Positions 1 through 64,000 of a DNA stretch of 64,000 nucleotides are shown here, piece after piece. This stretch comes from Parabacteroides goldsteinii (GTDB lineage Bacteria > Bacteroidota > Bacteroidia > Bacteroidales > Tannerellaceae): contig NZ_JADNBB010000008.1 in NCBI RefSeq assembly GCF_015550595.1, forward strand, positions 124,001 to 188,000. The letters are read 5' to 3'. Under the pieces are notes generated by a model. It searched no databases. It was not told the origin of the DNA and was given only the letters and a program-made list of their open reading frames with translations. Numbering within the stretch: position 1 is the first letter of the stretch; each line of letters opens with the position of its first letter. The translations under genes and the position numbers were made by a program.

Positions 1-2
1 AC

Positions 3-353
3 CTGGTGAACGGACAGGTATTGAACGAGATCAAGGTGAACGGTGAAAGCGAAGACAGTTATTCCGACCTCTCGTCTGTCCCGACCGAAGAGTTACAGAA
101 GGTATTGAATAATGCCGGAGCCGATTATCTGCTGGTCTTGAACCAACATTACCTGAAATGGCAGGAACAACCTCTCCGTACCTTGTTCCATATAGTAAGC
201 TATACCTTATTCGATAAAGACAAGAAGGAAATATACCGCGGAAATAATTACTTCACCTGCATGAACCTGGAGAATCCGGACAAGGTGCGTAAGATCAGCC
301 GTAAAAGTACGTCGAAGATAGCCTCTTCGATAATCAAGACCCTGGAAGACTGA
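3..353 (+). CDS. C-terminal part of an unknown protein (cut by window edge)
   Basis: The reading frame is open to the left edge, so the true start lies outside the window. About 116 residues are visible. They are soluble-looking and mixed alpha/beta, with a lysine- and serine-rich end, and show no membrane segment or motif that I recognise. The gene ends 68 bases before an Oar-like TonB receptor gene on the same strand, and a TAnnTTTG box lies between them, so the receptor probably has its own promoter. I cannot assign a function. Confidence 0.6.
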   Translation: MVNGQVLNEIKVNGESEDSYSDLSSVPTEELQKVLNNAGADYLLVLNQHYLKWQEQPLRTLFHIVSYTLFDKDKKEIYRGNNYFTCMNLENPDKVRKISRKSTSKIASSIIKTLED

Positions 354-370
354 AACCAATACCGCAGCTC

Positions 371-378
371 TACTTTTG
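371..378 (+). promoter_or_regulatory. Probable -7 element of the Oar-like receptor gene
   Basis: TACTTTTG fits the Bacteroidetes -7 consensus TAnnTTTG and lies 43 bases before the ATG at 422. I see no TTG at the expected -33 distance, so this is half a promoter only. Confidence 0.45.
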
Positions 379-421
379 CGGCATCAAACTATATGGAAAC
401 AAATTAAAAGAACAATTACTT

Positions 422-3400
422 ATGAAGTTATTTACTAAGTTAGTTGCATTACTGGTATTATTTTGTTGTTTTTCCGGTGCAGTGAATGCACAGGGGAGTA
501 CTCAGGCCATTATTACCGGAACGGTGGTTGATGAGTTTGGCGAAACAATTATCGGTGCTACCATTCAGGTGAAAAATGAGTCGACCGGCTTTTTCACCGG
601 TTCTATGACGAATGAGAAAGGGGAATATATCATCAAGCAGTTGCCGCTCGGATCGCCTTATACGGTGACTGCCTCTTTTATCGGTTATGGCGAACAGAAG
701 AAAACCGGTTATTCGCTGAACCAGGGCGATATGCTTCGCGTGGACTTTAAGATGCAGGAGGCATCGATCGAGATCGAAGCGGTCGAAATAGTGGCCAACT
801 CATTAAAGAATACGGTACCGAAGATCGGTGCAGCTACTTCCGTTACGGCAAAAGATATTGCCAAGCTGCCGGTGAACGGGCGTAACTTTACCTCGTTGGT
901 TGACCTTTCCCCGCTGAGTACGGGAAGCAGCCTCTCCGGCCAGTTAGCTTCTTCCACTAATTTCACGATCGACGGTATGTCGGCAAAGAATCCGACTTCG
1001 GGCGGAACGACGAACCGTAATGGCGGACCTTATGCTATCTCAATGGAAGCAGTCCGTGAGTTTGAAGTAGTAACCAATCAATATGATGTAACTTACGGAC
1101 GCAGTGGAGGTGGTGCCGTCAGTACGGTGACCAAATCGGGAACGAACACCCTGACCGGAAGTGCCTTTGTGTACGGACGTGCCGACTGGCTTTCAAGCCC
1201 TTATGATATCCGCGGAAATGACCGTGATGCCAGCTTCTCTACCTATCAGTATGGTGCTACGTTGGGTGGTCCGATCATTAAGAACCGTGCCCATTTCTTC
1301 CTGGCCTGGGACCATCAGGCCGATTCCCGCCCGTTGCAGATTGCCGATATCAAAAGTGCTGCCGATGAAAAGCGTTACAACGTGACGCAATCGACGTTGG
1401 ATCAGTATCTGGAAATCGCCCGTAATAAATATGGAGTAGCCAACTCGCCCCAATTCGGCTCTTTCGATAAGAAGCAGGCTACCGATGCCGTATTCGCCCG
1501 TATCGACTGGCAGTTGAATGCAACCAACTTATTGACCATCCGCGACAACTATGTGAACGACCGTAACAAACAGGCATTGGGTGATAACAGTTCTATCAAC
1601 CTGTATGAAGTATATGGTGATGTACATTCTATCGATAACAGTATCCTGGCTACTTTGCGTTCCGTACTGGGACCGCGTATCACCAACGAGTTGAAGTTAC
1701 AGCATCTATACACTTCGGAAGAGAGTACGCCGAATAAGCAATTGCCTTCCGCAAATATCCCCCGTGCCATCGTGGAGCGGGTACAGTCGACGGTAGACAA
1801 CAAGGATGTTTATACGACTATCCAGCTGGGCGGACAGCGTTATTCACCGGAGAACTTCTATAATAATGTATTGCACCTGGTAGATAACTTATACTATACC
1901 ACCAATAAGATCAACTTCACATTCGGTGCCGATCTGATGTACACCAATATGGACTCCCGTTATGGCAGTGAAGCAAACGGTCGCTTTTATTTCACCGGAA
2001 TGGATAATTTCAATGACCTGAAACCTTATCGTTATGTACGTGAGGTATATCTCGACCCCGACCAGCGTGTAAAACAGAATATCCTGAATACCGGAGTGTA
2101 TGGCCAGTTGCAGACGAAGCTCTTCCCCGGATTTGAAATGACGGCGGGACTTCGTATCGATAACGCCAATTACTTCAATAAAGGAAATTTCAACCAGACC
2201 GTGTATGATGAATTAAGTCTGCGTACGGACAATGGCCTGACTACTTTCCAGGTTCAGCCCCGTTTGCAATTCACCTGGGATGTAAACGAAAAGCATACCG
2301 ATATTATCCGCCTCGGTGGTGGTATCTTCGCTTCGGATATCAATAACTATGCGATGATCAATAATATGGTATTCGATGGAACCAAAGTGCTGTCGGTCGA
2401 TCTGACCGGTGATCTGGTTCCGACTCCCGATTTCGAATCTTATCGCAAAGACCCGTCTACGGCTCCCGGTGCCGACCTGTTTAATAATCCGAATATTCCC
2501 AAGTTAGCCACTATCAATATGAACGGGGCTGATGCGAAAGTTCCGGTTGTCTATAAAGCAAACTTTTCTTACACCCACTTCTTTACGGATCGCCTGAAAA
2601 TGGGAGTAAGCGGTTTCATGACTCTGGGGCGTAATAATTATATGTACGTAGACCGGAATATGGCAGACGAACCGTTTTTCCGCCTGGCTGCCGAAGGAAA
2701 CCGTGGCGTATATGTTCCTGCCGAAAGTATCAACCCGACAAACGGTGCGGCCGACTGGACGCAGGGACGTAAGACGGATAAGATAGGCCGTGTACTTGAA
2801 CTGAACAGTGAAGGAAAGGTGAACCAGTTCGCATTCGTTGTCGACGGTACCTGGCGTTATCTGAATGACGGGGAGATCGCTTTCAGTTATACATGGAATG
2901 ATACCAGAGACAATACTTCATATAATGGTAACGTGGCTAACTCGGCAACCCTATCTAAGATGGTTGTCGACGATCCCCGCGACCTGAGCAGAATGAGTTA
3001 TTCGGATAATCAGTTTCGTCATAAAGTTGTATTTTATGGTACGGCACCTACTTTCTGGGGAGTAAGCGTCGGTCTGCGTTTCTCCGGACTGGGAGGAACA
3101 CGTTATTCACTGGCTGTGAACGGGAATGTGAATGGCGACTTTGTCTCTTCCAACGACCTGGCTTACATCTATGATCCGAACGATGCTGCAACTCCTCAAT
3201 ATCTGCGTGAAGGTATCCAGTCTATACTCGATAACCCGGATGTGGAAGAAAGTACCAAAAAGTATATCCGTAAAAGTTTCGGTAAAGTAGCTGAGCGCAA
3301 CGGTGGCGTAAACGGTTTCTACGGAACGTTCGACCTGCGTATCGCAAAGAAATTCAAGATTTATAAGACACAAAATATCGAATTGTCTGTCGATATCTTT

Positions 3401-3589
3401 AACGTAGCCAACCTGTTCAGTAAGAATTGGGGTTCCGGGCATAACTTAGGTAAACAAAATATTTATTCGATCAAAAGCTTTGATTCCGAACAAAAGCAGT
3501 ATGTTTACAATGTAAATGCAAATACCGGTGTTTCTAATCTGAATGGTAATCCTTATCAGGTACAGATTGGTCTTCGTTACGGATTTTAA
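422..3589 (+). CDS. TonB-dependent receptor, Oar-like, with carboxypeptidase-regulatory domain
   Basis: This is a 1055-residue outer-membrane protein. It has a signal peptide (residues 1-23, ending VNAQ), a carboxypeptidase-regulatory-like beta domain at about 30-110 and a plug domain at about 125-240 containing VNGRNFTSL. A long beta-barrel follows and ends in an aromatic residue (RYGF), as usual for BamA-inserted barrels. The N-terminal layout is that of Oar-like receptors rather than SusC, and there is no SusD next to it. Receptors of this class import large substrates using TonB energy, but the substrate cannot be read from the sequence. A secreted glycerophosphodiesterase gene follows after 18 bases, so the two are probably co-transcribed, hinting at phosphodiester or lipid head-group scavenging (inference). 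Confidence 0.9.
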   Translation: MKLFTKLVALLVLFCCFSGAVNAQGSTQAIITGTVVDEFGETIIGATIQVKNESTGFFTGSMTNEKGEYIIKQLPLGSPYTVTASFIGYGEQKKTGYSLNQGDMLRVDFKMQEASIEIEAVEIVANSLKNTVPKIGAATSVTAKDIAKLPVNGRNFTSLVDLSPLSTGSSLSGQLASSTNFTIDGMSAKNPTSGGTTNRNGGPYAISMEAVREFEVVTNQYDVTYGRSGGGAVSTVTKSGTNTLTGSAFVYGRADWLSSPYDIRGNDRDASFSTYQYGATLGGPIIKNRAHFFLAWDHQADSRPLQIADIKSAADEKRYNVTQSTLDQYLEIARNKYGVANSPQFGSFDKKQATDAVFARIDWQLNATNLLTIRDNYVNDRNKQALGDNSSINLYEVYGDVHSIDNSILATLRSVLGPRITNELKLQHLYTSEESTPNKQLPSANIPRAIVERVQSTVDNKDVYTTIQLGGQRYSPENFYNNVLHLVDNLYYTTNKINFTFGADLMYTNMDSRYGSEANGRFYFTGMDNFNDLKPYRYVREVYLDPDQRVKQNILNTGVYGQLQTKLFPGFEMTAGLRIDNANYFNKGNFNQTVYDELSLRTDNGLTTFQVQPRLQFTWDVNEKHTDIIRLGGGIFASDINNYAMINNMVFDGTKVLSVDLTGDLVPTPDFESYRKDPSTAPGADLFNNPNIPKLATINMNGADAKVPVVYKANFSYTHFFTDRLKMGVSGFMTLGRNNYMYVDRNMADEPFFRLAAEGNRGVYVPAESINPTNGAADWTQGRKTDKIGRVLELNSEGKVNQFAFVVDGTWRYLNDGEIAFSYTWNDTRDNTSYNGNVANSATLSKMVVDDPRDLSRMSYSDNQFRHKVVFYGTAPTFWGVSVGLRFSGLGGTRYSLAVNGNVNGDFVSSNDLAYIYDPNDAATPQYLREGIQSILDNPDVEESTKKYIRKSFGKVAERNGGVNGFYGTFDLRIAKKFKIYKTQNIELSVDIFNVANLFSKNWGSGHNLGKQNIYSIKSFDSEQKQYVYNVNANTGVSNLNGNPYQVQIGLRYGF

Positions 3590-3607
3590 TACATAAAAGA
3601 TAAAACA

Positions 3608-4375
3608 ATGAAGAAAAGAGTAATCTTATCGATGCTGCTTACCGCTTTTCTTTGCGGAAGCAGCGCTTTTTCCCAGACGAAAGTAATCGCCCATCGCGGC
3701 TATTGGGACTGTGAAGGTTCTGCGCAAAATTCTATCACGGCGTTGAATAAGGCACACGAAGTAGGTGCTTATGGTTCGGAGTTCGATGTTTCGATCACAG
3801 CAGACGGCATACCTGTTGTCAACCATGACGACAGCATCCAGGGATTCTGTATCGAAACCTCTCTGTATGAAGAGATAAAAGATCTGAAACTGAAGAACGG
3901 GGAAACACTTCCCACCCTGGAAGACTACCTGAAACAAGGCAAGCAGAATAAAGGTACGCAACTGATCCTTGAAATAAAGCCTCACAAAAGAGTTGTCAAT
4001 GAAGACCGGGCGGTAACGGCTATCCTGGCCCTGGTACAAAAATATCAACTGGAAGACCAGGTGGAATATATCTCTTTCAGCATGAATATCTGTAAGGAGT
4101 TGATCCGTCGTGCTCCGGCTGCACAGGTGGCTTACCTGCGTGGTGAGGTTTCGCCGGCCGATCTGAAAGTTTTAGGATTTACCGGTCTGGATTATCATTA
4201 TAAGGTATTCGAGAAAAATCCCGGATGGATTCAGGAGGCAAAAAATGCCGGGTTGACCGTCAATGTCTGGACTGTGGATGATCCGGTGGTGATGCAGTCG
4301 ATGATCGAACAAAATGTAGATTTCATTACGACCGACAAACCGGAACAATTGAAGGAAATAGTAAAGAAAAACTGA
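3608..4375 (+). CDS. Secreted glycerophosphodiester phosphodiesterase family protein
   Basis: A 255-residue protein with a signal peptide (residues 1-22) and a GDPD-family TIM barrel. The family hallmarks are present: AHRG at about residues 28-31, EFDV at about 59-62 and NHDD shortly after, which supply the metal and catalytic residues. The motif WTVDDP near the C-terminus is also typical. Family members hydrolyse glycerophosphodiesters to glycerol-3-phosphate and an alcohol. The signal peptide places it in the periplasm or outside. It lies 18 bases after the TonB receptor gene, so they are probably one transcript. It is full length for the family. Confidence 0.9.
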   Translation: MKKRVILSMLLTAFLCGSSAFSQTKVIAHRGYWDCEGSAQNSITALNKAHEVGAYGSEFDVSITADGIPVVNHDDSIQGFCIETSLYEEIKDLKLKNGETLPTLEDYLKQGKQNKGTQLILEIKPHKRVVNEDRAVTAILALVQKYQLEDQVEYISFSMNICKELIRRAPAAQVAYLRGEVSPADLKVLGFTGLDYHYKVFEKNPGWIQEAKNAGLTVNVWTVDDPVVMQSMIEQNVDFITTDKPEQLKEIVKKN

Positions 4376-4481
4376 TAGTATTAGATCATACACATAAAGA
4401 TCGAACAAATAGCTTTCACCTTTCACGGCTTCCAAATGCTTGTATATCATGAAGTTGTTGTGAAACGTACTCTTTCGTAGA

Positions 4482-4523
4482 AAAAGCCTTGCGGTTTTCG
4501 CCCGGAAACCGTAAGGCTTTTTT
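4482..4523 (+). terminator. Intrinsic terminator, possibly bidirectional
   Basis: A GC-rich stem with arms near 4483-4497 and 4506-4520 (AAGCCTTGCGGTTT against AAACCGTAAGGCTT) is followed by a run of Ts on the + strand. The mirror sequence also gives five Ts on the - strand. It is about 107 bases after the glycerophosphodiesterase stop. Confidence 0.8.
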
Positions 4524-4631
4524 CAAATAGCTGCCGGCCTTTTGGGAAATGGCTGCCTACCTATTTTTTATGGCTGCCTGTCCGTTGATGTACGGGTAGA
4601 TATCGCTCAAAAAGATAGGTGTTTTGTCTTT

Positions 4632-4689
4632 AAAAGTCATGTCTTTTGAATACAAAAGTCCGGTCTTAACATTTCAAAAGTCCGGTCTT
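4632..4689. repeat. Three short direct repeats at 22-base spacing
   Basis: AAAAGTCATGTCTT at 4632 is followed by two identical copies of AAAAGTCCGGTCTT at 4654 and 4676. The spacing is exactly 22 bases, about two helical turns. The units are close to palindromic around CCGG. Three copies are too few and too short for a CRISPR array. Confidence 0.7.
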
Positions 4690-4783
4690 TTTTACCTTCA
4701 CTTTGTAAATGTGAAACCAGACGTTTCACCATAAGGTGTTGTTCCTTTGGGTGTTATTCGAATGTGAAAGGTGAAGGCTGTTA

Positions 4784-5332
4784 TTAAATAGAAAGGAACA
4801 GATGCAGGAAATAGATGTTTTTCTTCAGATATTTCAATGCATCGTTGATATGCCGTTCAACGGTTTTCGGTGTGATATTTAACTTTTCGGCAATCTCTTT
4901 ATAGCTTAGATGTTCGTACCGGCTCATACAGAATATTTCCTTTTGGCGGGGAGTCAGTTCGTTTACCAGCCGGTCGATATATACTTTCAAATCTTTGGCA
5001 TGCAACTCTTCTTCTATATCATAGGCTTTGTCGTAGGCTGCCAGGATCGAGATATGGTAAAATGACTCGTTGAAGTTTTTCCGGGTATTATCAAAGACCA
5101 TGTTGCGGGTAATGATAAATAATAAACCTTCCAGATTCTCGTTTTCATTTACGTAGCTGCGAATATCCCACAACTTAATAAAGACCTCCTGCACTACCTC
5201 TTCTGCAGAAGAATTATTTGTAAAATAAAGACTGCAGAATTTATACACTTTATTGCAATACCTATGGTACAAGGAGGTAAATGCCTCTTCGTCCCCATTT
5301 TTTAGTGCAATTATCAGTGCTTTATCTTCCAA
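4784..5332 (-). CDS. ECF-family RNA polymerase sigma factor
   Basis: An ECF sigma-70 factor. The sigma region 2 segment (AEEVVQEVFIKLW, after HRYCNKVYKF) and the sigma region 4 helix-turn-helix (LTPRQKEIF, SYKEIAEKL, TPKTVERHI) are both clear. The frame is open to 5383, but a perfect promoter at 5361-5390 puts transcription start near 5355. The first usable start is then the TTG at 5332 (LEDKALIIALKNGDEEAF), giving 182 residues. This start is inference. Such factors are normally held by a FecR anti-sigma and released by a signal from an STN-containing receptor. Both partners are present here, but unusually the FecR gene is divergent rather than downstream. Confidence 0.85.
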   Translation of the reverse strand: MEDKALIIALKNGDEEAFTSLYHRYCNKVYKFCSLYFTNNSSAEEVVQEVFIKLWDIRSYVNENENLEGLLFIITRNMVFDNTRKNFNESFYHISILAAYDKAYDIEEELHAKDLKVYIDRLVNELTPRQKEIFCMSRYEHLSYKEIAEKLNITPKTVERHINDALKYLKKNIYFLHLFLSI

Positions 5333-5360
5333 TATATCTTCGTTTAGTACATGTTGATTG

Positions 5361-5390
5361 CAAATATATAAAAGAATTAACAATAATCAA
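5361..5390 (-). promoter_or_regulatory. Promoter of the ECF sigma gene
   Basis: Read on the - strand: TTG at 5390-5388, a 19-base spacer, then TATATTTG at 5368-5361. This matches the Bacteroidetes housekeeping consensus. The predicted start near 5355 excludes the TTG codon at 5383 as the translation start. Confidence 0.75.
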
Positions 5391-5509
5391 GTATCGTTTT
5401 TTAAACGAATGCTCCGGAAAGAATATGAAAAAAAGATCGAATTCTTCTGGGGGATAGGGAAAGAATCGGAGTATTTATAATGTAGAATCGCTTAAAAAGA
5501 GAATTACGA

Positions 5510-6478
5510 ATGATGAATGAAGAGGAAATATTAAAGAAAGTTCTGTCCGGGCGCATGACCGGGGAGGAGAGAAAGAACGTTTCCGAACAAGATATAGTAG
5601 TGCGCCATCTTAAAAGCCAATGGGACGATAGCCAAAATGATTCAGTCCTTGATTCGAAGGCTAAAGACCGCGTATTAGATCGTATCACGAAAAAGATACA
5701 CGGGCATAAATCGTTTACCGAACGTTGGGGACGATATGGTATTGCCGCTTCACTGGCATTACTTCTTTCTGTGGGGTACTGGTTGGCCGGACCGAATGAA
5801 CCTGATTCGCAGATCGTGTATGTGGTGAATGCCGGACGTCAGTCGATGGAGTCGTTTTATTTACCCGACGGTACTCATGTTTCATTGAATGCCGGGAGTA
5901 AGTTGACTTATCCGGAGCATTTCTCAGGGAAAAACAGAGAAATATATCTTTCGGGGCAGGCTTTCTTTAAAGTACATCACGATACGGAACATCCTTTTAT
6001 CGTGAAAACAAAAAGTATGGATATAAAAGCGCTGGGAACTTCTTTTGAAGTGTTCAGTGTCGACTCGACTTCTTATACTGAGATGATCCTTTCGGATGGA
6101 GCTGTGGAAGTGAGTACCAAGAGAACCGAAGGAGAAGGGGATGTCTATCTGGTTTTCCCGGACGAGAAGCTGGCTTACGAACTGAATGGAAAAGCAGAGA
6201 TCGAGAAAGTAAATGCCAGCCAGTATTCTGCCTGGTACCGTGGGGGAAAGCCCAGCTTTAAAAATGAAAAGCTGGCGATGCTCCTTCCCCGTCTGGAAAG
6301 CTGGTACGGCATCCATATCGAATGTCCGGATGAACTGGCTGACAAATATAGTTTTACCTTCTCCATACATAATGAATCAATCGAACTTTTATTGAATATT
6401 ATATCCAACAGTTCCCCGGTATCTTACCACAGACGAGGAGACGGATTTGTATTGTATGAAAAAGAGAAGAAAAGATAA
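5510..6478 (+). CDS. FecR-family anti-sigma factor
   Basis: A 322-residue inner-membrane regulator. The N-terminal cytoplasmic part (about 1-80) should bind the sigma factor. One membrane segment lies at about 83-100 (YGIAASLALLLSVGYWLAG), followed by the periplasmic FecR domain with LPDGTHVSLNAGSKLTYP and GQAFFKVHHDTEHPFIVKT. A C-terminal domain (about 240-320) resembles the part that contacts the STN domain of the receptor. It is divergent from the ECF sigma gene and lies 117 bases before the SusC start. The likely role is to pass the glycan signal from SusC to the sigma factor. Two ATG codons (5510, 5513) are equally possible starts. Confidence 0.92.
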   Translation: MMNEEEILKKVLSGRMTGEERKNVSEQDIVVRHLKSQWDDSQNDSVLDSKAKDRVLDRITKKIHGHKSFTERWGRYGIAASLALLLSVGYWLAGPNEPDSQIVYVVNAGRQSMESFYLPDGTHVSLNAGSKLTYPEHFSGKNREIYLSGQAFFKVHHDTEHPFIVKTKSMDIKALGTSFEVFSVDSTSYTEMILSDGAVEVSTKRTEGEGDVYLVFPDEKLAYELNGKAEIEKVNASQYSAWYRGGKPSFKNEKLAMLLPRLESWYGIHIECPDELADKYSFTFSIHNESIELLLNIISNSSPVSYHRRGDGFVLYEKEKKR

Positions 6479-6595
6479 TGTTAAACTTAAATCAAATACA
6501 AAATGAAAAAGGGATAGACGTAATCATGGATGCCGGAAATAGACTCCGGTAAAGAGAAAAAGGAAAAACACATTAAAATTTATCTGAATATTAAT

Positions 6596-9500
6596 ATGAA
6601 TAAACGAGTAGTTTTGTTGAGAGATGTGTTCTGTAAACCGTTTAAAAAGCAGATCACACAATTATTTCTGATAGGCGCGATAGGGCTGATCCCTGTCTCG
6701 GCTTTCGCCCAGGCTTATCAGGTTACCATGAAAAAGAGTAATGCGCCTTTGTCGTCTGTTATCGCAGAACTGGAAAAGGATAGCGGTTATACCTTTTTTT
6801 ATAATGACGATCAGATCAACCTGAACAAGAAGGTTTCTATCGATGTGACAGGTGCTTCTTTAGAGACGGTATTGAATCAGTTGTTTAAGAATACGGATTA
6901 TTCTTACCGGATTGTAAATAACCAGATTGTGATCTCGAAAACATCCGGATCTTCAAGGAATACAATGGGAGGGAATACGTCCCAGCAACAGAAAAGTGTA
7001 ACTGTTAAAGGTATTGTAAAAGATGCTCATGGAGAACCGGTGATAGGTGCCAGCGTGGTAGAGGCCGGAACAACAAACGGTACGGTTACCGATTTTGACG
7101 GTAATTTTGTCCTGACATTGTCAGGAAGAGATAAGCACGTGCTTATCTCTTATATAGGGTATGCGACGAAGAAAATAACCTTGAAAGAAGGACAGACTTC
7201 CCTGAATGTGATATTGGAAGAAGACTCTGAACTTCTGGATGAAGTAGTGGTGGTCGGTTATGGTACCCAGAAGAAGGTAAACCTGACAGGGGCGGTTGCT
7301 GCTATCAGTTCAGAAGATATCAAAGATCGCGTACAGACAAATGTACTGGCAGCTGTTCAGGGTACTGTACCCGGTGTAACCGTTATATCCCGTCCGGGGC
7401 AAACTCCTTCCATTAACTTCCGTGGACGAGGAAACCTGGGAACATCTTCTCCTTTATATGTGATCGACGGGGCTATTGCTGATGCCGATCTGTTTTCGAA
7501 TCTCGATCCGAACAGTATAGAATCGATCTCTTTCCTGAAAGATGCCGCTTCTTCTGCTATCTACGGTTCACGTGCCGCTTATGGTGTTGTATTGGTAACG
7601 ACCAAGACTGGTAAGAAAGAGAAAATGAATGTTTCTTACAGTGGTTATGTGGGATTGAAGATGCCGACTTATCTGCCGGATGTGCTCGACTCATGGGATT
7701 ATGCAGAGTTGCTGAATGAAGCTTTCTATAACCGTGATGCGGCAAACGGTAAAAATGCTGCTTATTCGAACGATGAGATTGCTTGGTTCAAGGATGGTTC
7801 AAGACCTGATTACTACCCGAATACGAAATGGGCAGATCTGGTACTGGACAATCCGGTGGTAACAACGCAACATTCGTTAAACTTTAGCGGTGGTAGCGAC
7901 AAAGTTCGTTTCTTCTCCGGCCTGGGTTATCTGTATGACGATAAATTCATGCCCGGACAGAGCTCTCAACGCTATAATCTGGATGCCAATGTGGCTGCCG
8001 ATGTAACGAAATGGCTGACATTGAAGACCGGTGTGAAGTTTATCCGCAGCACGAATAAAACAGAGCATGGTGTCGCTTCTATCGGTAATTTCCTGATGGT
8101 TCCTTCTACGATGGTTGCACAACAGTCCAACGGGGAATGGGGATCTATTGCCGGCGGTAAATCTGCAACGCAATCGTTCATGAATGGTAACCCGCTGCGT
8201 GCCTTGAGTAAGAACAACTGGTCGAACGGTAAGACTGACAACACAATGATCGACCTCGGTTTTGACCTGAAGCCGATCGAAGGGTTGGTTATTTCCGGAC
8301 AGGGTGCATTCAAAAGCTGGGAGTCGAAATCGAAGAATTATACAGCCTTACAGGAAAATGTGAAGAACTTTGAGACCGGTGCCGAAATCCCGGGAACCGG
8401 AGTATATACAAATGAAATGAATATGCTCTGGCAGAGTGAGAACCGCCAGATGTATACGTTGACTGCCCGTTACGATTGGACGAACAAAGTACATAGTATA
8501 GGGGTTTTGGCCGGTACTTCTTACGAACATTATAATTACGAACGCCTTTATTCAAAATATAAGAATTTTGTAACAGACGACCTGAAAGATATCACAACAG
8601 GTTCGGAAGTAAGTAAAGATCAGCCGGATGTAAACTCTTACGGCGATCCGTTGCGCGAATATAAGATACTTTCTTATTTCGGTCGTTTGAATTATAGCTT
8701 TAATGACCGCTATCTGTTTGAAGCGAATCTGCGTGCGGATGCTTCTTCCCGTTTCTATAAAAATAATCGTTGGGGTATCTTTCCTTCATTCTCTGCGGGA
8801 TGGCGTATCAATCAGGAAAGTTTCATGAGCGATGTGAAATGGGTCGATAATTTGAAGGTACGTGCATCGTGGGGAACATTGGGTAATATTAATAATGTGG
8901 GAAACTACGATTATTTCCAACTGTATAACAATGGTGCGGATTATAACTTTGATAACGAAGCTATAAAAGGTGTACTGGAATCGAAACCGGCAAATGAAAA
9001 GCTGGGTTGGGAAACAGTTGCACTGACCGATATCGGAGTAGACTTTGATATATTCAATGGTTTATTCAGTGTAACAGCCGATTATTACATTAAAAATACC
9101 AGCGATATCCTTTTGAGCTATAACGTTCCTCTGGAAACAGGTATTGCATCTAATCCGTCACAGAATATAGCCAAAGTGCGCAACCGTGGTTTTGAACTGG
9201 CTTTGACTCATCGTAAAACATTAGGAGAGTTCTCTTATCAGGTAAGTGCAAATATTGCTACTAATAATAATGAGATTATGGATATGGGTGAGTCGGACGA
9301 TATTATTAATAATGGTGGCGATAAGATCCGTTATATCCTGCGTAAAGGTGAATCGATCGGTTCATTCTATGGCTTGAAAACAGATGGACTGTATACCCAG
9401 GAAGAAATCGATGCCGGACATTATTATACGTACGGACGTACTCCGAGAGCCGGTGATATCAAATATGTTCCGCAGCGTGAAGGCCTGGAATGGGGTAGCG

Positions 9501-10033
9501 CTATCAATGGTGAAGACCGTACGATCATAGGAAAAGACGTACCCGATTTTACTTATGGGATCAATCTGAACCTGCAATATAAGAATTTCGAATTTTCTTT
9601 ATTCGGACAGGGTGTTTCCGGTACCCAGGCTGCTTTCGAGTCTGAACAGGTTTCTGCCTTTATGCTGAACTCTAACCCGCGTAAATTCCACCTGGGAAGA
9701 TGGACACAGGAAAATCCGAATCCTCATGCTGTCTATCCGCGTATCTATGGAGGTCATAGCCTGGATGATTATAATCAGTACTTCTCAGACTATCAGCTGT
9801 TTGATGCGGACTATTTCCGTATTAAGACAATCTCACTGGGATACCGTGTTCCTTCTAACTTAGTTTCGAAATGGGGAATGTCTTCTTTGAAATTCTTCCT
9901 GACCGGCGAGAACTTATTCACACTGCGTGCGGATCATATGATGAAAGACTTTGACCCGGAAGCTTCTTCCGGTCGCGGTATCGGTTCACTGGGAACCAAA
10001 TCAGTCGCATTAGGTGTGAATGTGTCCTTCTAA
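6596..10033 (+). CDS. SusC/RagA-type TonB-dependent receptor with STN domain
   Basis: The frame opens at 6530, but the ATG at 6596 (MNKRVVLLRDVFCK) directly precedes a signal sequence and is preferred, giving 1145 residues. After the signal peptide come an STN secretin/TonB short domain (about 40-115), a carboxypeptidase-regulatory domain (about 140-225) and the SusC signature DEVVVVGYGTQKK. A plug with RGRGNLG and SAAYGVVLVTTKTG and a large barrel ending in VNVSF follow. The STN domain marks this as a signalling transducer that talks to FecR/ECF sigma, matching the two genes upstream. Its partner SusD follows after 32 bases. It imports oligosaccharides; given the neighbouring GH109 and GH20 genes, amino-sugar glycans are likely (inference). 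Confidence 0.93.
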   Translation: MNKRVVLLRDVFCKPFKKQITQLFLIGAIGLIPVSAFAQAYQVTMKKSNAPLSSVIAELEKDSGYTFFYNDDQINLNKKVSIDVTGASLETVLNQLFKNTDYSYRIVNNQIVISKTSGSSRNTMGGNTSQQQKSVTVKGIVKDAHGEPVIGASVVEAGTTNGTVTDFDGNFVLTLSGRDKHVLISYIGYATKKITLKEGQTSLNVILEEDSELLDEVVVVGYGTQKKVNLTGAVAAISSEDIKDRVQTNVLAAVQGTVPGVTVISRPGQTPSINFRGRGNLGTSSPLYVIDGAIADADLFSNLDPNSIESISFLKDAASSAIYGSRAAYGVVLVTTKTGKKEKMNVSYSGYVGLKMPTYLPDVLDSWDYAELLNEAFYNRDAANGKNAAYSNDEIAWFKDGSRPDYYPNTKWADLVLDNPVVTTQHSLNFSGGSDKVRFFSGLGYLYDDKFMPGQSSQRYNLDANVAADVTKWLTLKTGVKFIRSTNKTEHGVASIGNFLMVPSTMVAQQSNGEWGSIAGGKSATQSFMNGNPLRALSKNNWSNGKTDNTMIDLGFDLKPIEGLVISGQGAFKSWESKSKNYTALQENVKNFETGAEIPGTGVYTNEMNMLWQSENRQMYTLTARYDWTNKVHSIGVLAGTSYEHYNYERLYSKYKNFVTDDLKDITTGSEVSKDQPDVNSYGDPLREYKILSYFGRLNYSFNDRYLFEANLRADASSRFYKNNRWGIFPSFSAGWRINQESFMSDVKWVDNLKVRASWGTLGNINNVGNYDYFQLYNNGADYNFDNEAIKGVLESKPANEKLGWETVALTDIGVDFDIFNGLFSVTADYYIKNTSDILLSYNVPLETGIASNPSQNIAKVRNRGFELALTHRKTLGEFSYQVSANIATNNNEIMDMGESDDIINNGGDKIRYILRKGESIGSFYGLKTDGLYTQEEIDAGHYYTYGRTPRAGDIKYVPQREGLEWGSAINGEDRTIIGKDVPDFTYGINLNLQYKNFEFSLFGQGVSGTQAAFESEQVSAFMLNSNPRKFHLGRWTQENPNPHAVYPRIYGGHSLDDYNQYFSDYQLFDADYFRIKTISLGYRVPSNLVSKWGMSSLKFFLTGENLFTLRADHMMKDFDPEASSGRGIGSLGTKSVALGVNVSF

Positions 10034-10065
10034 TTGATTTAATAACATTTAATTAAGTAAGAGTA

Positions 10066-11826
10066 ATGGTAAATCTAAATATAAAGAAATGGACAGTTTT
10101 CGGTTTATTGACTGTCTCTTTTACAGCCTGTGATCTGGATGTGGTACCTCCTTCAGATATTTCAGTAGAAAGTTTCTGGAATACAGAAAAAGATGCATGG
10201 TACGGATTGAATGCCTGTTATGCACAAACGCCTGGCTTCGATATCTGGGATGAGATGTGTACGGATAATGCTCATAGCCATAAACCCTGGGAAGGACCGT
10301 ATGAATCTATCCAGCAAAGTGAATTGAGTACGGCGGAAGACCGTGGGTACAGTTTCGGAACCATTCGTATCGTGAATAACTTTCTGGAAAAAGTGGGAAC
10401 CTGTGATATGGATGAAACGCTGAAAGAAAGAATGAAAGCGGAAGCTCGTTTTATCCGTGCCCAGAGTTATCTGGACCTGACAACTAAATTTGGTAAAGTG
10501 CCTTTGGTTACTACGGTTATGGAATATGATGCACCGAACGTACCCCGTGATCCGGTCGATAAAGTGCAGGCTTTCATTCTGGATGAACTGGCTGAGATTG
10601 CAACTGTTTTGCCGGACAAATACAATGGCGGTTATCTGCAGGAAACCGGGCGTATCACTCGTGCCGCAGCTTTGGCTATGCGTGCCCGTGCTGCATTGTA
10701 TTTCGGTAATTATGCGGAGGCTGAAACGTCTGCCAAGACTGTGATAAGCGAAGGACATCACTCTTTGTTCCGCGTAACGGCTTTGAATGATGCGCAAAAG
10801 AAAGAAGCTGACGAACTGGTACAGTTTATCGATTTTGAAAGCAAGGGGATCGATAAGGATAAATTTGCAAAAGGTTTGTTTAGCTATGAAACGTTATGGC
10901 AGGGTAGCAATGCATCGCCTTCGAATCCCGAGTATATCCTGACCCGCGAGTACATGGCAGATGATAATAACTACGACTGGGCCCGTTATACCTATATACG
11001 TCCGAGCCAGATGGGATCGGGTTATTCGTCTTACGAACCGATGCAGGACCTGGTGGATGCTTATTGGGACATCGACGGTAAAACAGTACGTCCTTTGATA
11101 TCGGTGGATACCCGTAAGAAGAATTTCGAAGAGATCACGGCTGAAGTAGCGGACCTGGATCAGGCTAGCTATATAAAGAGAGTTCCTGAAATGGATTTGA
11201 AGAAATATGCTTATATGGACGAATTCCGTAACCGTGACAGCCGTTTGTATGCTTCTATCCTGTTCCCGTTCAAGGGATGGCATGAGACAGACTTTACCGG
11301 AGGTACATTCTATTATCGTTGGAAACCGGAAGTGGCCGGTCTGGATGGTAACGAGTCGTGGACAGGTTACAGCTATCGTAAAATGGTTGCATTGACTCCT
11401 TATTCGGATTGGACCAGTGCCGATGACTATCCAGTGATTCGTTATGCAGAAGTATTGCTGACTTTTGCCGAAGCACACGTAATGAATGTGGGTTGGGATA
11501 ATGATGTTCAGACTGCTTTGAATGATCTGCGTGATCGTTGCGGCATGCCGTCAGTGCCGACTTCAATGCCATCGAAAGAGGCTGCTCTGGATTTTGTACG
11601 TAACGAGCGCCGTATAGAGCTGGCCGGTGAGGGACATCGTTTTGATGACATCCGTCGTTACGGTTCTGCCTATTGCCAGAAAATAATGAATACTACAACC
11701 TATGCTCCGAATGGATATAAGGTAATCGAAAAGAAATGGAATGATCGCATCCTTTTGATGCCTATACCTCAAAATGCAATGGACTTGAATCCGCTTCTGA
11801 AAAACGATCAGAATCCCGGGTATTAA
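10066..11826 (+). CDS. SusD/RagB-type glycan-binding lipoprotein
   Basis: A 586-residue surface lipoprotein. The N-terminus has a hydrophobic stretch and a lipobox cysteine (LTVSFTACDLD), followed by the SusD N-terminal pattern SVESFWNTEKDAWYGLNACY. The C-terminal RagB/SusD domain has the family signature ERRIELAGEGHRFDDIRRYG near residue 515. These proteins form a lid over the SusC barrel and bind the incoming oligosaccharide. It lies directly after the SusC gene and 20 bases before the GH109-type gene, so it is part of one operon. Confidence 0.95.
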   Translation: MVNLNIKKWTVFGLLTVSFTACDLDVVPPSDISVESFWNTEKDAWYGLNACYAQTPGFDIWDEMCTDNAHSHKPWEGPYESIQQSELSTAEDRGYSFGTIRIVNNFLEKVGTCDMDETLKERMKAEARFIRAQSYLDLTTKFGKVPLVTTVMEYDAPNVPRDPVDKVQAFILDELAEIATVLPDKYNGGYLQETGRITRAAALAMRARAALYFGNYAEAETSAKTVISEGHHSLFRVTALNDAQKKEADELVQFIDFESKGIDKDKFAKGLFSYETLWQGSNASPSNPEYILTREYMADDNNYDWARYTYIRPSQMGSGYSSYEPMQDLVDAYWDIDGKTVRPLISVDTRKKNFEEITAEVADLDQASYIKRVPEMDLKKYAYMDEFRNRDSRLYASILFPFKGWHETDFTGGTFYYRWKPEVAGLDGNESWTGYSYRKMVALTPYSDWTSADDYPVIRYAEVLLTFAEAHVMNVGWDNDVQTALNDLRDRCGMPSVPTSMPSKEAALDFVRNERRIELAGEGHRFDDIRRYGSAYCQKIMNTTTYAPNGYKVIEKKWNDRILLMPIPQNAMDLNPLLKNDQNPGY

Positions 11827-11846
11827 TATTATAGATTTAAAATACA

Positions 11847-13226
11847 ATGAAAAAGACTCTTTTTTTTATGTTAGTGTTGGCCCTTATTACCGGATGTACC
11901 TGTAATAAACCAGCCGTAAATGAGCAGGTAAAAATGATTTCTATGCCGGTTCCGGAGCGTCCGGCCGGTCAGACAGATGTATTGGAACTGGCTACCGATC
12001 CTATCCCGACCGTGCGTGTTGCATTTATCGGTTTAGGAATGCGTGGAAGCGGTGCGGTTTACCGCTACACTTTCCTGGACGGAGTGGAAGTGAAAGCTCT
12101 TTGTGACCTGAATGCCGATTATGTGAAAAGTGCACAGGAAACCTTGGCCGGTAAACATCTTCCGGCAGCAGATGAGTACACCGGGCAAGAGGATTGGAGA
12201 AAGATTTGCGAACGGGATGATATCGACCTTGTCTATATCTGTACAGACTGGTTGAACCATACACCGATGGCGATCTATGCAATGGAACATGGGAAACATG
12301 TAGCGGTGGAAGTACCGGCGGCTATGTCGATCGATGAATGCTGGCAATTGGTGAATACGGCGGAAAAGACTCGCCGTCACTGTATGATGCTGGAGAACTG
12401 TTGTTACGATTTCTTTGAAATGGCAACATTGAATATGGCCCAGCAGGGAGTATTCGGTGAAGTTATTCATGGAGAAGGTGCATATATCCACGACCTGCGT
12501 TCTCTTAATTTCTATCCGAGTGAGAAAGGTGGTTATCAGGGTATGTGGCGTTTGAAATATAATGAAGAACATACCGGTAATCCATATCCTACTCATGGTT
12601 TAGGTCCGATCTGCCAGATATTGAATATTCACCGGGGAGATAAGATGAATTACCTGGTATCCATGTCGACGAAAGAAGTCGGGATGACTGAATATGCAAA
12701 GAATACTTTTGGAAAAGACTCCAAGGAAGCGAAGCAGACGTATAAACTGGGTGATATGAATACGACTCTGATCCAGACGGAAAAAGGGAAAACGATTCTG
12801 ATCCAGCATGATGTAACCAGTCCGCGTCCGTACGACCGTAAACATGTGGTAAGCGGCACCAAAGGTTTTGCCCAGAAATATCCGGTGGAAGGAATAGCGT
12901 TGGAACCGAATGCACATGAGTTTTTAAACAATGCACAAATGGATTCTATCATGGCTTTGTATGAACATCCTATTACAAAAGAGGTGGGTGAGAAAGCCCG
13001 GAAAGTAGGAGGTCATGGAGGTATGGACTTTATCATGGACTACCGGCTTGTTTATTGCCTGCAAAAAGGGTTACCTTTGGATCAGGATGTGTATGATGCA
13101 GCTGAGTGGTCTTGCTTGACGGAACTGACAGAGATTTCAGTGAATAACGGAGGCGTTCCTGTGGAGATACCGGATTTTACCCGTGGCGCATGGAATAAGC
13201 TAAAGGGATTGCAGTTTGCAAAATAA
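11847..13226 (+). CDS. GH109-type (Gfo/Idh/MocA) glycosidase lipoprotein
   Basis: A 459-residue protein with a lipobox (ALITGCTCN). It has a Gfo/Idh/MocA Rossmann fold: [14 protein letters not shown] at about residue 52 is the NAD-binding glycine motif, and [13 protein letters not shown] is the usual second motif. The central ENCCYDFFE and the C-terminal [18 protein letters not shown] are features I associate with Bacteroides GH109 alpha-N-acetylgalactosaminidases, which cleave terminal alpha-GalNAc by an NAD-dependent mechanism. It ends the SusCD operon before a terminator. A plain sugar dehydrogenase remains possible, but the SusCD context and secretion favour a glycosidase. Confidence 0.85.
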
Positions 13227-13535
13227 CATCAGGCACAAATTTAGGATAAAGGGGCACCGGAATGAATTTTCCGGTGCTTTTTTTATTATATATTCCGGAA
13301 GGTTAAAATTTGAATTTGGTAATGATTATCCTCAACTTTGATAATAGAACCATCTGGATAGTTAAAAAAGGACAAAGACTGAGTCGCTATTAAATTGTTA
13401 TTTATATCTTTGTTCCATCCCCCGATAAGTTTGCCGTAATTGCTTCCGGATAAATGATTTATTCGGCTGATAATTTGAAGAGTAAAAACAGAATTTATAT
13501 AGAACTTTATTTTAGTATTACTTAATTTGGATTTT
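13227..13535. other. Intergenic region with terminator and leader of the DUF6383 gene
   Basis: This 309-base AT-rich region holds the terminator at 13254-13284 and a TATCTTTG box at 13405-13412 with no good TTG upstream. A leader of about 115 bases then precedes the ATG at 13536. I found no inverted repeat here like that in front of the second DUF6383 gene. Confidence 0.6.
13254..13284 (+). terminator. Intrinsic terminator after the GH109-type gene
   Basis: GCACCGGAA at 13254-13262 pairs perfectly with TTCCGGTGC at 13269-13277, followed by seven Ts. Confidence 0.88.
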
Positions 13536-16500
13536 ATGAGTAAAACAATTACCTCGTTAATTGCCGGCTTATTGTTGTCGGTTTGTGTTTCATCTCATGT
13601 ATATGCTCAACCGAATGTAGGTGGGCATAATATCACGTTCCGCCCAACAGACGTGATGAGTAGTAATGAGATTGATAACGGCATAAATCATTTCGAAGCG
13701 AACAAATGGTATCAGCTGGTAAATGAAGATGGCAAATTATTGGTGCAGTATCGTCATTTCGCTTTTTATGGCGATGCTACTAATGGACTGGTTTTAAGGT
13801 TGGAATCTCCTGGTAGCGTACCGATCAACTATTCTTTGTGGTCTATCAAAGCATATGATGACGGACACAGCGGAAAGAATTTCGTGTTTGTCAACAAGGA
13901 AACGAATATGGAACTGGAGTATGGACACGTAAAGGCTTATACTCAGGAAATGATTGACCACAGTTATCAAAATGTTACCTCCTATCTAGGCGGCTGTCTG
14001 AAAAACTGGACCTGGTACTCTACCGATAAGCAGGTGAATGATTTCGACTATGCTCCTTTGTATTCTTATTTCAGTAATCAGGACTCAGTTGTCGTTTTAC
14101 AGGAAAGCCCGTATTATTATGGAAATGAAATACTGGCCAGAAAATACTCAAAGGAGGAAGCCGGTGATGATATGAACGATATTCTCGGTGATATTATCAA
14201 GGTTAAACCTATTTTGGCAGGTGGTATAACTCTGAATGCAAATGCTGTAAATCAAATGGTGGATTTTCAGTATATGAATGATGCCTGGGGATTGTCAACG
14301 AATAATACTGTACAGTTTGATGCCTCTGTTACCCCGACTCAGACAAGTCCGCTGTTGACTAATCAGTTTGTAGCTGTGGATAACGAATATGATTATTTTC
14401 CGGGTATTTATAATGCTGACCCTGTAATCGGTCTTAGCTCCAATGAAGCATGGGATTATGTCAGGTTGCAAGTTCCGGGAGAAAGAGACGAATATGGTGA
14501 CTATGAATCATTCCAGACTTTGTACGTAGGGACTTCATTCTACGAAAAAAGTAGTAAAGAACTGAAACTGGAGCTTATGGATGGTAATCTGAAGGCTGCG
14601 AATATGCCGGATGATATTTCTGGTCTCACAGAGAAAGCATGGATTGCCCGTTCACTTTTCAAATTCACTTATTATCCTTCACAGGATAGCCTGGTGATAG
14701 AACCGATGAATGCTTCTTATAAGAATGCTGCTTCCAACAAATGGATAAATGCCAATTATGCCTTCAACTCGACTAATAATGATATGCCAGCGATATGGGC
14801 TGCCAATGGAATAGATGCTCCGGAACATAACGATGAATATGGTTCCGTAGTTCTCCGTTTGGCTTACCTGACAGATAATACGTCTGTGATCACTGCCAAG
14901 AATACAGAGGTGGATGGCGAATATATACTCCCCGGCTCTTTACAGACCCGATTCTTCTTCAAGAACCGTGATTTTAATTACTTGACTCGTATTACATTAC
15001 CGGAAGGACTTTATTTTATCAAGAGTGCCGATAATGGTAGAAATGTTGTTGCCAACTTGCAGGGACGTCTGATGTTTGACGCACCGGAAGATGATCAGAA
15101 TTATGACGATATGCCTGCAACAATGTGGGTGGTAAAGACAACCGGTTGTGGTGATAGAGCTACTGTTGCTATCTATAACCGCGAATATGCATTCGATTAT
15201 GGCATGCTTATCAGGGATGAACCATCGGTAGATCTTAGGATGTCCTATAACGATTATTGGAATATGTGCCAAGATACAGTCCCGGTCTTTGAAGGTCAGT
15301 TATATAAAGATAAAGACGGTAATATTTTCTTTATTGATGAAAACTATCAGGGATTTGAGAAAAAAAGTTGCGAAGGTTGTAACTGGGCTTTGGATAACAT
15401 GCATAACTATAACTTCATTTCGGTAACTGACAATGAGGCTTTGACAAATGAACATCACGGATACAAACATCTTGATCCGGCATCATTGCTTTACACCAAG
15501 TATCGTCTTAACTACAACCTGTTTGCTAACGGTAATCTTTATCTGAATGTTGTGGACAACACCTTCATGCCGATAGAAAGTCAGTCCACCACTTATGAAT
15601 TGGAAATTGCTCCCGAAGACTTTAAAGCGACTGATTATGAGTTTGGTTACGGTGTGAACGTTGCCGGTTTGCCGCAATTGTCACGAACTGCTTATGTCTT
15701 GAAAGTGAGTGATAAGAACTTGATAGATAATGATAAGATGTATATCGCCCTGGTGGAAGAGTTCGGTAAAACAGCCTACTATCAGCCGATGAGTCGCGAA
15801 GATATCGAAGCAGGTAAAGGAAAGCTTGGTGTGTTCTACCTGAAAGCTGACCAACGTAAAGAGGATGAAAAATGCTATATCCTTATCGACATCTTCAATA
15901 ATAAGGTGAATGATTGTAATGAATGTCCTGATCCTACTCCTGTTCCTACTAGTGCTGGATTACGTAATACTCCTGCTCCGGACCCGGGCGATGACTGTGA
16001 AGATTGTGAGGAATGCACTCTTCCGAGATATTCTTACGCATTCAATGGCTGGAGACAAGCACATTGCGTAGATGGTATCGGTAAACTGAGTATTACCAAA
16101 TTGGATAAAGAAGCTGAAGACCGTTCATCTGCTTTTGCTGTTATTACCGACTATCGTCCATTATATATGGATCTGGGTGAAGAAGGTAAGCATGTCGATA
16201 TATACCGTGCAAGAGGTACCGGTCAGGAATTCCTGTTCGAAGATTCTAATAACCAGAGCATGGCTCCGCAGGTGGTGAAAGAATTCGGTTACTTAGGTAT
16301 GACAGCTGAAAAGATCCAGCCGATCGGTAAAGAAAGCAAAACTGCTATCTATGCTGACTATGTAACGAAATCTACTGACCGTATGCCTCAGTATCTGTTC
16401 GTTCTTCGTCCGGATTCAGTGAAAGACGGTAGGTGGTGTAACACCCACGGTTATAACCCGGGGTGCGAACACGAAGTTGATTATAACGGTTACCTGGCCG

Positions 16501-17231
16501 GTAGCTTCCTGATCAACCTGACTGACTCGGTGAAAGGTAATACTAACATGTTGAACAATCCTGACGTTTACAAATGGCAGTCTTACACTCGCCTTGGTTT
16601 CGTTGAAGGTGTTCACCAGGTGGATGCAACAGGCGAATATCTGTATATCCTGAAGAATGGTAAGAAATTGGCAGACCTGAGAACTAAGGACGGTGTTCTT
16701 GATCCTCGCGACCTGTACAATGAAGCTATCTTCGAAAAGAAACCGGTAGACGGCTTGCATAAGAACTATGCATTCTCTCTGCGTTACACAGACGACGCTC
16801 ATAAGGACTTCTTACTGGAATCCAACAAGGAAGGCGTATCGAGCATTGCTTCGTTTAAGGGCGCATGGGTGAAAATCCACAACGGTGTGCCTGTATTGGC
16901 AGAATACGAAGTAGACAACGGTAACCATGTGGACGATAAGGATAAGATGCAGGAACTGATCAACCAGTCTCAGATCTTCAATCTGGAAAATACAGACGAT
17001 TATGCAACTTCTAACGATGAGATTTCAACATCAAGTATTAGTATAGTTGCCGGTAACGGTTCAATCATCGTTCGTAATGCATCAGGTAAAGTAATAGCTG
17101 TTACAAATCTATTAGGCCAGCCGCTTGTAAACCGGACTATCACATCCGACAATGCAACAATTCCTGTACCTCAGGGCGTTGTAATCGTCAGTGTGGAAGG
17201 TGAAAAAGCAGTTAAGGCGATCGTGAAGTAA
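13536..17231 (+). CDS. Giant secreted protein with DUF6383-type C-terminus
   Basis: The ATG at 13536 (MSKTITSLIAGLLLSV) is preferred over the TTG at 13527 and gives 1231 residues. There is a signal peptide (ending VYAQ) and no internal membrane segment. The body is repetitive, aromatic and rich in Asp and Asn, with Cys clusters (CEGC, CNEC, CEDCEEC) around a Pro-rich linker at about 795-830. The last 250 or so residues match the protein at 40491: RxLINLxD-like FLINLTDS, FVEGVH, and a final 70-residue module with NLLGQPLVN and VPQGVVIVSVEGEKAVKAIVK. That tail resembles type A sorting tails of the type IX secretion system in layout (inference). A surface or adhesive role is likely; the substrate is unknown. 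It lies between the SusCD operon and a GH20 gene. Confidence 0.82.
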   Translation: MSKTITSLIAGLLLSVCVSSHVYAQPNVGGHNITFRPTDVMSSNEIDNGINHFEANKWYQLVNEDGKLLVQYRHFAFYGDATNGLVLRLESPGSVPINYSLWSIKAYDDGHSGKNFVFVNKETNMELEYGHVKAYTQEMIDHSYQNVTSYLGGCLKNWTWYSTDKQVNDFDYAPLYSYFSNQDSVVVLQESPYYYGNEILARKYSKEEAGDDMNDILGDIIKVKPILAGGITLNANAVNQMVDFQYMNDAWGLSTNNTVQFDASVTPTQTSPLLTNQFVAVDNEYDYFPGIYNADPVIGLSSNEAWDYVRLQVPGERDEYGDYESFQTLYVGTSFYEKSSKELKLELMDGNLKAANMPDDISGLTEKAWIARSLFKFTYYPSQDSLVIEPMNASYKNAASNKWINANYAFNSTNNDMPAIWAANGIDAPEHNDEYGSVVLRLAYLTDNTSVITAKNTEVDGEYILPGSLQTRFFFKNRDFNYLTRITLPEGLYFIKSADNGRNVVANLQGRLMFDAPEDDQNYDDMPATMWVVKTTGCGDRATVAIYNREYAFDYGMLIRDEPSVDLRMSYNDYWNMCQDTVPVFEGQLYKDKDGNIFFIDENYQGFEKKSCEGCNWALDNMHNYNFISVTDNEALTNEHHGYKHLDPASLLYTKYRLNYNLFANGNLYLNVVDNTFMPIESQSTTYELEIAPEDFKATDYEFGYGVNVAGLPQLSRTAYVLKVSDKNLIDNDKMYIALVEEFGKTAYYQPMSREDIEAGKGKLGVFYLKADQRKEDEKCYILIDIFNNKVNDCNECPDPTPVPTSAGLRNTPAPDPGDDCEDCEECTLPRYSYAFNGWRQAHCVDGIGKLSITKLDKEAEDRSSAFAVITDYRPLYMDLGEEGKHVDIYRARGTGQEFLFEDSNNQSMAPQVVKEFGYLGMTAEKIQPIGKESKTAIYADYVTKSTDRMPQYLFVLRPDSVKDGRWCNTHGYNPGCEHEVDYNGYLAGSFLINLTDSVKGNTNMLNNPDVYKWQSYTRLGFVEGVHQVDATGEYLYILKNGKKLADLRTKDGVLDPRDLYNEAIFEKKPVDGLHKNYAFSLRYTDDAHKDFLLESNKEGVSSIASFKGAWVKIHNGVPVLAEYEVDNGNHVDDKDKMQELINQSQIFNLENTDDYATSNDEISTSSISIVAGNGSIIVRNASGKVIAVTNLLGQPLVNRTITSDNATIPVPQGVVIVSVEGEKAVKAIVK

Positions 17232-17258
17232 TTGTAAATACTAGTTATTAAATACCCG

Positions 17259-17306
17259 GGCGGTGTGTCTGTTATGCAGGAATGCATGAGACATACCGCC
17301 TTTTTT
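17259..17306 (+). terminator. Intrinsic terminator after the DUF6383 gene
   Basis: GGCGGTGTGTCT at 17259-17270 pairs with AGACATACCGCC at 17289-17300 (one G-U pair), followed by six Ts. Confidence 0.85.
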
Positions 17307-17377
17307 ATTACCCTATCTTTCCTGTTTATCAGCGAATTCTTATCTTCGTGCAAAATTTCAAACAAAAACTTATAATA

Positions 17378-19315
17378 ATGAAAAGAACACTGTTGAGTCT
17401 TGCTTCTGCCGCTCTGTTGCTGACTTGTGTATCATGTGCGAATAAGTCATGCGTTACGGAGAATGGAGAAATTGCATTGATCCCTGTGCCACAGGAAATG
17501 ACTGTCGGTTCCGACTGTTTCACTCTTACTCCTAACGCTGCCATAACCCTCGATCAATCGAATGAAGAGCTGAAAGGTATTGCCCGGTATCTGAATGAAA
17601 AGATTTCGCCTGCTACCGGCTTCACTCTTCCTGTGGAGAAACATGGAAAGATCGAATTTAAATTGGTGGAAGATGCCACCCTGGGAGATGAAGGCTACCA
17701 CCTGAAAGTGAAACATGGGGATATATTGCTTACGGCGAATAAACCAGCCGGGATTTTCTACGGGGTACAAACCTTGTTACAGATGCTTCCTGCCGAGATC
17801 AAGAGTAAGACGGCGCAGCCTAAAGATAAGAAATGGACAATCCCTTGTACCGAGATTACCGATAAACCCCAGTTTCCCTGGCGTGGGCTGATGCTGGATG
17901 TAAGCCGCCACTGGTTCAATAAAGAAGAAGTCATGAAGTTTATCGATGAACTGGCCGAGTATAAGATGAATGTTTTCCACTGGCACCTGACCGACGACCA
18001 GGGATGGCGCTTGGAAATAAAGTCATTGCCGAAACTGACGGAAATAGGCGCTTGGCGTGCTGACCGTGTAGGTGACTGGTGGGGACGTGAACGTGCGCAA
18101 AAAGGAGAAGAAACAACTTACGGAGGCTTTTATACCCAGGAAGATGTGAAGGAAGTTCTGGCTTATGCAGCCCGGCGTTTTGTGCGTGTTATTCCGGAAA
18201 TAGATGTGCCCGGTCATGGAGTTGCCGCTTTGGTCGCTTACCCGGAACTGGCCTGTATGAAAGCTCCGGACGCAGTGAATGTTGGAAATAAATTCTATGG
18301 AGAAGATGAGAATACACTTTGTATCGGTAAAGAGTATACGTTCGAGTTTATGGATAAGGTGTTGACGGAAGTGGCAGCCCTTTTCCCTGACGAATATATC
18401 CATATCGGTGGTGATGAATGCTTTAAAGGTTTCTGGCATAAATGTCCCCGTTGCCAGGCTCGTATGAAAGCGGAGAATCTGAAGAATGAAGAAGAGTTAC
18501 AAAGTTACTTTATCCACCGGATGGGGGATCTCTTGAAGTCGAAAGGAAAGAAACTGGTCGGCTGGGACGAGATACTGGAAGGTGGCTTGGCACCCGATGC
18601 TAATGTGATGAGCTGGCGTGGCATGGACGGTGGTATCAAATCGGCTAAAGCCGGCCACCATGTGATTATGACACCGACGGAACATTGCTATCTGGATTTG
18701 TATCAGGGAGAACCTTCTGTTGAACCCGCTACTTATTCCATGTGCCGGTTGAAAGACTCGTATAGCTTTAATCCCGTACCGGAAGGTGTTCCGGCTGAAA
18801 TGGTATTGGGCGGACAAGGAAATGTATGGGGAGAAGCCATTCCGACCTTCCGTCATGCCGAGTATATGACCTGGCCGCGTGGATGGGCTTTGGCGGAAGT
18901 TCTGTGGAGCGGTCCTGCGCAAACGGATTGGGAGAAATTCAGGCTTCGTGTAGAACGTCATTTCGTGCGTGCCGATCAGGCCGGTATCAATTATGCCCGC
19001 AGCATGAATAATGCGATTGTCACTCCGTATTTGCAGGATGGTGTGTTGGAGGTTGAACTGGGTAGTGAAATTGCAGAAACAGATATTTACTACACATTCG
19101 ATAATACCGATCCGGATTGCTTTACCCCGAAGTATAATAAACCGCTGCGTATTCCGAAAACAGCCAGTCGGCTGCGTGTCATTACCTATCGCGACGGTAA
19201 ACCGGTCGGCAAACTGATAACCCTTACAATAAAAGAGTTGGAGAAGCGTGCCGAGTCGGATAAAAGAACCGGACATGGAAACCTGACAGTTGAATTGCAG
19301 GCTCCGAACGAATAG
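17378..19315 (+). CDS. GH20 beta-N-acetylhexosaminidase lipoprotein
   Basis: The ATG at 17378 (MKRTLLSLASAALLL) starts a lipoprotein signal (TCVSCANKS) and is preferred over an upstream frame start at 17282 that overlaps the previous terminator. The protein has 645 residues. An N-terminal GH20b-type domain is followed by the catalytic barrel with HWHLTDDQGWRLEIK and the catalytic Asp-Glu pair in IHIGGDECFKG. Also typical are EGGLAPDANVMSWRG and the C-terminal chitobiase-like segment DIYYTFDNTDPD. It removes terminal beta-GlcNAc or GalNAc from glycans. It is monocistronic between a terminator and a phosphate-porin gene, and is a paralogue of the gene at 57104. Confidence 0.94.
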   Translation: MKRTLLSLASAALLLTCVSCANKSCVTENGEIALIPVPQEMTVGSDCFTLTPNAAITLDQSNEELKGIARYLNEKISPATGFTLPVEKHGKIEFKLVEDATLGDEGYHLKVKHGDILLTANKPAGIFYGVQTLLQMLPAEIKSKTAQPKDKKWTIPCTEITDKPQFPWRGLMLDVSRHWFNKEEVMKFIDELAEYKMNVFHWHLTDDQGWRLEIKSLPKLTEIGAWRADRVGDWWGRERAQKGEETTYGGFYTQEDVKEVLAYAARRFVRVIPEIDVPGHGVAALVAYPELACMKAPDAVNVGNKFYGEDENTLCIGKEYTFEFMDKVLTEVAALFPDEYIHIGGDECFKGFWHKCPRCQARMKAENLKNEEELQSYFIHRMGDLLKSKGKKLVGWDEILEGGLAPDANVMSWRGMDGGIKSAKAGHHVIMTPTEHCYLDLYQGEPSVEPATYSMCRLKDSYSFNPVPEGVPAEMVLGGQGNVWGEAIPTFRHAEYMTWPRGWALAEVLWSGPAQTDWEKFRLRVERHFVRADQAGINYARSMNNAIVTPYLQDGVLEVELGSEIAETDIYYTFDNTDPDCFTPKYNKPLRIPKTASRLRVITYRDGKPVGKLITLTIKELEKRAESDKRTGHGNLTVELQAPNE

Positions 19316-19317
19316 TT

Positions 19318-19352
19318 TGTAACAATATTGTAATAATTTGGTTTTATCTTTG
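19318..19352 (+). promoter_or_regulatory. Pho-box-like direct repeat and -7 box of the phosphate-porin gene
   Basis: TGTAACA-ATAT-TGTAATA (19318-19335) is an 11-base direct repeat with the 7+4 layout of PhoB boxes. It covers the position where a -33 element would sit relative to TATCTTTG at 19345-19352. Further TGTAACA copies lie near 19351, 19413 and 20763. The PhoB link is inferred from layout and from the phosphate genes downstream. Confidence 0.45.
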
Positions 19353-19448
19353 TAACAGGGCTGCAATATATGTGAAACAGAAAAGCTGTTCCTTTGCTGC
19401 CGGAAACAGTGATGTAACATTTTTTCACCGCAACCAACAAAGTTAGGA

Positions 19449-20735
19449 ATGAAAGTAATCAAATTAATGGCGCTCACCCTGTTGGCGCTGCTTCCCTTTC
19501 TCGCGGAAGCTCAGAACACGGAACAGTTAGATGCCCGCATAGATTCGCTGGCGGAAGAGGCAGCAACGCTGGATAAGATAGTGAAGGGACTTAGTAAGTT
19601 TAAAGTCTCTGCCTATATCCAGGGACAATATCAGTATGGGCAGGAAGATGCCACCCTGAAGGTCGGCGACAAGAACGAACATGAAGACAAAGGCTTCAAC
19701 CGTATCGGTATTCGTCGCGGCCGCCTGAAGTTTGAATACAACGACGGCATCGGAACCGGAGCCGTGCAGATTGAGGCAAACGATAAGGGTGTCAGCTTCC
19801 GTGACCTGTATATCGGGATCAAAGATCCTTGGACAAAACGCAGCCAGTTGATGGCCGGTGTCTTCAACCGTCCTTTCGGACATGAGATCGGCTACTCGAC
19901 CAGCGGTTTGGAGTCGCCCGAACGTGCTACCATTATCCAGTACTTCTTCCCGGACGAACGCGACCTGGGAGCTATGTTGACCCTCCGTGCCAAGAAAGAG
20001 AGTCCCCTGGGTTTCCTTCGCCTCGATGCCGGGCTCTTTGCCGGAAACAGTATCAACCGCGAAACCGACAGCCGCAAGGATTTTATCGGACGCCTGGGTG
20101 CCGATAAGGAGATCGGTAACTGGGGGAAATGGGGAGCAGGCCTATCCTATTATAATGGTGGTGTTTACAATCCGACGACAACAGCTTATGAGATGGACGG
20201 TCAACGCTTCGTCGAAGTGGATAAAGGTAAAACCGGTACTTACATGAAACGTGAATATATCGGTCTGGATGCCCAGTTCAGTTTCCTGAGTTCCTGGGGG
20301 ACGACTACTCTGCGTGCCGAAGGCCTTTTGGGTACACAGCCCGGTATCGCCTCCAGCAGTAAAAGCCCGAACAGCGGTACACGTCCGGAAGACCTGCCCG
20401 AAAACTCTTTGTTCAAACGTCCTTTTATCGGTTATTTCTTCTATCTGGTACAGGATATCGGAACGTCTCCTTTCTCTGCTGTATTCAAATATGATGTGTA
20501 CGACCCGAATACAAAGCTGAAAGGAAATGAGATAGGCGTGGAGAACACATTTACTTCCAAGACTGATTTAGCCCAGAGCACTTTCGGTATCGGTGGCCTC
20601 TACCGCTTCAACAAACATATCCGTGTACAGGCCTACTATGAATTCAACTTCAATGAAAAGAGCGACTTCGTAAAAGGTTACGAAAAAGACCGCAAAGACA
20701 ATGTGCTGACGGTTCGTTTGCAGTATAAGTTCTGA
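19449..20735 (+). CDS. OprP/OprO-type (phosphate-selective) porin
   Basis: A 428-residue outer-membrane protein with a signal peptide (ending AEAQ). A short coiled coil at about 25-50 (ARIDSLAEEAATLDKIV) is typical of trimeric OprP/O-like porins. The 16-strand barrel pattern follows (GIRRGRLKFEYNDGIGTGAVQIEA), ending VRLQYKF. Family members pass anions, often phosphate or pyrophosphate. A PstS gene follows after 100 bases and a Pho-box-like repeat precedes it, so a phosphate-starvation role is the best guess. Two other porins in this window (31199 and 35172) belong to the same broad family but sit in a heme/redox operon. Confidence 0.87.
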   Translation: MKVIKLMALTLLALLPFLAEAQNTEQLDARIDSLAEEAATLDKIVKGLSKFKVSAYIQGQYQYGQEDATLKVGDKNEHEDKGFNRIGIRRGRLKFEYNDGIGTGAVQIEANDKGVSFRDLYIGIKDPWTKRSQLMAGVFNRPFGHEIGYSTSGLESPERATIIQYFFPDERDLGAMLTLRAKKESPLGFLRLDAGLFAGNSINRETDSRKDFIGRLGADKEIGNWGKWGAGLSYYNGGVYNPTTTAYEMDGQRFVEVDKGKTGTYMKREYIGLDAQFSFLSSWGTTTLRAEGLLGTQPGIASSSKSPNSGTRPEDLPENSLFKRPFIGYFFYLVQDIGTSPFSAVFKYDVYDPNTKLKGNEIGVENTFTSKTDLAQSTFGIGGLYRFNKHIRVQAYYEFNFNEKSDFVKGYEKDRKDNVLTVRLQYKF

Positions 20736-20835
20736 CCGGATTACCTGAAAAGGAAACATAAATGTAACACCTGTTTCATGCTCTTGAAATACGCATGTAG
20801 TTACTTTGCAGTAAGAAATTAATTCAATAAGAGTA

Positions 20836-21654
20836 ATGAAAAAGACAATTCTTTTGGCTGCTATGGCCGCTTGTTTGTTTACGACAAATGTATTTGCACA
20901 GAAGATCAAAGGTAGTGATACTTGCTTGCCGGTGACCCAGACGGAAGCCGAAAACTTTATGAATAAGAATAAGGGATCAAAGGTTACTGTAACAGGTGGT
21001 GGCTCCGGTGTCGGTATCTCCGCTCTTATGGAAGGCACAACCGATATCGCCATGTCGTCACGTAAGATGAAATTCGATGAGAAAGTTCGTTTGCAGGAAG
21101 CAAAGAAAAATACAAAAGAGGTAGTAATTGCCTACGATGCCCTGGCCATCGTCGTTCACCCCTCCAACGGTGTGACGAACCTGACCCGCGAACAGTTGGA
21201 AGGTATCTTCACCGGAAAGATCAAGAACTGGAAGGAAGTAGGCGGTGCCGACCTGAAGATCGTTGCCTATTCGCGTGAAACGTCTTCCGGTACCTACGAG
21301 TTCTTTAAAGAAAGCGTCCTGAAAAATAAGAACTATATGAACGGTATCCTGAGTATGCCCGCCACCGGAGCGATCATCCAGTCGGTGAGCCAGACCAAAG
21401 GTGCTATCGGTTATGTAGGCCTGGCCTATGTCAACAAAGACGTAAAACCGATCCATGTCTCTTACGATGCCGGAAAAAGCTATGTAGAACCTTCTTTTGC
21501 CAACGCAAAGAATAAAACCTATCCGATCGTCCGTCCGTTGTTCTACTATTACGAAGTGAAGAATGAAGGTCCTGTGAAGCCTTTCATCGATTACGTGTTG
21601 TCTGCTGAGGGACAGGAAACTGTGAAGAAAGTGGGTTATATACCGGTCAAATAG
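20836..21654 (+). CDS. pstS: Phosphate-binding protein PstS-like
   Basis: A 272-residue periplasmic binding protein with a signal peptide (ending VFAQ). The PstS-type fold is shown by KGSDTCLP, GGGSGVGISALMEGTTDIAMSSR and the phosphate-loop segment SRETSSGTYEFFKESV. It should deliver phosphate to a PstCAB transporter. No pstC, pstA or pstB gene follows; a strong terminator ends the gene instead, so the permease must be elsewhere. It pairs with the porin gene upstream, an outer-membrane plus periplasm capture pair. Confidence 0.9.
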   Translation: MKKTILLAAMAACLFTTNVFAQKIKGSDTCLPVTQTEAENFMNKNKGSKVTVTGGGSGVGISALMEGTTDIAMSSRKMKFDEKVRLQEAKKNTKEVVIAYDALAIVVHPSNGVTNLTREQLEGIFTGKIKNWKEVGGADLKIVAYSRETSSGTYEFFKESVLKNKNYMNGILSMPATGAIIQSVSQTKGAIGYVGLAYVNKDVKPIHVSYDAGKSYVEPSFANAKNKTYPIVRPLFYYYEVKNEGPVKPFIDYVLSAEGQETVKKVGYIPVK

Positions 21655-21691
21655 TTTAGTCTTTAAAGCTTTTGTTTAGGGTGTAGTCTGA

Positions 21692-21749
21692 AAGGATCAA
21701 TATTATTGCACAAAAAAGATATACCTGTGCAATAATATTGGTCCTTTTT
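21692..21749 (+). terminator. Strong terminator after pstS
   Basis: The arm starting at 21692 (AAGGATCAATATTATTGCAC) pairs over about 19 bases with the arm at 21727-21745, with two G-U pairs, and is followed by a T-run. Confidence 0.85.
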
Positions 21750-21772
21750 GCACATCATTTGGTTTATTGTGC

Positions 21773-21780
21773 TACCTTTG
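21773..21780 (+). promoter_or_regulatory. -7 element of the nitronate monooxygenase gene
   Basis: TACCTTTG matches TAnnTTTG 30 bases before the ATG at 21810. The nearest upstream TTG is at a 22-base spacing, slightly long. Confidence 0.5.
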
Positions 21781-21809
21781 CTGCGTATTTATAAACTATA
21801 TAAACTTTC

Positions 21810-22877
21810 ATGAAGACATTAACAATCGGAGATCTTAAGCCCCGTTTCCCAATTATCCAAGGTGGGATGGGCGTAGGAATTTCTCTATCCGGCTTAGCCT
21901 CGGCCGTAGCAAATGAAGGTGGGATCGGCGTTATCTCCGCAGCCGGTCTCGGACTTTTATATAAGAAATTATCCCCCAATTACACAGAAGCAGGCAATTT
22001 AGGCCTGGCCGAAGAGATCCGTAAAGCCCGTGAAAAGGCAAAAGGTATCATCGGAGTGAACGTAATGGTGGCACTTTCCGACTTCGCAGAACTGGTAAAG
22101 ACAAGTATCGCCGAAAAGGTTGATATCATCTTCAGTGGTGCAGGTCTGCCGCTAGACTTACCTTCTTTCCTTAAGAAAGACAGTGTGACGAAGTTGGTAC
22201 CCATCGTATCGAGTGCACGTGCCGTACGCATCATCTGTGAAAAATGGAAGAACAACTACGACTATCTTCCCGATGCCGTTGTACTGGAAGGCCCGAAGGC
22301 CGGAGGTCACCTCGGTTACAAGGAAAACCAGTTGGAGGACGAACATTTTTCACTGGAAGAGTTGCTGCCCCAGGTGGTACACGAAGTTTCTCTGTTCGAA
22401 GAGAAATACAACAAGAGAATCCCGGTAATTGCGGCAGGAGGCATTTATACGGGTGAAGATATCAAACGCATGATGGATCTTGGAGCATCAGGCGTTCAAT
22501 TAGGAACCCGTTTTGTCACTACTACCGAGTGTGATGCTTCCGATGCTTTCAAAGAAAGCTATATTAAAGCGGAAGAGAAAGACATAGAGATCATCAAAAG
22601 TCCGGTCGGAATGCCGGGGCGTGCGATCCATTGTAATTTCCTCGAGAAGGTGAAGGCTGGCATCAAGCAACCGAAGGCGTGTCCATTCAACTGCATCAAG
22701 ACGTGTGACATCTCGAAAAGTCCTTATTGCATCGTAACGGCGTTGTATAATGCTTTCAAAGGAAACTTTGAAAACGGATATGCCTTTGCCGGAAGCAATG
22801 CCTGGAAGACCAACCGTATCATGTCGGTAAAAGAGACGATCAACGAACTGATCAACGAGTGGAAATCGAAAGAATGA
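21810..22877 (+). CDS. Nitronate monooxygenase family flavoprotein
   Basis: A 355-residue FMN-binding TIM barrel of the nitronate monooxygenase / 2-nitropropane dioxygenase family. Visible motifs are PIIQGGMGVGISLSGLA at the N-terminus, VVLEGPKAGGHLGY, and IPVIAAGGIYTGEDIKRMMDLGASGVQLGTRF for the phosphate-binding end. The Cys-rich C-terminus (CPFNCIKTCDISKSPYC) is an extra feature often seen in the anaerobe branch. Members oxidise alkyl nitronates, and some relatives are enoyl-ACP reductases (FabK). The substrate here is unknown. It stands alone between two terminators. Confidence 0.88.
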   Translation: MKTLTIGDLKPRFPIIQGGMGVGISLSGLASAVANEGGIGVISAAGLGLLYKKLSPNYTEAGNLGLAEEIRKAREKAKGIIGVNVMVALSDFAELVKTSIAEKVDIIFSGAGLPLDLPSFLKKDSVTKLVPIVSSARAVRIICEKWKNNYDYLPDAVVLEGPKAGGHLGYKENQLEDEHFSLEELLPQVVHEVSLFEEKYNKRIPVIAAGGIYTGEDIKRMMDLGASGVQLGTRFVTTTECDASDAFKESYIKAEEKDIEIIKSPVGMPGRAIHCNFLEKVKAGIKQPKACPFNCIKTCDISKSPYCIVTALYNAFKGNFENGYAFAGSNAWKTNRIMSVKETINELINEWKSKE

Positions 22878-22903
22878 TTTTTTCTACTTATATGAATACA
22901 AAA

Positions 22904-22936
22904 CCCCGGTAGGCGTAATGCTTATCGGGGTTTTAT
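22904..22936 (+). terminator. Intrinsic terminator after the nitronate monooxygenase gene
   Basis: CCCCGGTAGGC at 22904-22914 pairs with GCTTATCGGGG at 22920-22930 (two G-U pairs), followed by TTTTATT. Confidence 0.8.
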
Positions 22937-22959
22937 TATTATTCAGGATCTTGGCATGT

Positions 22960-23000
22960 CTTAGTAGTGTTACTACGTGTACGTAAATAGTGCTACTAAG
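22960..23000. repeat. Nested inverted repeats between convergent genes
   Basis: CTTAGTAG (22960-22967) and CTACTAAG (22993-23000) enclose a perfect 12-base palindrome TACGTGTACGTA (22974-22985). The element could form a cruciform. It lies just after the ends of both flanking genes. Confidence 0.6.
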
Positions 23001-23032
23001 CGTGACTTACCTATCCTGTCGGCAAGCAGTGA

Positions 23033-24481
23033 TTATTGCTCATCCAACCATTTGCTCAATCCTTCCTTATTCTGTACTGCGGCTTTGACACCAGCATTGG
23101 CAGCCTTGCTGAAATACTCGAGTGCTTTCTGGTACTCTTTCTTCTTGGCGTAGGCAACACCGAGGTTGTTCCATGCTTCCGGTGTATTGATCTTTTGCAG
23201 ACGTTCGATACCGGCTTCGGTAGCTCCGCGTTCTATTTCCAGGGCGGCTGTGTTCTGCTGTGCGACCGGATCGGTCGGGTAGAGGCGTACGGCAATGTCG
23301 AATACTTCCTTGAATGCTTCACTATCTTTCGGATAAGTGTTGGCTACCACGAACATTTCGTTCAGGCTCAGGTATTGCGGTTTCGTCTTGATCACCTGTT
23401 TCGCTTCGTTCACGTCGAACGGACGGGCAATGTAGGCCAATGTATAGTCGATACGGCGCAGGGCAGGATAATAATCATCCAGCAACATACGGTAAGTACG
23501 TCCTCCGTTCAGGGCTTTGAGTTGTGCTTTACGTTTGTTGATGTCGGATACTTCCAGCACTTTTAGGATTGCGTCGCGGTCGGACAGGTTAGAAGCTTTC
23601 ACTGCGTTGCGCAGGCCGATCCAGTCTTCACCTTCCCAGTTCACCTTCATCAGTGAGGCCGGCATATCTTCTTTATCTTTCATATAGGCAGCGAATGCCT
23701 TGGCCCGGCTTTCCGACAGTTTCATGTTATAGTCGTAGCCACCTTCCGGTGATGCGTATCCGGTGATATTGAACTCTGTAAATTTCAGGTTCTTGTCGTT
23801 ACGAACTTCATTCACGATCTTGTTTACGCTTTTCAGTTCGGCGGCATTATTCTTGAAGTCGTGCAACAGGACAGATTTGCCCACTTCAAAGTTCAGGTAA
23901 GCCGAGTGCGTTTCACTACGTTGTTTTACCGGTTCTGCCGGAGGAGTCACATAGCTCAGTTCATAAGTCGGTGCAACTACCGGAGGCAATATGCGTGACG
24001 ACAGCGGAGTGATATTGCTGGCTACATCACACGAAGCACATCCGGTGGTATTTGCCTGCATCACCAGCGAGGCATTACGCATCCAACTTTCGTACGGTAC
24101 GGTCAGAGTCATCGGAATAGATTCCGGCTGATTTTTCTTATGACGGAAGATCACGGTCGGTGTCTGTTCGAATGGCTCGGCACCGAAACCCATCTCGCGG
24201 TCGAGTGCTTTCATACGTTTCTTTCCGGTAATGACGAACGGATCGAACTTTACCGTGTGTGCTTTGTCTGCCGATTGAAGTACCGGAGTGACGATCACCA
24301 TGTTCTGTGATTTAAGCTCCATGTTGGTGAGATTAGCGGTGGTCGACAATACAACCTGGCTGCCCTGTTTGTTTACTTGCAGGTCGCTGTAAGTTATACC
24401 GTCGGGGCTAACAGTCTGTGCCTGCATGCTCCCATAGGCGGAGCATAATAAAACGGTTGCTATATAGAATAACTTCTTCAT
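23033..24481 (-). CDS. DUF3868/OmpA-family outer-membrane protein with TPR end
   Basis: A 482-residue exported protein with a signal peptide (ending SMQAQ). The N-terminal half matches the DUF3868 family found next to Bacteroidales fimbria genes. An OmpA-like peptidoglycan-binding segment lies at about 200-300 (FEVGKSVLLHDFKNN, FNITGYASPEGGYDYNMKLSESRA). The C-terminus holds a TPR pair (AWNNLGVAYAKKKEYQKALEYFSKAA). It follows the DUF3575 gene by 16 bases in one operon. In known loci such proteins accompany fimbrillin genes, but no fimbrillin is present here, so the pair may anchor something encoded elsewhere. Confidence 0.85.
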   Translation of the reverse strand: MKKLFYIATVLLCSAYGSMQAQTVSPDGITYSDLQVNKQGSQVVLSTTANLTNMELKSQNMVIVTPVLQSADKAHTVKFDPFVITGKKRMKALDREMGFGAEPFEQTPTVIFRHKKNQPESIPMTLTVPYESWMRNASLVMQANTTGCASCDVASNITPLSSRILPPVVAPTYELSYVTPPAEPVKQRSETHSAYLNFEVGKSVLLHDFKNNAAELKSVNKIVNEVRNDKNLKFTEFNITGYASPEGGYDYNMKLSESRAKAFAAYMKDKEDMPASLMKVNWEGEDWIGLRNAVKASNLSDRDAILKVLEVSDINKRKAQLKALNGGRTYRMLLDDYYPALRRIDYTLAYIARPFDVNEAKQVIKTKPQYLSLNEMFVVANTYPKDSEAFKEVFDIAVRLYPTDPVAQQNTAALEIERGATEAGIERLQKINTPEAWNNLGVAYAKKKEYQKALEYFSKAANAGVKAAVQNKEGLSKWLDEQ

Positions 24482-24497
24482 TTTGCTTGTTTGATTA

Positions 24498-25064
24498 TTA
24501 GTGGATAAAATAGATAAAAGAGATAGACGCTTTCGTCACACCCCAGTAGTTGTGGTTGCCGGTGCGTAGTTTCGGCATGTCTTTGCCCTTGGCGTACTCG
24601 TCGTAGTGCATACGGGCATAACCGGCACCGATCTCGCCTTCGATACTCCAGCGTTTGCTCAGTACCCATTGATGACCGATACTGATACCTCCACCGTACA
24701 GGTAACCGTCGTAGCGATGGTCGCGCAGTTTCTTGAACATATCGAACGGCAGTTTGAACCCTGACACATCGTATTGTCCGCCCAGGGCGTGAACGCCGAT
24801 AAATGTTCCGTTAAACTTTTCGCAGGTCCAGAAACGTACGCCTGCATGTGCCAGCCAATGTTTGAACTGTTTGTCGTTGTTGAACTCGAATGGATTGTAA
24901 CCCGCAGAAAGGTCCATCGTGACCTTCTTTCCTAATCCCACTTCCAGACCCAGGTTGGGAGTGGCGGTAGCATCGTAAACGATATTGTTCTTTAATGCGA
25001 CATGCTGTGCACTGGCATATAAAGAAAGAAATAACGTTGCTCCTATTAAAAAGAATTTCTTCAT
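24498..25064 (-). CDS. DUF3575 outer-membrane beta-barrel protein
   Basis: A 188-residue protein with a signal peptide (ending YASAQ) and an alternating hydrophobic/polar pattern of an eight-strand barrel (LALNNIVYDATATPNLGLEVG-type start, GGGISIGHQW, ASISFIYFIH end). This is the DUF3575 family, usually found directly before a DUF3868/OmpA gene in Mfa/Fim-type loci, as here. Its role is not known; a small outer-membrane assembly or anchoring component is likely. The 218 bases upstream hold no clear consensus promoter. Confidence 0.85.
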   Translation of the reverse strand: MKKFFLIGATLFLSLYASAQHVALKNNIVYDATATPNLGLEVGLGKKVTMDLSAGYNPFEFNNDKQFKHWLAHAGVRFWTCEKFNGTFIGVHALGGQYDVSGFKLPFDMFKKLRDHRYDGYLYGGGISIGHQWVLSKRWSIEGEIGAGYARMHYDEYAKGKDMPKLRTGNHNYWGVTKASISFIYFIH

Positions 25065-25282
25065 GTGATATTCATTATTAGTGATACTCTTTGTTCTTAA
25101 CAGCGAGGTTTCGGATATTGTTTGCTGTGTTTTAAAAAAAGGGTGAAATGTTAGGGTTAATTATTAGAAAGATGAGGCTTTTTGTATTTGTTATGTTAAT
25201 AGTAAAGGAGACAACAAGGGATACGTTTAAATAACGTAGTTAGTTTGGAGCCCGATTGTAGAGAACTGCAACACTGTCGGCT

Positions 25283-25891
25283 CTATGCTTTATTGATATC
25301 GCTGAGTTCCACCAGCTTATTCACAATCGCATAAACGGTCAAGGCGCTGGCACTGTGTACCTGCAACTTACGGGCGATATTTCTTCTGTGTGTGATGACC
25401 GTGTGGGTGGAGAGGAACAGGCGGTCGGCAATTTCACGGTTGGTCATGCCTTTTACCACGCATACCACTATCTCTTTTTCGCGGGCACTCAATGTCTGTT
25501 GTTCGTCGCCATCGCCGTCTTCCTCCGATTTGGCATGGAGCCGTTCCAGTTTAAGCCCGATCTCGTCGGGGCTGTCGAGGATATTGATATGATCGTCGTA
25601 ATAACGGATCAGGGAATGGTCGATAGGGGCATAGAGCATAGCTACACATTTCATATTCGGGCAACCTGTCATTTCTTTCAGATGTGGAATAGTGAAATAC
25701 CCGGGAATAGAAGGATTGATGATGAGGATATCCGGCCTGTGTGTCCGAAGATCCTCGGTAAGCGACTCGATAGTCGTTATTTCAGAAAACTGGACACGCA
25801 AGCCGCCGGGCAGGCGTTTCAGTATTGTTTCCAGTCCGTTACGGACGATAGCGGAAGGTTCAGCAATAACGATTTTCAGTGTGGTGCTCAT
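25283..25891 (-). CDS. LuxR/NarL-type regulator with degenerate receiver (copy 2)
   Basis: A 202-residue protein. The N-terminal 120 residues have the receiver fold (KIVIAEPSAIVRNGLETIL), but the acidic pair is AEP and the phospho-acceptor position is Asn (DILIINPSIPG), so normal phosphorylation is unlikely. The C-terminal LuxR helix-turn-helix is intact (LSAREKEIVVCVVKGMTNREIADRLFLSTHTVITHRRNI). It is a paralogue of the gene at 27996 with an almost identical DNA-binding domain. It follows the hemerythrin-like gene by 6 bases, so they are certainly co-transcribed. It is likely a regulator tuned by something other than a kinase, perhaps its hemerythrin-like partner (inference). Confidence 0.9.
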   Translation of the reverse strand: MSTTLKIVIAEPSAIVRNGLETILKRLPGGLRVQFSEITTIESLTEDLRTHRPDILIINPSIPGYFTIPHLKEMTGCPNMKCVAMLYAPIDHSLIRYYDDHINILDSPDEIGLKLERLHAKSEEDGDGDEQQTLSAREKEIVVCVVKGMTNREIADRLFLSTHTVITHRRNIARKLQVHSASALTVYAIVNKLVELSDINKA

Positions 25892-25897
25892 AGGGCA

Positions 25898-26590
25898 TCA
25901 ATTAATTGTTTTTTCTAATGCTAAAATAGCGGGCATAAAGAGATAATCTTCCACATGGTTGTGTGAAGCCAGGTCCTGCTCGGTGGCGAAGATGTCGAAC
26001 AGGACGCTGTTCAACAGGTTGCTTCCGGGACCGGGGTAATATTTTATCAGGATATTCTTCAGTTCCACGATCTTCATTTCTATCTGGTCGTGGCGTTTGC
26101 GGAAGATCGATATATTGTATTTCGGGTCTTTCTTTCCGGCCAGCAAGCCACGGACATACGGGAAGACCACTTTCTCTTCGTACGACATGTGCTTGTGTAC
26201 CTCTTCGGCATATTCGTCGAAGAACTGCTGGATAACGAAGGCTACATCTTTCGGGCATTCGGTGATGGCTTCCAATAGCTTCCTGCGCAGATGCGGCAGG
26301 CGGAAGTCAAGGAAGTAGTCGTGTGCATTATGCAAGTATGTGATCAGCGCATCGATAGACAGGCATTTATTGAGGTCGGTGACAGGAGTGGTTACGTCTT
26401 CCGTCAGGAAGTTTACCACTGTCAGGAAGGTGCAGGCGTCTACTCCATTCTGACGGCATACCTCACCGATATTCTTTTCTCCGAATCCCAGGGCAATCCC
26501 AAAACGGCTCATAACGAGGACCATCGGATAGTTCTCGCATATCAAATCGCTCATTTTATCGGTTTCCCGGTATTTTCCGTTTTTGTACAT
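25898..26590 (-). CDS. Hemerythrin/RIC-like di-iron protein (copy 2)
   Basis: A 230-residue cytoplasmic protein. The first 60 residues resemble the ScdA_N segment of RIC (YtfE) proteins (MSDLICENYPMVLVMSRFGI), but without its usual Cys pair. The rest is a hemerythrin HHE four-helix bundle with the metal-ligand pattern YLHNAHDYF, EVHKHMSYEEKVVFPYV, KRHDQIE and LASHNHVEDYLFMP. RIC proteins repair iron-sulfur centres after NO or oxidative stress and bind a di-iron site. It is a full-length paralogue of the gene at 28621 with the same 230 residues and clear identity over most positions. A TACCTTTG box on the - strand at 26643-26636 suggests its own promoter. Confidence 0.9.
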   Translation of the reverse strand: MYKNGKYRETDKMSDLICENYPMVLVMSRFGIALGFGEKNIGEVCRQNGVDACTFLTVVNFLTEDVTTPVTDLNKCLSIDALITYLHNAHDYFLDFRLPHLRRKLLEAITECPKDVAFVIQQFFDEYAEEVHKHMSYEEKVVFPYVRGLLAGKKDPKYNISIFRKRHDQIEMKIVELKNILIKYYPGPGSNLLNSVLFDIFATEQDLASHNHVEDYLFMPAILALEKTIN

Positions 26591-26741
26591 AGGCTGTTTC
26601 TTTCTTGTTTTGGTGTTATTGATTATTCAATAGTTCAAAGGTAATGCTTTTTCTGTGAACAGATGGAGTTGTTATTAATCTTTCACGTTTGTTGGGGCTA
26701 ACCATTCGTCAAAGAATCTCCGTCTTTTCAATAATAATCGA

Positions 26742-27887
26742 TTACAACGGAGCATATTCAGGCTCATCTACGGCAACGACGGCGATACATTCGATTTCGA
26801 CCAGCCAGCCCGGACGGCATACCGGAGCCCGAACGATCAGGTAAGGCATAGTCGGATGGTTTGTTTCCATGTATCGCTTCACGCGGGCAAAGTCTCCCGT
26901 GTCGCGGATGTAAACGATGGCCTGCATGATGTCATTCTGGTCGGCACCCGCTTCGTTTAACAGGGCGGTGATGTTTTCTACCATACGTTCCGATTGCTTG
27001 ATGACATCTCCCGGATAGACGATTTCGCCGTATCTGTCGATACTGGCCGTTCCCGAAACGAATACATGACGTCGGTCGCCATACGTGATAGCTACCCCTC
27101 TTTCAAACGTCACCCCGTATTCGTAGGTGCGACTCAAATGGTTGGGGGCATAAAGATACTGGATCTGTTCCTGGCCGATACCCGATACGGCATACGTATC
27201 CATTGTTACGTACACGCTTGTATCCTGATAACGTCCCTCTATGCCCGTACTGGCGATGAAGTGGGTGTTTTCCGTTAAGTTTTGCGTTGCAAAGACTTCC
27301 TTGCGGGCTTTCACGACTCCCGGGTAGTTGACATCTACATTCTGTACGAATATCCAGGTGCGGATACAGTTGTTTGCCAGCGTGCACTTGGCTTCTGTCA
27401 GTTGCATGATATAATCGCGGAAGATAAGCCGTGTCTGATATTCGGAGTTGGCAGCACGGTTACAAAGATTGGCTCCGAAAAGCTGGCGGTAACTTCCGTG
27501 ACGGGCTTCAAACAGATTGCTTGGGAGCACCTGCGTCTGTACACCTGTCTGGAGCCATGCCCAAAGGGCTATTTTAGTCCCGTTCATGGGGGCCTGTTGT
27601 ACGATGGATAATGCACAATACGGGTTGGAACGTTCTTTTTCCATCAGTAAAGCGGTCTGGTTGGTCACGTCACTCAGGAAATAACGGCGGAACACGGCAG
27701 TCGGGTTTCCCGGAAGCTCTTCCACACATTGTGTATAGGCTTTGAGCAAATCCTGCAACTGGGTGGAGTAATCATCCATACAATCCATTTGTTCGAGGAT
27801 GATATGATATTCGGTGATCCCTTTTTTTGTCTCAAAGGGGGTGATCTGTACTGCCGTTTTGTTGTATTGTCTTGTTATTGGATCCAT
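26742..27887 (-). CDS. RidA-like protein with extended N-terminal domain (copy 2)
   Basis: The ATG at 27887 (MDPITRQYNKTAVQ) fits a promoter at 27917-27946 and is preferred over the frame start at 27971, giving 381 residues. The C-terminal 130 residues are a RidA/YjgF domain (HVFVSGTASIDRYGEIVYPGDVIKQ, IMQAIVYIRDT, CRPGWLVEIECIAVV) with the Arg and Glu of the imine-hydrolysis site. The N-terminal part recalls the two-domain layout of FkbO/Hyg5 chorismatase-like proteins, so either an imine deaminase or a chorismate-acting role is possible. It is a paralogue of 29339-30487. It starts the second RidA/RIC/LuxR cassette. Confidence 0.85.
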   Translation of the reverse strand: MDPITRQYNKTAVQITPFETKKGITEYHIILEQMDCMDDYSTQLQDLLKAYTQCVEELPGNPTAVFRRYFLSDVTNQTALLMEKERSNPYCALSIVQQAPMNGTKIALWAWLQTGVQTQVLPSNLFEARHGSYRQLFGANLCNRAANSEYQTRLIFRDYIMQLTEAKCTLANNCIRTWIFVQNVDVNYPGVVKARKEVFATQNLTENTHFIASTGIEGRYQDTSVYVTMDTYAVSGIGQEQIQYLYAPNHLSRTYEYGVTFERGVAITYGDRRHVFVSGTASIDRYGEIVYPGDVIKQSERMVENITALLNEAGADQNDIMQAIVYIRDTGDFARVKRYMETNHPTMPYLIVRAPVCRPGWLVEIECIAVVAVDEPEYAPL

Positions 27888-27916
27888 GGTAACCTGATAT
27901 ATATATTTTTGTTTCC

Positions 27917-27946
27917 CAAAGATACAGTATATAGGATTGAAGCCAA
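27917..27946 (-). promoter_or_regulatory. Promoter of the second RidA/RIC/LuxR cassette
   Basis: On the - strand: TTG at 27946-27944, a 19-base spacer, then TATCTTTG at 27924-27917. This is a perfect Bacteroidetes consensus and gives a leader of roughly 23 bases to the ATG at 27887. Confidence 0.75.
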
Positions 27947-27995
27947 ATTCTGGAGTGTGAAAAGAAGACAAAAGCTGTGAGAAAATAATATTTTA

Positions 27996-28610
27996 TCAGA
28001 CTTTCTTTATATCGTTCAGTTCGACCAGTTTATTCACAATGGCATACACCGTCAGGCCGCTGGCACTGTGCACCTGCAGTTTCCGGGCAATATTCCGGCG
28101 GTGGGTAATCACGGTGTGGGTAGAAAGATACAAGCGATCGGCGATTTCCCGGTTCGTCATGCCTTTGACAACACAGACAACGATTTCTTTTTCCCTCGAA
28201 CTGAGTGTCTGCTGTTCTTCCTCCTCTTCTTGCGGCTCAGTAGATGCTTCTTCCGCATTCAGCCGTTCCAGCTTATGTTTCAGTTCGTCGGGACTGTCAT
28301 AAATATTGATCAGGTCGTCATAAGGGCGGAGCATGGCTTGATCGGTTGCCATGCAGGCAATAGCCAGGCATTTCATTTCGGAGCAGCCACACTCTTCTTT
28401 CAGATGCTGTATCCCGAAATAGCCGGGAAGTGAAGGGTTAATGATCAGTACTTCCGGTCGGTGCATGCGGAGGCTTTCCACCAGGCATTCAGCCGTAGCT
28501 ATTTCCGTCAGCTGGATATGCAATCCGGGCAACCGTTTCAGGATGGTGATCAATCCGCAACGGATAATGGAGGAAGGTTCTGCAACAGCTATTTTAAAGT
28601 TAGTGCTCAT
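27996..28610 (-). CDS. LuxR/NarL-type regulator with degenerate receiver (copy 1)
   Basis: The ATG at 28610 (MSTNFKIAVAEPSSIIRCG) is preferred over 28640, which would overlap the upstream gene; 204 residues. As in copy 2, the receiver has AEP instead of the acidic pair and Asn at the phospho-acceptor site (VLIINPSLPGYF), while the LuxR helix-turn-helix is intact. An acidic linker (EEASTEPQEEEEEQQ) separates the domains. It follows the hemerythrin-like gene by about 10 bases and ends the long heme/redox operon. Because the recognition helices of both copies look the same, the two may bind the same sites. Confidence 0.9.
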   Translation of the reverse strand: MSTNFKIAVAEPSSIIRCGLITILKRLPGLHIQLTEIATAECLVESLRMHRPEVLIINPSLPGYFGIQHLKEECGCSEMKCLAIACMATDQAMLRPYDDLINIYDSPDELKHKLERLNAEEASTEPQEEEEEQQTLSSREKEIVVCVVKGMTNREIADRLYLSTHTVITHRRNIARKLQVHSASGLTVYAIVNKLVELNDIKKV

Positions 28611-28620
28611 AAAGCAACGG

Positions 28621-29313
28621 TCATTTGATTGTTTTTTCAATTGCTAGTACAGCGGGAACGAAGAGGTAATCTTCTACCCGGTTATGAGAGGCCAAATCTT
28701 GTTCGGTGGCAAAGATGTCGAACAGGACACTGTTCAGCAGGTAATTGTCGGGTCCGGGATAGTATTTGAGCAGGATATTTTTGAGCTCCACGATCTTCAT
28801 CTCTATCTGGTCGTGTCGTTTGCGGAAGATACTGATATTGTATTTGGTATCTTTCACCCCTTCCAACAGGTTACGGACGTAAGGGAAGACGATCTTTTCT
28901 TCATACGACATGTGTTTATGGACTTCGTAAACATAATCGTCGAAGAATTTAGTGATAGCGAAAGCGATATCACTTGGGCAGCCGGTAATTGCTTCCGTCA
29001 GTTTGCGGCGGATATGAGGCAGCCGGAAATTCAGGAAATAATCGTGCGCATTATGCAGATAGGTGATCAGCGACCCGAGAGAAAGGCAGTTGTTGATCTC
29101 GTTGATCGTGCCTGAAATCTCTTCCGAGAGAAAATTGACAACGGTAAGGAACGTGCAGCAATCCACCTCGTTCAGCCGGCATACATCCTTGATGTTTTTC
29201 TCCCCGAATCCCAGGTCGATACCGAAGCGGCTCATTACGAGAACCATGGGATAGTTCTCGCAAATCAAGTCGCTCATCTTGTCTGTCTCTTTGTATTTTC
29301 CTTGTTTATACAT
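28621..29313 (-). CDS. Hemerythrin/RIC-like di-iron protein (copy 1)
   Basis: A 230-residue paralogue of the gene at 25898, with the same ScdA_N-like start and HHE bundle (YLHNAHDYFLNF, EVHKHMSYEEKIVFPYV, KRHDQIEMKIVELK, LASHNRVEDYLFVP). One visible difference is HNR for HNH near the C-terminus, which could affect a nearby ligand or only the surface. It lies 25 bases after the RidA-like gene and before the LuxR gene. It probably senses or repairs damage from NO or oxygen; the operon context with heme proteins supports a redox role (inference). Confidence 0.9.
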   Translation of the reverse strand: MYKQGKYKETDKMSDLICENYPMVLVMSRFGIDLGFGEKNIKDVCRLNEVDCCTFLTVVNFLSEEISGTINEINNCLSLGSLITYLHNAHDYFLNFRLPHIRRKLTEAITGCPSDIAFAITKFFDDYVYEVHKHMSYEEKIVFPYVRNLLEGVKDTKYNISIFRKRHDQIEMKIVELKNILLKYYPGPDNYLLNSVLFDIFATEQDLASHNRVEDYLFVPAVLAIEKTIK

Positions 29314-29338
29314 AGTTGTTGTATTTATGGTGTTTCAT

Positions 29339-30487
29339 TTATAAACAGGGGTATTGCGGAAGGTCTGCCGGAATAACGGCGATACATTCCGTTTCAATCA
29401 ACCATCCCGGACGACATACCGGTGCCAGTACGATCAGGTGCGGCATATCCGGGTAATGGGTGCGGATATAGCGGTTCACTTCCTCGTAATCTGCCGGATC
29501 GCGGAGATAGACGATAGCCTGCATGATATCGGCAACGGAAGCTCCGGCCTCCTGCAACAGGACGCTGATGTTTTCCATCATCCGTTCAGTCTGTTTCAAT
29601 ATATCTCCGGGGTGAACGATCTCTCCCCGGTTGTCGATACTGGCTGTTCCCGACAGGAATATCTGTTTCCTGTCACCGTACGAAACGGCTGTACCCCGTT
29701 CAAAAGTGACGCCATATTCATAGGTCGGATTTAAATGGGTAGGGGCATAGAGGAATTGTATCTGTTCCGGTTGCAGACCGTCTACTGTATAGGCATCCAT
29801 CTGCACCAGCACTTCCGGGTCGGCGTGACGGCCTTCTATCCCGGTGCTGGTTATATAATGTGTTTTCTCCGTCAGGTTCTGGGTGATGAAAACTTCCTTG
29901 CGGGCTTTTACGACACCTGCATAGTTTACATCTACGTTCTGTACGAAGAACCAGGTACGGATGCAGTCGGCAGCCAGCGTACAATGCTGTTCGGTCAGTT
30001 GCAACACATAATCGTTCAATAACAGGCGGGTCTGGTATTCTGAGTTGGCCGCCTTGTTGTGTGCACCGCCGGTCCAGAGGTGTCGATACTTATTATGAGA
30101 TGCTTCGAACATACCGGAATTGTAGGTTTCCGTAGTCATATCAGTTTGCATATAAGCCCATAGTGCTATTTTAGTACCGTTTAGCGGAGCTTGTTGTACA
30201 ATCGATAATGCACAAAACGGGTTTTCGCATTCCCGTTCCATCAACCGTTCCGTCTGATTCGCCGCATCACTCAGGAAATATCGGCGGAATATAGCGACGG
30301 CTTTACCGGCTTCTTCTTTTGTTACAGTTTCATATGCTTTTTCTAATTTATCCAATTGTTCGGTAAAAGGCAATGAAGGGGTGGTAACGGAAAATAGTAT
30401 ATGATATTCCGTCACCCCTCCCTTGCCTTTAAAAGAACAAATTTGAGCGTGAATGAAGTCTTGTTCGTATGTTTTTGTGAGAATCAT
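29339..30487 (-). CDS. RidA-like protein with extended N-terminal domain (copy 1)
   Basis: The ATG at 30487 overlaps the stop of the upstream heme-protein gene as ATGA, which fixes the start and shows translational coupling; 382 residues. The C-terminal RidA domain has IFLSGTASIDNRGEIVHPGD, IMQAIVYLRDP and CRPGWLIETECIAVIP. The N-terminal 250 residues are shared with copy 2 at 26742 and contain LSIVQQAPLNGTKIALWA and RTWFFVQNVDVNYAGVVKARKEVF. The layout recalls FkbO/Hyg5-type chorismatase-like proteins. The function is uncertain, but coupling to a c-type heme protein is unusual for a Rid protein. Confidence 0.85.
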   Translation of the reverse strand: MILTKTYEQDFIHAQICSFKGKGGVTEYHILFSVTTPSLPFTEQLDKLEKAYETVTKEEAGKAVAIFRRYFLSDAANQTERLMERECENPFCALSIVQQAPLNGTKIALWAYMQTDMTTETYNSGMFEASHNKYRHLWTGGAHNKAANSEYQTRLLLNDYVLQLTEQHCTLAADCIRTWFFVQNVDVNYAGVVKARKEVFITQNLTEKTHYITSTGIEGRHADPEVLVQMDAYTVDGLQPEQIQFLYAPTHLNPTYEYGVTFERGTAVSYGDRKQIFLSGTASIDNRGEIVHPGDILKQTERMMENISVLLQEAGASVADIMQAIVYLRDPADYEEVNRYIRTHYPDMPHLIVLAPVCRPGWLIETECIAVIPADLPQYPCL

Positions 30488-31188
30488 TCTTTGGCACCTC
30501 CTTCTATCCAACTTTCTAATAACGAGATTTTTATAGGTACAGCCGATAAGATATCGCTGTGGTCATGTCGGGTAATATTTTCCGAAAGAATATCCAGGAT
30601 AAAACTATTATCCGGATCACCCGGCGTTACTAACATTTTTCCTTCTTCTGATAGGTCGGCTTCTACATTTACCAGGGCCTTGTAGCTTTTCCCATCTGTC
30701 AGGAAAAGTCCGGCTGCTGCGGATGTGCTGGTCCCGTGACAAGCAATACAGTGGGTGTCGAAAACTGTTTCCTGAATACAATTGAACATACTTGCATTTA
30801 CAGTTCCTACATTCATGAAAATAGTATCCTGCTGTGCTGTGAAGTCTGCTTCATAGAATGTAGTAACACGTTTTCTTAATGAGTTGATAACGCACAACTC
30901 AATCTTTTCCACCTCTTCGGGAATGCCTGATAAGGTAACGCTTACAGCTTCTCCCTCGGTTTCTGGTGCTGGAATCCCTTTGGAAATGACGGCATAATCA
31001 CTTTCACCGAAACCTGCCACAACCACACTGTATCCACTCGGCCACTTATCTGTACCGCTGATATTGGTCGTTATTTTCAATATGCTCCCTTCTGCGTCGA
31101 TATGATTGTCGCTATATATTTTGCCGTCGTCACAAGAGGTAAATCCAAGCATCAATACTAATATTGTTGAAAGAATCTCTTTTCTCAT
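30484..31188 (-). CDS. Mono-heme c-type lipoprotein
   Basis: The ATG at 31188 (MRKEILSTILVLMLGF) starts a lipoprotein signal with Cys in FTSCDDG; an upstream start at 31281 would overlap the porin gene. The protein has 234 residues. A beta-rich first half is followed by one c-type heme motif, CIACH, in VFDTHCIACHGTSTSAAAGLFL, with a cytochrome-like tail (VTPGDPDNSFI, LLESWIEGG). It likely carries electrons in the periplasm together with the di-heme oxidoreductase two genes upstream. Its stop overlaps the RidA-like start. Confidence 0.85.
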   Translation of the reverse strand: MRKEILSTILVLMLGFTSCDDGKIYSDNHIDAEGSILKITTNISGTDKWPSGYSVVVAGFGESDYAVISKGIPAPETEGEAVSVTLSGIPEEVEKIELCVINSLRKRVTTFYEADFTAQQDTIFMNVGTVNASMFNCIQETVFDTHCIACHGTSTSAAAGLFLTDGKSYKALVNVEADLSEEGKMLVTPGDPDNSFILDILSENITRHDHSDILSAVPIKISLLESWIEGGAKE

Positions 31189-31198
31189 CTTCTTTTCA

Positions 31199-32413
31199 TT
31201 AGAATGTATATTGAAGTAAGACTGTTCCTGAATGCATAGCAAGTCCGAGATCGTCATTGTCACGGTCGAGTTGCGTATCATGCCCCGTGCGTCCGATAAA
31301 CTGATACATGGCCTGTAGTTTCAGGTTACAACCTTTGAAGAAATAATTGACACCTACAGCCGGCATATTCAGGAATCCGTTCGTGTCAAGTCCATTACGG
31401 TTCATGAAGTCATAACGAGCTGTAGCCTGCAAGCGGTTGGTTACGAAATAACCTCCCTGCACGTATCCTCCCAGGTAATTATAACTTTCGTCTATTTTCT
31501 GACGTTTGGTAAATCCTACATTCATATAATATATTTCAGCACCGAGATACAGGCGGTTCTTCAACATGGCAAATTCTGCGCCAGCCCGGTAGTCGTTCGT
31601 ACTTTCGTTTTCGCTCTCTACATTAAGAGACGTTGATAGGCCGAACAACATTTTATCTTCATTCAAAATATTTGGATTTCCCTGTGTAGCCGGCATAACT
31701 CCTTTCGGCATATAGGTAAGGCGTCCGGCATAAAGTAAGGAAGGAATATGCCAGTCGTCGCTGAATGTCTTGGAAGCCACATTGACGGAACTTCCCGTAC
31801 CATTGAATATACCTACTTCATAGCCGAACTTCTCTTTTACAAGACCGTGGATCTCGACACCGAGGTCAAATCCGGTTCCGATATTGGGAGTAACAGCATT
31901 CAAAGAATGCGGGAGGATGACCGGAGCTGTGAGTGATACTGGCATTACCGGCATTAAAGTTTCTCCCAATGTAGTCAGATAAGCATGTGTAAACGGTGTT
32001 TTGAATTTACCGACACGTATGGCAAACTGTTTTTTTAACTGAACATCGAACCATGCTTGCTGAAGAAGTGCACCTCCGGAAGCCGCCGCATTGATTGAAA
32101 GGTTGAATGTAACCATATTGAATGCTTTTCCGGTAAATCCCAGGATTGCATAGGGAATAGAAAAGCCGGAGTTGGCAATATTGTCCTGATTATAAGCTGG
32201 GTCCAATCCTTCATCATCATAATAATTGAGATTGGCGGCTGTTTGTACTAAGAGATAGGGTTTGAATATGAAATCTCCTTTTTTAGTCCCGATTGTGAAC
32301 CCTTCTTTACCAGCTAACGATACGATTCCATTTTCCATATCGTTTTCGTGTTGTGCGATAGCTGCTAAAGGGAGGAATAATAATATGGTGATAACTGCTA
32401 TTATTTGTTTCAT
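31199..32413 (-). CDS. OprP/O-type porin-like outer-membrane protein
   Basis: A 404-residue protein with a signal peptide (ending AIAQ). The barrel pattern is that of the OprP/O group: FKPYLLVQTAANLNYYDDEG near the start, VGKFKTPF in the middle and a final YTF. It sits between the di-heme oxidoreductase gene (30 bases upstream) and the mono-heme lipoprotein gene (10 bases downstream). It may let a small substrate or metal reach the heme proteins. I cannot tell its specificity. Confidence 0.82.
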   Translation of the reverse strand: MKQIIAVITILLFLPLAAIAQHENDMENGIVSLAGKEGFTIGTKKGDFIFKPYLLVQTAANLNYYDDEGLDPAYNQDNIANSGFSIPYAILGFTGKAFNMVTFNLSINAAASGGALLQQAWFDVQLKKQFAIRVGKFKTPFTHAYLTTLGETLMPVMPVSLTAPVILPHSLNAVTPNIGTGFDLGVEIHGLVKEKFGYEVGIFNGTGSSVNVASKTFSDDWHIPSLLYAGRLTYMPKGVMPATQGNPNILNEDKMLFGLSTSLNVESENESTNDYRAGAEFAMLKNRLYLGAEIYYMNVGFTKRQKIDESYNYLGGYVQGGYFVTNRLQATARYDFMNRNGLDTNGFLNMPAVGVNYFFKGCNLKLQAMYQFIGRTGHDTQLDRDNDDLGLAMHSGTVLLQYTF

Positions 32414-32443
32414 AATTGTACAACTATTATTCTTACAAGTGTG

Positions 32444-33868
32444 TTAAAGTGAATTTAAAAATGCGATCACTGCGTCGCGATCTTCTTTACTCATTTTCTT
32501 GAATAGATTTTTAGATGCTTCTCCTTCTCCTCCGTGCCACATGATGGCTTCTACCAGATTACGTGCACGTCCGTCATGAAGGAAATAAGTATGTCCGTTG
32601 ACTTTCTCCTGAAGCCCGATACCCCATAGCGGAGTAGTACGCCATTCGTTTCCTCGGGCTAGTCCGCTGACATAATTATCATTTAGCCCGACTCCCATTA
32701 TTTCCGATCCCATATCGTGCAACAGATAGTCGGAGTAAGGATGGATTGTTTGTCCTCCCAGCCAGGGCAGTTGCGTATTGTTCAATAAAACGGAACCGCG
32801 TGCACGTGTGTGCAATGTGGTAACGTGGCATAAATGACATTTAGCTTCGTAGAATTTTTGCTCTCCCAGGATTACTTTCGGATCGTTTACATTTCTCCGC
32901 GCGGGAACTCCCAAGCTTTGCATATAGAGATCCACGTCTTCCATGTCTTTGGTCGAAATATCCAACTGGGCGTAGGATAATCCCATCATACTTCCCTGGT
33001 TGACTTGTATTTGTCCTTCGCATATCTCTTCCGGGTAACGGCTGTTGGTTACCCCCATATCGCTGGAGAAACCCAGTTCGACAGTCAGGTCGGCATGTTG
33101 TGCTTTATTGCCGGATACTCCCAGGCTCATGACACCTCTCTCGGAGATATAATTGCAACGTCCGCTGATACCATATTCCGGGTAATTGCTCTTGGCAGCT
33201 AAAGCTTCTATCTCTTTAGGGTCGAGTGCCATCATTTGTCCCATACCGACATGGCGTAAAGGTATACGTACTGTACAGAAAAGATCCTGTGGAGCAATGC
33301 TGTCGGCATACCATTCTGTGATTGTATATTCAGGTTTGCATAATTCGTAAGTCTCTCCGTCGGGAAAAGAGAATGTTTCGGAAATATATTTTACAGAGAG
33401 TTTACCTTCCGGTTTGACACCGTAAATCGCCTGGTCATGAAGTACCCGGCCATAATCCCGGAAAAAGGCACCGTTCTTTCGTGAGATATAGATCAGCATC
33501 GAAGAGAAACCATAATTACCGGAACCTCCTTCGCTCCATAAGGTAGGGCGTGTGCGTCCGGCATTACGGTGGCAACTGCCGCAGGAATATCCGGCATAGA
33601 CTGGTCCCAGACCGCCTCCGGTTCCGTTACTGCTTGTTCGTACATCATCATATAATCCGTCTCCACTGGTAAATCGTTTCAACAAATCGCCTGTCACCCA
33701 ATTAGCATTAGAGTCGTATGCAACCGATGAATTGAGGAAGGTGGTGGAAGTCCCTGCCGATAACACGTATCCGTTAGGAACTTCTATATCATCCATTTCT
33801 ATGCCATCTTCGCATGAACAGATGGAAAACAGTGAAAATAGAAATAAAAACAGATTCAGTTGTTTCAT
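32444..33868 (-). CDS. Di-heme oxidoreductase family lipoprotein (DUF1111-like)
   Basis: A 474-residue lipoprotein (SICSCEDG). It has two c-type heme motifs, CGSCH at residues 96-100 and CHLCH at about 342-346, and the family tail WRTTPLWGIGL and FLHDGRARNLVEAIMWHGGEG. This is the di-heme oxidoreductase (putative thiol oxidoreductase) family, whose members often lie next to imelysin genes in iron-regulated clusters, as here. It probably acts in the periplasm or at the outer membrane. The physiological substrate of the family is not established. Confidence 0.9.
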   Translation of the reverse strand: MKQLNLFLFLFSLFSICSCEDGIEMDDIEVPNGYVLSAGTSTTFLNSSVAYDSNANWVTGDLLKRFTSGDGLYDDVRTSSNGTGGGLGPVYAGYSCGSCHRNAGRTRPTLWSEGGSGNYGFSSMLIYISRKNGAFFRDYGRVLHDQAIYGVKPEGKLSVKYISETFSFPDGETYELCKPEYTITEWYADSIAPQDLFCTVRIPLRHVGMGQMMALDPKEIEALAAKSNYPEYGISGRCNYISERGVMSLGVSGNKAQHADLTVELGFSSDMGVTNSRYPEEICEGQIQVNQGSMMGLSYAQLDISTKDMEDVDLYMQSLGVPARRNVNDPKVILGEQKFYEAKCHLCHVTTLHTRARGSVLLNNTQLPWLGGQTIHPYSDYLLHDMGSEIMGVGLNDNYVSGLARGNEWRTTPLWGIGLQEKVNGHTYFLHDGRARNLVEAIMWHGGEGEASKNLFKKMSKEDRDAVIAFLNSL

Positions 33869-33902
33869 GTTTGTTCTTTCTTAATTTGATTCGAGTGTTT
33901 GA

Positions 33903-33947
33903 AGCCTTGAAATGCCTGGCGAGGTTTTCACCGGGAACTTCAAGGCT
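33903..33947 (-). promoter_or_regulatory. Intercistronic hairpin
   Basis: AGCCTTGAA (33903-33911) and TTCAAGGCT (33939-33947) pair perfectly in the 112-base gap between the imelysin and di-heme genes. There is no long T-run after it on the - strand, so it may be an attenuator or an RNA processing or stability element. Confidence 0.5.
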
Positions 33948-33980
33948 CCAAAGTTATTGGCAAAAAATCGCCGAATACTT

Positions 33981-35135
33981 CTATTTTATTGTACGAGGTT
34001 CGCCATCTTTGAATAAAAGGTATTCAAGTGTGTGGAAACCACGAACATTTTGTGCTGCTGTAACAGCGTCTTCATCATCATCATCACCCCATTCCATGTC
34101 ATCGAAGTTTCCGGAATTCAGGATCTGAACGATCATGTCCTGATCCAAAGGCCAGCTATCCATATTCGGGTCAAGGCCTTCACTGTCTACCGGGCCGAAC
34201 AAGAAACCTTCGCTCTTTTCCCACGGTTCGCGGGCTGTCAACCATGCTGTACAGGCTTTTTCGAAGTTTGCATCGCTCGGACTGTTTTTGAATGTATTTA
34301 CAGCATCAAACAGTGCGCTGTTCTTTTCTGACAATGATTTGTAGGTTGGAAGAACTACTGCATCTACATATTGGTCGACGATAGCATCCAGTTTTGCATC
34401 GTATGAAGAAGCTCCGAACGTGTTCTGTACGTAAGTCTTCATTTCTGTCAACAGTGTTTCCAAATAGGAACAGGCCTCCATTGCTGCTTTAGATTCGTTG
34501 CTGTTGATGTTGTTCCGGAACGGTTGGGGGATGTCCTGTATTGCTTTTGCCGTATTAGTAATAGCCGCTTTCATTTTAGAGTCGCGGTCAGCATCGACAG
34601 AGGCGATCAGTGCAGACAAGGAGTTTGCGTTGATCGTTCCATCCAATGAACCATAATATGAATTTCGGATAGACCAGATATTATTCGTATAGTCATCGCG
34701 TGAGTGCCAGCTATACCAGGATTCTACGGCGTAAAGGGCTTCTTCTGTGTTTCCCTTTTGATAATGATCGTATGGTTCGCCAATCTTAGCCGTTCCGACT
34801 TCGTTGGCAATCTCTGCACATTTCTCAAAAATTTCCTGAATGCAGCTGATTGCGCTTGAATAAGTCGAGTTGTTATGGTTCTTGAATGTCTGTGCGTAAG
34901 CTTCTCCTCCTTTGTAGCTTACACTCCAGTATTCATAAAGGTTGGTTGCATCTTGCTTCAATAATTTAGCAACGTTATACATGTAGTTACCCCATGCTGC
35001 TGCATTTTCGCTTGTGTAATCAAGGCTTTTAGAATCCTCCTTTTTCGGTGTAGGATCGTCATTGTCTGAGCAAGCTCCCATAGAGAACACAAGGCTCAGC
35101 ATTAAAACTGCGTAATAGAAAAAATTCTTATTCAT
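33981..35135 (-). CDS. Imelysin family lipoprotein
   Basis: A 384-residue lipoprotein with Cys at FSMGACSDN. Two helical imelysin (peptidase M75) repeats are visible. The family GxHxxE motif is present near the C-terminus as RGFHTLEYLLF, with the companion DPNMDSWPLD. Imelysins are surface or periplasmic proteins tied to iron or heme uptake; despite the peptidase name most have no shown protease activity. The first gene of the operon (a porin) is 36 bases upstream and a di-heme oxidoreductase follows, a pairing seen in other iron-related loci. Confidence 0.9.
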   Translation of the reverse strand: MNKNFFYYAVLMLSLVFSMGACSDNDDPTPKKEDSKSLDYTSENAAAWGNYMYNVAKLLKQDATNLYEYWSVSYKGGEAYAQTFKNHNNSTYSSAISCIQEIFEKCAEIANEVGTAKIGEPYDHYQKGNTEEALYAVESWYSWHSRDDYTNNIWSIRNSYYGSLDGTINANSLSALIASVDADRDSKMKAAITNTAKAIQDIPQPFRNNINSNESKAAMEACSYLETLLTEMKTYVQNTFGASSYDAKLDAIVDQYVDAVVLPTYKSLSEKNSALFDAVNTFKNSPSDANFEKACTAWLTAREPWEKSEGFLFGPVDSEGLDPNMDSWPLDQDMIVQILNSGNFDDMEWGDDDDEDAVTAAQNVRGFHTLEYLLFKDGEPRTIK

Positions 35136-35171
35136 TTTGATAAGTATTTAATAATTATTGATTTTGTTTCT

Positions 35172-36500
35172 TTATTTGGTGAGGAACCATCCGATATACG
35201 CGATGGCCAGGCTGAATTCATTTTCATTGTTGTAGTTTCCTCCTCCAATTCTGCGTGTCGTATAATCGGCTTTAACAGCCAGATTAGGGAGAGGGTACCA
35301 GTTTGCACCGGCTGTCCACATGCCGACCTGACAACGTTTGTCCATGGTCTGTTTGCTTTCCCCTTTTTCCTGTGGATTGTAGTATTCGTAACGTACAAAA
35401 GGATAAATGACAGGAACCTTCTTATTGTCTTTCAGAATCGAACGAATATTTACCCCGACTTCACCACCATAGCTTACTGCATTTTTAGCAATCGGAGCCA
35501 AGCGGCTATAAGGGGATAAGTTCGACAGTTTCCTGTTAGCTTCGCTAAGTGCATACGAATTCCCCAGATTTCCGTAAATCAGGTTACCTCGTGCCGTTAT
35601 GAATTTATTGCGATACTGAAAGTCGGCGGAGTAAATGCGTACCGGAACTTTACCTATCTCCGAATAGGTCTGAGGTTTATCTGAATTGGATGCCGCGTTG
35701 GCACAATAATAGAAAGAACCGCCGACTCTCAGACCTGGTACTCCTTCGTAATTAAGTCTGCCTACATAGCCGGGAGATGTGAAGTTGTCTGTTTCAAATA
35801 CTCCCTGCTTGCCACTGGCGATCCAGGTGTTGCGGTCGAAACCATTAGCGTTTAACCCTGCAACAATAAGTGCTTTGTAACTGAAGCGAGTATAATTCCG
35901 TCCGAATGTTCCGAAGAATTCGATCCCGTTTTCATGCCATGTGGAAGGTAAAAGTGTCGTTTCCCCTTCTGGGCGGGAAGTTCCGAAAAAGTTAATCGGT
36001 TCATGATGCTCATTGGTTAATCCGAGAGGTACAATGAGGTGTCCGGCGCGGACATTAAAAGCCGGATGAATCAGCCGGGTGATATGAAATTGTTCCAAAG
36101 CGACTTCGCCGCCTTTTTCGATTTCAGTCTCATATTCTCCGTTTTCCGTATTTTCCAGCTCCATAGCAGTGCCGGTACCCCCGGCTTCAAACTCAATTTC
36201 AGCTCCTAGTATCCATTTGGAGTTAAATTTGTAGTCCATTGCCAATACAAAGCGTGGAATAGAAATAGAGTTACGATGATCTTTAGTATTACCTTTAGAT
36301 GTTCCGTTAAAGCGGTTGATACCATAATCCATAAAATTCGCAAGGATTTCACCATAACCGCCAAATCTAAATTTATCATAACCGCTGGCATAAATCTCTG
36401 CCGATTTTTCTGCCGCTGTCGGCTCTTCATTGCTCTCTGCGAAGGCTGTTGCACAAGATCCAAGTAGAGTGATAGCCAACAAATTTGTTAATTTTCTCAT
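35172..36500 (-). CDS. OprP/O-type porin-like protein, first gene of the heme/redox operon
   Basis: A 442-residue outer-membrane protein with a signal peptide (ending TAFAES). The barrel pattern includes FRFGGYGEILANFMDYGINRF, RAGHLIVPLGLTNEHHEP and a C-terminal LAIAYIGWFLTK. Its ATG lies about 20 bases downstream of a perfect consensus promoter, and it starts the minus-strand operon that runs at least to 27996. It resembles the porin at 31199 only in fold. The pairing with imelysin suggests uptake of iron or a heme-related compound (inference). Confidence 0.82.
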   Translation of the reverse strand: MRKLTNLLAITLLGSCATAFAESNEEPTAAEKSAEIYASGYDKFRFGGYGEILANFMDYGINRFNGTSKGNTKDHRNSISIPRFVLAMDYKFNSKWILGAEIEFEAGGTGTAMELENTENGEYETEIEKGGEVALEQFHITRLIHPAFNVRAGHLIVPLGLTNEHHEPINFFGTSRPEGETTLLPSTWHENGIEFFGTFGRNYTRFSYKALIVAGLNANGFDRNTWIASGKQGVFETDNFTSPGYVGRLNYEGVPGLRVGGSFYYCANAASNSDKPQTYSEIGKVPVRIYSADFQYRNKFITARGNLIYGNLGNSYALSEANRKLSNLSPYSRLAPIAKNAVSYGGEVGVNIRSILKDNKKVPVIYPFVRYEYYNPQEKGESKQTMDKRCQVGMWTAGANWYPLPNLAVKADYTTRRIGGGNYNNENEFSLAIAYIGWFLTK

Positions 36501-36519
36501 TGCCTTTTGTAATTTTTGG

Positions 36520-36550
36520 CAAAATTAGGGCGGTTAAAAAGTATGCGCAA
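36520..36550 (-). promoter_or_regulatory. Promoter of the porin/imelysin/heme operon with overlapping palindrome
   Basis: On the - strand: TTG at 36550-36548, a 20-base spacer, then TAATTTTG at 36527-36520. An imperfect palindrome TATGCGCAATCGCGTATA (36542-36559) covers the TTG and could be an operator. Confidence 0.72.
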
Positions 36551-36560
36551 TCGCGTATAG

Positions 36561-36597
36561 TAGGTATAAATTGCCCGATGTTACCTATTTGTAGGTA
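36561..36597. promoter_or_regulatory. TAGGTA boxes, including a perfect palindrome
   Basis: TAGGTAT at 36561 and the palindrome TACCTA-TTTG-TAGGTA at 36582-36597 lie just upstream of the operon promoter. The same TAGGTA box recurs at 36673, 36909 and 36942; two of these abut the -33 elements of the small-RNA promoters. A shared DNA-binding regulator is inferred. Confidence 0.5.
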
Positions 36598-36678
36598 TTG
36601 CATGGTGTTTTGCTGGAAAAATGCTGCAAAATCCCCATTAATGGTTAGAGATAAGTAAGTTTTACATATATATAGGTA

Positions 36679-36709
36679 TTGCGGGTACTTTTATATGACT
36701 TTACTTTTG
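36679..36709 (+). promoter_or_regulatory. Promoter of small-RNA candidate A
   Basis: TTG at 36679-36681, a 20-base spacer and TACTTTTG at 36702-36709 match the Bacteroidetes consensus exactly. A TAGGTA box overlaps the upstream edge. Confidence 0.75.
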
Positions 36710-36715
36710 CATCAT

Positions 36716-36881
36716 CAATTAAGTTTTACTATTAGTATAATCGTCCTGGCCGAAACCGAAATTGTTGATTTTTATGTACACCTATTATTTATAAGGTAAA
36801 TACCCAAATGAAAGGGATTTTTTATTGGTTGTTCCTTTCATATAAAAGAGGAGTCATTCTGTGAAGAATGGCTCTTTTTTT
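36716..36881 (+). ncRNA. Small-RNA candidate A
   Basis: A transcript of about 165 bases is predicted from the promoter at 36679-36709 to a T-run ending at 36881. It has no open frame of note. It begins near a conserved segment ACTATTAGTATAATCG. Hairpin 1 pairs 36808-36817 with 36832-36841 and presents a loop containing TTTTTATTGGTTG. Hairpin 2 is the terminator: GAGTCATTCT (36851-36860), loop GTGA, AGAATGGCTC (36865-36874), then seven Ts. Candidate B has the same order with changed but still pairing stems. I could not match it to a known RNA family. Confidence 0.75.
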
Positions 36882-36947
36882 GGCTTAAAAGAGGAATATA
36901 ACCCGTAATAGGTAGCCGATGCTTCTTTTTTTACTCAGTAATAGGTA

Positions 36948-36978
36948 TTGTGTACTCTTGCGGGCAGCCCTATCTTTG
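36948..36978 (+). promoter_or_regulatory. Promoter of small-RNA candidate B
   Basis: TTG at 36948-36950, a 20-base spacer and TATCTTTG at 36971-36978 match the consensus exactly, with the same spacing as promoter A. The box TAGGTATTG includes the TTG, as in A. Confidence 0.75.
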
Positions 36979-36984
36979 CAATGT

Positions 36985-37138
36985 AAAAAGAAAGTAACAC
37001 TATTAGTATAATCGCTATATCAAAACCTTTTTGCTAATTATGTAAGCATATAAGATGATTAAACGTATGTCGGAATGTTTTTATTGGTTGTTTCCGGCAT
37101 AAAAAAGGAGCTATCCTGTGAAGGATGGTTCCTTTTTT
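36985..37138 (+). ncRNA. Small-RNA candidate B, paralogue of A
   Basis: About 154 bases from the promoter to the T-run. It shares ACTATTAGTATAATCG near the 5' end. Hairpin 1 pairs ATGTCGGAA (37067-37075) with TTCCGGCAT (37092-37100) around the same loop sequence TTTTTATTGGTTGT. The terminator is GGAGCTATCCT (37107-37117), loop GTGA, AGGATGGTTCC (37122-37132), then six Ts. Stem bases differ from A at several places in both arms while pairing is kept, whereas the loops are conserved. That pattern points to a real structured RNA family. Confidence 0.77.
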
Positions 37139-37366
37139 ATTTTGCATCGGCGCATGCGAAGAAGAGAACAATGGTTAATGTAACTATCTGTTGTATAGAA
37201 CTGAATTTTATCGACATTCTGTATTTTGAATATTAAACTGTTTTGAGCGAATATATAAAACATTCATAATGTGTTATTTTGTAGATAAATATCCCCTCCG
37301 AATCTAACAATGTATTAATATAATACGTATATTGTGCTATCTTAATATATTAAATAATAGAATTGT

Positions 37367-37603
37367 ATGGAAGACAAAAAAACGGAACTGTCTCCCTGGA
37401 GGAGAGCGTATGGGGTAACGGAATTCGCCCAGTTGTATTTTCCCGGCCGGACACCGGTGATTGCCTATAAACGTATGTGGGAATGGATACGCACTTCGCG
37501 CGGACTGAAGGCCAAATTGGAAGCCGCCGGGTGGGTGAAGTTCCAGAAACTCTACACGCCGAAGCAAGTCGGCGTATTGATCGAACATTTGGGAGAACCC
37601 TGA
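37367..37603 (+). CDS. DUF4248 family small protein
   Basis: A 78-residue protein, basic and aromatic (YGVTEFAQLYFPGRTPVIAYKRMWEWIR). It matches the DUF4248 family, which in Bacteroidales is usually encoded just before a VirE_N/DUF3987 gene, as here (25 bases). The central segment looks like a helix-turn-helix, so DNA binding is possible. The function is not known. Its GC content is higher than that of the AT-rich leader in front of it. Confidence 0.8.
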   Translation: MEDKKTELSPWRRAYGVTEFAQLYFPGRTPVIAYKRMWEWIRTSRGLKAKLEAAGWVKFQKLYTPKQVGVLIEHLGEP

Positions 37604-37628
37604 TAGTATTAAACTTAATTGATTCAGC

Positions 37629-39986
37629 ATGAGAAATCCAGTTAATCAAACCGTCGAATGTACCCTGTTCAGAACAGCATTCGACACCACCTCTTACACG
37701 GCGGTTACCCTCGGTGGCTATTTAGCCGATGTGGTAAACGGTAAGTATAAACAACAAGTAGAAAACGTTCGCGCCCTGGTCACCTCCGGCCATCAGGAAG
37801 AAGCGGGTATCTGTAAGAAGAACCTTCCCCTGCTCGTGGCAGGCGGGCGGATGGCAGGCGGCCGCAAACGTGAGCACCTGGTAGACTACTCCGGCTGCGT
37901 GGTGGGCGACCTCGACCATGTGTCCGGATCACCCTCGGAACTGCTTGGCCGCGCCAAAGAACTACCCTATGTAAAAGCAGGCCATATCAGCCCATCGGGT
38001 ACCGGTCTCAAACTCTTCGTGCTGGTAGACAGCGATATGGAACACCACGCCCAAGCCTTTGCAGTGGTGAGCCGCCTGCTCGAAACCGACCTGCCGGGCG
38101 TGAAGGTAGACCCTTCGGGCAAAGACCCCAACCGCGGTTGTTTTGTAAGCTACGACCCGTCAGCCTTTTATAAGGAAGAAGCCGAAGCGGTGCGCATCCC
38201 CATTGGCCCCGACAAGGCAGATGTCTTCTCTGAGGCGGAACCCCGTTCGCTGTCCAACTACATCGACAAGTTTGAAACCGGCAATCCTTTTGCTGACGGT
38301 GGCCGCCATAGCTACGTGGTGAAACTGGCCTCGGCTCTCAACAGTGCCGGCTTCGGCGAAAGCGAAGTAGTGGCCGAATGTCTCTACCGCTACACCGCTC
38401 CGGGTTTCGGTGAAAAAGAAATCCTTACTACCGTGTCCGACATTTACCGCCGTTACCGATCTGCCCACGGCAGTAATTCCTGCCGTCAGTTACCGGGTAT
38501 GGCGACGAAAAAAAGTATCAAAAATCTCAAAAGTATCACCCCCGTTTCCGAAGATGCACTTTCGGATGAAGGTTTCTCTATGGAGCCTGATTATGAACCC
38601 GTAGAGAGTGATTTTCCTCACTTTGAAAAACCCCTTTTGGCAACCCTTCCGAGTCTTCTCGCGGACGCTTTGAAGCCGGCCGCCGACGATACGGAACACG
38701 ACCTGATATTGCTCGCCGCACTCACCATGATTAGTACCGCGCTCCCGAATGTGAGAGGCTCGATGCAGAACGAAATCTATTATCCCCCGTTCTACACTGT
38801 CGTGACCGGCCCCTCGGGCAGTGGCAAGGGCTGTGTCAGCCGGGTGTTTAAAATGATAGAACCCTGGCAGCGTTCTGTCTACGATGATTCGTTCCGCAAG
38901 GTGGAGGAATATAATGTGCAAAAGGAAGCCTACGAGGGCTACAAACAACAGCAACGCCAGTCGCGAACTAAAAAGCCGGCCGGTATTCCTCCTGAATGTC
39001 CCCGCCCGGTGTACCAAAAGCAGCTTCACATGGGTGGCTACACGACTACCGCGCGTATGATCGCGCAGTTGGAAATAAACGCCCCTTATGCTTCCTTCTT
39101 GTTTGAAACCGAACTCGAGTCGGTGAACAACACCATGGCACAGGATTTTGGCGGCTACGGATACATTCTCAACCAGGCATTCCACGGCGAACGGGTGAGC
39201 TGTGCCTCGAAAACCAATGGAACCAACATCGTTGAGCGTCCGAAACTGGGTATGTTTCTAACCGGTACTCCCGGCATGTTCACCAAGCTCGTACCCTCTA
39301 CCGAAAACGGCCTTTTCAGCCGTCTCCTGATCTACCATATTGTCGGAGGAGGCACCTATCGCTGCCTGACCTCCGCAGACGATGATCCGAAGAATGCTTC
39401 TTATTTCAGCGAACTGGGCGAAAGATTGCGTCTGATGGCCGTGTTTCTCGAACAATCGGAGACGTTTGTAAGTTTCACCGACCGTCAGCGTAAGAAGCTC
39501 GACCGCTATTTCTCACGCGAATATTATAATGTACGCGTGTTCGGTAATGACGACGTTACCTCGGTCGTGTTGCGTCACCGCCTGATTATCTTCCGTATTG
39601 CCATGGTATTAACCGCCTTACGCAAAGCGGAGGAAGAAGTCAAGTTAAAACATTGCAGCATAACCGATGCCGACTTCGATGTGGCTTTCCATATCGGTAC
39701 TGTTTGCCTGCGTCATTCGATGCTGGTAAGCACCACCTTGAAGCATAGCGATACTGAGCGGCATTTTAAGATGCACACAGCCCAGCGCGACCTGTTTGCC
39801 GCCATGCCGGATAAGTTTAAAACAGCAACGCTGGTGGAAGAGGCGGTTGTCCGCGGGATCAGCCGTTCGAGTGCGTTCCGTATGCTGAAAAAGGCGCAGA
39901 TGTATGATTTATTGATCTCATTAGGTGCGGGTTACTATGATAAAACGGACTCGGGGAAAAATGTCATTATTTCGAAAAAGGGGTAG
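37629..39986 (+). CDS. VirE_N / DUF3987 primase-helicase-like protein
   Basis: A 785-residue protein. The N-terminal third is a BT4734/VirE N-terminal-type domain (about 20-185; GDLDHVSGSPSELLGRA, ISPSGTGLKLFVLVD). The middle and C-terminus are DUF3987, with a Walker A motif GPSGSGKGCVSR at about residue 397 and FETELESVNN after it. A winged-helix-like end has SRSSAFRMLKKAQMY. Such proteins resemble replication proteins of mobile elements, but in Bacteroidales they occur as fixed genes near variable surface loci. Base composition is clearly richer in GC than the flanking genes, a sign of different origin. The HU-like and amidase genes that often follow are missing. Confidence 0.85.
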   Translation: MRNPVNQTVECTLFRTAFDTTSYTAVTLGGYLADVVNGKYKQQVENVRALVTSGHQEEAGICKKNLPLLVAGGRMAGGRKREHLVDYSGCVVGDLDHVSGSPSELLGRAKELPYVKAGHISPSGTGLKLFVLVDSDMEHHAQAFAVVSRLLETDLPGVKVDPSGKDPNRGCFVSYDPSAFYKEEAEAVRIPIGPDKADVFSEAEPRSLSNYIDKFETGNPFADGGRHSYVVKLASALNSAGFGESEVVAECLYRYTAPGFGEKEILTTVSDIYRRYRSAHGSNSCRQLPGMATKKSIKNLKSITPVSEDALSDEGFSMEPDYEPVESDFPHFEKPLLATLPSLLADALKPAADDTEHDLILLAALTMISTALPNVRGSMQNEIYYPPFYTVVTGPSGSGKGCVSRVFKMIEPWQRSVYDDSFRKVEEYNVQKEAYEGYKQQQRQSRTKKPAGIPPECPRPVYQKQLHMGGYTTTARMIAQLEINAPYASFLFETELESVNNTMAQDFGGYGYILNQAFHGERVSCASKTNGTNIVERPKLGMFLTGTPGMFTKLVPSTENGLFSRLLIYHIVGGGTYRCLTSADDDPKNASYFSELGERLRLMAVFLEQSETFVSFTDRQRKKLDRYFSREYYNVRVFGNDDVTSVVLRHRLIIFRIAMVLTALRKAEEEVKLKHCSITDADFDVAFHIGTVCLRHSMLVSTTLKHSDTERHFKMHTAQRDLFAAMPDKFKTATLVEEAVVRGISRSSAFRMLKKAQMYDLLISLGAGYYDKTDSGKNVIISKKG

Positions 39987-40045
39987 AGACTTTTGAAACT
40001 ATTGAGACTTTTTATCGTATTCTTCCTCCTTGCCGATCCCCTTGT

Positions 40046-40128
40046 AAATGGGTAGGCACCGGACAAATAACGGGTAGTTACCCGTAGAAAATGAGTAGGC
40101 ATCGGAGGTGAAACGGATAGTTATCCAT
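40046..40128. repeat. Two tandem 43-base units carrying palindromes
   Basis: Each unit has AAATGnGTAGGCAnCGGA followed by a palindrome: ACGGGTA-GT-TACCCGT at 40070-40085 and ACGGATA-GT-TATCCAT at 40113-40128. The G-to-A change in the left arm is matched by C-to-T in the right arm, so the symmetry is kept. Confidence 0.65.
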
Positions 40129-40216
40129 CCAAAAACCGACTTTATTTAACATTTGTTGGATATAAGGCTATAAGCTATGAATAGCAAGGCGAGAGATCGA
40201 AAAAAGACTGACTAAA

Positions 40217-40405
40217 AAAATCGATCGTTTTTTATCGTCACAAAGGTAACTCATCATTTTGAAATACCAATCATTTCTTCCAATTTTTTTTCCATTCCTA
40301 TCTTCTTTCTTATCAACAGAATAGCAAAGCGAGTACGAAATTACTGCTTTTTGTCATCAAATCGAAATTTCTCAAAAACAGTGACGAGAAAAAACGATCG
40401 TTTTA
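40217..40405. repeat. Candidate invertible promoter segment
   Basis: Arms at 40217-40241 and 40381-40405 are inverted copies with 22 of 25 bases matching, around 139 bases. Weaker matching continues outward (TTTTAG and AGTC on both sides after a small gap). Each arm contains ACGATCG, and the right arm has AAACGATCGT, one base from the Mpi-type recombination consensus as I remember it (ARACGTWCGT). The only consensus promoter inside lies at the left arm and points left. Confidence 0.7.
40241..40270 (-). promoter_or_regulatory. Promoter inside the invertible segment, facing away from the DUF6383 gene
   Basis: On the - strand: TTG at 40270-40268, a 19-base spacer, then TACCTTTG at 40248-40241, touching the left repeat arm. 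After inversion it would lie beside the right arm, about 100 bases before the ATG at 40491 and pointing at it. Confidence 0.7.
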
Positions 40406-40425
40406 GCTAGTCATTAACATTTGGA

Positions 40426-40444
40426 AGCCTACCGAGAGTAGGCT
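40426..40444 (+). promoter_or_regulatory. Hairpin in the leader of the DUF6383 gene
   Basis: AGCCTAC (40426-40432), loop CGAGA, GTAGGCT (40438-40444). It is 46 bases before the start codon, with no terminator-like T-run directly after it; it may protect or regulate the mRNA. Confidence 0.55.
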
Positions 40445-40490
40445 GTGAGCGAGTTTTTATAACACTATTATTAATATTAAATTTTAAATT

Positions 40491-43400
40491 ATGAACAAAA
40501 AGTTTTCTACGTTAGTGGCTGTCCTTCTGGCAGCCGGTGCTTGGACAACGCTGGATGCTAAGGTAATTGAGGTTTCAACACCGGCAGCTGGTGGTTCTTA
40601 TTTGGTCGGTACGGGCATTAATGCCAGTGAAAGTACTGAGTACACTTTGTTGTTAGCGGCTGATGGAAAAGCAGCCCAAGCTGATAAAGATGCTGTAACT
40701 GCAGAATCTCCTGTTTGGAAATTAGTGGAAGCGGAGAAAGGTAAGTATAAATTACAGGCTGCAGATGGCAAGGTTTTTTATGCTGTAAATGGTGCAACCG
40801 AAGAAGCTGGTGGTAAGGTTTTGACTTTGTCAGCCGAGCCTATTGAGAATTCTTTACCTGTTTTGTTTACTATCGAAGACGATGGTAAGCTAAAGTTGGT
40901 TAATGTTGATGATTTTAGTAACAATACTGATATTACAGGTGAGTTGTACTTAAAGATTGAAGCTTCTCAGTGTTCTCTTGATGCAACAGGTGTTGTTATC
41001 GACTTCGGTGTTTACGCTTCAAACAATGAAAATGCGCTTCCCGGCTTTGATTTGAATGTAAGTGACAACGGTGAAGTTGTTTTGGATGCATTTGATGCGT
41101 CTAAAACTTACGAAGCTCCTGTTTATTTCCAGACAGAAGACGGTTATCTGACAGTAGCATCTGAAGATGGTAAATTAGTCGTAAAAACATTAAAAGCTGC
41201 TCCTACTGCTGCACAATCTTATAATGCATCTTGGATATGGGCAGAAGGAAAGTTGGTTTCTGTTGCTGCTGTTGCTGCAAAAGAAAAAGCGACTCAATTG
41301 GTTGTGGCTAATGTTGTTGCAAGAGCTGCTGGCTCTGTGACTTACACATTGGCAGGAACAGGTTCTGAGTTTGCTGTAAAAGATAATGCGATTACTTCTG
41401 TTGCTGCTGCTAACTTAGCTGGAACTGCTCTTTATGCATCAGCAAGTGTAAATGCAACTGCTGCTCCGGCATCAACTATTGCTGTAACAGGCAGCCAGAA
41501 TATTGTTGAAGGATCTTATAAACTGGCAACATCAGTTCCTTCCGGTTATTGTGTTGTTACATTGGGTACCGACAAATATTTGAAAGCTGGCGCAACAGCG
41601 ACTGTTGAAACAAGTATTTCTGCAAATGATATTGAAGGTTATAAAAACTTCTTGTGGTCTGTTGCAAAAACAGAACTGAATGGAAAAGTTTTCTATAGCT
41701 TCACTAGCTTGGCTAAAGGTGCAGATAATAAACCTTATAAATGGACTGTTAGTGGCGAAACTTCATTTGAAGCAAACGAAGCATATAGTGAAAGAGGTAT
41801 TACGTTAGCTACTTCGGCTAATCCTATTCAAGCTAATGGAACAGCAGGTGCTTCAGCTGCCGTTATCGGTTTCTACGAATCTTTTGCTTTGGCTCATACA
41901 CAGGCTAAATTAAATAGCATCCTTAATCCGGGCTTCGAGCTGACTGTTAAGTACGATAAAGACAAAAACAAAGATAAAACGATTGAAAATGTCGATGTAC
42001 TGCAGCAAAAAATGTATCCGGAAGGTGACGACGCTGCAACTAAGGTCGCATTGTGGAATAACGAAAAGCTAGACCAAGGTAAAAATGCTAAGAAATTAGT
42101 ATTGGATACTAAGGGTACTGTAGGTAGTGATGTTATCGGTGAATTCAAGTGGTTAACTCAGAAAGAAATCGATAAGGGAACAACAGGTCAGTACTTGTCT
42201 GAATTCCAGTTCCAGTATGCTCAAGGTAATCCTGATGTGATCTCTAAATTAGTTGTAGTAGATAAAGGTAATGTTTCTATCTTGTTCAATGATAACAAAT
42301 ATTATCTGACAACTTCTATCGCTGCTGATGCTAAGTTGCCGTATATCAAACTGGGTGCAAGCAACGTCTACGATGTTAAGAAATTGTTAGGACAGTACCT
42401 GAATTTCTCTTATGCTGATACAAGAGCAAATGCAAAAGACAATAGCGAAGAGTATAAGTATGCAGGTGTTTTGGCTGTAACTAATGAGGATGGAACAGAT
42501 CCGACAGATAATGCTGCGGATTATGTACCAGCAAGTACAGTATTATTGTCTTCTCCGGAAGCACAGTGGGCTGTAATCGCTGCCGATTTGGATAATAATA
42601 CCTTCACATTGCAGAACCGTGAAAGCGGCATTAAGATTGCAAATGTGCAATTGCGTGAAGTAGATGGCGATAAGTTTATTGTTACATCTGATAATACGGC
42701 ATTCAATGATGACCTTGTAACTTTGAACAAAACAGCTGCAAAAGGTCAGATCAACTTTGATGGTTACATGCAGACAACTGCAAACGTATTGAGAAATGAA
42801 AACTTCTATCTGGGTCAGTATCATGCTATCGAAGGAAATAACAATGCTTATTTCGTTGAAAACCATACTGACAAAGCAAGCCATCAGATCGGTATGACTG
42901 CTGAAAAGGAAAATGCCCAGAAATGGAACCTGCGTTTTGCAATGAAAGCGGATAATGAAGGTGAATATACAGAAGTTGATACTGTATTTATTTACACGAC
43001 ATTTGCAACATTGAAAGATGGTAAGATCGTAACTTCAGGTGATGATGCATTGAAAGATACATTGGCTATCCTTCCGTATGCATTCCAGAATGCTTCTAAC
43101 CGTGAATTTGTTGATTACAAAACAGGTAAAGGTTATGAATTCTATTTCTGTGATCCTGAAAACAAGGATAACGAAGATCAGGATGCTGCTCGTTTCGCTC
43201 TGAAGAAGAAACCGAATGACACTTATAACTTCGTAAGAATTGCTCCGGCAGTAACAGAAGCAACTCCTGCTGCAACTAAATTGGATGATAACAAAGTATT
43301 TGTTGCCAACAGTGCAGACAAGGGTTCTTTGAAGAATATGCTGACCTATGCTGAAGATCAGAACTCTCTGATGGTTGTTGAAAAAGCTGATTCTCCTGAA

Positions 43401-44414
43401 TATCATAAAATTGCTGCTGCATGGGGTGACACAATCAAGTTGTTCCGTAACGAAAATAACTCGCAGGTATTGTATGAAAAACTGGATGCAAAATCAGTTG
43501 TCGAAAATGATTCTTTGAGCTTCCTGAACATTGATAATGTAAATCAGTTCAAGGTAAATCCGGCTATTTTTGCAGATACAGCTTATATCAATCGTGTAGA
43601 TGTTGACGGTGAACTGAACACTTGCTACCAGTATTTACTGGCTGTAAATGTAGATCCTGAAAAGTCTTACTATTGCCCGTACAACCCGACTCACAACACA
43701 GACGAGTGGAGAGATGCTAATGGTGGTCCTTGTGCAGATGCAAAAGAAAACAGAGCTGTTCACGGTCGCTTCCTGATCAACCTGATCGATACTGCTAATG
43801 TTTACGGTGTAGACCATATCCACAGCAATCCATATATCAATGAAGTTGAAGCAGGTGAAAGCCTTGCCAAGCTGTCATTCGTAGAAGGTGTTCATGCTGG
43901 CGATACATTGTATGTAACTCGTAAGGGTGGTGAAGCTGTGAAGATTGCTATGGATTCTCCTGAGTTCAACGTAGCTAAGTTCGCTTTCCGTTATGTGGAT
44001 AGTGCAGAAAAGATATTCAAAATTCAGACTCAGTGGAAGCCGTATTCTCCGGAAACTGATGTTGATAAAATTGAAAAGGCTGCAACTAACGAAGGTTACC
44101 TGAAATGGATCAATGGTACAGTTGTAGTTGTGAATGATTTCGAAAGAGGTGATGTATTCGGTATCGAAGAAAACTACGAAGGTGATCCTGTAGCTAACGA
44201 AGATATCACAACTTCTTCAATCAGTGTAATCGCTAAAGAAGGTGCCGTAATTATCAACGGTGCAGCTGGTAAGAAAGTTGCTATCAGCAACGTTCTTGGT
44301 CAGACAATTGCTAACACAGTTCTTTCTTCTGACAATGCTACTATCGCTGCTCCTGCAGGTGTAGTTGTTGTAGCTGTAGAAGGCGAAGCAGCTGTAAAGG
44401 CAATCGTAAAATAA
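40491..44414 (+). CDS. Giant DUF6383 surface protein under phase-variable-type control
   Basis: A 1307-residue exported protein with a signal peptide (residues 1-23, ending LDAK). The first 350 residues are rich in Ala, Val and Thr and low in Cys, as in S-layer or adhesin stalks. The last 250 match the protein at 13536 (GRFLINLIDT, FVEGVH, DTLYVTRKGGE), and the final 70 residues form the DUF6383 module with SNVLGQTIAN and APAGVVVVAVEGEAAVKAIVK. The module recalls type IX secretion sorting tails (inference). Codon use is biased as in highly expressed genes. The promoter region appears invertible and OFF in this sequence. A phase-variable surface-layer-like or adhesive role is likely but unproven. 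Confidence 0.85.
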   Translation: MNKKFSTLVAVLLAAGAWTTLDAKVIEVSTPAAGGSYLVGTGINASESTEYTLLLAADGKAAQADKDAVTAESPVWKLVEAEKGKYKLQAADGKVFYAVNGATEEAGGKVLTLSAEPIENSLPVLFTIEDDGKLKLVNVDDFSNNTDITGELYLKIEASQCSLDATGVVIDFGVYASNNENALPGFDLNVSDNGEVVLDAFDASKTYEAPVYFQTEDGYLTVASEDGKLVVKTLKAAPTAAQSYNASWIWAEGKLVSVAAVAAKEKATQLVVANVVARAAGSVTYTLAGTGSEFAVKDNAITSVAAANLAGTALYASASVNATAAPASTIAVTGSQNIVEGSYKLATSVPSGYCVVTLGTDKYLKAGATATVETSISANDIEGYKNFLWSVAKTELNGKVFYSFTSLAKGADNKPYKWTVSGETSFEANEAYSERGITLATSANPIQANGTAGASAAVIGFYESFALAHTQAKLNSILNPGFELTVKYDKDKNKDKTIENVDVLQQKMYPEGDDAATKVALWNNEKLDQGKNAKKLVLDTKGTVGSDVIGEFKWLTQKEIDKGTTGQYLSEFQFQYAQGNPDVISKLVVVDKGNVSILFNDNKYYLTTSIAADAKLPYIKLGASNVYDVKKLLGQYLNFSYADTRANAKDNSEEYKYAGVLAVTNEDGTDPTDNAADYVPASTVLLSSPEAQWAVIAADLDNNTFTLQNRESGIKIANVQLREVDGDKFIVTSDNTAFNDDLVTLNKTAAKGQINFDGYMQTTANVLRNENFYLGQYHAIEGNNNAYFVENHTDKASHQIGMTAEKENAQKWNLRFAMKADNEGEYTEVDTVFIYTTFATLKDGKIVTSGDDALKDTLAILPYAFQNASNREFVDYKTGKGYEFYFCDPENKDNEDQDAARFALKKKPNDTYNFVRIAPAVTEATPAATKLDDNKVFVANSADKGSLKNMLTYAEDQNSLMVVEKADSPEYHKIAAAWGDTIKLFRNENNSQVLYEKLDAKSVVENDSLSFLNIDNVNQFKVNPAIFADTAYINRVDVDGELNTCYQYLLAVNVDPEKSYYCPYNPTHNTDEWRDANGGPCADAKENRAVHGRFLINLIDTANVYGVDHIHSNPYINEVEAGESLAKLSFVEGVHAGDTLYVTRKGGEAVKIAMDSPEFNVAKFAFRYVDSAEKIFKIQTQWKPYSPETDVDKIEKAATNEGYLKWINGTVVVVNDFERGDVFGIEENYEGDPVANEDITTSSISVIAKEGAVIINGAAGKKVAISNVLGQTIANTVLSSDNATIAAPAGVVVVAVEGEAAVKAIVK

Positions 44415-44445
44415 GAAACTATTTATAATCAATAAATTTAAATTT

Positions 44446-44506
44446 GACTGCGCGGTGATATCGGACAAGAATCAACCAAGTATCCCGCGAGGGCGAACAA
44501 GCAGTC
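44446..44506 (+). other. Structured 3' region after the DUF6383 gene
   Basis: GACTGC (44446-44451) pairs with GCAGTC (44501-44506); inside, GCGG-t-GATA (44452-44460) pairs with TATCCCGC (44481-44488). The inner loop contains CAACCAA. It may be a 3' UTR stability element. Confidence 0.5.
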
Positions 44507-44578
44507 GATATTAATACTAAAGTAATGAAATAAAGTTCTTCTGTTCGATCTCTGTGAAGAGCAAAAACAGACAAAAAC

Positions 44579-44612
44579 AAAGCCCCGACAGGAACTCCTG
44601 CCGGGGCTTTCT
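44579..44612 (+). terminator. GC-rich terminator before the higBA pair
   Basis: AAAGCCCCG with CAGGA pairs with TCCTG and CGGGGCTTT. The T-run is short (TTTCT). It is about 165 bases after the DUF6383 stop. Confidence 0.75.
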
Positions 44613-44653
44613 GTGTTAAGTACGGGAACGAATGTGATATTGCTGCGAAAGCT

Positions 44654-44683
44654 TTGCGTATTGTGAAGTTTTTTATACCTTTG
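44654..44683 (+). promoter_or_regulatory. Promoter of the HigBA pair
   Basis: TTG at 44654-44656, a 19-base spacer and TACCTTTG at 44676-44683 match the consensus exactly, 18 bases before the ATG at 44702. Confidence 0.75.
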
Positions 44684-44701
44684 TCATAAAGATAGATTGG
44701 A

Positions 44702-44995
44702 ATGAAAATACTACATAGAGAGCGTATTGGTAAATTTTCGACAAAGCATGTAGATGCTGTTCGTCCACTTCAGCGGTGGGTAGACAAAGTAGAAGAAGCA
44801 GCTTGGCGGAATCATGCGGATTTGAAACTGGATTTTCCTTCTGCCGACTATGTAGGAAATGGTAGATATGTCTTTAATATAAAAGGTAATAGTTATAGAA
44901 TGGTCGTAGTGGCGACTTTTGTTGCCGGACTTTTGTCTATACAGTTTATTGGCACACATGAAGAGTATGACAGGATAGATTGTTCAATAATTTAA
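44702..44995 (+). CDS. higB: HigB-family toxin (RelE-like mRNA interferase)
   Basis: A 97-residue protein of the HigB family: VDKVEEAAWRNHADLKLDFPSADYVGNGRYVFNIKGNSYRMV is the core, and FIGTHEEYDRID is the conserved C-terminal segment with the His. These toxins cut mRNA on the ribosome. The gene comes first, before its antitoxin, which is the usual HigBA order. The stop is 13 bases before the antitoxin start. It has its own consensus promoter with a very short leader. Confidence 0.92.
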   Translation: MKILHRERIGKFSTKHVDAVRPLQRWVDKVEEAAWRNHADLKLDFPSADYVGNGRYVFNIKGNSYRMVVVATFVAGLLSIQFIGTHEEYDRIDCSII

Positions 44996-45008
44996 TTACG
45001 TAAAGAGA

Positions 45009-45425
45009 ATGGAAAGAAAATTTGAAAATATTACTCACATAGACACGCTTGAATTGTATAATGAAGCTGTGACCTATGTAGATGTGCTTATCAATGAAGC
45101 AACAGCAAATGGAGCCTTGGCGGAACCTGATGCAGACAACGAATACACACGTGAAATAGGACGTGTAGGCGGTATGTGTGCTGATTATGAAGCTCTGTAT
45201 TATAAATCCCAAAGTTTAAAATTCAAGTCACCTCTTATTGTATCAATAGAAAAAGAGTTGAAGAAGCGTTCTTTAAAACAACGCCAGGCAGCTGATTATT
45301 TGGATGTAAAAGAATCTACTTTCAGTCAGATAATGACTGGGAAACGTCCTATTTCTATGCGAATGGCAAAACGTTTGTATGAGAGATTGAATATTGACCC
45401 GGTATTGATAATGAAGTTTGCGTAA
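45009..45425 (+). CDS. higA: HigA-family antitoxin with helix-turn-helix
   Basis: A 138-residue protein. The N-terminal 70 residues should bind and neutralise the toxin. The C-terminal XRE-type helix-turn-helix is clear (LKQRQAADYLDVKESTFSQIMTGKRPISMRMAKRLYERL), and it likely represses the shared promoter at 44654-44683. The pair sits next to the phase-variable surface-protein gene, in a segment that looks accessory between housekeeping genes. Confidence 0.92.
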   Translation: MERKFENITHIDTLELYNEAVTYVDVLINEATANGALAEPDADNEYTREIGRVGGMCADYEALYYKSQSLKFKSPLIVSIEKELKKRSLKQRQAADYLDVKESTFSQIMTGKRPISMRMAKRLYERLNIDPVLIMKFA

Positions 45426-45508
45426 GGGAGAACAAAAACAGATAAAACAAGATAGGTTTAGCGATCAGCTGGCGGATAGTAACAAAGGCTCTCATTAATT
45501 TTTTAAGG

Positions 45509-45521
45509 TCACAATTTGTGA
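45509..45521. promoter_or_regulatory. Palindrome TCACAA-T-TTGTGA upstream of pflB
   Basis: A perfect 13-base palindrome resembling half-sites of CRP/FNR-family regulators, although arranged inversely to the E. coli CRP site. It is about 190 bases before the -7 box. A link to oxygen control of pflB is inference. Confidence 0.4.
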
Positions 45522-45696
45522 TCTTAAAGATTCATATTCATCTTTTTTTGTATTATTTATCATACCATGCCCAGTGATACCTAAAACAGGCGATACCCCC
45601 CTGTTAAGGGCCCTTTTTAGTAACTATTTGTAGTGATTTTGACTATTTGGCGTATATCCTGGCTGTGCAATAGTTTCTTGTCACGTATAAAAGCAG

Positions 45697-45704
45697 TACC
45701 TTTG
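45697..45704 (+). promoter_or_regulatory. -7 element of pflB
   Basis: TACCTTTG matches TAnnTTTG, 38 bases before the ATG. The -33 position carries TTT rather than TTG. Confidence 0.55.
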
Positions 45705-45741
45705 TACCGATAAGTTAAAAACCGAAATAAGCAAAATAGGT

Positions 45742-47982
45742 ATGAAGTTTGAAAACGAGAACTGGGCGCAGTTCAAAGGTGAGATTTGGAAAAGAGAGAT
45801 TAATGTAAGGGATTTTATCCAAAACAACTACAAACCTTATGAAGGGGACGACACTTTCTTGAAAGACTCCTCAGACAAGACTAAGAAAGTTTGGGATAAA
45901 TTGACCGAAATGTTTAAGGTGGAAAGGGAAAAGGGTGTTTACGACGCTGAAACAAAATACCCTCAAGGTATAGATACTTACGGACCGGGCTATATAGACA
46001 AAGAAAACGAAGTAATTGTCGGCCTGCAAACCGATGCCCCTCTGAAACGTGGTATTTACCCGAAATGCGGAACACGTATGGTGGAAAACAGCCTGGAAGC
46101 TTACGGCTACAAGCTGGATCCGATGACAAAAGAAATTTTCACGAAATATAGAAAGACGCATAACGAAGGCGTATTCTCCGCTTATACGGAGGAGATGCTT
46201 GCCGCACGTCGTTCCGCTATCATCACCGGGCTGCCGGATGCTTACGGACGCGGACGTATCATCGGTGACTACCGCCGCGTAGCCCTTTACGGTACGGAAA
46301 TCCTGATCGCAGAAAAGAAACATTATCTGAAAAGACTCGATATACAGGAACTGACCGAAGAAATCATTCAGAGCCGTGAAGAGATCTCCGAACAGATCAA
46401 GGCTTTGAAAGCCTTCGAAAAGATGTGTGCCGGTTATGGTTTCGATGTTACGAAACCGGCCAAGGATGCACGCGAAGCTGTTCAGTTCGTATATCTGGGT
46501 TACCTGGCTGCCGTAAAAGACCAGGATGGTGCGGCCATGTCATTGGGACGTACCTCTACTTTCCTCGATATTTATATTGAAAAAGATATCCGCGAAGGCA
46601 AATTGACGGAAGAAGAAGCGCAGGAGCTGATCGACCAGTTTATCATCAAACTGCGTATCGTTCGTTTCCTTCGTACTCCGGAATATAACGACCTGTTCTC
46701 AGGCGACCCTGTTTGGGTGACTGAGTCTCTGGGCGGACAGGGGGTAGACGGCCGTTCACTGGTGACGAAGACCTCTTACCGCTATCTGCATACATTATAC
46801 AACCTCGGCCCGGCGCCGGAACCCAACCTGACAGTATTGTGGTTCAACAACGCTCCTGAAAACTGGAAACGTTTCTGTGCGAAGGTATCCATCGATACTT
46901 CGGCTATCCAGTATGAGAACGACGATCTGATGCGTCCGGATTATGGCGACGACTATGGCATCGCCTGCTGTGTGTCGCCGATGAAGATCGGTAAGCAGAT
47001 GCAGTATTTCGGTGCACGTGCCAACCTGGCTAAATGTCTGTTGTACGCCATCAACGGTGGCCGCGATGAACGTTCGGGTGTACAGGTTGCTCCCCGGTTC
47101 GAACCGATCACCAGCGAATATCTGGATTACAACGAAGTGATGGAGAAATACGAACAGATGATGCGCTGGCTGGCTAAAGTCTATGTGAACGCTCTGAAGA
47201 TCATCCATTACATGCACGATAAATATGCTTACGAAGCTTTTGAAATGGCTCTGCACGACGGTTCTGTGGAACGTATCCGCGCAACAGGTATTGCCGGTCT
47301 TTCTATCGTTGCCGACTCGTTGGCAGCTATCCGCGATACAAAAGTGAAAGTAATCCGCGACGAACGTGGCCTGGCTGTCGGTTTCGAACGCGAAGGCGAA
47401 TATGTTCCTTTCGGTAACAACGACGACCGTACCGACAGTATCGCTGTCGACATCACTGAAAAGTTCATGGAATATTTGCGCCAGCACCAGACATACCGTA
47501 ATGCGACTCCGACACAGTCTATCCTGACCATTACCTCCAACGTGGTATACGGTAAGAAGACGGGGGCTACTCCCGACGGACGCGAAGGCGGTACGCCGTT
47601 TGCTCCGGGTGCCAACCCAATGAACGGACGCGATACGAAAGGGGCTATCGCTGCACTGGCATCTGTTGCCAAGCTGCCTTTCCAGCATGCACACGACGGT
47701 ATCTCTTATACTTTTGCCGTATCTCCTGCAACGCTGGGTAAGGAACGTGATATTCAGATCGCCAATATGGTTGGCCTATTGGACGGTTACTTTACTCCTG
47801 ACGGCGGACAGCACTTGAACGTAAACGTGTTCGACAAGGAACTGTTGCTCGACGCCATGGAGCATCCGGAAAACTATCCGCAGTTGACTATCCGCGTATC
47901 CGGTTATGCGGTAAACTTCGTGAAGTTGACACGCGAACAGCAGTTGGATGTAATTTCAAGAACAATCAATCATTCTTTATAA
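45742..47982 (+). CDS. pflB: Formate C-acetyltransferase (pyruvate formate-lyase)
   Basis: A 746-residue cytoplasmic glycyl-radical enzyme that turns pyruvate and CoA into acetyl-CoA and formate without oxygen. The two catalytic cysteines are in [14 protein letters not shown], and the radical Gly is Gly721 in RVSGYAVNF. Length and sequence are those of standard PflB. The activating enzyme gene follows after a strong hairpin. A radical enzyme of this type marks the organism as an anaerobic fermenter. Confidence 0.97.
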
Positions 47983-48001
47983 AGGTTAATGAAAGGAAGC
48001 T

Positions 48002-48030
48002 CCGGTTCCCGTGTCTGACACGGGAACCGG
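48002..48030 (+). terminator. Attenuator-type hairpin between pflB and pflA
   Basis: A perfect 13-base-pair stem (48002-48014 with 48018-48030) with a CTG loop, extended by AAGC/GCTT pairing outside, is followed by CTTTTAAG. It lies 20 bases after the pflB stop and ends 16 bases before the pflA ATG. It could cut or slow transcription into pflA, or protect the pflB mRNA end. Confidence 0.7.
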
Positions 48031-48046
48031 TCGGCTTTTAAGATAT

Positions 48047-48772
48047 ATGCTTACAGGGAAAATTCATTCTTTAGAAAGTTTTGGGACTGTGGATGGTCCC
48101 GGGATACGTTTTGTTGTCTTTATGCAAGGTTGTCCGCTCCGTTGCCTGTATTGTCATAACCCGGATACCTGGGACAGTAAGGGCGGTGCTAAATACCGGA
48201 TGGCGCCGGACGAGTTGCTGGCGGAAGTATTGCGGTACAAGAATTTCATTGCTAAGGGCGGCGTAACCGTTACCGGGGGAGAACCCTTGTTGCAGGCCGA
48301 ATTCCTTACTGAGTTTTTCCGTCTTTGCCGGGAGGAAGGTATTCATACGGCATTGGATACATCCGGCTATATCTGTACCCCGAAAGCGCTGGAGGTACTT
48401 GAACAGGTCGACCTGGTACTGCTGGATATAAAAACGATCGATCCCGAATTACATCCTCGTCTGACGGCTGTAAAGCTGGATAATACATTGCGTTTCCTGG
48501 ATGAGTTGGAGAAGCGTGGTGTTCCTGTGTGGATTCGTCATGTCATTGTTCCCGGACTGACTGATAATGATGAAGCCTTAGACAAACTTGCCGGATATAT
48601 CAGTCGATATAAGGTGGTTCAGAAAGCAGAACTTCTGCCTTATCATACGATGGGCGCGTATAAATATGAGGCGCAAGGAATAGATTATAAACTAAAGGAC
48701 GTAGAGCCCCTGTCTGCCGAACGTCTGGCAAATGCAAAAGAGATATTTAAGAAACATGGCATCACCGTGTGA
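48047..48772 (+). CDS. pflA: Pyruvate formate-lyase activating enzyme (radical SAM)
   Basis: The ATG at 48047 (MLTGKIHSLESFGTVDGPG) is preferred over a GTG at 48011, which lies inside the hairpin; 241 residues. The radical-SAM cluster motif is CPLRCLYC, with GGVTVTGGEPLLQ as the SAM-binding GGE motif and HVIVPGLTDND as another family mark. It makes the glycyl radical on PflB using S-adenosylmethionine. It lies directly downstream of pflB. Confidence 0.95.
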   Translation: MLTGKIHSLESFGTVDGPGIRFVVFMQGCPLRCLYCHNPDTWDSKGGAKYRMAPDELLAEVLRYKNFIAKGGVTVTGGEPLLQAEFLTEFFRLCREEGIHTALDTSGYICTPKALEVLEQVDLVLLDIKTIDPELHPRLTAVKLDNTLRFLDELEKRGVPVWIRHVIVPGLTDNDEALDKLAGYISRYKVVQKAELLPYHTMGAYKYEAQGIDYKLKDVEPLSAERLANAKEIFKKHGITV

Positions 48773-48774
48773 CC

Positions 48775-49080
48775 TTATTCAATCGGTTCCCTGTGGATTT
48801 TTACCGGTTGCCTGCGTATCTTATTGACAATACGGACACTGTCGTTCTCGATGCTCGTTACGTCTCCCTGGCAGTTGGTGAAATAGATGTAATTCCCCAT
48901 ATCCATAAACCGGTATACCTTACAACCATCGTGCTCAAACAGATACTCGACTTTGTAACTGGGGTTGTTTTCCGGTGCCGATTTGGCGATGGGTGTTCCC
49001 GCCAGGCCACAGGCTGTGAAACCGACGATATAAGACAATAGTGCACCTACCGAAAGGATGAAAAAACAGATCCTTCTCAT
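48775..49080 (-). CDS. Small lipoprotein, DUF4884-like
   Basis: A 101-residue protein with a lipoprotein signal (SYIVGFTACGLAG). The mature part has VEYLFEHDGCKVYRFMDMGNYIYFTNCQGDV, which I recognise as DUF4884-like, a small family of Bacteroidales lipoproteins of unknown function. It is convergent with pflA, whose stop is only about 3 bases from its own stop, so the two transcripts must overlap. No operon partner is visible. Confidence 0.8.
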   Translation of the reverse strand: MRRICFFILSVGALLSYIVGFTACGLAGTPIAKSAPENNPSYKVEYLFEHDGCKVYRFMDMGNYIYFTNCQGDVTSIENDSVRIVNKIRRQPVKIHREPIE

Positions 49081-49240
49081 ATTCTTTTTCTTTTAATTTA
49101 CTTCGTCTCCAAAGGTAGCGAATTTCAAATAAGACATGGTATAACCGTATGACATTTTACCTACAATCAGGTATATTTTTATTGTCCGGAAAAACATAGT
49201 TTTGTCCCATATTGTTACTCAAATAAAACTAAGAACGAAT

Positions 49241-50146
49241 ATGGAACAACATCATCACGACCATCATCACCACGAAATAAGCTCTTTGAATAAAGCCTTT
49301 ATTATCGGTATTGCCTTGAATCTGGCGTTTGTCGTTGCTGAGTTTGCGGCAGGCTTCTGGTATAATTCGCTCGGTTTATTATCGGATGCCGGGCATAACC
49401 TGGGGGATGTGGCGAGCCTCGTGCTTGCCATGCTGGCTTTCCGGCTGGCGAAGGTGCATCCTACCTGTAAATATACGTATGGATATAAGAAAAGTACCGT
49501 TCTGGTGTCCCTGTTGAATGCGGTTATCCTGCTGGTGGCCGTCGGTATCATTATTGCCGAGAGTATAGGGAAGCTGCTTTATCCGCAACCGGTCGAAGGG
49601 GATGCCATAGCCTGGGTGGCTGGTGTAGGAGTGGTTATAAATGCACTGACGGCCTGGCTTTTTATGAAGGATAAAGACAAGGACCTGAATGTAAAGGGGG
49701 CGTACCTGCACATGGCGGCCGATGCATTGGTTTCGATCGGTGTGGTTATCTCCGGTATCGTGATTGCTCATACGGGATGGTATATTATCGACCCGATCAT
49801 CGGTTTGCTGATAGCTATTGTCATTATTGTTTCCACCTGGGGGTTACTACGCGATAGTATCCGACTTTCGTTGGATGGTGTGCCTGCGGGTACGGATATC
49901 GACAAGGTGGAATATGTGATTCATGGGGTGAAGGGTGTAGAGGGAGTGCATCACCTGCATATATGGGCGATCAGTACTACCGAAACGGCCCTTACCGCAC
50001 ATATCGCCATCTGTAATATTTCAGAAATGGAACGTATCAAACAGGAGATAAAACATGACCTTTTACATGTCGGTATCCAGCATGCCACACTCGAGTTTGA
50101 AATGTCCGGTATCCAGTGCGATGGGCGTTGTTGCTCAGGTAAATAG
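49241..50146 (+). CDS. CDF-family zinc/cation efflux transporter
   Basis: The ATG at 49241 (MEQHHHDHHHHEISSLNKAF) is preferred because a TAGTTTTG box at 49197-49204 overlaps the alternative start at 49202; 301 residues. It has a His-rich N-terminus and six membrane segments with the CDF metal-site motifs SDAGHNLGDVAS (helix 2) and HMAADALVSIGVV (helix 5). A C-terminal cytoplasmic domain ends in CDGRCCSGK. It belongs to the CzcD/ZitB group and should export zinc or related metals across the inner membrane in exchange for protons. Confidence 0.93.
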   Translation: MEQHHHDHHHHEISSLNKAFIIGIALNLAFVVAEFAAGFWYNSLGLLSDAGHNLGDVASLVLAMLAFRLAKVHPTCKYTYGYKKSTVLVSLLNAVILLVAVGIIIAESIGKLLYPQPVEGDAIAWVAGVGVVINALTAWLFMKDKDKDLNVKGAYLHMAADALVSIGVVISGIVIAHTGWYIIDPIIGLLIAIVIIVSTWGLLRDSIRLSLDGVPAGTDIDKVEYVIHGVKGVEGVHHLHIWAISTTETALTAHIAICNISEMERIKQEIKHDLLHVGIQHATLEFEMSGIQCDGRCCSGK

Positions 50147-50247
50147 CACCGGATTATAAACGTGATTTACTGATACTCAAAGATTTTGTCTATGAGCACA
50201 TAAAACCTTTCGATTGGATTTTTTGTTCTTACCTCAAATCGGCAACT

Positions 50248-50255
50248 TATCTTTG
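50248..50255 (+). promoter_or_regulatory. -7 element of ahpC
   Basis: TATCTTTG, 49 bases before the ATG at 50304. A TTG lies upstream at a 22-base spacing. The position rules out the upstream frame start at 50214. Confidence 0.55.
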
Positions 50256-50303
50256 CATCAGAAACAAAAACAAATAGTAATAACAATTAAAATAGTAAAT
50301 ACA

Positions 50304-50870
50304 ATGGAACCTATTATCAATTCACAAGCACCCGAGTTTAAAGTACAGGCATTTCAGAATGGAAGTTTCAAAACGGTAAGTAGCGAAGATATCAAAGGCA
50401 AATGGTCTATCTTCTTTTTCTACCCGGCTGACTTTACATTTGTTTGTCCGACTGAACTGGTAGATATGGCTGACAAATATGATCAGTTCCAGGCTATGGG
50501 CGTAGAGGTTTACTCTGTAAGTACAGACTCACACTTCGTACACAAAGCATGGCATGATGCTTCTGAAACGATCCGTAAGATCAAATACCCGATGTTGGCA
50601 GACCCCACAGGTGCTCTGAGCCGTGCATTCGGTGTGATGATCGAAGAAGACGGTATGGCTTACCGCGGTACATTCCTGGTTAATCCGGAAGGAAAGATCA
50701 AACTGGCTGAAATCAACGATAACGGTATCGGTCGTAATGCAGACGAACTGCTTCGTAAAGTAGAAGCTGCCCAGTTTATCGCAGCTAACCCGAGTGAAGT
50801 TTGCCCTGCCAAGTGGAAAAAAGGTGGTGAAACACTGAAGCCGAGCATTGATCTGGTCGGCAAGATCTAA
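50304..50870 (+). CDS. ahpC: Alkyl hydroperoxide reductase peroxiredoxin
   Basis: The ATG at 50304 gives the standard 188-residue 2-Cys peroxiredoxin. The peroxidatic cysteine is Cys48 in FTFVCPTEL and the resolving cysteine is Cys167 in SEVCPAKW. It reduces H2O2 and organic peroxides, and is recycled by AhpF encoded just downstream. In Bacteroides the genes are induced by oxygen through OxyR; I do not see a clear OxyR site here. A terminator follows, so ahpF may have separate control. Confidence 0.97.
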   Translation: MEPIINSQAPEFKVQAFQNGSFKTVSSEDIKGKWSIFFFYPADFTFVCPTELVDMADKYDQFQAMGVEVYSVSTDSHFVHKAWHDASETIRKIKYPMLADPTGALSRAFGVMIEEDGMAYRGTFLVNPEGKIKLAEINDNGIGRNADELLRKVEAAQFIAANPSEVCPAKWKKGGETLKPSIDLVGKI

Positions 50871-50884
50871 GAATAATAAACGGA

Positions 50885-50913
50885 GGCCGGCAACTATATT
50901 GTCGGCCTTTTTT
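50885..50913 (+). terminator. Terminator after ahpC
   Basis: GGCCGGCAA (50885-50893) pairs with TTGTCGGCC (50899-50907, one G-U), followed by six Ts. Confidence 0.88.
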
Positions 50914-50931
50914 GTCTTTGAGAGTATTTTA

Positions 50932-50993
50932 GTTTCATAGTAGTGAAACAACTGTTTCTATTAGGTGAAACAAGTGTTTCACTACTATGAAAC
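50932..50993. repeat. Three phased palindromes between ahpC and ahpF
   Basis: GTTTCATAGTAGTGAAAC at 50932, GTTTCTATTAGGTGAAAC at 50954 and GTTTCACTACTATGAAAC at 50976 share the form GTTTC-N8-GAAAC. The starts are exactly 22 bases apart. The outer two are also inverted copies of each other over 19 bases, so the whole block could fold into one long hairpin. Confidence 0.75.
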
Positions 50994-51045
50994 AACTCTC
51001 AAGTCAGGAGAAAAAAGAACAAGTATAATATAGAAGGATTTAATA

Positions 51046-52596
51046 ATGTTAGACTCATCAATGAAAAATCAGTTATCCGGTATTTTTGCCGGACTGACGA
51101 ACGAATATATGTTTGATGTTCAGGTATCCCCTGAACACGAAAGTCAGAAAGAACTTTTGGAACTTCTGAATGATTTAGCTTCCTGCTCTGATAAGATTTC
51201 CGTTCAGGTGACAGACGGCAAAGGACTGGAATTCTCTCTGTTGAAGAATGGGGAAAAGACCGGTATCAAATTCCGTGGTGTTCCTAACGGACACGAATTT
51301 ACCTCCTTACTGTTGGCTATCCTGAATAGCGACGGCAAAGGAAAGAATATACCCGACGAAAGCATCTGTAACCGGGTGAAAGCCCTGAACGGCCCGATCA
51401 AACTGACAACGTATGTGTCGCTGACGTGTACGAACTGTCCCGATGTCGTACAGGCACTCAATGCAATGGCTACCCTGAACCCGGAGATCAGCCATGAGAT
51501 GGTAGACGGCGCGATCAACCAGGAAGAGGTGGAAGCAATGAAAGTACAGGGCGTGCCTTCTGTGTTTGCCGACGGTAAACTGCTCCATGTAGGCCGTGGC
51601 GATTTCGGCGAATTGCTGGCTAAACTGGAAGCCCGGTATGGGGTGAAAGAAGAAGAGTTGCCGGTAGTGGAAAAGAATTACGATGTCATTATCGTGGGCG
51701 GTGGCCCTGCCGGAAGTGCGGCCGCTATCTATACCGCACGCAAAGGGTTGAAAGTTGCTGTAGTGGCCGACCGTGTAGGCGGTCAGGTGAAAGAAACGGT
51801 CGGAATAGAAAACCTTATTTCCGTTCCTCAGACAACCGGTCAGCAGCTGGCTCTCGACCTTATGTCGCACATGAATGATTATCCTATCGATATCCTTGAA
51901 CACCGTCGGGTGGATAAGGTTGAACTGGTAGGAAAGGATAAAATATTGACAACCTCTACCGGCGATAAACTTATTGCCCCTGCCGTGATCGTAGCTACGG
52001 GAGCAAGCTGGCGTAAGCTGAATGTTCCCGGTGAGAGTGAATATATCGGACGCGGCGTTGCCTTCTGTCCGCATTGCGACGGTCCTTTCTATAAAGGAAA
52101 GCATGTTGCCGTTGTAGGTGGTGGAAACTCAGGTATCGAGGCGGCTATCGACCTGGCTGGTATCTGTTCGAAAGTGACTGTCCTGGAATTTGCCGATACG
52201 CTGAAAGCCGACCAGGTATTGCAGGATAAACTGTATAGCCTGCCGAATGCAGAAGTGTTCAAAAGTTCACAGACGATGGAGGTGATCGGTAACGGAACAA
52301 AAGTGACCGGTATCCGTGTCAAAGACCGTGAGACTGAGCAGGAACGCACAATCGATTTGGATGGTATCTTTGTCCAGATCGGCCTGGCAGCCAACAGCGG
52401 TGCTTTCCGTGAGGTAGTGGATACGAACCGTCCGGGCGAGATTGTGATCGATAGCCATTGCCGTACCAGTGTGCCGGGTATTTATGCGGCCGGTGATGTT
52501 TCGACTGTCCCTTACAAGCAGATCATTATTTCGATGGGTGAAGGCGCAAAAGCGGCCCTGACTGCTTTCGAAGACCGGATGCGAGGAATAGTGTAA
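51046..52596 (+). CDS. ahpF: Alkyl hydroperoxide reductase flavoprotein subunit
   Basis: A 516-residue enzyme that passes electrons from NADH to AhpC. The N-terminal thioredoxin-like domain has the CTNCPD disulfide (about residue 128). The FAD site is IIVGGGPAGSAAAIYTARKG, the second redox pair is CPHCDG, and the NADH site is VAVVGGGNSGIEAAIDLAG. The end AAGDVSTVPYKQIIISMGEGAKAAL is typical. It is full length. It is separated from ahpC by a terminator and the phased palindromes. Confidence 0.97.
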   Translation: MLDSSMKNQLSGIFAGLTNEYMFDVQVSPEHESQKELLELLNDLASCSDKISVQVTDGKGLEFSLLKNGEKTGIKFRGVPNGHEFTSLLLAILNSDGKGKNIPDESICNRVKALNGPIKLTTYVSLTCTNCPDVVQALNAMATLNPEISHEMVDGAINQEEVEAMKVQGVPSVFADGKLLHVGRGDFGELLAKLEARYGVKEEELPVVEKNYDVIIVGGGPAGSAAAIYTARKGLKVAVVADRVGGQVKETVGIENLISVPQTTGQQLALDLMSHMNDYPIDILEHRRVDKVELVGKDKILTTSTGDKLIAPAVIVATGASWRKLNVPGESEYIGRGVAFCPHCDGPFYKGKHVAVVGGGNSGIEAAIDLAGICSKVTVLEFADTLKADQVLQDKLYSLPNAEVFKSSQTMEVIGNGTKVTGIRVKDRETEQERTIDLDGIFVQIGLAANSGAFREVVDTNRPGEIVIDSHCRTSVPGIYAAGDVSTVPYKQIIISMGEGAKAALTAFEDRMRGIV

Positions 52597-52608
52597 CAGT
52601 ATATATAA

Positions 52609-52645
52609 AAAAAGAAGAGGGTGTTTTGACACACCCTTTTCTTTT
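52609..52645. terminator. Bidirectional terminator between ahpF and the S9 peptidase gene
   Basis: AAAGAAGAGGGTGT pairs imperfectly with ACACCCTTTTCTTTT around a six-base loop. T-rich tails exist on both strands. It serves two convergent genes. Confidence 0.7.
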
Positions 52646-55125
52646 TATAAGGACTTGGCTGGATATAAGGCTTCCCACCACTGTGGTTGTTCTTTCAGCC
52701 ATTTGGCGAACCAGGCGTAGATTGTGTTATTCCATTCTGCCCGTTTCTTATAATCGAAGATCTGATGATTTTGTCCGTTTACCTGGATAAAGGCGGTTTC
52801 CTTACCAAGCAATTTCAGGGCGGTAAACATTTGGATACTTTCTCCGACAGGCACATTCGTATCGACGGAACCGTGCAGGAAGAGGATCGGGGTGTTGATC
52901 TTATCGGCATGGAACAACGGACTTTGCTCTACGTAGATATCCCGGGCATTCCAGGGATAGCTGTTTGCCGTTGCCAGCGAACTGTATGAATATCCCCAGT
53001 AACCTTCTCCCCAATAACTTGTAATGTCGCTGATACCGGCATGTGAGATAGCTGCTGCGAATATATCCGTTTTTGTTTGCAGGTACTGTGTCATGAAACC
53101 TCCGTAAGAGGCTCCGATACAACCGATCTTCTTGGCATCTACAAAATTATGTTCTGCGCAGAACTTCTTTGTTCCTTCGATGATTTCGTCACCAGTGCGT
53201 TTCCCCCAGGCATTGACGTGGCGTGCAGAGAATTCCTGTCCGAAACCAGTCGCCCCGCTGGGCTGGATAATATAAACGATATAGCCCAATGCGGCATATG
53301 CATGCGAGGGATAACGGTTTTCCAACGAACGTTCCGTCGGGCTTGTTCCGCCGTAATAGTTTACGATCAACGGGTATTTTTTGTTCGGATCGAAATGGGG
53401 AGGCAGGTAGTAGCGTCCGTAAATTGTATCACCGGCAGCAGCCTGGAAGTTCCAGTCGTGTACCTCGCCCAGTGTGACATCTTTCAATATGGTTTCCGAC
53501 AGGTTTTTCAGGCAAACGGTTGTATTCTTTTTCAGGTTGACTGAGTAAAGACGCTGCGAGTTGGAAGCACTTTCACCGAAATAAACCAGTTCGGGAGTCG
53601 CCTCTGCCAGGGTGAAATCAGAAAGGATCTCTTCTTTCAACGGAACCGGATTGATCTTTCCGTTAGACGGATTGAGAACATACAGGCGGACACAATCTTT
53701 ATCTTCGCCCTGGAGATAGATCAGTTTATCGTTGCTGTTCCAGGTGAAAGACTGGATAGACGGATCAAAGTCTTTGCTTACAGGAGACACTTCTTTACTC
53801 TCCGGATCATAAATGAATAATTGCCCGTCGGCAGTATTGGAGGTTTGTCCCGGTGCAATCTTCAATCCGATACCGTTGAAGGCTTCTCCCGAGCCTTCGA
53901 TCGCCAACAGTTTTCCGTCTGGAGAGAAACCGGCACGACCGATAAAGGCGTCTTTCAGTAATGCTTCGGTCTGCATGGTCTGCAAATCCATGCGGTAGAG
54001 TGTGTTGATGCTGAACGGACGCCGGGTCAGGGTTCGCTCGCTGCTGCTGAAGAGGATATAACGGCCGTCTTTCGATATATCGTTGAGGTGGGTAGAGTTG
54101 TATCCGTAGGTCAGGCGTTCGAACAGGCCCGTTGCCAAGTCGTACTTATGAAGGAAAGAACGGTTACGCCAGCCGGGTTGACGGTCGTCGGGGACAAGTA
54201 TTTCTTCCATATCCTTGTCTTTCTTCGGCCCTTCTTCTGAAACGGTGAAGATCAGGTAGTTTTCGGTCGGGGCGAATACGAACCAGCCATCGGGCAGGTT
54301 ACGGGAAAGGATGGTTTCTGCCTGGGTGGCGGGATCGATCGTTACCAGTTCTTTGCCTTCCATTCCTTCGCGGGTATAATACAGGCGGTTGCTTTTAGGC
54401 ATCCAATTGTAGTTGTTATTGCTGTTTTCGATAACGACCTGCCCGGTGGCCCTGTCAGTAACTTGCTGGTATGACTCGGTCTTACCGCCGGGGTAGGTGG
54501 TCTGGTAAGCGGTCAGCAGATATTTACCGTTGGGCGAAAGGCTTACCGAACGGAAACGGGTTCCGTCAAATACCTCGCTGATGGTGTATCGCTTTTCCGG
54601 GTTGGTAGTGGCTGTCACCACTGCTTCGGCTTCCGTGTTGAATGTGACTTTTAGTGACTCTGCTTTGTTTGCTTCGGCCAGGTATTTGATAACGATCTCA
54701 TAACGGTGGGGCTCCAGCGAGAGTGTGATCTTACCGTCGGCTGGTGTTTGCTTTTCATTATTTATATATACTTCGTATGTCTCCGGACCTTTTACCAATA
54801 GGTCACCTTTTACATATCGGTCGCTGTTGAGGTAGAAGGAGGCTAGTCCGATCTGATAGGGCTGGGAGGAAGTAGGGAGTTGTCCTTCTCCGTTGGCGTT
54901 GGCATCCAGCAGTTGTGTACTTTGGCGGACGTTGCTGAACGGGACGGCTGTTTTCAGTAGTTCTTTTTCGGTGAACTTCTTGCTGTTTACATCGAGGCTG
55001 TCGTTGAGGAACGGCTTCTTTACCTCGTAGGGGCCGGCGTATCTGAACTGTTTCACTGTCACCTCTTCGGCAAATAGGTTGTAGCAGGAACAGATGGCGG
55101 CCAGGAATAGCATGTTTCTTTTCAT
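52645..55125 (-). CDS. Secreted S9-family prolyl oligopeptidase-like peptidase
   Basis: The ATG at 55125 (MKRNMLFLAAICSCYNLFAEE) starts a signal peptide and avoids overlap with the upstream kinase gene; 826 residues. An N-terminal beta-propeller (WD40-like/DPPIV-type repeats such as SVSLSPNGKYLLTAY and AGFSPDGKLLAI) is followed by an alpha/beta-hydrolase domain. The triad is visible: Ser in GASYGGFMTQ, Asp in HGSVDTNVP and His in GQNHQIFD. Such enzymes cut short peptides, often after proline. Its start lies 17 bases after the kinase stop, so both may be on one mRNA. Confidence 0.93.
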   Translation of the reverse strand: MKRNMLFLAAICSCYNLFAEEVTVKQFRYAGPYEVKKPFLNDSLDVNSKKFTEKELLKTAVPFSNVRQSTQLLDANANGEGQLPTSSQPYQIGLASFYLNSDRYVKGDLLVKGPETYEVYINNEKQTPADGKITLSLEPHRYEIVIKYLAEANKAESLKVTFNTEAEAVVTATTNPEKRYTISEVFDGTRFRSVSLSPNGKYLLTAYQTTYPGGKTESYQQVTDRATGQVVIENSNNNYNWMPKSNRLYYTREGMEGKELVTIDPATQAETILSRNLPDGWFVFAPTENYLIFTVSEEGPKKDKDMEEILVPDDRQPGWRNRSFLHKYDLATGLFERLTYGYNSTHLNDISKDGRYILFSSSERTLTRRPFSINTLYRMDLQTMQTEALLKDAFIGRAGFSPDGKLLAIEGSGEAFNGIGLKIAPGQTSNTADGQLFIYDPESKEVSPVSKDFDPSIQSFTWNSNDKLIYLQGEDKDCVRLYVLNPSNGKINPVPLKEEILSDFTLAEATPELVYFGESASNSQRLYSVNLKKNTTVCLKNLSETILKDVTLGEVHDWNFQAAAGDTIYGRYYLPPHFDPNKKYPLIVNYYGGTSPTERSLENRYPSHAYAALGYIVYIIQPSGATGFGQEFSARHVNAWGKRTGDEIIEGTKKFCAEHNFVDAKKIGCIGASYGGFMTQYLQTKTDIFAAAISHAGISDITSYWGEGYWGYSYSSLATANSYPWNARDIYVEQSPLFHADKINTPILFLHGSVDTNVPVGESIQMFTALKLLGKETAFIQVNGQNHQIFDYKKRAEWNNTIYAWFAKWLKEQPQWWEALYPAKSL

Positions 55126-55141
55126 GGCGAATGATGTTTTG

Positions 55142-57019
55142 TTATAATGCCACAAAGGTATTTATTTTAATGGTAAACCAGAATAAAGTTCCTACCCCTT
55201 CTTCCGACTCCACCTTGATTTCTCCCCCAAGCTTTTCTACAATGGTTTTACAGATGGAAAGTCCTAATCCCGTACCTTGCTGAAAATTGTTCAGTTTGAC
55301 GAAACGGCCGAATACCGATCCTACCTTGTCGGCCGGAATGCCGCAGCCGGTATCTTGTACGTAAAAACGCAGCATATGGCCTTCCTGTCGGTAACCGAAA
55401 CGGATGCTTCCCCGGGTGGTGAACTTCATGGCGTTGTTCAATAGGTTGGTAATGACCTGGGTCAGGCGGTTACGTTCCGTATGGATGATACATTGCGGCA
55501 AACGTTCTTCGAAAGAGATCTGAACCTCCGGGTATTTGTTGCGGAGCTGGCAGCTTTGCTCTATTTCCGTTAACAAGCTGTTCAGGTCTACATCCGAATA
55601 GGTGAATTCGAGAGTTCCGGCCTCTATTTTGGAGAGGTCGAGTATGTCGTTGATAAGTTGAAGCAATAATTGGTTGTTGTTCTCGATGATCCTTGCGAAC
55701 TCCTGCCGCTCTTCCAGGGCATCTTCATTGGCCAGGAGGGTGGAGAAGCCTACGATGGCATTCAGCGGGGTACGTATCTCGTGGCTCATATTGGCCAGGA
55801 AAGCCGATTTGAGGCGGTTGGCTTCTTCCGCTTTTTCACGTTCGCGTATTTCTTGTTTCATCCGCCAGTAAAAGCGGAGTCTCATGACGAGGATGGCGAC
55901 CACGGCACAGATCAGTGCTATTATACTGATTATGGCCAGTTTGTTACGATCGTAGAAACTGGGTGGACGTTGGTAGTAGACGGCGTCGCCGGGATAGAGG
56001 TGGCTGTCGGTATTGTGCATTTTCAGGTGGCGGTAGTTCAGGTATGTACGTGGCGTTCCTCCTGTGTGTGGCTGGATGTCATGGGCGGGGGTGCCTTCGA
56101 GTATTTTTTCTAAGGTATGGATCGTTTCACGGCTGTAGTCCGATAGTGAGATGTAATGTCCTCCGGCAAAGTTGCCGTCTTCCACCAACTGGTCGGCAAT
56201 GGTGAATACCGGGTAATGGGAGAAACCGTAGACGATCCGTTGTATATTGTCGTTCAGGTAGTTTCTTTGGTCCTGGAGTTGTTTGGAGAACCAGGAGTAA
56301 TACAATATGCCGGTATCTTTGTTGTAGCGGGAGATTGTGTCGAGTAATTGTTCGGTGGAGATACGGGTTGTGGTGAGAAGGTGTAGTTTCAGTGAAGGAT
56401 AATAATCGGCTATGGTTTGTTCCACTTCCTGTTGGGCGCACAGGCTGATATAACGGTTGTCGGATATGAATGCTATATTTTTGATTTCGGGCTGTATACG
56501 CTGCATCAGTTCGAGTGTTTCTTTGATATAGAAGGTCTGGTATAAGGCTGTTACATTATAGCCTTTCATGATCCGATCGGCGGGGACAAGCATCTCGGGG
56601 GATATATTCCGTGAAAGGAGGTCCTCTATGCTGGGCGGCATTAGTTCACGTGAATAGCAGATCAGGACGGGAACATCTTTCCACTCGTTGTCGAATAAGG
56701 GACGACATACCACCCATCCGGGATCGCCCATAAAGACAACGACTTTGGGGCGTTGGGGAAATTTCTTTAGTAAAGAGTTTCTCTTAATACCGGCTTCCTC
56801 CGTGTTTGCAATGGTCGGGACCATCAGTTCTTCCGTTTCGATTGCATATTGCGATCCCATGAAATGCTCGTAAATAGCTTGATAGGCACCGTTTGTCCAG
56901 GCTTCATCGAAGTTGACGGAGTTGAGAACAAGAATATATTCCTGCTTGCCTTGATCTTTCGCGCTTATTAGTGTGAAAAGACTGAGTAAAAGGCTTAGTA
57001 TTATGACTGTTTTTCGCAT
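55142..57019 (-). CDS. Membrane sensor histidine kinase with periplasmic binding-protein-like domain
   Basis: A 625-residue protein. A signal sequence is followed by a periplasmic domain at about 25-345 resembling ABC substrate-binding proteins (VVVFMGDPGWVVCRPLF, IKNIAFISDNRYISL). A membrane helix lies at about 356-378 (IISIIALICAVVAILVM), then a short coiled coil. The kinase core has the H-box FLANMSHEIRTPLNAIVGF and the ATP-binding N, G1 and G2 boxes (NLLNNAMKF, DTGCGIP, GTGLGLSI). There is no receiver domain and no response regulator gene nearby, so the partner must be elsewhere. Confidence 0.92.
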   Translation of the reverse strand: MRKTVIILSLLLSLFTLISAKDQGKQEYILVLNSVNFDEAWTNGAYQAIYEHFMGSQYAIETEELMVPTIANTEEAGIKRNSLLKKFPQRPKVVVFMGDPGWVVCRPLFDNEWKDVPVLICYSRELMPPSIEDLLSRNISPEMLVPADRIMKGYNVTALYQTFYIKETLELMQRIQPEIKNIAFISDNRYISLCAQQEVEQTIADYYPSLKLHLLTTTRISTEQLLDTISRYNKDTGILYYSWFSKQLQDQRNYLNDNIQRIVYGFSHYPVFTIADQLVEDGNFAGGHYISLSDYSRETIHTLEKILEGTPAHDIQPHTGGTPRTYLNYRHLKMHNTDSHLYPGDAVYYQRPPSFYDRNKLAIISIIALICAVVAILVMRLRFYWRMKQEIREREKAEEANRLKSAFLANMSHEIRTPLNAIVGFSTLLANEDALEERQEFARIIENNNQLLLQLINDILDLSKIEAGTLEFTYSDVDLNSLLTEIEQSCQLRNKYPEVQISFEERLPQCIIHTERNRLTQVITNLLNNAMKFTTRGSIRFGYRQEGHMLRFYVQDTGCGIPADKVGSVFGRFVKLNNFQQGTGLGLSICKTIVEKLGGEIKVESEEGVGTLFWFTIKINTFVAL

Positions 57020-57035
57020 AAAGCCTGTATAGATT

Positions 57036-57090
57036 AAAAAGCCGGTTAAAGTCCTACGTCCGGAAGAGGTAGGTCTTTAACCGGCTCTTT
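57036..57090 (-). terminator. Terminator after the second GH20 gene
   Basis: The long stem GCCGGTTAAAG / CTTTAACCGGC has inner CCTAC/GTAGG pairing. On the - strand it is followed by TTTTTAAT. It separates the GH20 gene from the kinase gene. Confidence 0.8.
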
Positions 57091-57103
57091 CTTTTTGTAT
57101 ACC

Positions 57104-59425
57104 CTATTGAATAATAATTTCGTCTACAAACAGGTAAGCCGGATTACCCGCGCCACCATGCCATGCCGGCAACTTATCGCTTTTGATGATTACTTCCACA
57201 TAGCGTGCTTTTACCGGGGCAAAAGTAATTTCCTGTGGATAAATACCATCTTTGTCGGATTGTTTTAATGAAGGGATCACCTTGGAGGTCACTTCCTTGA
57301 AGTTCTGGCCGTCCTCGGATACCTTTACCGTCACTCCGGCTGCTCCCATGATCCAGTCGCCTTTTACGACATTGGTGTTGAAGGCTACCTTGCTGATTTC
57401 AACCGGTTGTTTCAGGTCGATCGCAGCGTCGAGGTCTTTTCCCTGGAAGCCCAGCCAGCGGCCGGTCTTATAGTTTGTGTCGCCAGTCAAACCGTCTGTC
57501 AGTTCGATACCACCGTTAAAGTCGTATCCTTTACTCGGAGCAACACGCAAGGTAACGGGTTTCGCTGTCGATTTGCTGAAGTTGATCTTTTCAGAGAATA
57601 CGCGGCTGTTGCCGGAAGGACGTACAACGACTGCTTTTATCGTTCCGTCTTCCTTTATTTTAACAGGGGCTTCATATTTGCTGCTAGCACTGGTCGGTTC
57701 GCTGCCATCCAATGTGTAGTATATATCACCGTCTCCCATTGTGGACAGGTTTACAACAATCTCGCTGTTCTCCGTATCGGTGGTGAATTCAGCGTGGATG
57801 TCGAAGATGTTCTTGGCATAGTTGTAACCCAGGTGGTCGTATAATTTAGTCATACGGACGAGACGAGGCAGGAAACTCTGGTATTCTTTCTTGCCCGGAT
57901 CTGTCCACTGCACTTCGGCCAGGGCTGCCATACGTGGCATTACCATATATTCCACCTGTGAGAAGGTCGGGATATATTCAGTCCACAGGTTAGCCTGTAC
58001 ACCGATCACATATTTCTTGTATTCGTCGGGGATACCGGCAGTCGGTTCCAATGAATAAACCCGTTCCAGCGGCAGGTAACCACCGATTGCCAACGGTTCG
58101 TTTTCCGTGTCGGTCGACTGGTAGTAGTCGAAATACAGATAGGTATTCGGAGTCATGATCACATTGTGGTTTTGTTTGGCAGCTTCGATACCGCCGTCTA
58201 CACCACGCCAACTCATCACAGTTGCGTTAGGAGCCAGTCCGCCTTCCAGGATTTCATCCCAACCGATGATGTGGCGGCCTTTGCTTTCCACGAATTTTTC
58301 CATACGGGAGATTACATAGCTTTGCAGATATTCTTCCGCACTGTGTTTGTTGTCTCCCTTGATACCTTCCGCTTTGATACGGGCCTGGCATTTCGGACAG
58401 GTTTTCCAGCGTACTTTCGGACATTCGTCACCGCCGATATGGATATATTCGGAAGGAAAGAGGTCGATCACTTCCGATAATACATCTTCCAGGAATCCCA
58501 TTGCTTTGTCGTTACCGGCACAGATCACGTCGTCGGAGATACCCCATTGTGTCCATACTTCATACGGACCGCCTGTACAACCCAGGTCCGGATAAGCGGC
58601 CAGCGCAGCCTGCTGATGACCGGGCAGGTCGATTTCGGGAATGATCGTGATGAAACGTTTTTTGGCGTAAGCGATTACGTCGCGGATTTCGTCCTGTGTG
58701 TAGAAACCACTGTACGGTTTGCCGTCATATTCACCGGAGTTACGTCCGATCACGGTTTCTTTACGTTGAGAACCGATGGTAGTCAGTTCCGGATATTTCT
58801 TGATCTCGATACGCCATCCCTGATCGTCGGAAAGATGCCAGTGGAAAGTGTTCATATTGTGCAGTGCCAATATGTCGATGTATTTCTTGATAGAGTCGGT
58901 AGGGAAGAAATGACGGGATACATCCAGGTGCATGCCACGATAGGCAAAGCGGGGATAATCGTTGATCGTTACGGCCGGAAGCTCGATGTTCATTCCTTCA
59001 GCCACAGCCGGGATCGATTTGCGCAATGTCTGTATACCGTAGAATACACCGGCTTCGGTAGCACCTGCCAGTTCGATACCTTCGGGAGTTACCGTCAGGC
59101 GATACCCTTCAGGGTTGGAGATGCTTTTGTCGATAGAGAGGTTGATAGGTTTAGCACTTTTGTCGGTTACTACTTTCGGTGCGTAGCCGGTTGCTTCTTT
59201 AATATAGGAAGCCAGGAACTCGCCAGCCTGTTTCAGTAAGTCATTCCCTTCCGGGTAGCTGATAGAAGTAGAAGGCGTTAAGATGAAAGGAGTCCCGTTT
59301 GTCAGGGAAACATCCTGCGGCAGGGGAATGATTTCATAATCACCGGTAGCAACTTTACCGTCGGAACAGGCCACCATTCCTGCAAAAGCTGCGAAAAGCA
59401 GCGCGTACTTGCTTAGTTTATTCAT
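57104..59425 (-). CDS. GH20 beta-N-acetylhexosaminidase with C-terminal accessory domains
   Basis: A 773-residue lipoprotein (GMVACSDG). An N-terminal GH20b domain is followed by the catalytic barrel (HWHLSDDQGWRIEIK; IHIGGDECPKVRW with the Asp-Glu catalytic pair; EGGLAPNATVMSWRG). A chitobiase-type C-terminal segment follows (DIYYTLDGSEPTS), then a discoidin/F5-8-type sugar-binding domain at about 640-773 (KTGRWLGFQGKDLDAAIDL). It is about 130 residues longer than the paralogue at 17378 because of that binding domain. It trims GlcNAc or GalNAc ends of glycans. A TATCTTTG box on the - strand at 59501-59494 may be its -7 element. Confidence 0.94.
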   Translation of the reverse strand: MNKLSKYALLFAAFAGMVACSDGKVATGDYEIIPLPQDVSLTNGTPFILTPSTSISYPEGNDLLKQAGEFLASYIKEATGYAPKVVTDKSAKPINLSIDKSISNPEGYRLTVTPEGIELAGATEAGVFYGIQTLRKSIPAVAEGMNIELPAVTINDYPRFAYRGMHLDVSRHFFPTDSIKKYIDILALHNMNTFHWHLSDDQGWRIEIKKYPELTTIGSQRKETVIGRNSGEYDGKPYSGFYTQDEIRDVIAYAKKRFITIIPEIDLPGHQQAALAAYPDLGCTGGPYEVWTQWGISDDVICAGNDKAMGFLEDVLSEVIDLFPSEYIHIGGDECPKVRWKTCPKCQARIKAEGIKGDNKHSAEEYLQSYVISRMEKFVESKGRHIIGWDEILEGGLAPNATVMSWRGVDGGIEAAKQNHNVIMTPNTYLYFDYYQSTDTENEPLAIGGYLPLERVYSLEPTAGIPDEYKKYVIGVQANLWTEYIPTFSQVEYMVMPRMAALAEVQWTDPGKKEYQSFLPRLVRMTKLYDHLGYNYAKNIFDIHAEFTTDTENSEIVVNLSTMGDGDIYYTLDGSEPTSASSKYEAPVKIKEDGTIKAVVVRPSGNSRVFSEKINFSKSTAKPVTLRVAPSKGYDFNGGIELTDGLTGDTNYKTGRWLGFQGKDLDAAIDLKQPVEISKVAFNTNVVKGDWIMGAAGVTVKVSEDGQNFKEVTSKVIPSLKQSDKDGIYPQEITFAPVKARYVEVIIKSDKLPAWHGGAGNPAYLFVDEIIIQ

Positions 59426-59550
59426 GCGTTATTAAAAGTTATAAATGATAATGTCTTTTTTAGATTGTTTCATATTCCGTTAGAGATTGCGTTCAAAGAT
59501 AATAATTTATTTCATATGTGTAATAATCAGGTAGTAAAGGACGCAAATTA

Positions 59551-60381
59551 TTATAAATCTATCACTTTGTCTTTTTTGAAGAAGTTGCTTACTTTTTTCA
59601 CGGTGCTGCATTTGGTGTAGGCATCATGGCAATAGATCAGTACCTGTCCTTCGCGGGCAGCTTCTTCGAGCATACGAATCTTTTCCTGATAGGAGGTGAC
59701 CGGATAGGTGTCGTAGGCTGATATCCATTCGGGTGAGACGCTCGCGGCAAGGGGTATTACGTCTCCGGCAAAGACAAAAGTCTGTTCGGGAGTCGTGATG
59801 TAAGGGACCAGTTGTCCGGGCGTATGACCGTCGAAGATACGGAGTTCGATGCCGGTGCATAGCTCCGTATCGGTGTCGATAAGGCGTAACAGTCCTCTAT
59901 CTGCAACAGCCTGCATGTTTTCCATGAAGTAAGAGTCTTTTTCCAGCGGGTTCGGATGCAGGAAATTTTCCCATTGTTTGCGGCTGACCCAGTGGACGGC
60001 ATTAGGGAATGACGGATATAACTCGCCGGCTTCCTCATTCTTTCGGGTGGTATAACCACAATGGTCGAAGTGCAGGTGGGTGAGTACGACGTCCGTTACC
60101 TGCTCCGGAGAAACACCTCTTTTTCGCAATTCATCTTCCAGATCGGCCAGGTCGAAGAAGTTGTAATAGCTGAGTTGGCTGATGTGTTTGTCTCCTGCAC
60201 CGTTGTCGACAAGGACTACTTTTCCAGGAGCCTTTGATATTAGTAGGCTTCTCATCGAGAGGATGCAACCGTTCGTTTCGTTACTCGGATAACGACGGCT
60301 CCAGGCTGTCTTCGGAATGGCACCGAACATAGCTCCGCCATCCGCGTAAAAACATCCTGTGTCTATTATCTGTATCTTCAT
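59551..60381 (-). CDS. Metallo-beta-lactamase-fold hydrolase
   Basis: A 276-residue cytoplasmic protein of the metallo-beta-lactamase superfamily. The metal motif HxHxDH is LTHLHFDHCGY, with further ligands in HTPGQLVPY, FAGDVIPL and CHD near the C-terminus. The general layout is that of lactonase-like or glyoxalase-II-like members. The substrate cannot be told. It is divergent from the Mpl-like gene, with 95 bases between the two start codons. Confidence 0.87.
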   Translation of the reverse strand: MKIQIIDTGCFYADGGAMFGAIPKTAWSRRYPSNETNGCILSMRSLLISKAPGKVVLVDNGAGDKHISQLSYYNFFDLADLEDELRKRGVSPEQVTDVVLTHLHFDHCGYTTRKNEEAGELYPSFPNAVHWVSRKQWENFLHPNPLEKDSYFMENMQAVADRGLLRLIDTDTELCTGIELRIFDGHTPGQLVPYITTPEQTFVFAGDVIPLAASVSPEWISAYDTYPVTSYQEKIRMLEEAAREGQVLIYCHDAYTKCSTVKKVSNFFKKDKVIDL

Positions 60382-60452
60382 TTCACTTTTTTTTTGTCAA
60401 ATATAAGCAAGTTTTTTCTATCAGCGATACGTTGAAGCTTGATGAAATTGTG

Positions 60453-60460
60453 TACATTTG
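60453..60460 (+). promoter_or_regulatory. -7 element of the Mpl-like gene operon
   Basis: TACATTTG, 17 bases before the ATG at 60477. A TTG lies 18 bases upstream, slightly close. Confidence 0.5.
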
Positions 60461-60476
60461 CGCCAAAATCTAAGCG

Positions 60477-61403
60477 ATGCGAAAAGTTCATTTAATCTCC
60501 GTAACCGAACCTCTTGTGCTTGACCTGGCTTTGGCTATTCATGAGAAGGGATATGAAGTAAGCGTTTCAGGCGACGGTATAACAGAAGAAGTTGTTGCAA
60601 AGCTTCGTGCTGCAGGTTGTACTTGTCATGGAAACGGATGGTTTCCGGAGAGATTAATAAAGGATAGTAATTTTGTCGTTCTGGGTGCAACTGTTAAACA
60701 AGACAATCCGGAGCTGATGAAGGCAAAAGAATTAGGATTACTGATTCTCTCAATCCCTGAATTCATATTTCAGCGTACCAAGGAGAAAACACGGGTAGTT
60801 GTTGCGGGAAGTCGTGGGAAGAAATCAATTATCTCGATGATTGTTTGTGCTCTTCAGCGACAGAAGCTGGTTTTTGATTATGCCCTGACAAGTGAAGTTC
60901 CTCTGCTGCCAAACCGGGTACGGATGAGCTATGAAGCACGCATTGCCCTGATTGAAGGTGACGAGCATGTCACTTCGGCATTGGAAAAACGTTTCCAGCT
61001 GGAGTTCTACCGTCCGCATATCGCTATACTGACCAATTTGTCGTGGACACCGGACACTGACCATCCTACGGCGGATGCCTACTACGATACCTTCCGTAAC
61101 TTCACCACCCTGATCGAACGCGAAGGTAAATTGATCTATTTCGAAGGCGACCGTGTTGTAAAGCAGTTGGCTGAGGATGTACGTGAAGACATCACCGCCA
61201 TTCCGTATGCAGAACATGCCGTGATCGAGAAAGACGGAGCAATCTTCTTACAGACCCGTTACGGTGACTTTCCGATACGGATCCCCGACAGTTATTTCCT
61301 GACAAATCTGAATGCTGCCCGTCTGGCTTGCCGCCAGTTAGGTGTTAAAGATGCCGATTTTTATCGGGCGTTATCCGAATATAGTGTATCTTTGTCGCTA
61401 TGA
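60477..61403 (+). CDS. Short Mpl-like Mur ligase homologue, C-terminal domain missing
   Basis: A 308-residue protein related to Mpl (UDP-MurNAc:L-Ala-gamma-D-Glu-mDAP ligase). The N-terminal nucleotide-sugar-binding part (about 1-100) and the central ATPase part (about 105-300) are present. The central part includes EGDEHVTSALEKRF and FYRPHIAILTNLSWTPDTDHP, which align with Mpl motifs. The P-loop is GSRGKKS instead of GTHGKTT, and the C-terminal ligase domain (about 140 residues) is absent. It may therefore bind muropeptides or nucleotides without full ligase activity. Its TGA overlaps the next ATG (ATGA), so it is intact and translated in a pair, not a decayed end. Confidence 0.8.
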   Translation: MRKVHLISVTEPLVLDLALAIHEKGYEVSVSGDGITEEVVAKLRAAGCTCHGNGWFPERLIKDSNFVVLGATVKQDNPELMKAKELGLLILSIPEFIFQRTKEKTRVVVAGSRGKKSIISMIVCALQRQKLVFDYALTSEVPLLPNRVRMSYEARIALIEGDEHVTSALEKRFQLEFYRPHIAILTNLSWTPDTDHPTADAYYDTFRNFTTLIEREGKLIYFEGDRVVKQLAEDVREDITAIPYAEHAVIEKDGAIFLQTRYGDFPIRIPDSYFLTNLNAARLACRQLGVKDADFYRALSEYSVSLSL

Positions 61404-61948
61404 TTATAGCAAAACAGAAAAGAAAAGAAAATATAGCCGAGTATTTGTTATACATGTGGCAGGTGGAAGACCTGATACGTGCCAATCATTTTGATATCGA
61501 CTCTATCCGCCGTACGGTCATTTCCCAATACGACCAGCCGGATGAAGTAAAGGAAGAGATCGCTGTCTGGTATGAAGAACTGATCGAAATGATGCGTAGT
61601 GAAGGCGTAATGGAAAAGGGACACATCCAGTTAAATAAGAATGTGATCATCACCCTGACCGACCTGCATCTGCGGCTGCTTAAATCTACAAAAGAAATGA
61701 TTTACGGGGCGGCCTACTATAAAACGCTCCCACATATAGTTCAGCTCCGGACTAAATCCGGGGGAGAAGAGTTACCCGAACTGGAAACATGCTTTAATGC
61801 AATCTATGGTTTTCTGCTTCTCAGGATGCAGGGAAAGCCGGTAAGCCCGGAAACACAGGAAGCGATCAAGCAGATCAGTTCTTTTCTGGCCCTTCTTGCC
61901 GAGAAGTATCGTGAGGATATGAACGGAGAACTGAAATTAGAAGATTAA
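61400..61948 (+). CDS. DUF4924 family protein
   Basis: A 182-residue, mostly helical, soluble protein (EYLLYMWQVEDLIRANHFDIDSIRRTV; a second helix bundle after 75). This is the DUF4924 family, conserved in Bacteroidales and of unknown function. Its start overlaps the stop of the Mpl-like gene by four bases, and the rhamnose gene follows after 4 bases, so the three are one operon. The context hints at a cell-envelope role (inference). Confidence 0.82.
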   Translation: MIIAKQKRKENIAEYLLYMWQVEDLIRANHFDIDSIRRTVISQYDQPDEVKEEIAVWYEELIEMMRSEGVMEKGHIQLNKNVIITLTDLHLRLLKSTKEMIYGAAYYKTLPHIVQLRTKSGGEELPELETCFNAIYGFLLLRMQGKPVSPETQEAIKQISSFLALLAEKYREDMNGELKLED

Positions 61949-61952
61949 AAAC

Positions 61953-62819
61953 ATGAAAACAATTTTAGTAACAGGTGCCAACGGACAGCTGGGTAATTCT
62001 ATTCGTGTGCTGGCCGGGCAATATCCGCAATACAATTTCCTGTTTACGGATGTCGATACGTTGGATATAACAGATCCGGCAGCTGTAAAAGCTGCAGTAA
62101 AAGACAATCAGGTAAACTATATTATAAACTGTGCCGCTTACACGGCGGTAGATAAGGCGGAAGATAATGAAGAGCTCTGCCGCCGATTGAACAGCTTTGC
62201 CGTATGTGTACTGGGTGAAGCGGCCCGTGAAGCCGGAGCAAAGATGATCCATGTCTCTACCGACTATGTATTCAGTGGTACGGGTTATTGTCCATACAAG
62301 GAAACCGACGGTACACGTCCGGTTTCTGTCTATGGCCGTACCAAACTGGCCGGTGAAGAAGGGTTGATGGAAGTTTGCCCTGATGCGGTAATCATCCGTA
62401 CAGCGTGGCTGTATTCCGAGTTCGGAAGTAATTTTGTAAAGACAGTGCTCCGCCTGGGCAAAGAAAGGGATGAACTGGGTTTTGTGTTCGACCAGGTAGG
62501 GACACCTACCTATGCGGGAGATTTGGCTGCTGCGATCCTTTCCGTGGTTACTGCCGATGAAAAAGGAGCCTTTGTTCCGGGTATCTACCATTATTCGAAC
62601 GAAGGTGTTTGCAGCTGGTACGACTTCACCGTGAAAATCTTGCAAATAGCCGGAATAGATTGCCGTATCCGTCCTATTGAAACAAAAGATTATCCGACAA
62701 AGGCTGTACGTCCCCCTTATAGTGTGTTGAATAAGAATAAGATAAAAGAAACATATAAAATTGTAATACCCCATTGGGAAACAAGCCTTCGTATTTGCAT
62801 GAAAAAGCTAATAATATGA
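61953..62819 (+). CDS. rfbD: dTDP-4-dehydrorhamnose reductase
   Basis: A 288-residue short-chain-reductase-type enzyme that makes the last step of dTDP-L-rhamnose synthesis. The NAD(P) motif is TGANGQLGNSI at the N-terminus, with the catalytic YxxxK as YGRTKLAGEE and STDYVFSGTG before it. The C-terminal substrate region (RPPYSVLNKNKIKETY) is standard. The other rfb genes are not in the window. Rhamnose goes into surface polysaccharides. It is the third gene of the operon starting at 60477. Confidence 0.95.
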   Translation: MKTILVTGANGQLGNSIRVLAGQYPQYNFLFTDVDTLDITDPAAVKAAVKDNQVNYIINCAAYTAVDKAEDNEELCRRLNSFAVCVLGEAAREAGAKMIHVSTDYVFSGTGYCPYKETDGTRPVSVYGRTKLAGEEGLMEVCPDAVIIRTAWLYSEFGSNFVKTVLRLGKERDELGFVFDQVGTPTYAGDLAAAILSVVTADEKGAFVPGIYHYSNEGVCSWYDFTVKILQIAGIDCRIRPIETKDYPTKAVRPPYSVLNKNKIKETYKIVIPHWETSLRICMKKLII

Positions 62820-62836
62820 AAATGTTAATTTAAAAT

Positions 62837-63424
62837 TTGAAGAACCTATCGTTTGATATAGAAAAAGTAAGACAAGGTGATTGGGCTTCCTTTCACCGGC
62901 TTTTCAAGGTGCTCTATCCGCGTTTGATCACTTTGGCCTCCCGGTTTGTGGATGAGTGTACTGCGGAGGATTTGGTACAGAATGTATTTTTATTTTATTG
63001 GGAGAGAAAAGAAACGATTGATATAAATGATATAAAATCTTTTTTATATAAATGTACTCAAAATAGTTGTCTGGATCATTTAAAACATCAAATGGTTGTA
63101 GAGGAGTATGAACGGAAAGTACGTATTGGCGAAGCCCGTTTACTTTGGATGAAAGAACATTCTGATGAGAATGAAGTAATGAAATCTGTTATTAACCATG
63201 ATTTGCAGGATATAATTAATGAATCGATTGACAAACTATCTCCCAAATGTGCAAAGATTTTCCGATTATGTTATTTTGAAGATATGAGCCACAAGGCTAT
63301 TGCCGATGCAATGGGACTTTCTACCCGTACTGTGGAGTGGCATATTCGTCAAGCCATCATATTTCTCCGAAAGGATTTACATCGCCTTTTTATACTCATC
63401 TTGTGTTTTTCAACATATAGGTAA
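62837..63424 (+). CDS. ECF-family RNA polymerase sigma factor
   Basis: A 195-residue ECF sigma factor of the Bacteroidetes expansion group. Region 2 is FHRLFKVLYPRLITLASRFVDECTAEDLVQNVFLFYW and region 4 has LSPKCAKIFRLCYFEDMSHKAIADAMGLSTRTVEWHI. The start is probably the TTG at 62837 because the nearby upstream ATG at 62822 runs into a stop. A FecR gene follows 75 bases downstream on the same strand, the normal order, unlike the divergent pair at 4784-6478. The two sigma factors are only distantly alike. Confidence 0.9.
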   Translation: MKNLSFDIEKVRQGDWASFHRLFKVLYPRLITLASRFVDECTAEDLVQNVFLFYWERKETIDINDIKSFLYKCTQNSCLDHLKHQMVVEEYERKVRIGEARLLWMKEHSDENEVMKSVINHDLQDIINESIDKLSPKCAKIFRLCYFEDMSHKAIADAMGLSTRTVEWHIRQAIIFLRKDLHRLFILILCFSTYR

Positions 63425-63499
63425 AAAAAACGGAAAAATCTCCCCGTAGTTTTCCCTTGCTTAATCTTCATTTATATATAAGCGATAATTTTGAGCAAG

Positions 63500-64000
63500 A
63501 TGAATGAAGAACAAATCATAAAATATTTAAAAGGTCAGTCTACTCCTGGCGAATCAGAAGAGATAGAGAATTGGATATTGAAAGATAAAGAGAATGCCGA
63601 TATCTTTTTTGAAATCGAACGACTTTGGATGTTGAAACGCGAAGCGGTTATTGTTCATTCCAGCCGAATTGAAACAGCTTATCATCGTCTGAGCAACTTA
63701 TTACGACCGAAATCACAAAAGTATAAATTATTTGGTCCGCGCTATTGGAAGTATGCAGCGGTAGCTTTACTCGCTTTATTAATCACGATTGATATTTTTT
63801 ATGATCGTCCCACGATTCCTGATTCGGCAAATATGGTTGAAGTACCTAAAGGCCAACGTGTGAACCTGGTTTTATCAGATGGAACGAAAGTATGTCTGAA
63901 TTCAAATAGCCGTTTACATTATCCAGCTGTTTTTTCAGGTAAACAACGTCATGTGGAGTTGGAAGGAGAAGCTTTTTTTGAAGTCACGCACGATGAAAAA
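63500..64000 (+). CDS. FecR-family anti-sigma factor (cut by window edge)
   Basis: The frame opens at the ATG at 63500 (MNEEQIIKYLKGQSTPGES) and runs off the right edge after 167 residues. The N-terminal cytoplasmic part is followed by a membrane segment at about 88-105 (YWKYAAVALLALLITIDIF). The start of the periplasmic FecR domain comes next: VPKGQRVNLVLSDGTKVCLNSNSRLHYP and VELEGEAFFEVTHDE. It is the partner of the ECF sigma gene just upstream. A SusC gene beyond the window edge is expected by analogy. Confidence 0.92.
   Translation, partial: MNEEQIIKYLKGQSTPGESEEIENWILKDKENADIFFEIERLWMLKREAVIVHSSRIETAYHRLSNLLRPKSQKYKLFGPRYWKYAAVALLALLITIDIFYDRPTIPDSANMVEVPKGQRVNLVLSDGTKVCLNSNSRLHYPAVFSGKQRHVELEGEAFFEVTHDEK

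Follow-up and report, generated by a model that had tools for sequence, protein, structure and literature searches.

Does the inverted-repeat-flanked promoter in front of a giant surface protein gene of Parabacteroides goldsteinii work as a switch, and does it stand alone or belong to a set? The question is raised by a stretch of 64,000 nucleotides of this genome (G000 in our set; the stretch is called the window below), for which a preliminary description had proposed an invertible promoter caught in the OFF orientation. We find that positions 40209-40413 are one of 16 inverted-repeat-flanked promoter segments that precede DUF6383 genes in this genome, with their promoters directed away from the genes.

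The window locus and its protein

The 139-bp segment at 40242-40380, whose homologues at two other loci are inverted between genomes, lies between a left, gene-distal arm (40209-40241) and a right, gene-proximal arm (40381-40413), with CGATCG cores at 40222-40227 and 40395-40400. The arms are complementary at 28 of 33 positions (85%) across the 139-nt spacer, and the 25-nt arms described earlier (22/25) form the core of this longer pair. It is the top 33-nt pair in 38501-42500 for loops of 100-200 nt, and the best pairs in 30 dinucleotide shuffles of these 4 kb reached 19-22 of 33; the inverted repeat is far above chance. The five mismatched positions spare the CGATCG core, which is kept in both arms. 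As for the motif AACGATCGTT, which had been assigned to both arms, it is present in the right one, and the left one is one base off.

The promoter, TTG-N19-TACCTTTG, is of the Bacteroidales type and lies on the minus strand (40270-40241), adjoining the left arm and sharing its final base, 40241, with it. It points away from the gene, as first described, and no forward TAnnTTTG is found in 39981-40490. When the segment is inverted in silico, the -7 box ends 109 bp ahead of the start codon (ATG at 40491), where the preliminary description had estimated about 100 bases. Further inside the segment, also on the minus strand, is the core of a conserved upstream element, TTTCGTAC-N9-TAT-N4-TTGATAAGAAA (40306-40340, equivalent to G000:C84:164306-164340). 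The leader on the plus strand (40414-40490) contains a TTAATATTAAA stretch common to many family members, followed by ATGAACAAAAAG. It leads into the open reading frame at 40491-44414 (plus strand), which encodes the predicted surface protein of 1307 residues reported before, with a C-terminal DUF6383 domain at residues 1233-1306 (107.7 bits).

DUF6383 is presented as a putative T9SS targeting domain in PMC9722745. We modelled the last 125 residues of the window protein with AlphaFold (34 rows, mean pLDDT 77.5, pTM 0.47). The eight best PDB matches of the model are type IX sorting domains or components, namely complexes with RemZ, RemA and NucA substrates, RgpB, mirolase, another cargo domain and PorZ; their E values are 0.004-0.03, and no fold match reached E <= 0.001. 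A sequence model of type A sorting domains matched two of the four tails searched, both below the cut-off, and did not match the tail of the window protein itself. The genome encodes two PorU-family proteins over the cut-off of 420 bits (1193 and 1076 bits) and has ten Por_Secre_tail matches, three of them over the cut-off. On balance, the window protein is probably a type IX cargo displayed at the cell surface.

Directly 5' of this gene is a DUF3987/BT4734-like gene (37629-39986), an arrangement also seen at three homologous genes. At the corresponding locus of genome G037, identity is 92% along the whole DUF6383 gene and 98-99% for the genes downstream. The upstream DUF3987 gene of G037 is 77% identical to the window's copy and 98% (over 322 aa compared) to that of another locus of G000, L046, which indicates that recombination between loci reaches the upstream side too. 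By these comparisons, the DUF3987 and DUF6383 genes appear to form one duplicated module, subject to recombination among loci. The window also harbours a second DUF6383 gene (13527-17231, L061), devoid of Mpi-type arms and of a match to the family-element pattern; in G037, a corresponding gene, L160, shares its flank and is 67% identical in the N-part, and G009 contains a gene similar to it, L158.

Inversion, invertase and the OFF bias

A BLASTN search of this genome with 40150-40491 returned 17 matches of 118-342 nt, the query included, and many single arms. DUF6383 itself was matched 24 times at E <= 0.01; we classified 22 of these matches, the remaining two being pieces of one broken gene on contig C29. 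Sixteen of the 20 full-length DUF6383 genes have inverted-repeat-flanked promoters, and all 16 are OFF, including L054, which adjoins an assembly gap. A forward promoter with the upstream element and no arms precedes L058, and other promoters precede L060, L061, L063, L066 and L067. The arms are related among these 16 loci and six other inverted-repeat-flanked segments of the genome, four of which have a promoter match. The neighbours of the six are a polysaccharide gene, a MarR-TolC-HlyD operon, a glycosyltransferase gene, an ECF sigma gene, a DUF6261 gene and a TonB-receptor gene. In the segment next to the MarR-TolC-HlyD operon (L069:2872-3083, contig C7), which is of the Mpi type, the promoter is directed towards the operon and is apparently ON.

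DUF6383 was detected at E <= 1e-6 in 35 of 38 genomes of the genus. We determined promoter orientation in ten Parabacteroides genomes, chosen for assembly quality or pattern matches rather than at random; every DUF6383 match at E <= 1e-10 was examined in nine of them (minus the broken C29 gene in G000), and 12 of 21 in G001. Among the invertible promoters of this census, 97 of 101 are OFF and four are ON, an ON share with a 95% interval of 1-10% for loci that are related and hence non-independent. The OFF/ON counts are 16/0 in G000, 8/0 in G001, 4/1 in G002, 5/0 in G003, 9/0 in G004, 20/0 in G009, 8/0 in G012, 3/1 in G013, 7/1 in G014 and 17/1 in G037. The ON loci are L258 in G002, assigned on weak arms (18/24), L182 in G013, L185 in G014 and L156 in G037. 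The census draws on 139 rows, of which L188 and L126 were set by hand to OFF and L197, with an 18/24 repeat devoid of the arm core, to locked ON (see below); L141, L158 and L166 were moved by hand to other classes, and L259 (assembly gap upstream), L264 (no start) and L248 (a fragment) are unclassified. Exact patterns gave 48 OFF matches, in six genomes, and one ON match across the 38 genomes, and an orientation-blind pattern gave 28 loci in named records, with arms in 26 and none ON; many of these loci overlap the census.

Mutual exclusion of ON states was dropped, as four ON loci in four genomes is the chance expectation (P = 0.44). In seven DUF6383 genes (L113, L119, L121, L141, L150, L165 and L166), the forward-facing promoter sits near -406 and the leader is long; these promoters have no Mpi-type arms and represent another control class, not part of the invertible set. 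The finding of the same central dinucleotide in both arms (101 of 102 rows) was discarded because the search procedure is biased towards arms that match and because some rows have a wrong register.

Opposite orientations at homologous positions were found at two other loci. Between L059 of G000 (OFF) and L156 of G037 (ON), identity of the segments rises from 42% as they stand to 89% when one is reversed, with flanks at 93% and 98% in the same orientation. Likewise, L187 of G012 (OFF) and L185 of G014 (ON) have segments 42% identical in the same orientation and 71% reversed, between flanks at 75% and 100%. As read from these alignments, both differences are inversions between species, not within a strain. 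The window's own locus was seen in the OFF orientation alone among the genomes compared, its relatives L130 and L131 included, for assemblies whose consensus may conceal minority orientations.

The genome encodes a serine recombinase of 200 aa (G000:C3:53776-54375) that matches the 'master DNA invertase Mpi family' model NF009949 with 323.4 bits (cut-off 272). A relative at E <= 1e-20 is present in 34 of the 38 genomes, and G021 has a distant one only; G000 has five further serine-recombinase matches. We infer that the Mpi-family enzyme acts on the arms of the DUF6383 segments. Tyrosine-type recombinases occur at P. distasonis capsule loci according to PMC8400631, so Mpi is not the sole type of invertase in the genus. 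A single arm-like site (L075:2687-2718) is located about 60 bp 5' of the ATG of the Mpi-family gene and is identical in G037 and G009; in G004, the search for such a site did not find the start of the invertase gene. Possibly, this site serves autoregulation.

With 16 such promoters in the genome, opposite orientations at two loci and an Mpi-family invertase, the proposal of an invertible promoter caught OFF is supported. The gene had been suggested to be a new member of a phase-variable set or a new class: the findings fit the former and not the latter.

An armless promoter and a shared upstream element

In all ten genomes, a similar promoter that has the upstream element and no arms faces one DUF6383 gene, an arrangement that we call locked ON (L058, L125, L137, L186, L197, L200, L208, L257, L254 and L263); 'one' is a lower bound in G001, where 12 of 21 genes were examined, and in G002, where an assembly gap precedes one gene. 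Protein identity in G000, G037 and G009 is 91-99% for the genes immediately on either side of the locked gene and 28-40% for the locked gene itself, and genes farther downstream diverge more. At a different site in G012, G013 and G014, most neighbours are again 91-99% identical, the nearest upstream gene of G013, on the opposite strand, being at 81-85%; the locked gene of G013 is 86% identical to that of G014 and 42-43% to that of G012. The neighbours of the locked site differ among these two clades and G004.

At the DNA level, identity at the locked site is about 100% until the first codons and resumes in the last 120-220 nt. The breaks fall within approximately the first 15 codons and within that 3' stretch; in G012, a weaker similarity extends farther inward. 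In two cases, a close relative of a locked gene stands behind an invertible OFF promoter in another species: the G037 gene is 73% identical over its full length to such a gene in G009, and the G013/G014 gene 77-81% to one in G012. For the locked gene of G000, L058 (G000:C22:160958-164005), which was compared separately, there is no close relative among 167 sequences, most of them N-terminal parts only, the best being other locked genes at 47%; the comparison for the other locked genes left out L049 and L061. Six of the seven locked genes compared can be aligned along their length (39-52%, and 86% for G013/G014), so that the site may be favoured by one subfamily, and some of the pairs may represent orthologues that have diverged. 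Where swaps at invertible loci were deduced from the upstream flank alone, the evidence is weakened, because the upstream DUF3987 gene at the window locus is a repeated module; we keep the claim of gene exchange to the locked site, since both sides were checked there.

The upstream element spans about 45 bp, is positioned 44-46 bp 5' of the -33 TTG, and was found in 104 promoters selected for carrying TTGATAAG or TTGATAATA, one of which (L158) is a false row. Outside the selected letters, TTT at -24 to -22 is conserved at 97-100%, and the AAAG that follows those letters at 98-100%. With up to three mismatches, a longer pattern of the element occurs at 15 places in the 6.5-Mb genome, all 15 at DUF6383 promoters (14 invertible and one locked); the invertible loci L051 and L054 have a variant that it misses, and a reversed-pattern control gave one place. 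None of the six other inverted-repeat-flanked segments contains a full copy, and two have the 8-mer of the element with one mismatch. As the armless promoters retain the element, we infer that it is a candidate activator site.

A GTAC palindrome, e.g. TAATGTACGCGTACATTA, is found outside the invertible segment, mostly at -290 to -410 from the ATG. It is present at 10 of 10 locked loci, 47 of 97 invertible loci and 4 of 199 background windows, and absent from the window's locus. Its presence upstream of those 47 invertible loci refutes it as a mark of locked sites.

The preliminary description did not extend to the bias towards OFF, the locked-ON locus with its differing genes, or the family element.

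A proposed route from OFF promoters to a changing coat

How might these parts work together? The Mpi-family serine invertase would flip the DUF6383 promoter segments; in the window, flipping would bring the promoter to a position about 109 bp 5' of the start codon, and the large product would be made, exported by the type IX system via its DUF6383 tail and shown on the surface. Most invertible copies would be held OFF as an archive, and one DUF6383 gene per genome would be driven by a repeat-less version of this promoter. Over evolutionary time, the locked site might receive different genes by homologous recombination at two shared ends, a 5' one made up of promoter, leader and first codons and a 3' one formed by DUF6383, and a common factor bound to the element 44-46 bp 5' of -33 might activate whichever members face their gene. 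We regard this model as a whole, with an Mpi-invertible OFF archive, a locked-ON site subject to gene replacement and a common activator, as probable on the sequence comparisons described here. It is tempting to go further and speculate that the coat varies in two tiers, with a gene at the locked-ON site that recombination across conserved ends exchanges, a mostly OFF archive of up to about 20 genes and one dedicated activator for the family-only element of about 45 bp; this broader proposal is possible, and we put it forward tentatively.

Ordinary Mpi-type phase variation, in which each locus flips independently and the locked-ON gene is a fixed-promoter member of the family with no special role, is quite possible, if short of likely. 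It accords with the known pattern of an Mpi-family invertase and inverted-repeat-flanked segments near capsule, efflux and TonB-receptor genes, with ON states spread over the genomes as by chance, and with six of seven locked genes forming one loose subfamily. Against it stand the armless forward promoter with the same element in every one of the ten genomes and, in two clades, a conserved setting around genes that differ and whose close relatives occupy invertible loci. That loose relatedness bears also on whether the locked-site genes were replaced at all or are orthologues that diverged very fast in place, as their alignability along the length and the isolation of this genome's locked gene among the sequences compared would allow. 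We consider fast divergence rather unlikely, given that G037 has a gene only 28-30% identical to its counterparts in G000 and G009, that the breaks are sharp, that the 73% relative of this gene sits at an invertible locus of G009, and that G012 compares likewise with G013/G014.

The two remaining alternatives concern the segments themselves. The element might be a recombination enhancer for the invertase and not an activator site; its location inside invertible segments, where its spacing to the promoter hardly varies, would suit such a function, but its retention in ten armless locked promoters and the absence of a full copy from the six other segments, two of which have the 8-mer with one mismatch, make an enhancer improbable. 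As for the possibility that the arms are relics, with a segment that no longer inverts and a gene that is silent or transcribed from elsewhere, the single orientation of 97 in 101 promoters and the five differences between the 33-nt arms of the window could be taken that way. The opposite orientations between genomes at two loci, the four ON loci overall and the intact CGATCG core in both window arms nevertheless render relic arms highly improbable.

If the model of an OFF archive and an exchangeable locked-ON site is correct, a common gut commensal would practise antigenic variation by means of an expression site and an archive. Phase variation would then be linked to gene exchange, and the choice of one surface protein among some twenty would become testable. 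Flippable silent promoters, together with a locked promoter that serves different genes in different species, may be how the coat changes. Were the activator scarce, expression would approach a single gene, and the family-specific element provides a concrete handle towards the regulator.

Fletcher et al. (PNAS, 2007) reportedly described a phase-variable S-layer glycoprotein family in P. distasonis, with DgpA, DgpC and others. One of our ten genomes, which we take to be P. distasonis ATCC 8503, has nine invertible DUF6383 promoters. Nine S-layer glycoproteins are attributed to P. distasonis in a review (PMC11647740), and sizes of 140 and 90 kDa to DgpA and DgpC in PMC2943079. The matching counts suggest that Dgp proteins may carry DUF6383, and the link of the window locus to these glycoproteins is indirect. 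Like the Dgp set, the genes described here form a family of large, predicted surface proteins under probable phase-variable control; unlike it, the family in this genome has 16 invertible members. In the portions of the PubMed Central literature covered, with a narrow search for gene exchange, we found no mention of the locked-ON site, of gene exchange there or of the element, some of which Fletcher 2007 may contain.

In Bacteroides fragilis, the global invertase Mpi (Coyne et al. 2003) controls at least 13 regions, including seven polysaccharide loci (PMC5903667). The system described here resembles it in having a serine invertase of the same NCBIfam family and dispersed segments whose arms are related, some of them close to polysaccharide genes, and differs in that most segments precede surface-protein genes instead of capsule operons. 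The sap genes of Campylobacter fetus and the VSG genes of trypanosomes have in common one active site and silent genes with conserved ends. By analogy, the locked-ON site and the OFF archive might correspond to such a single active site with its silent set, except that here the silent genes own flippable promoters and replacement is deduced from differences between species.
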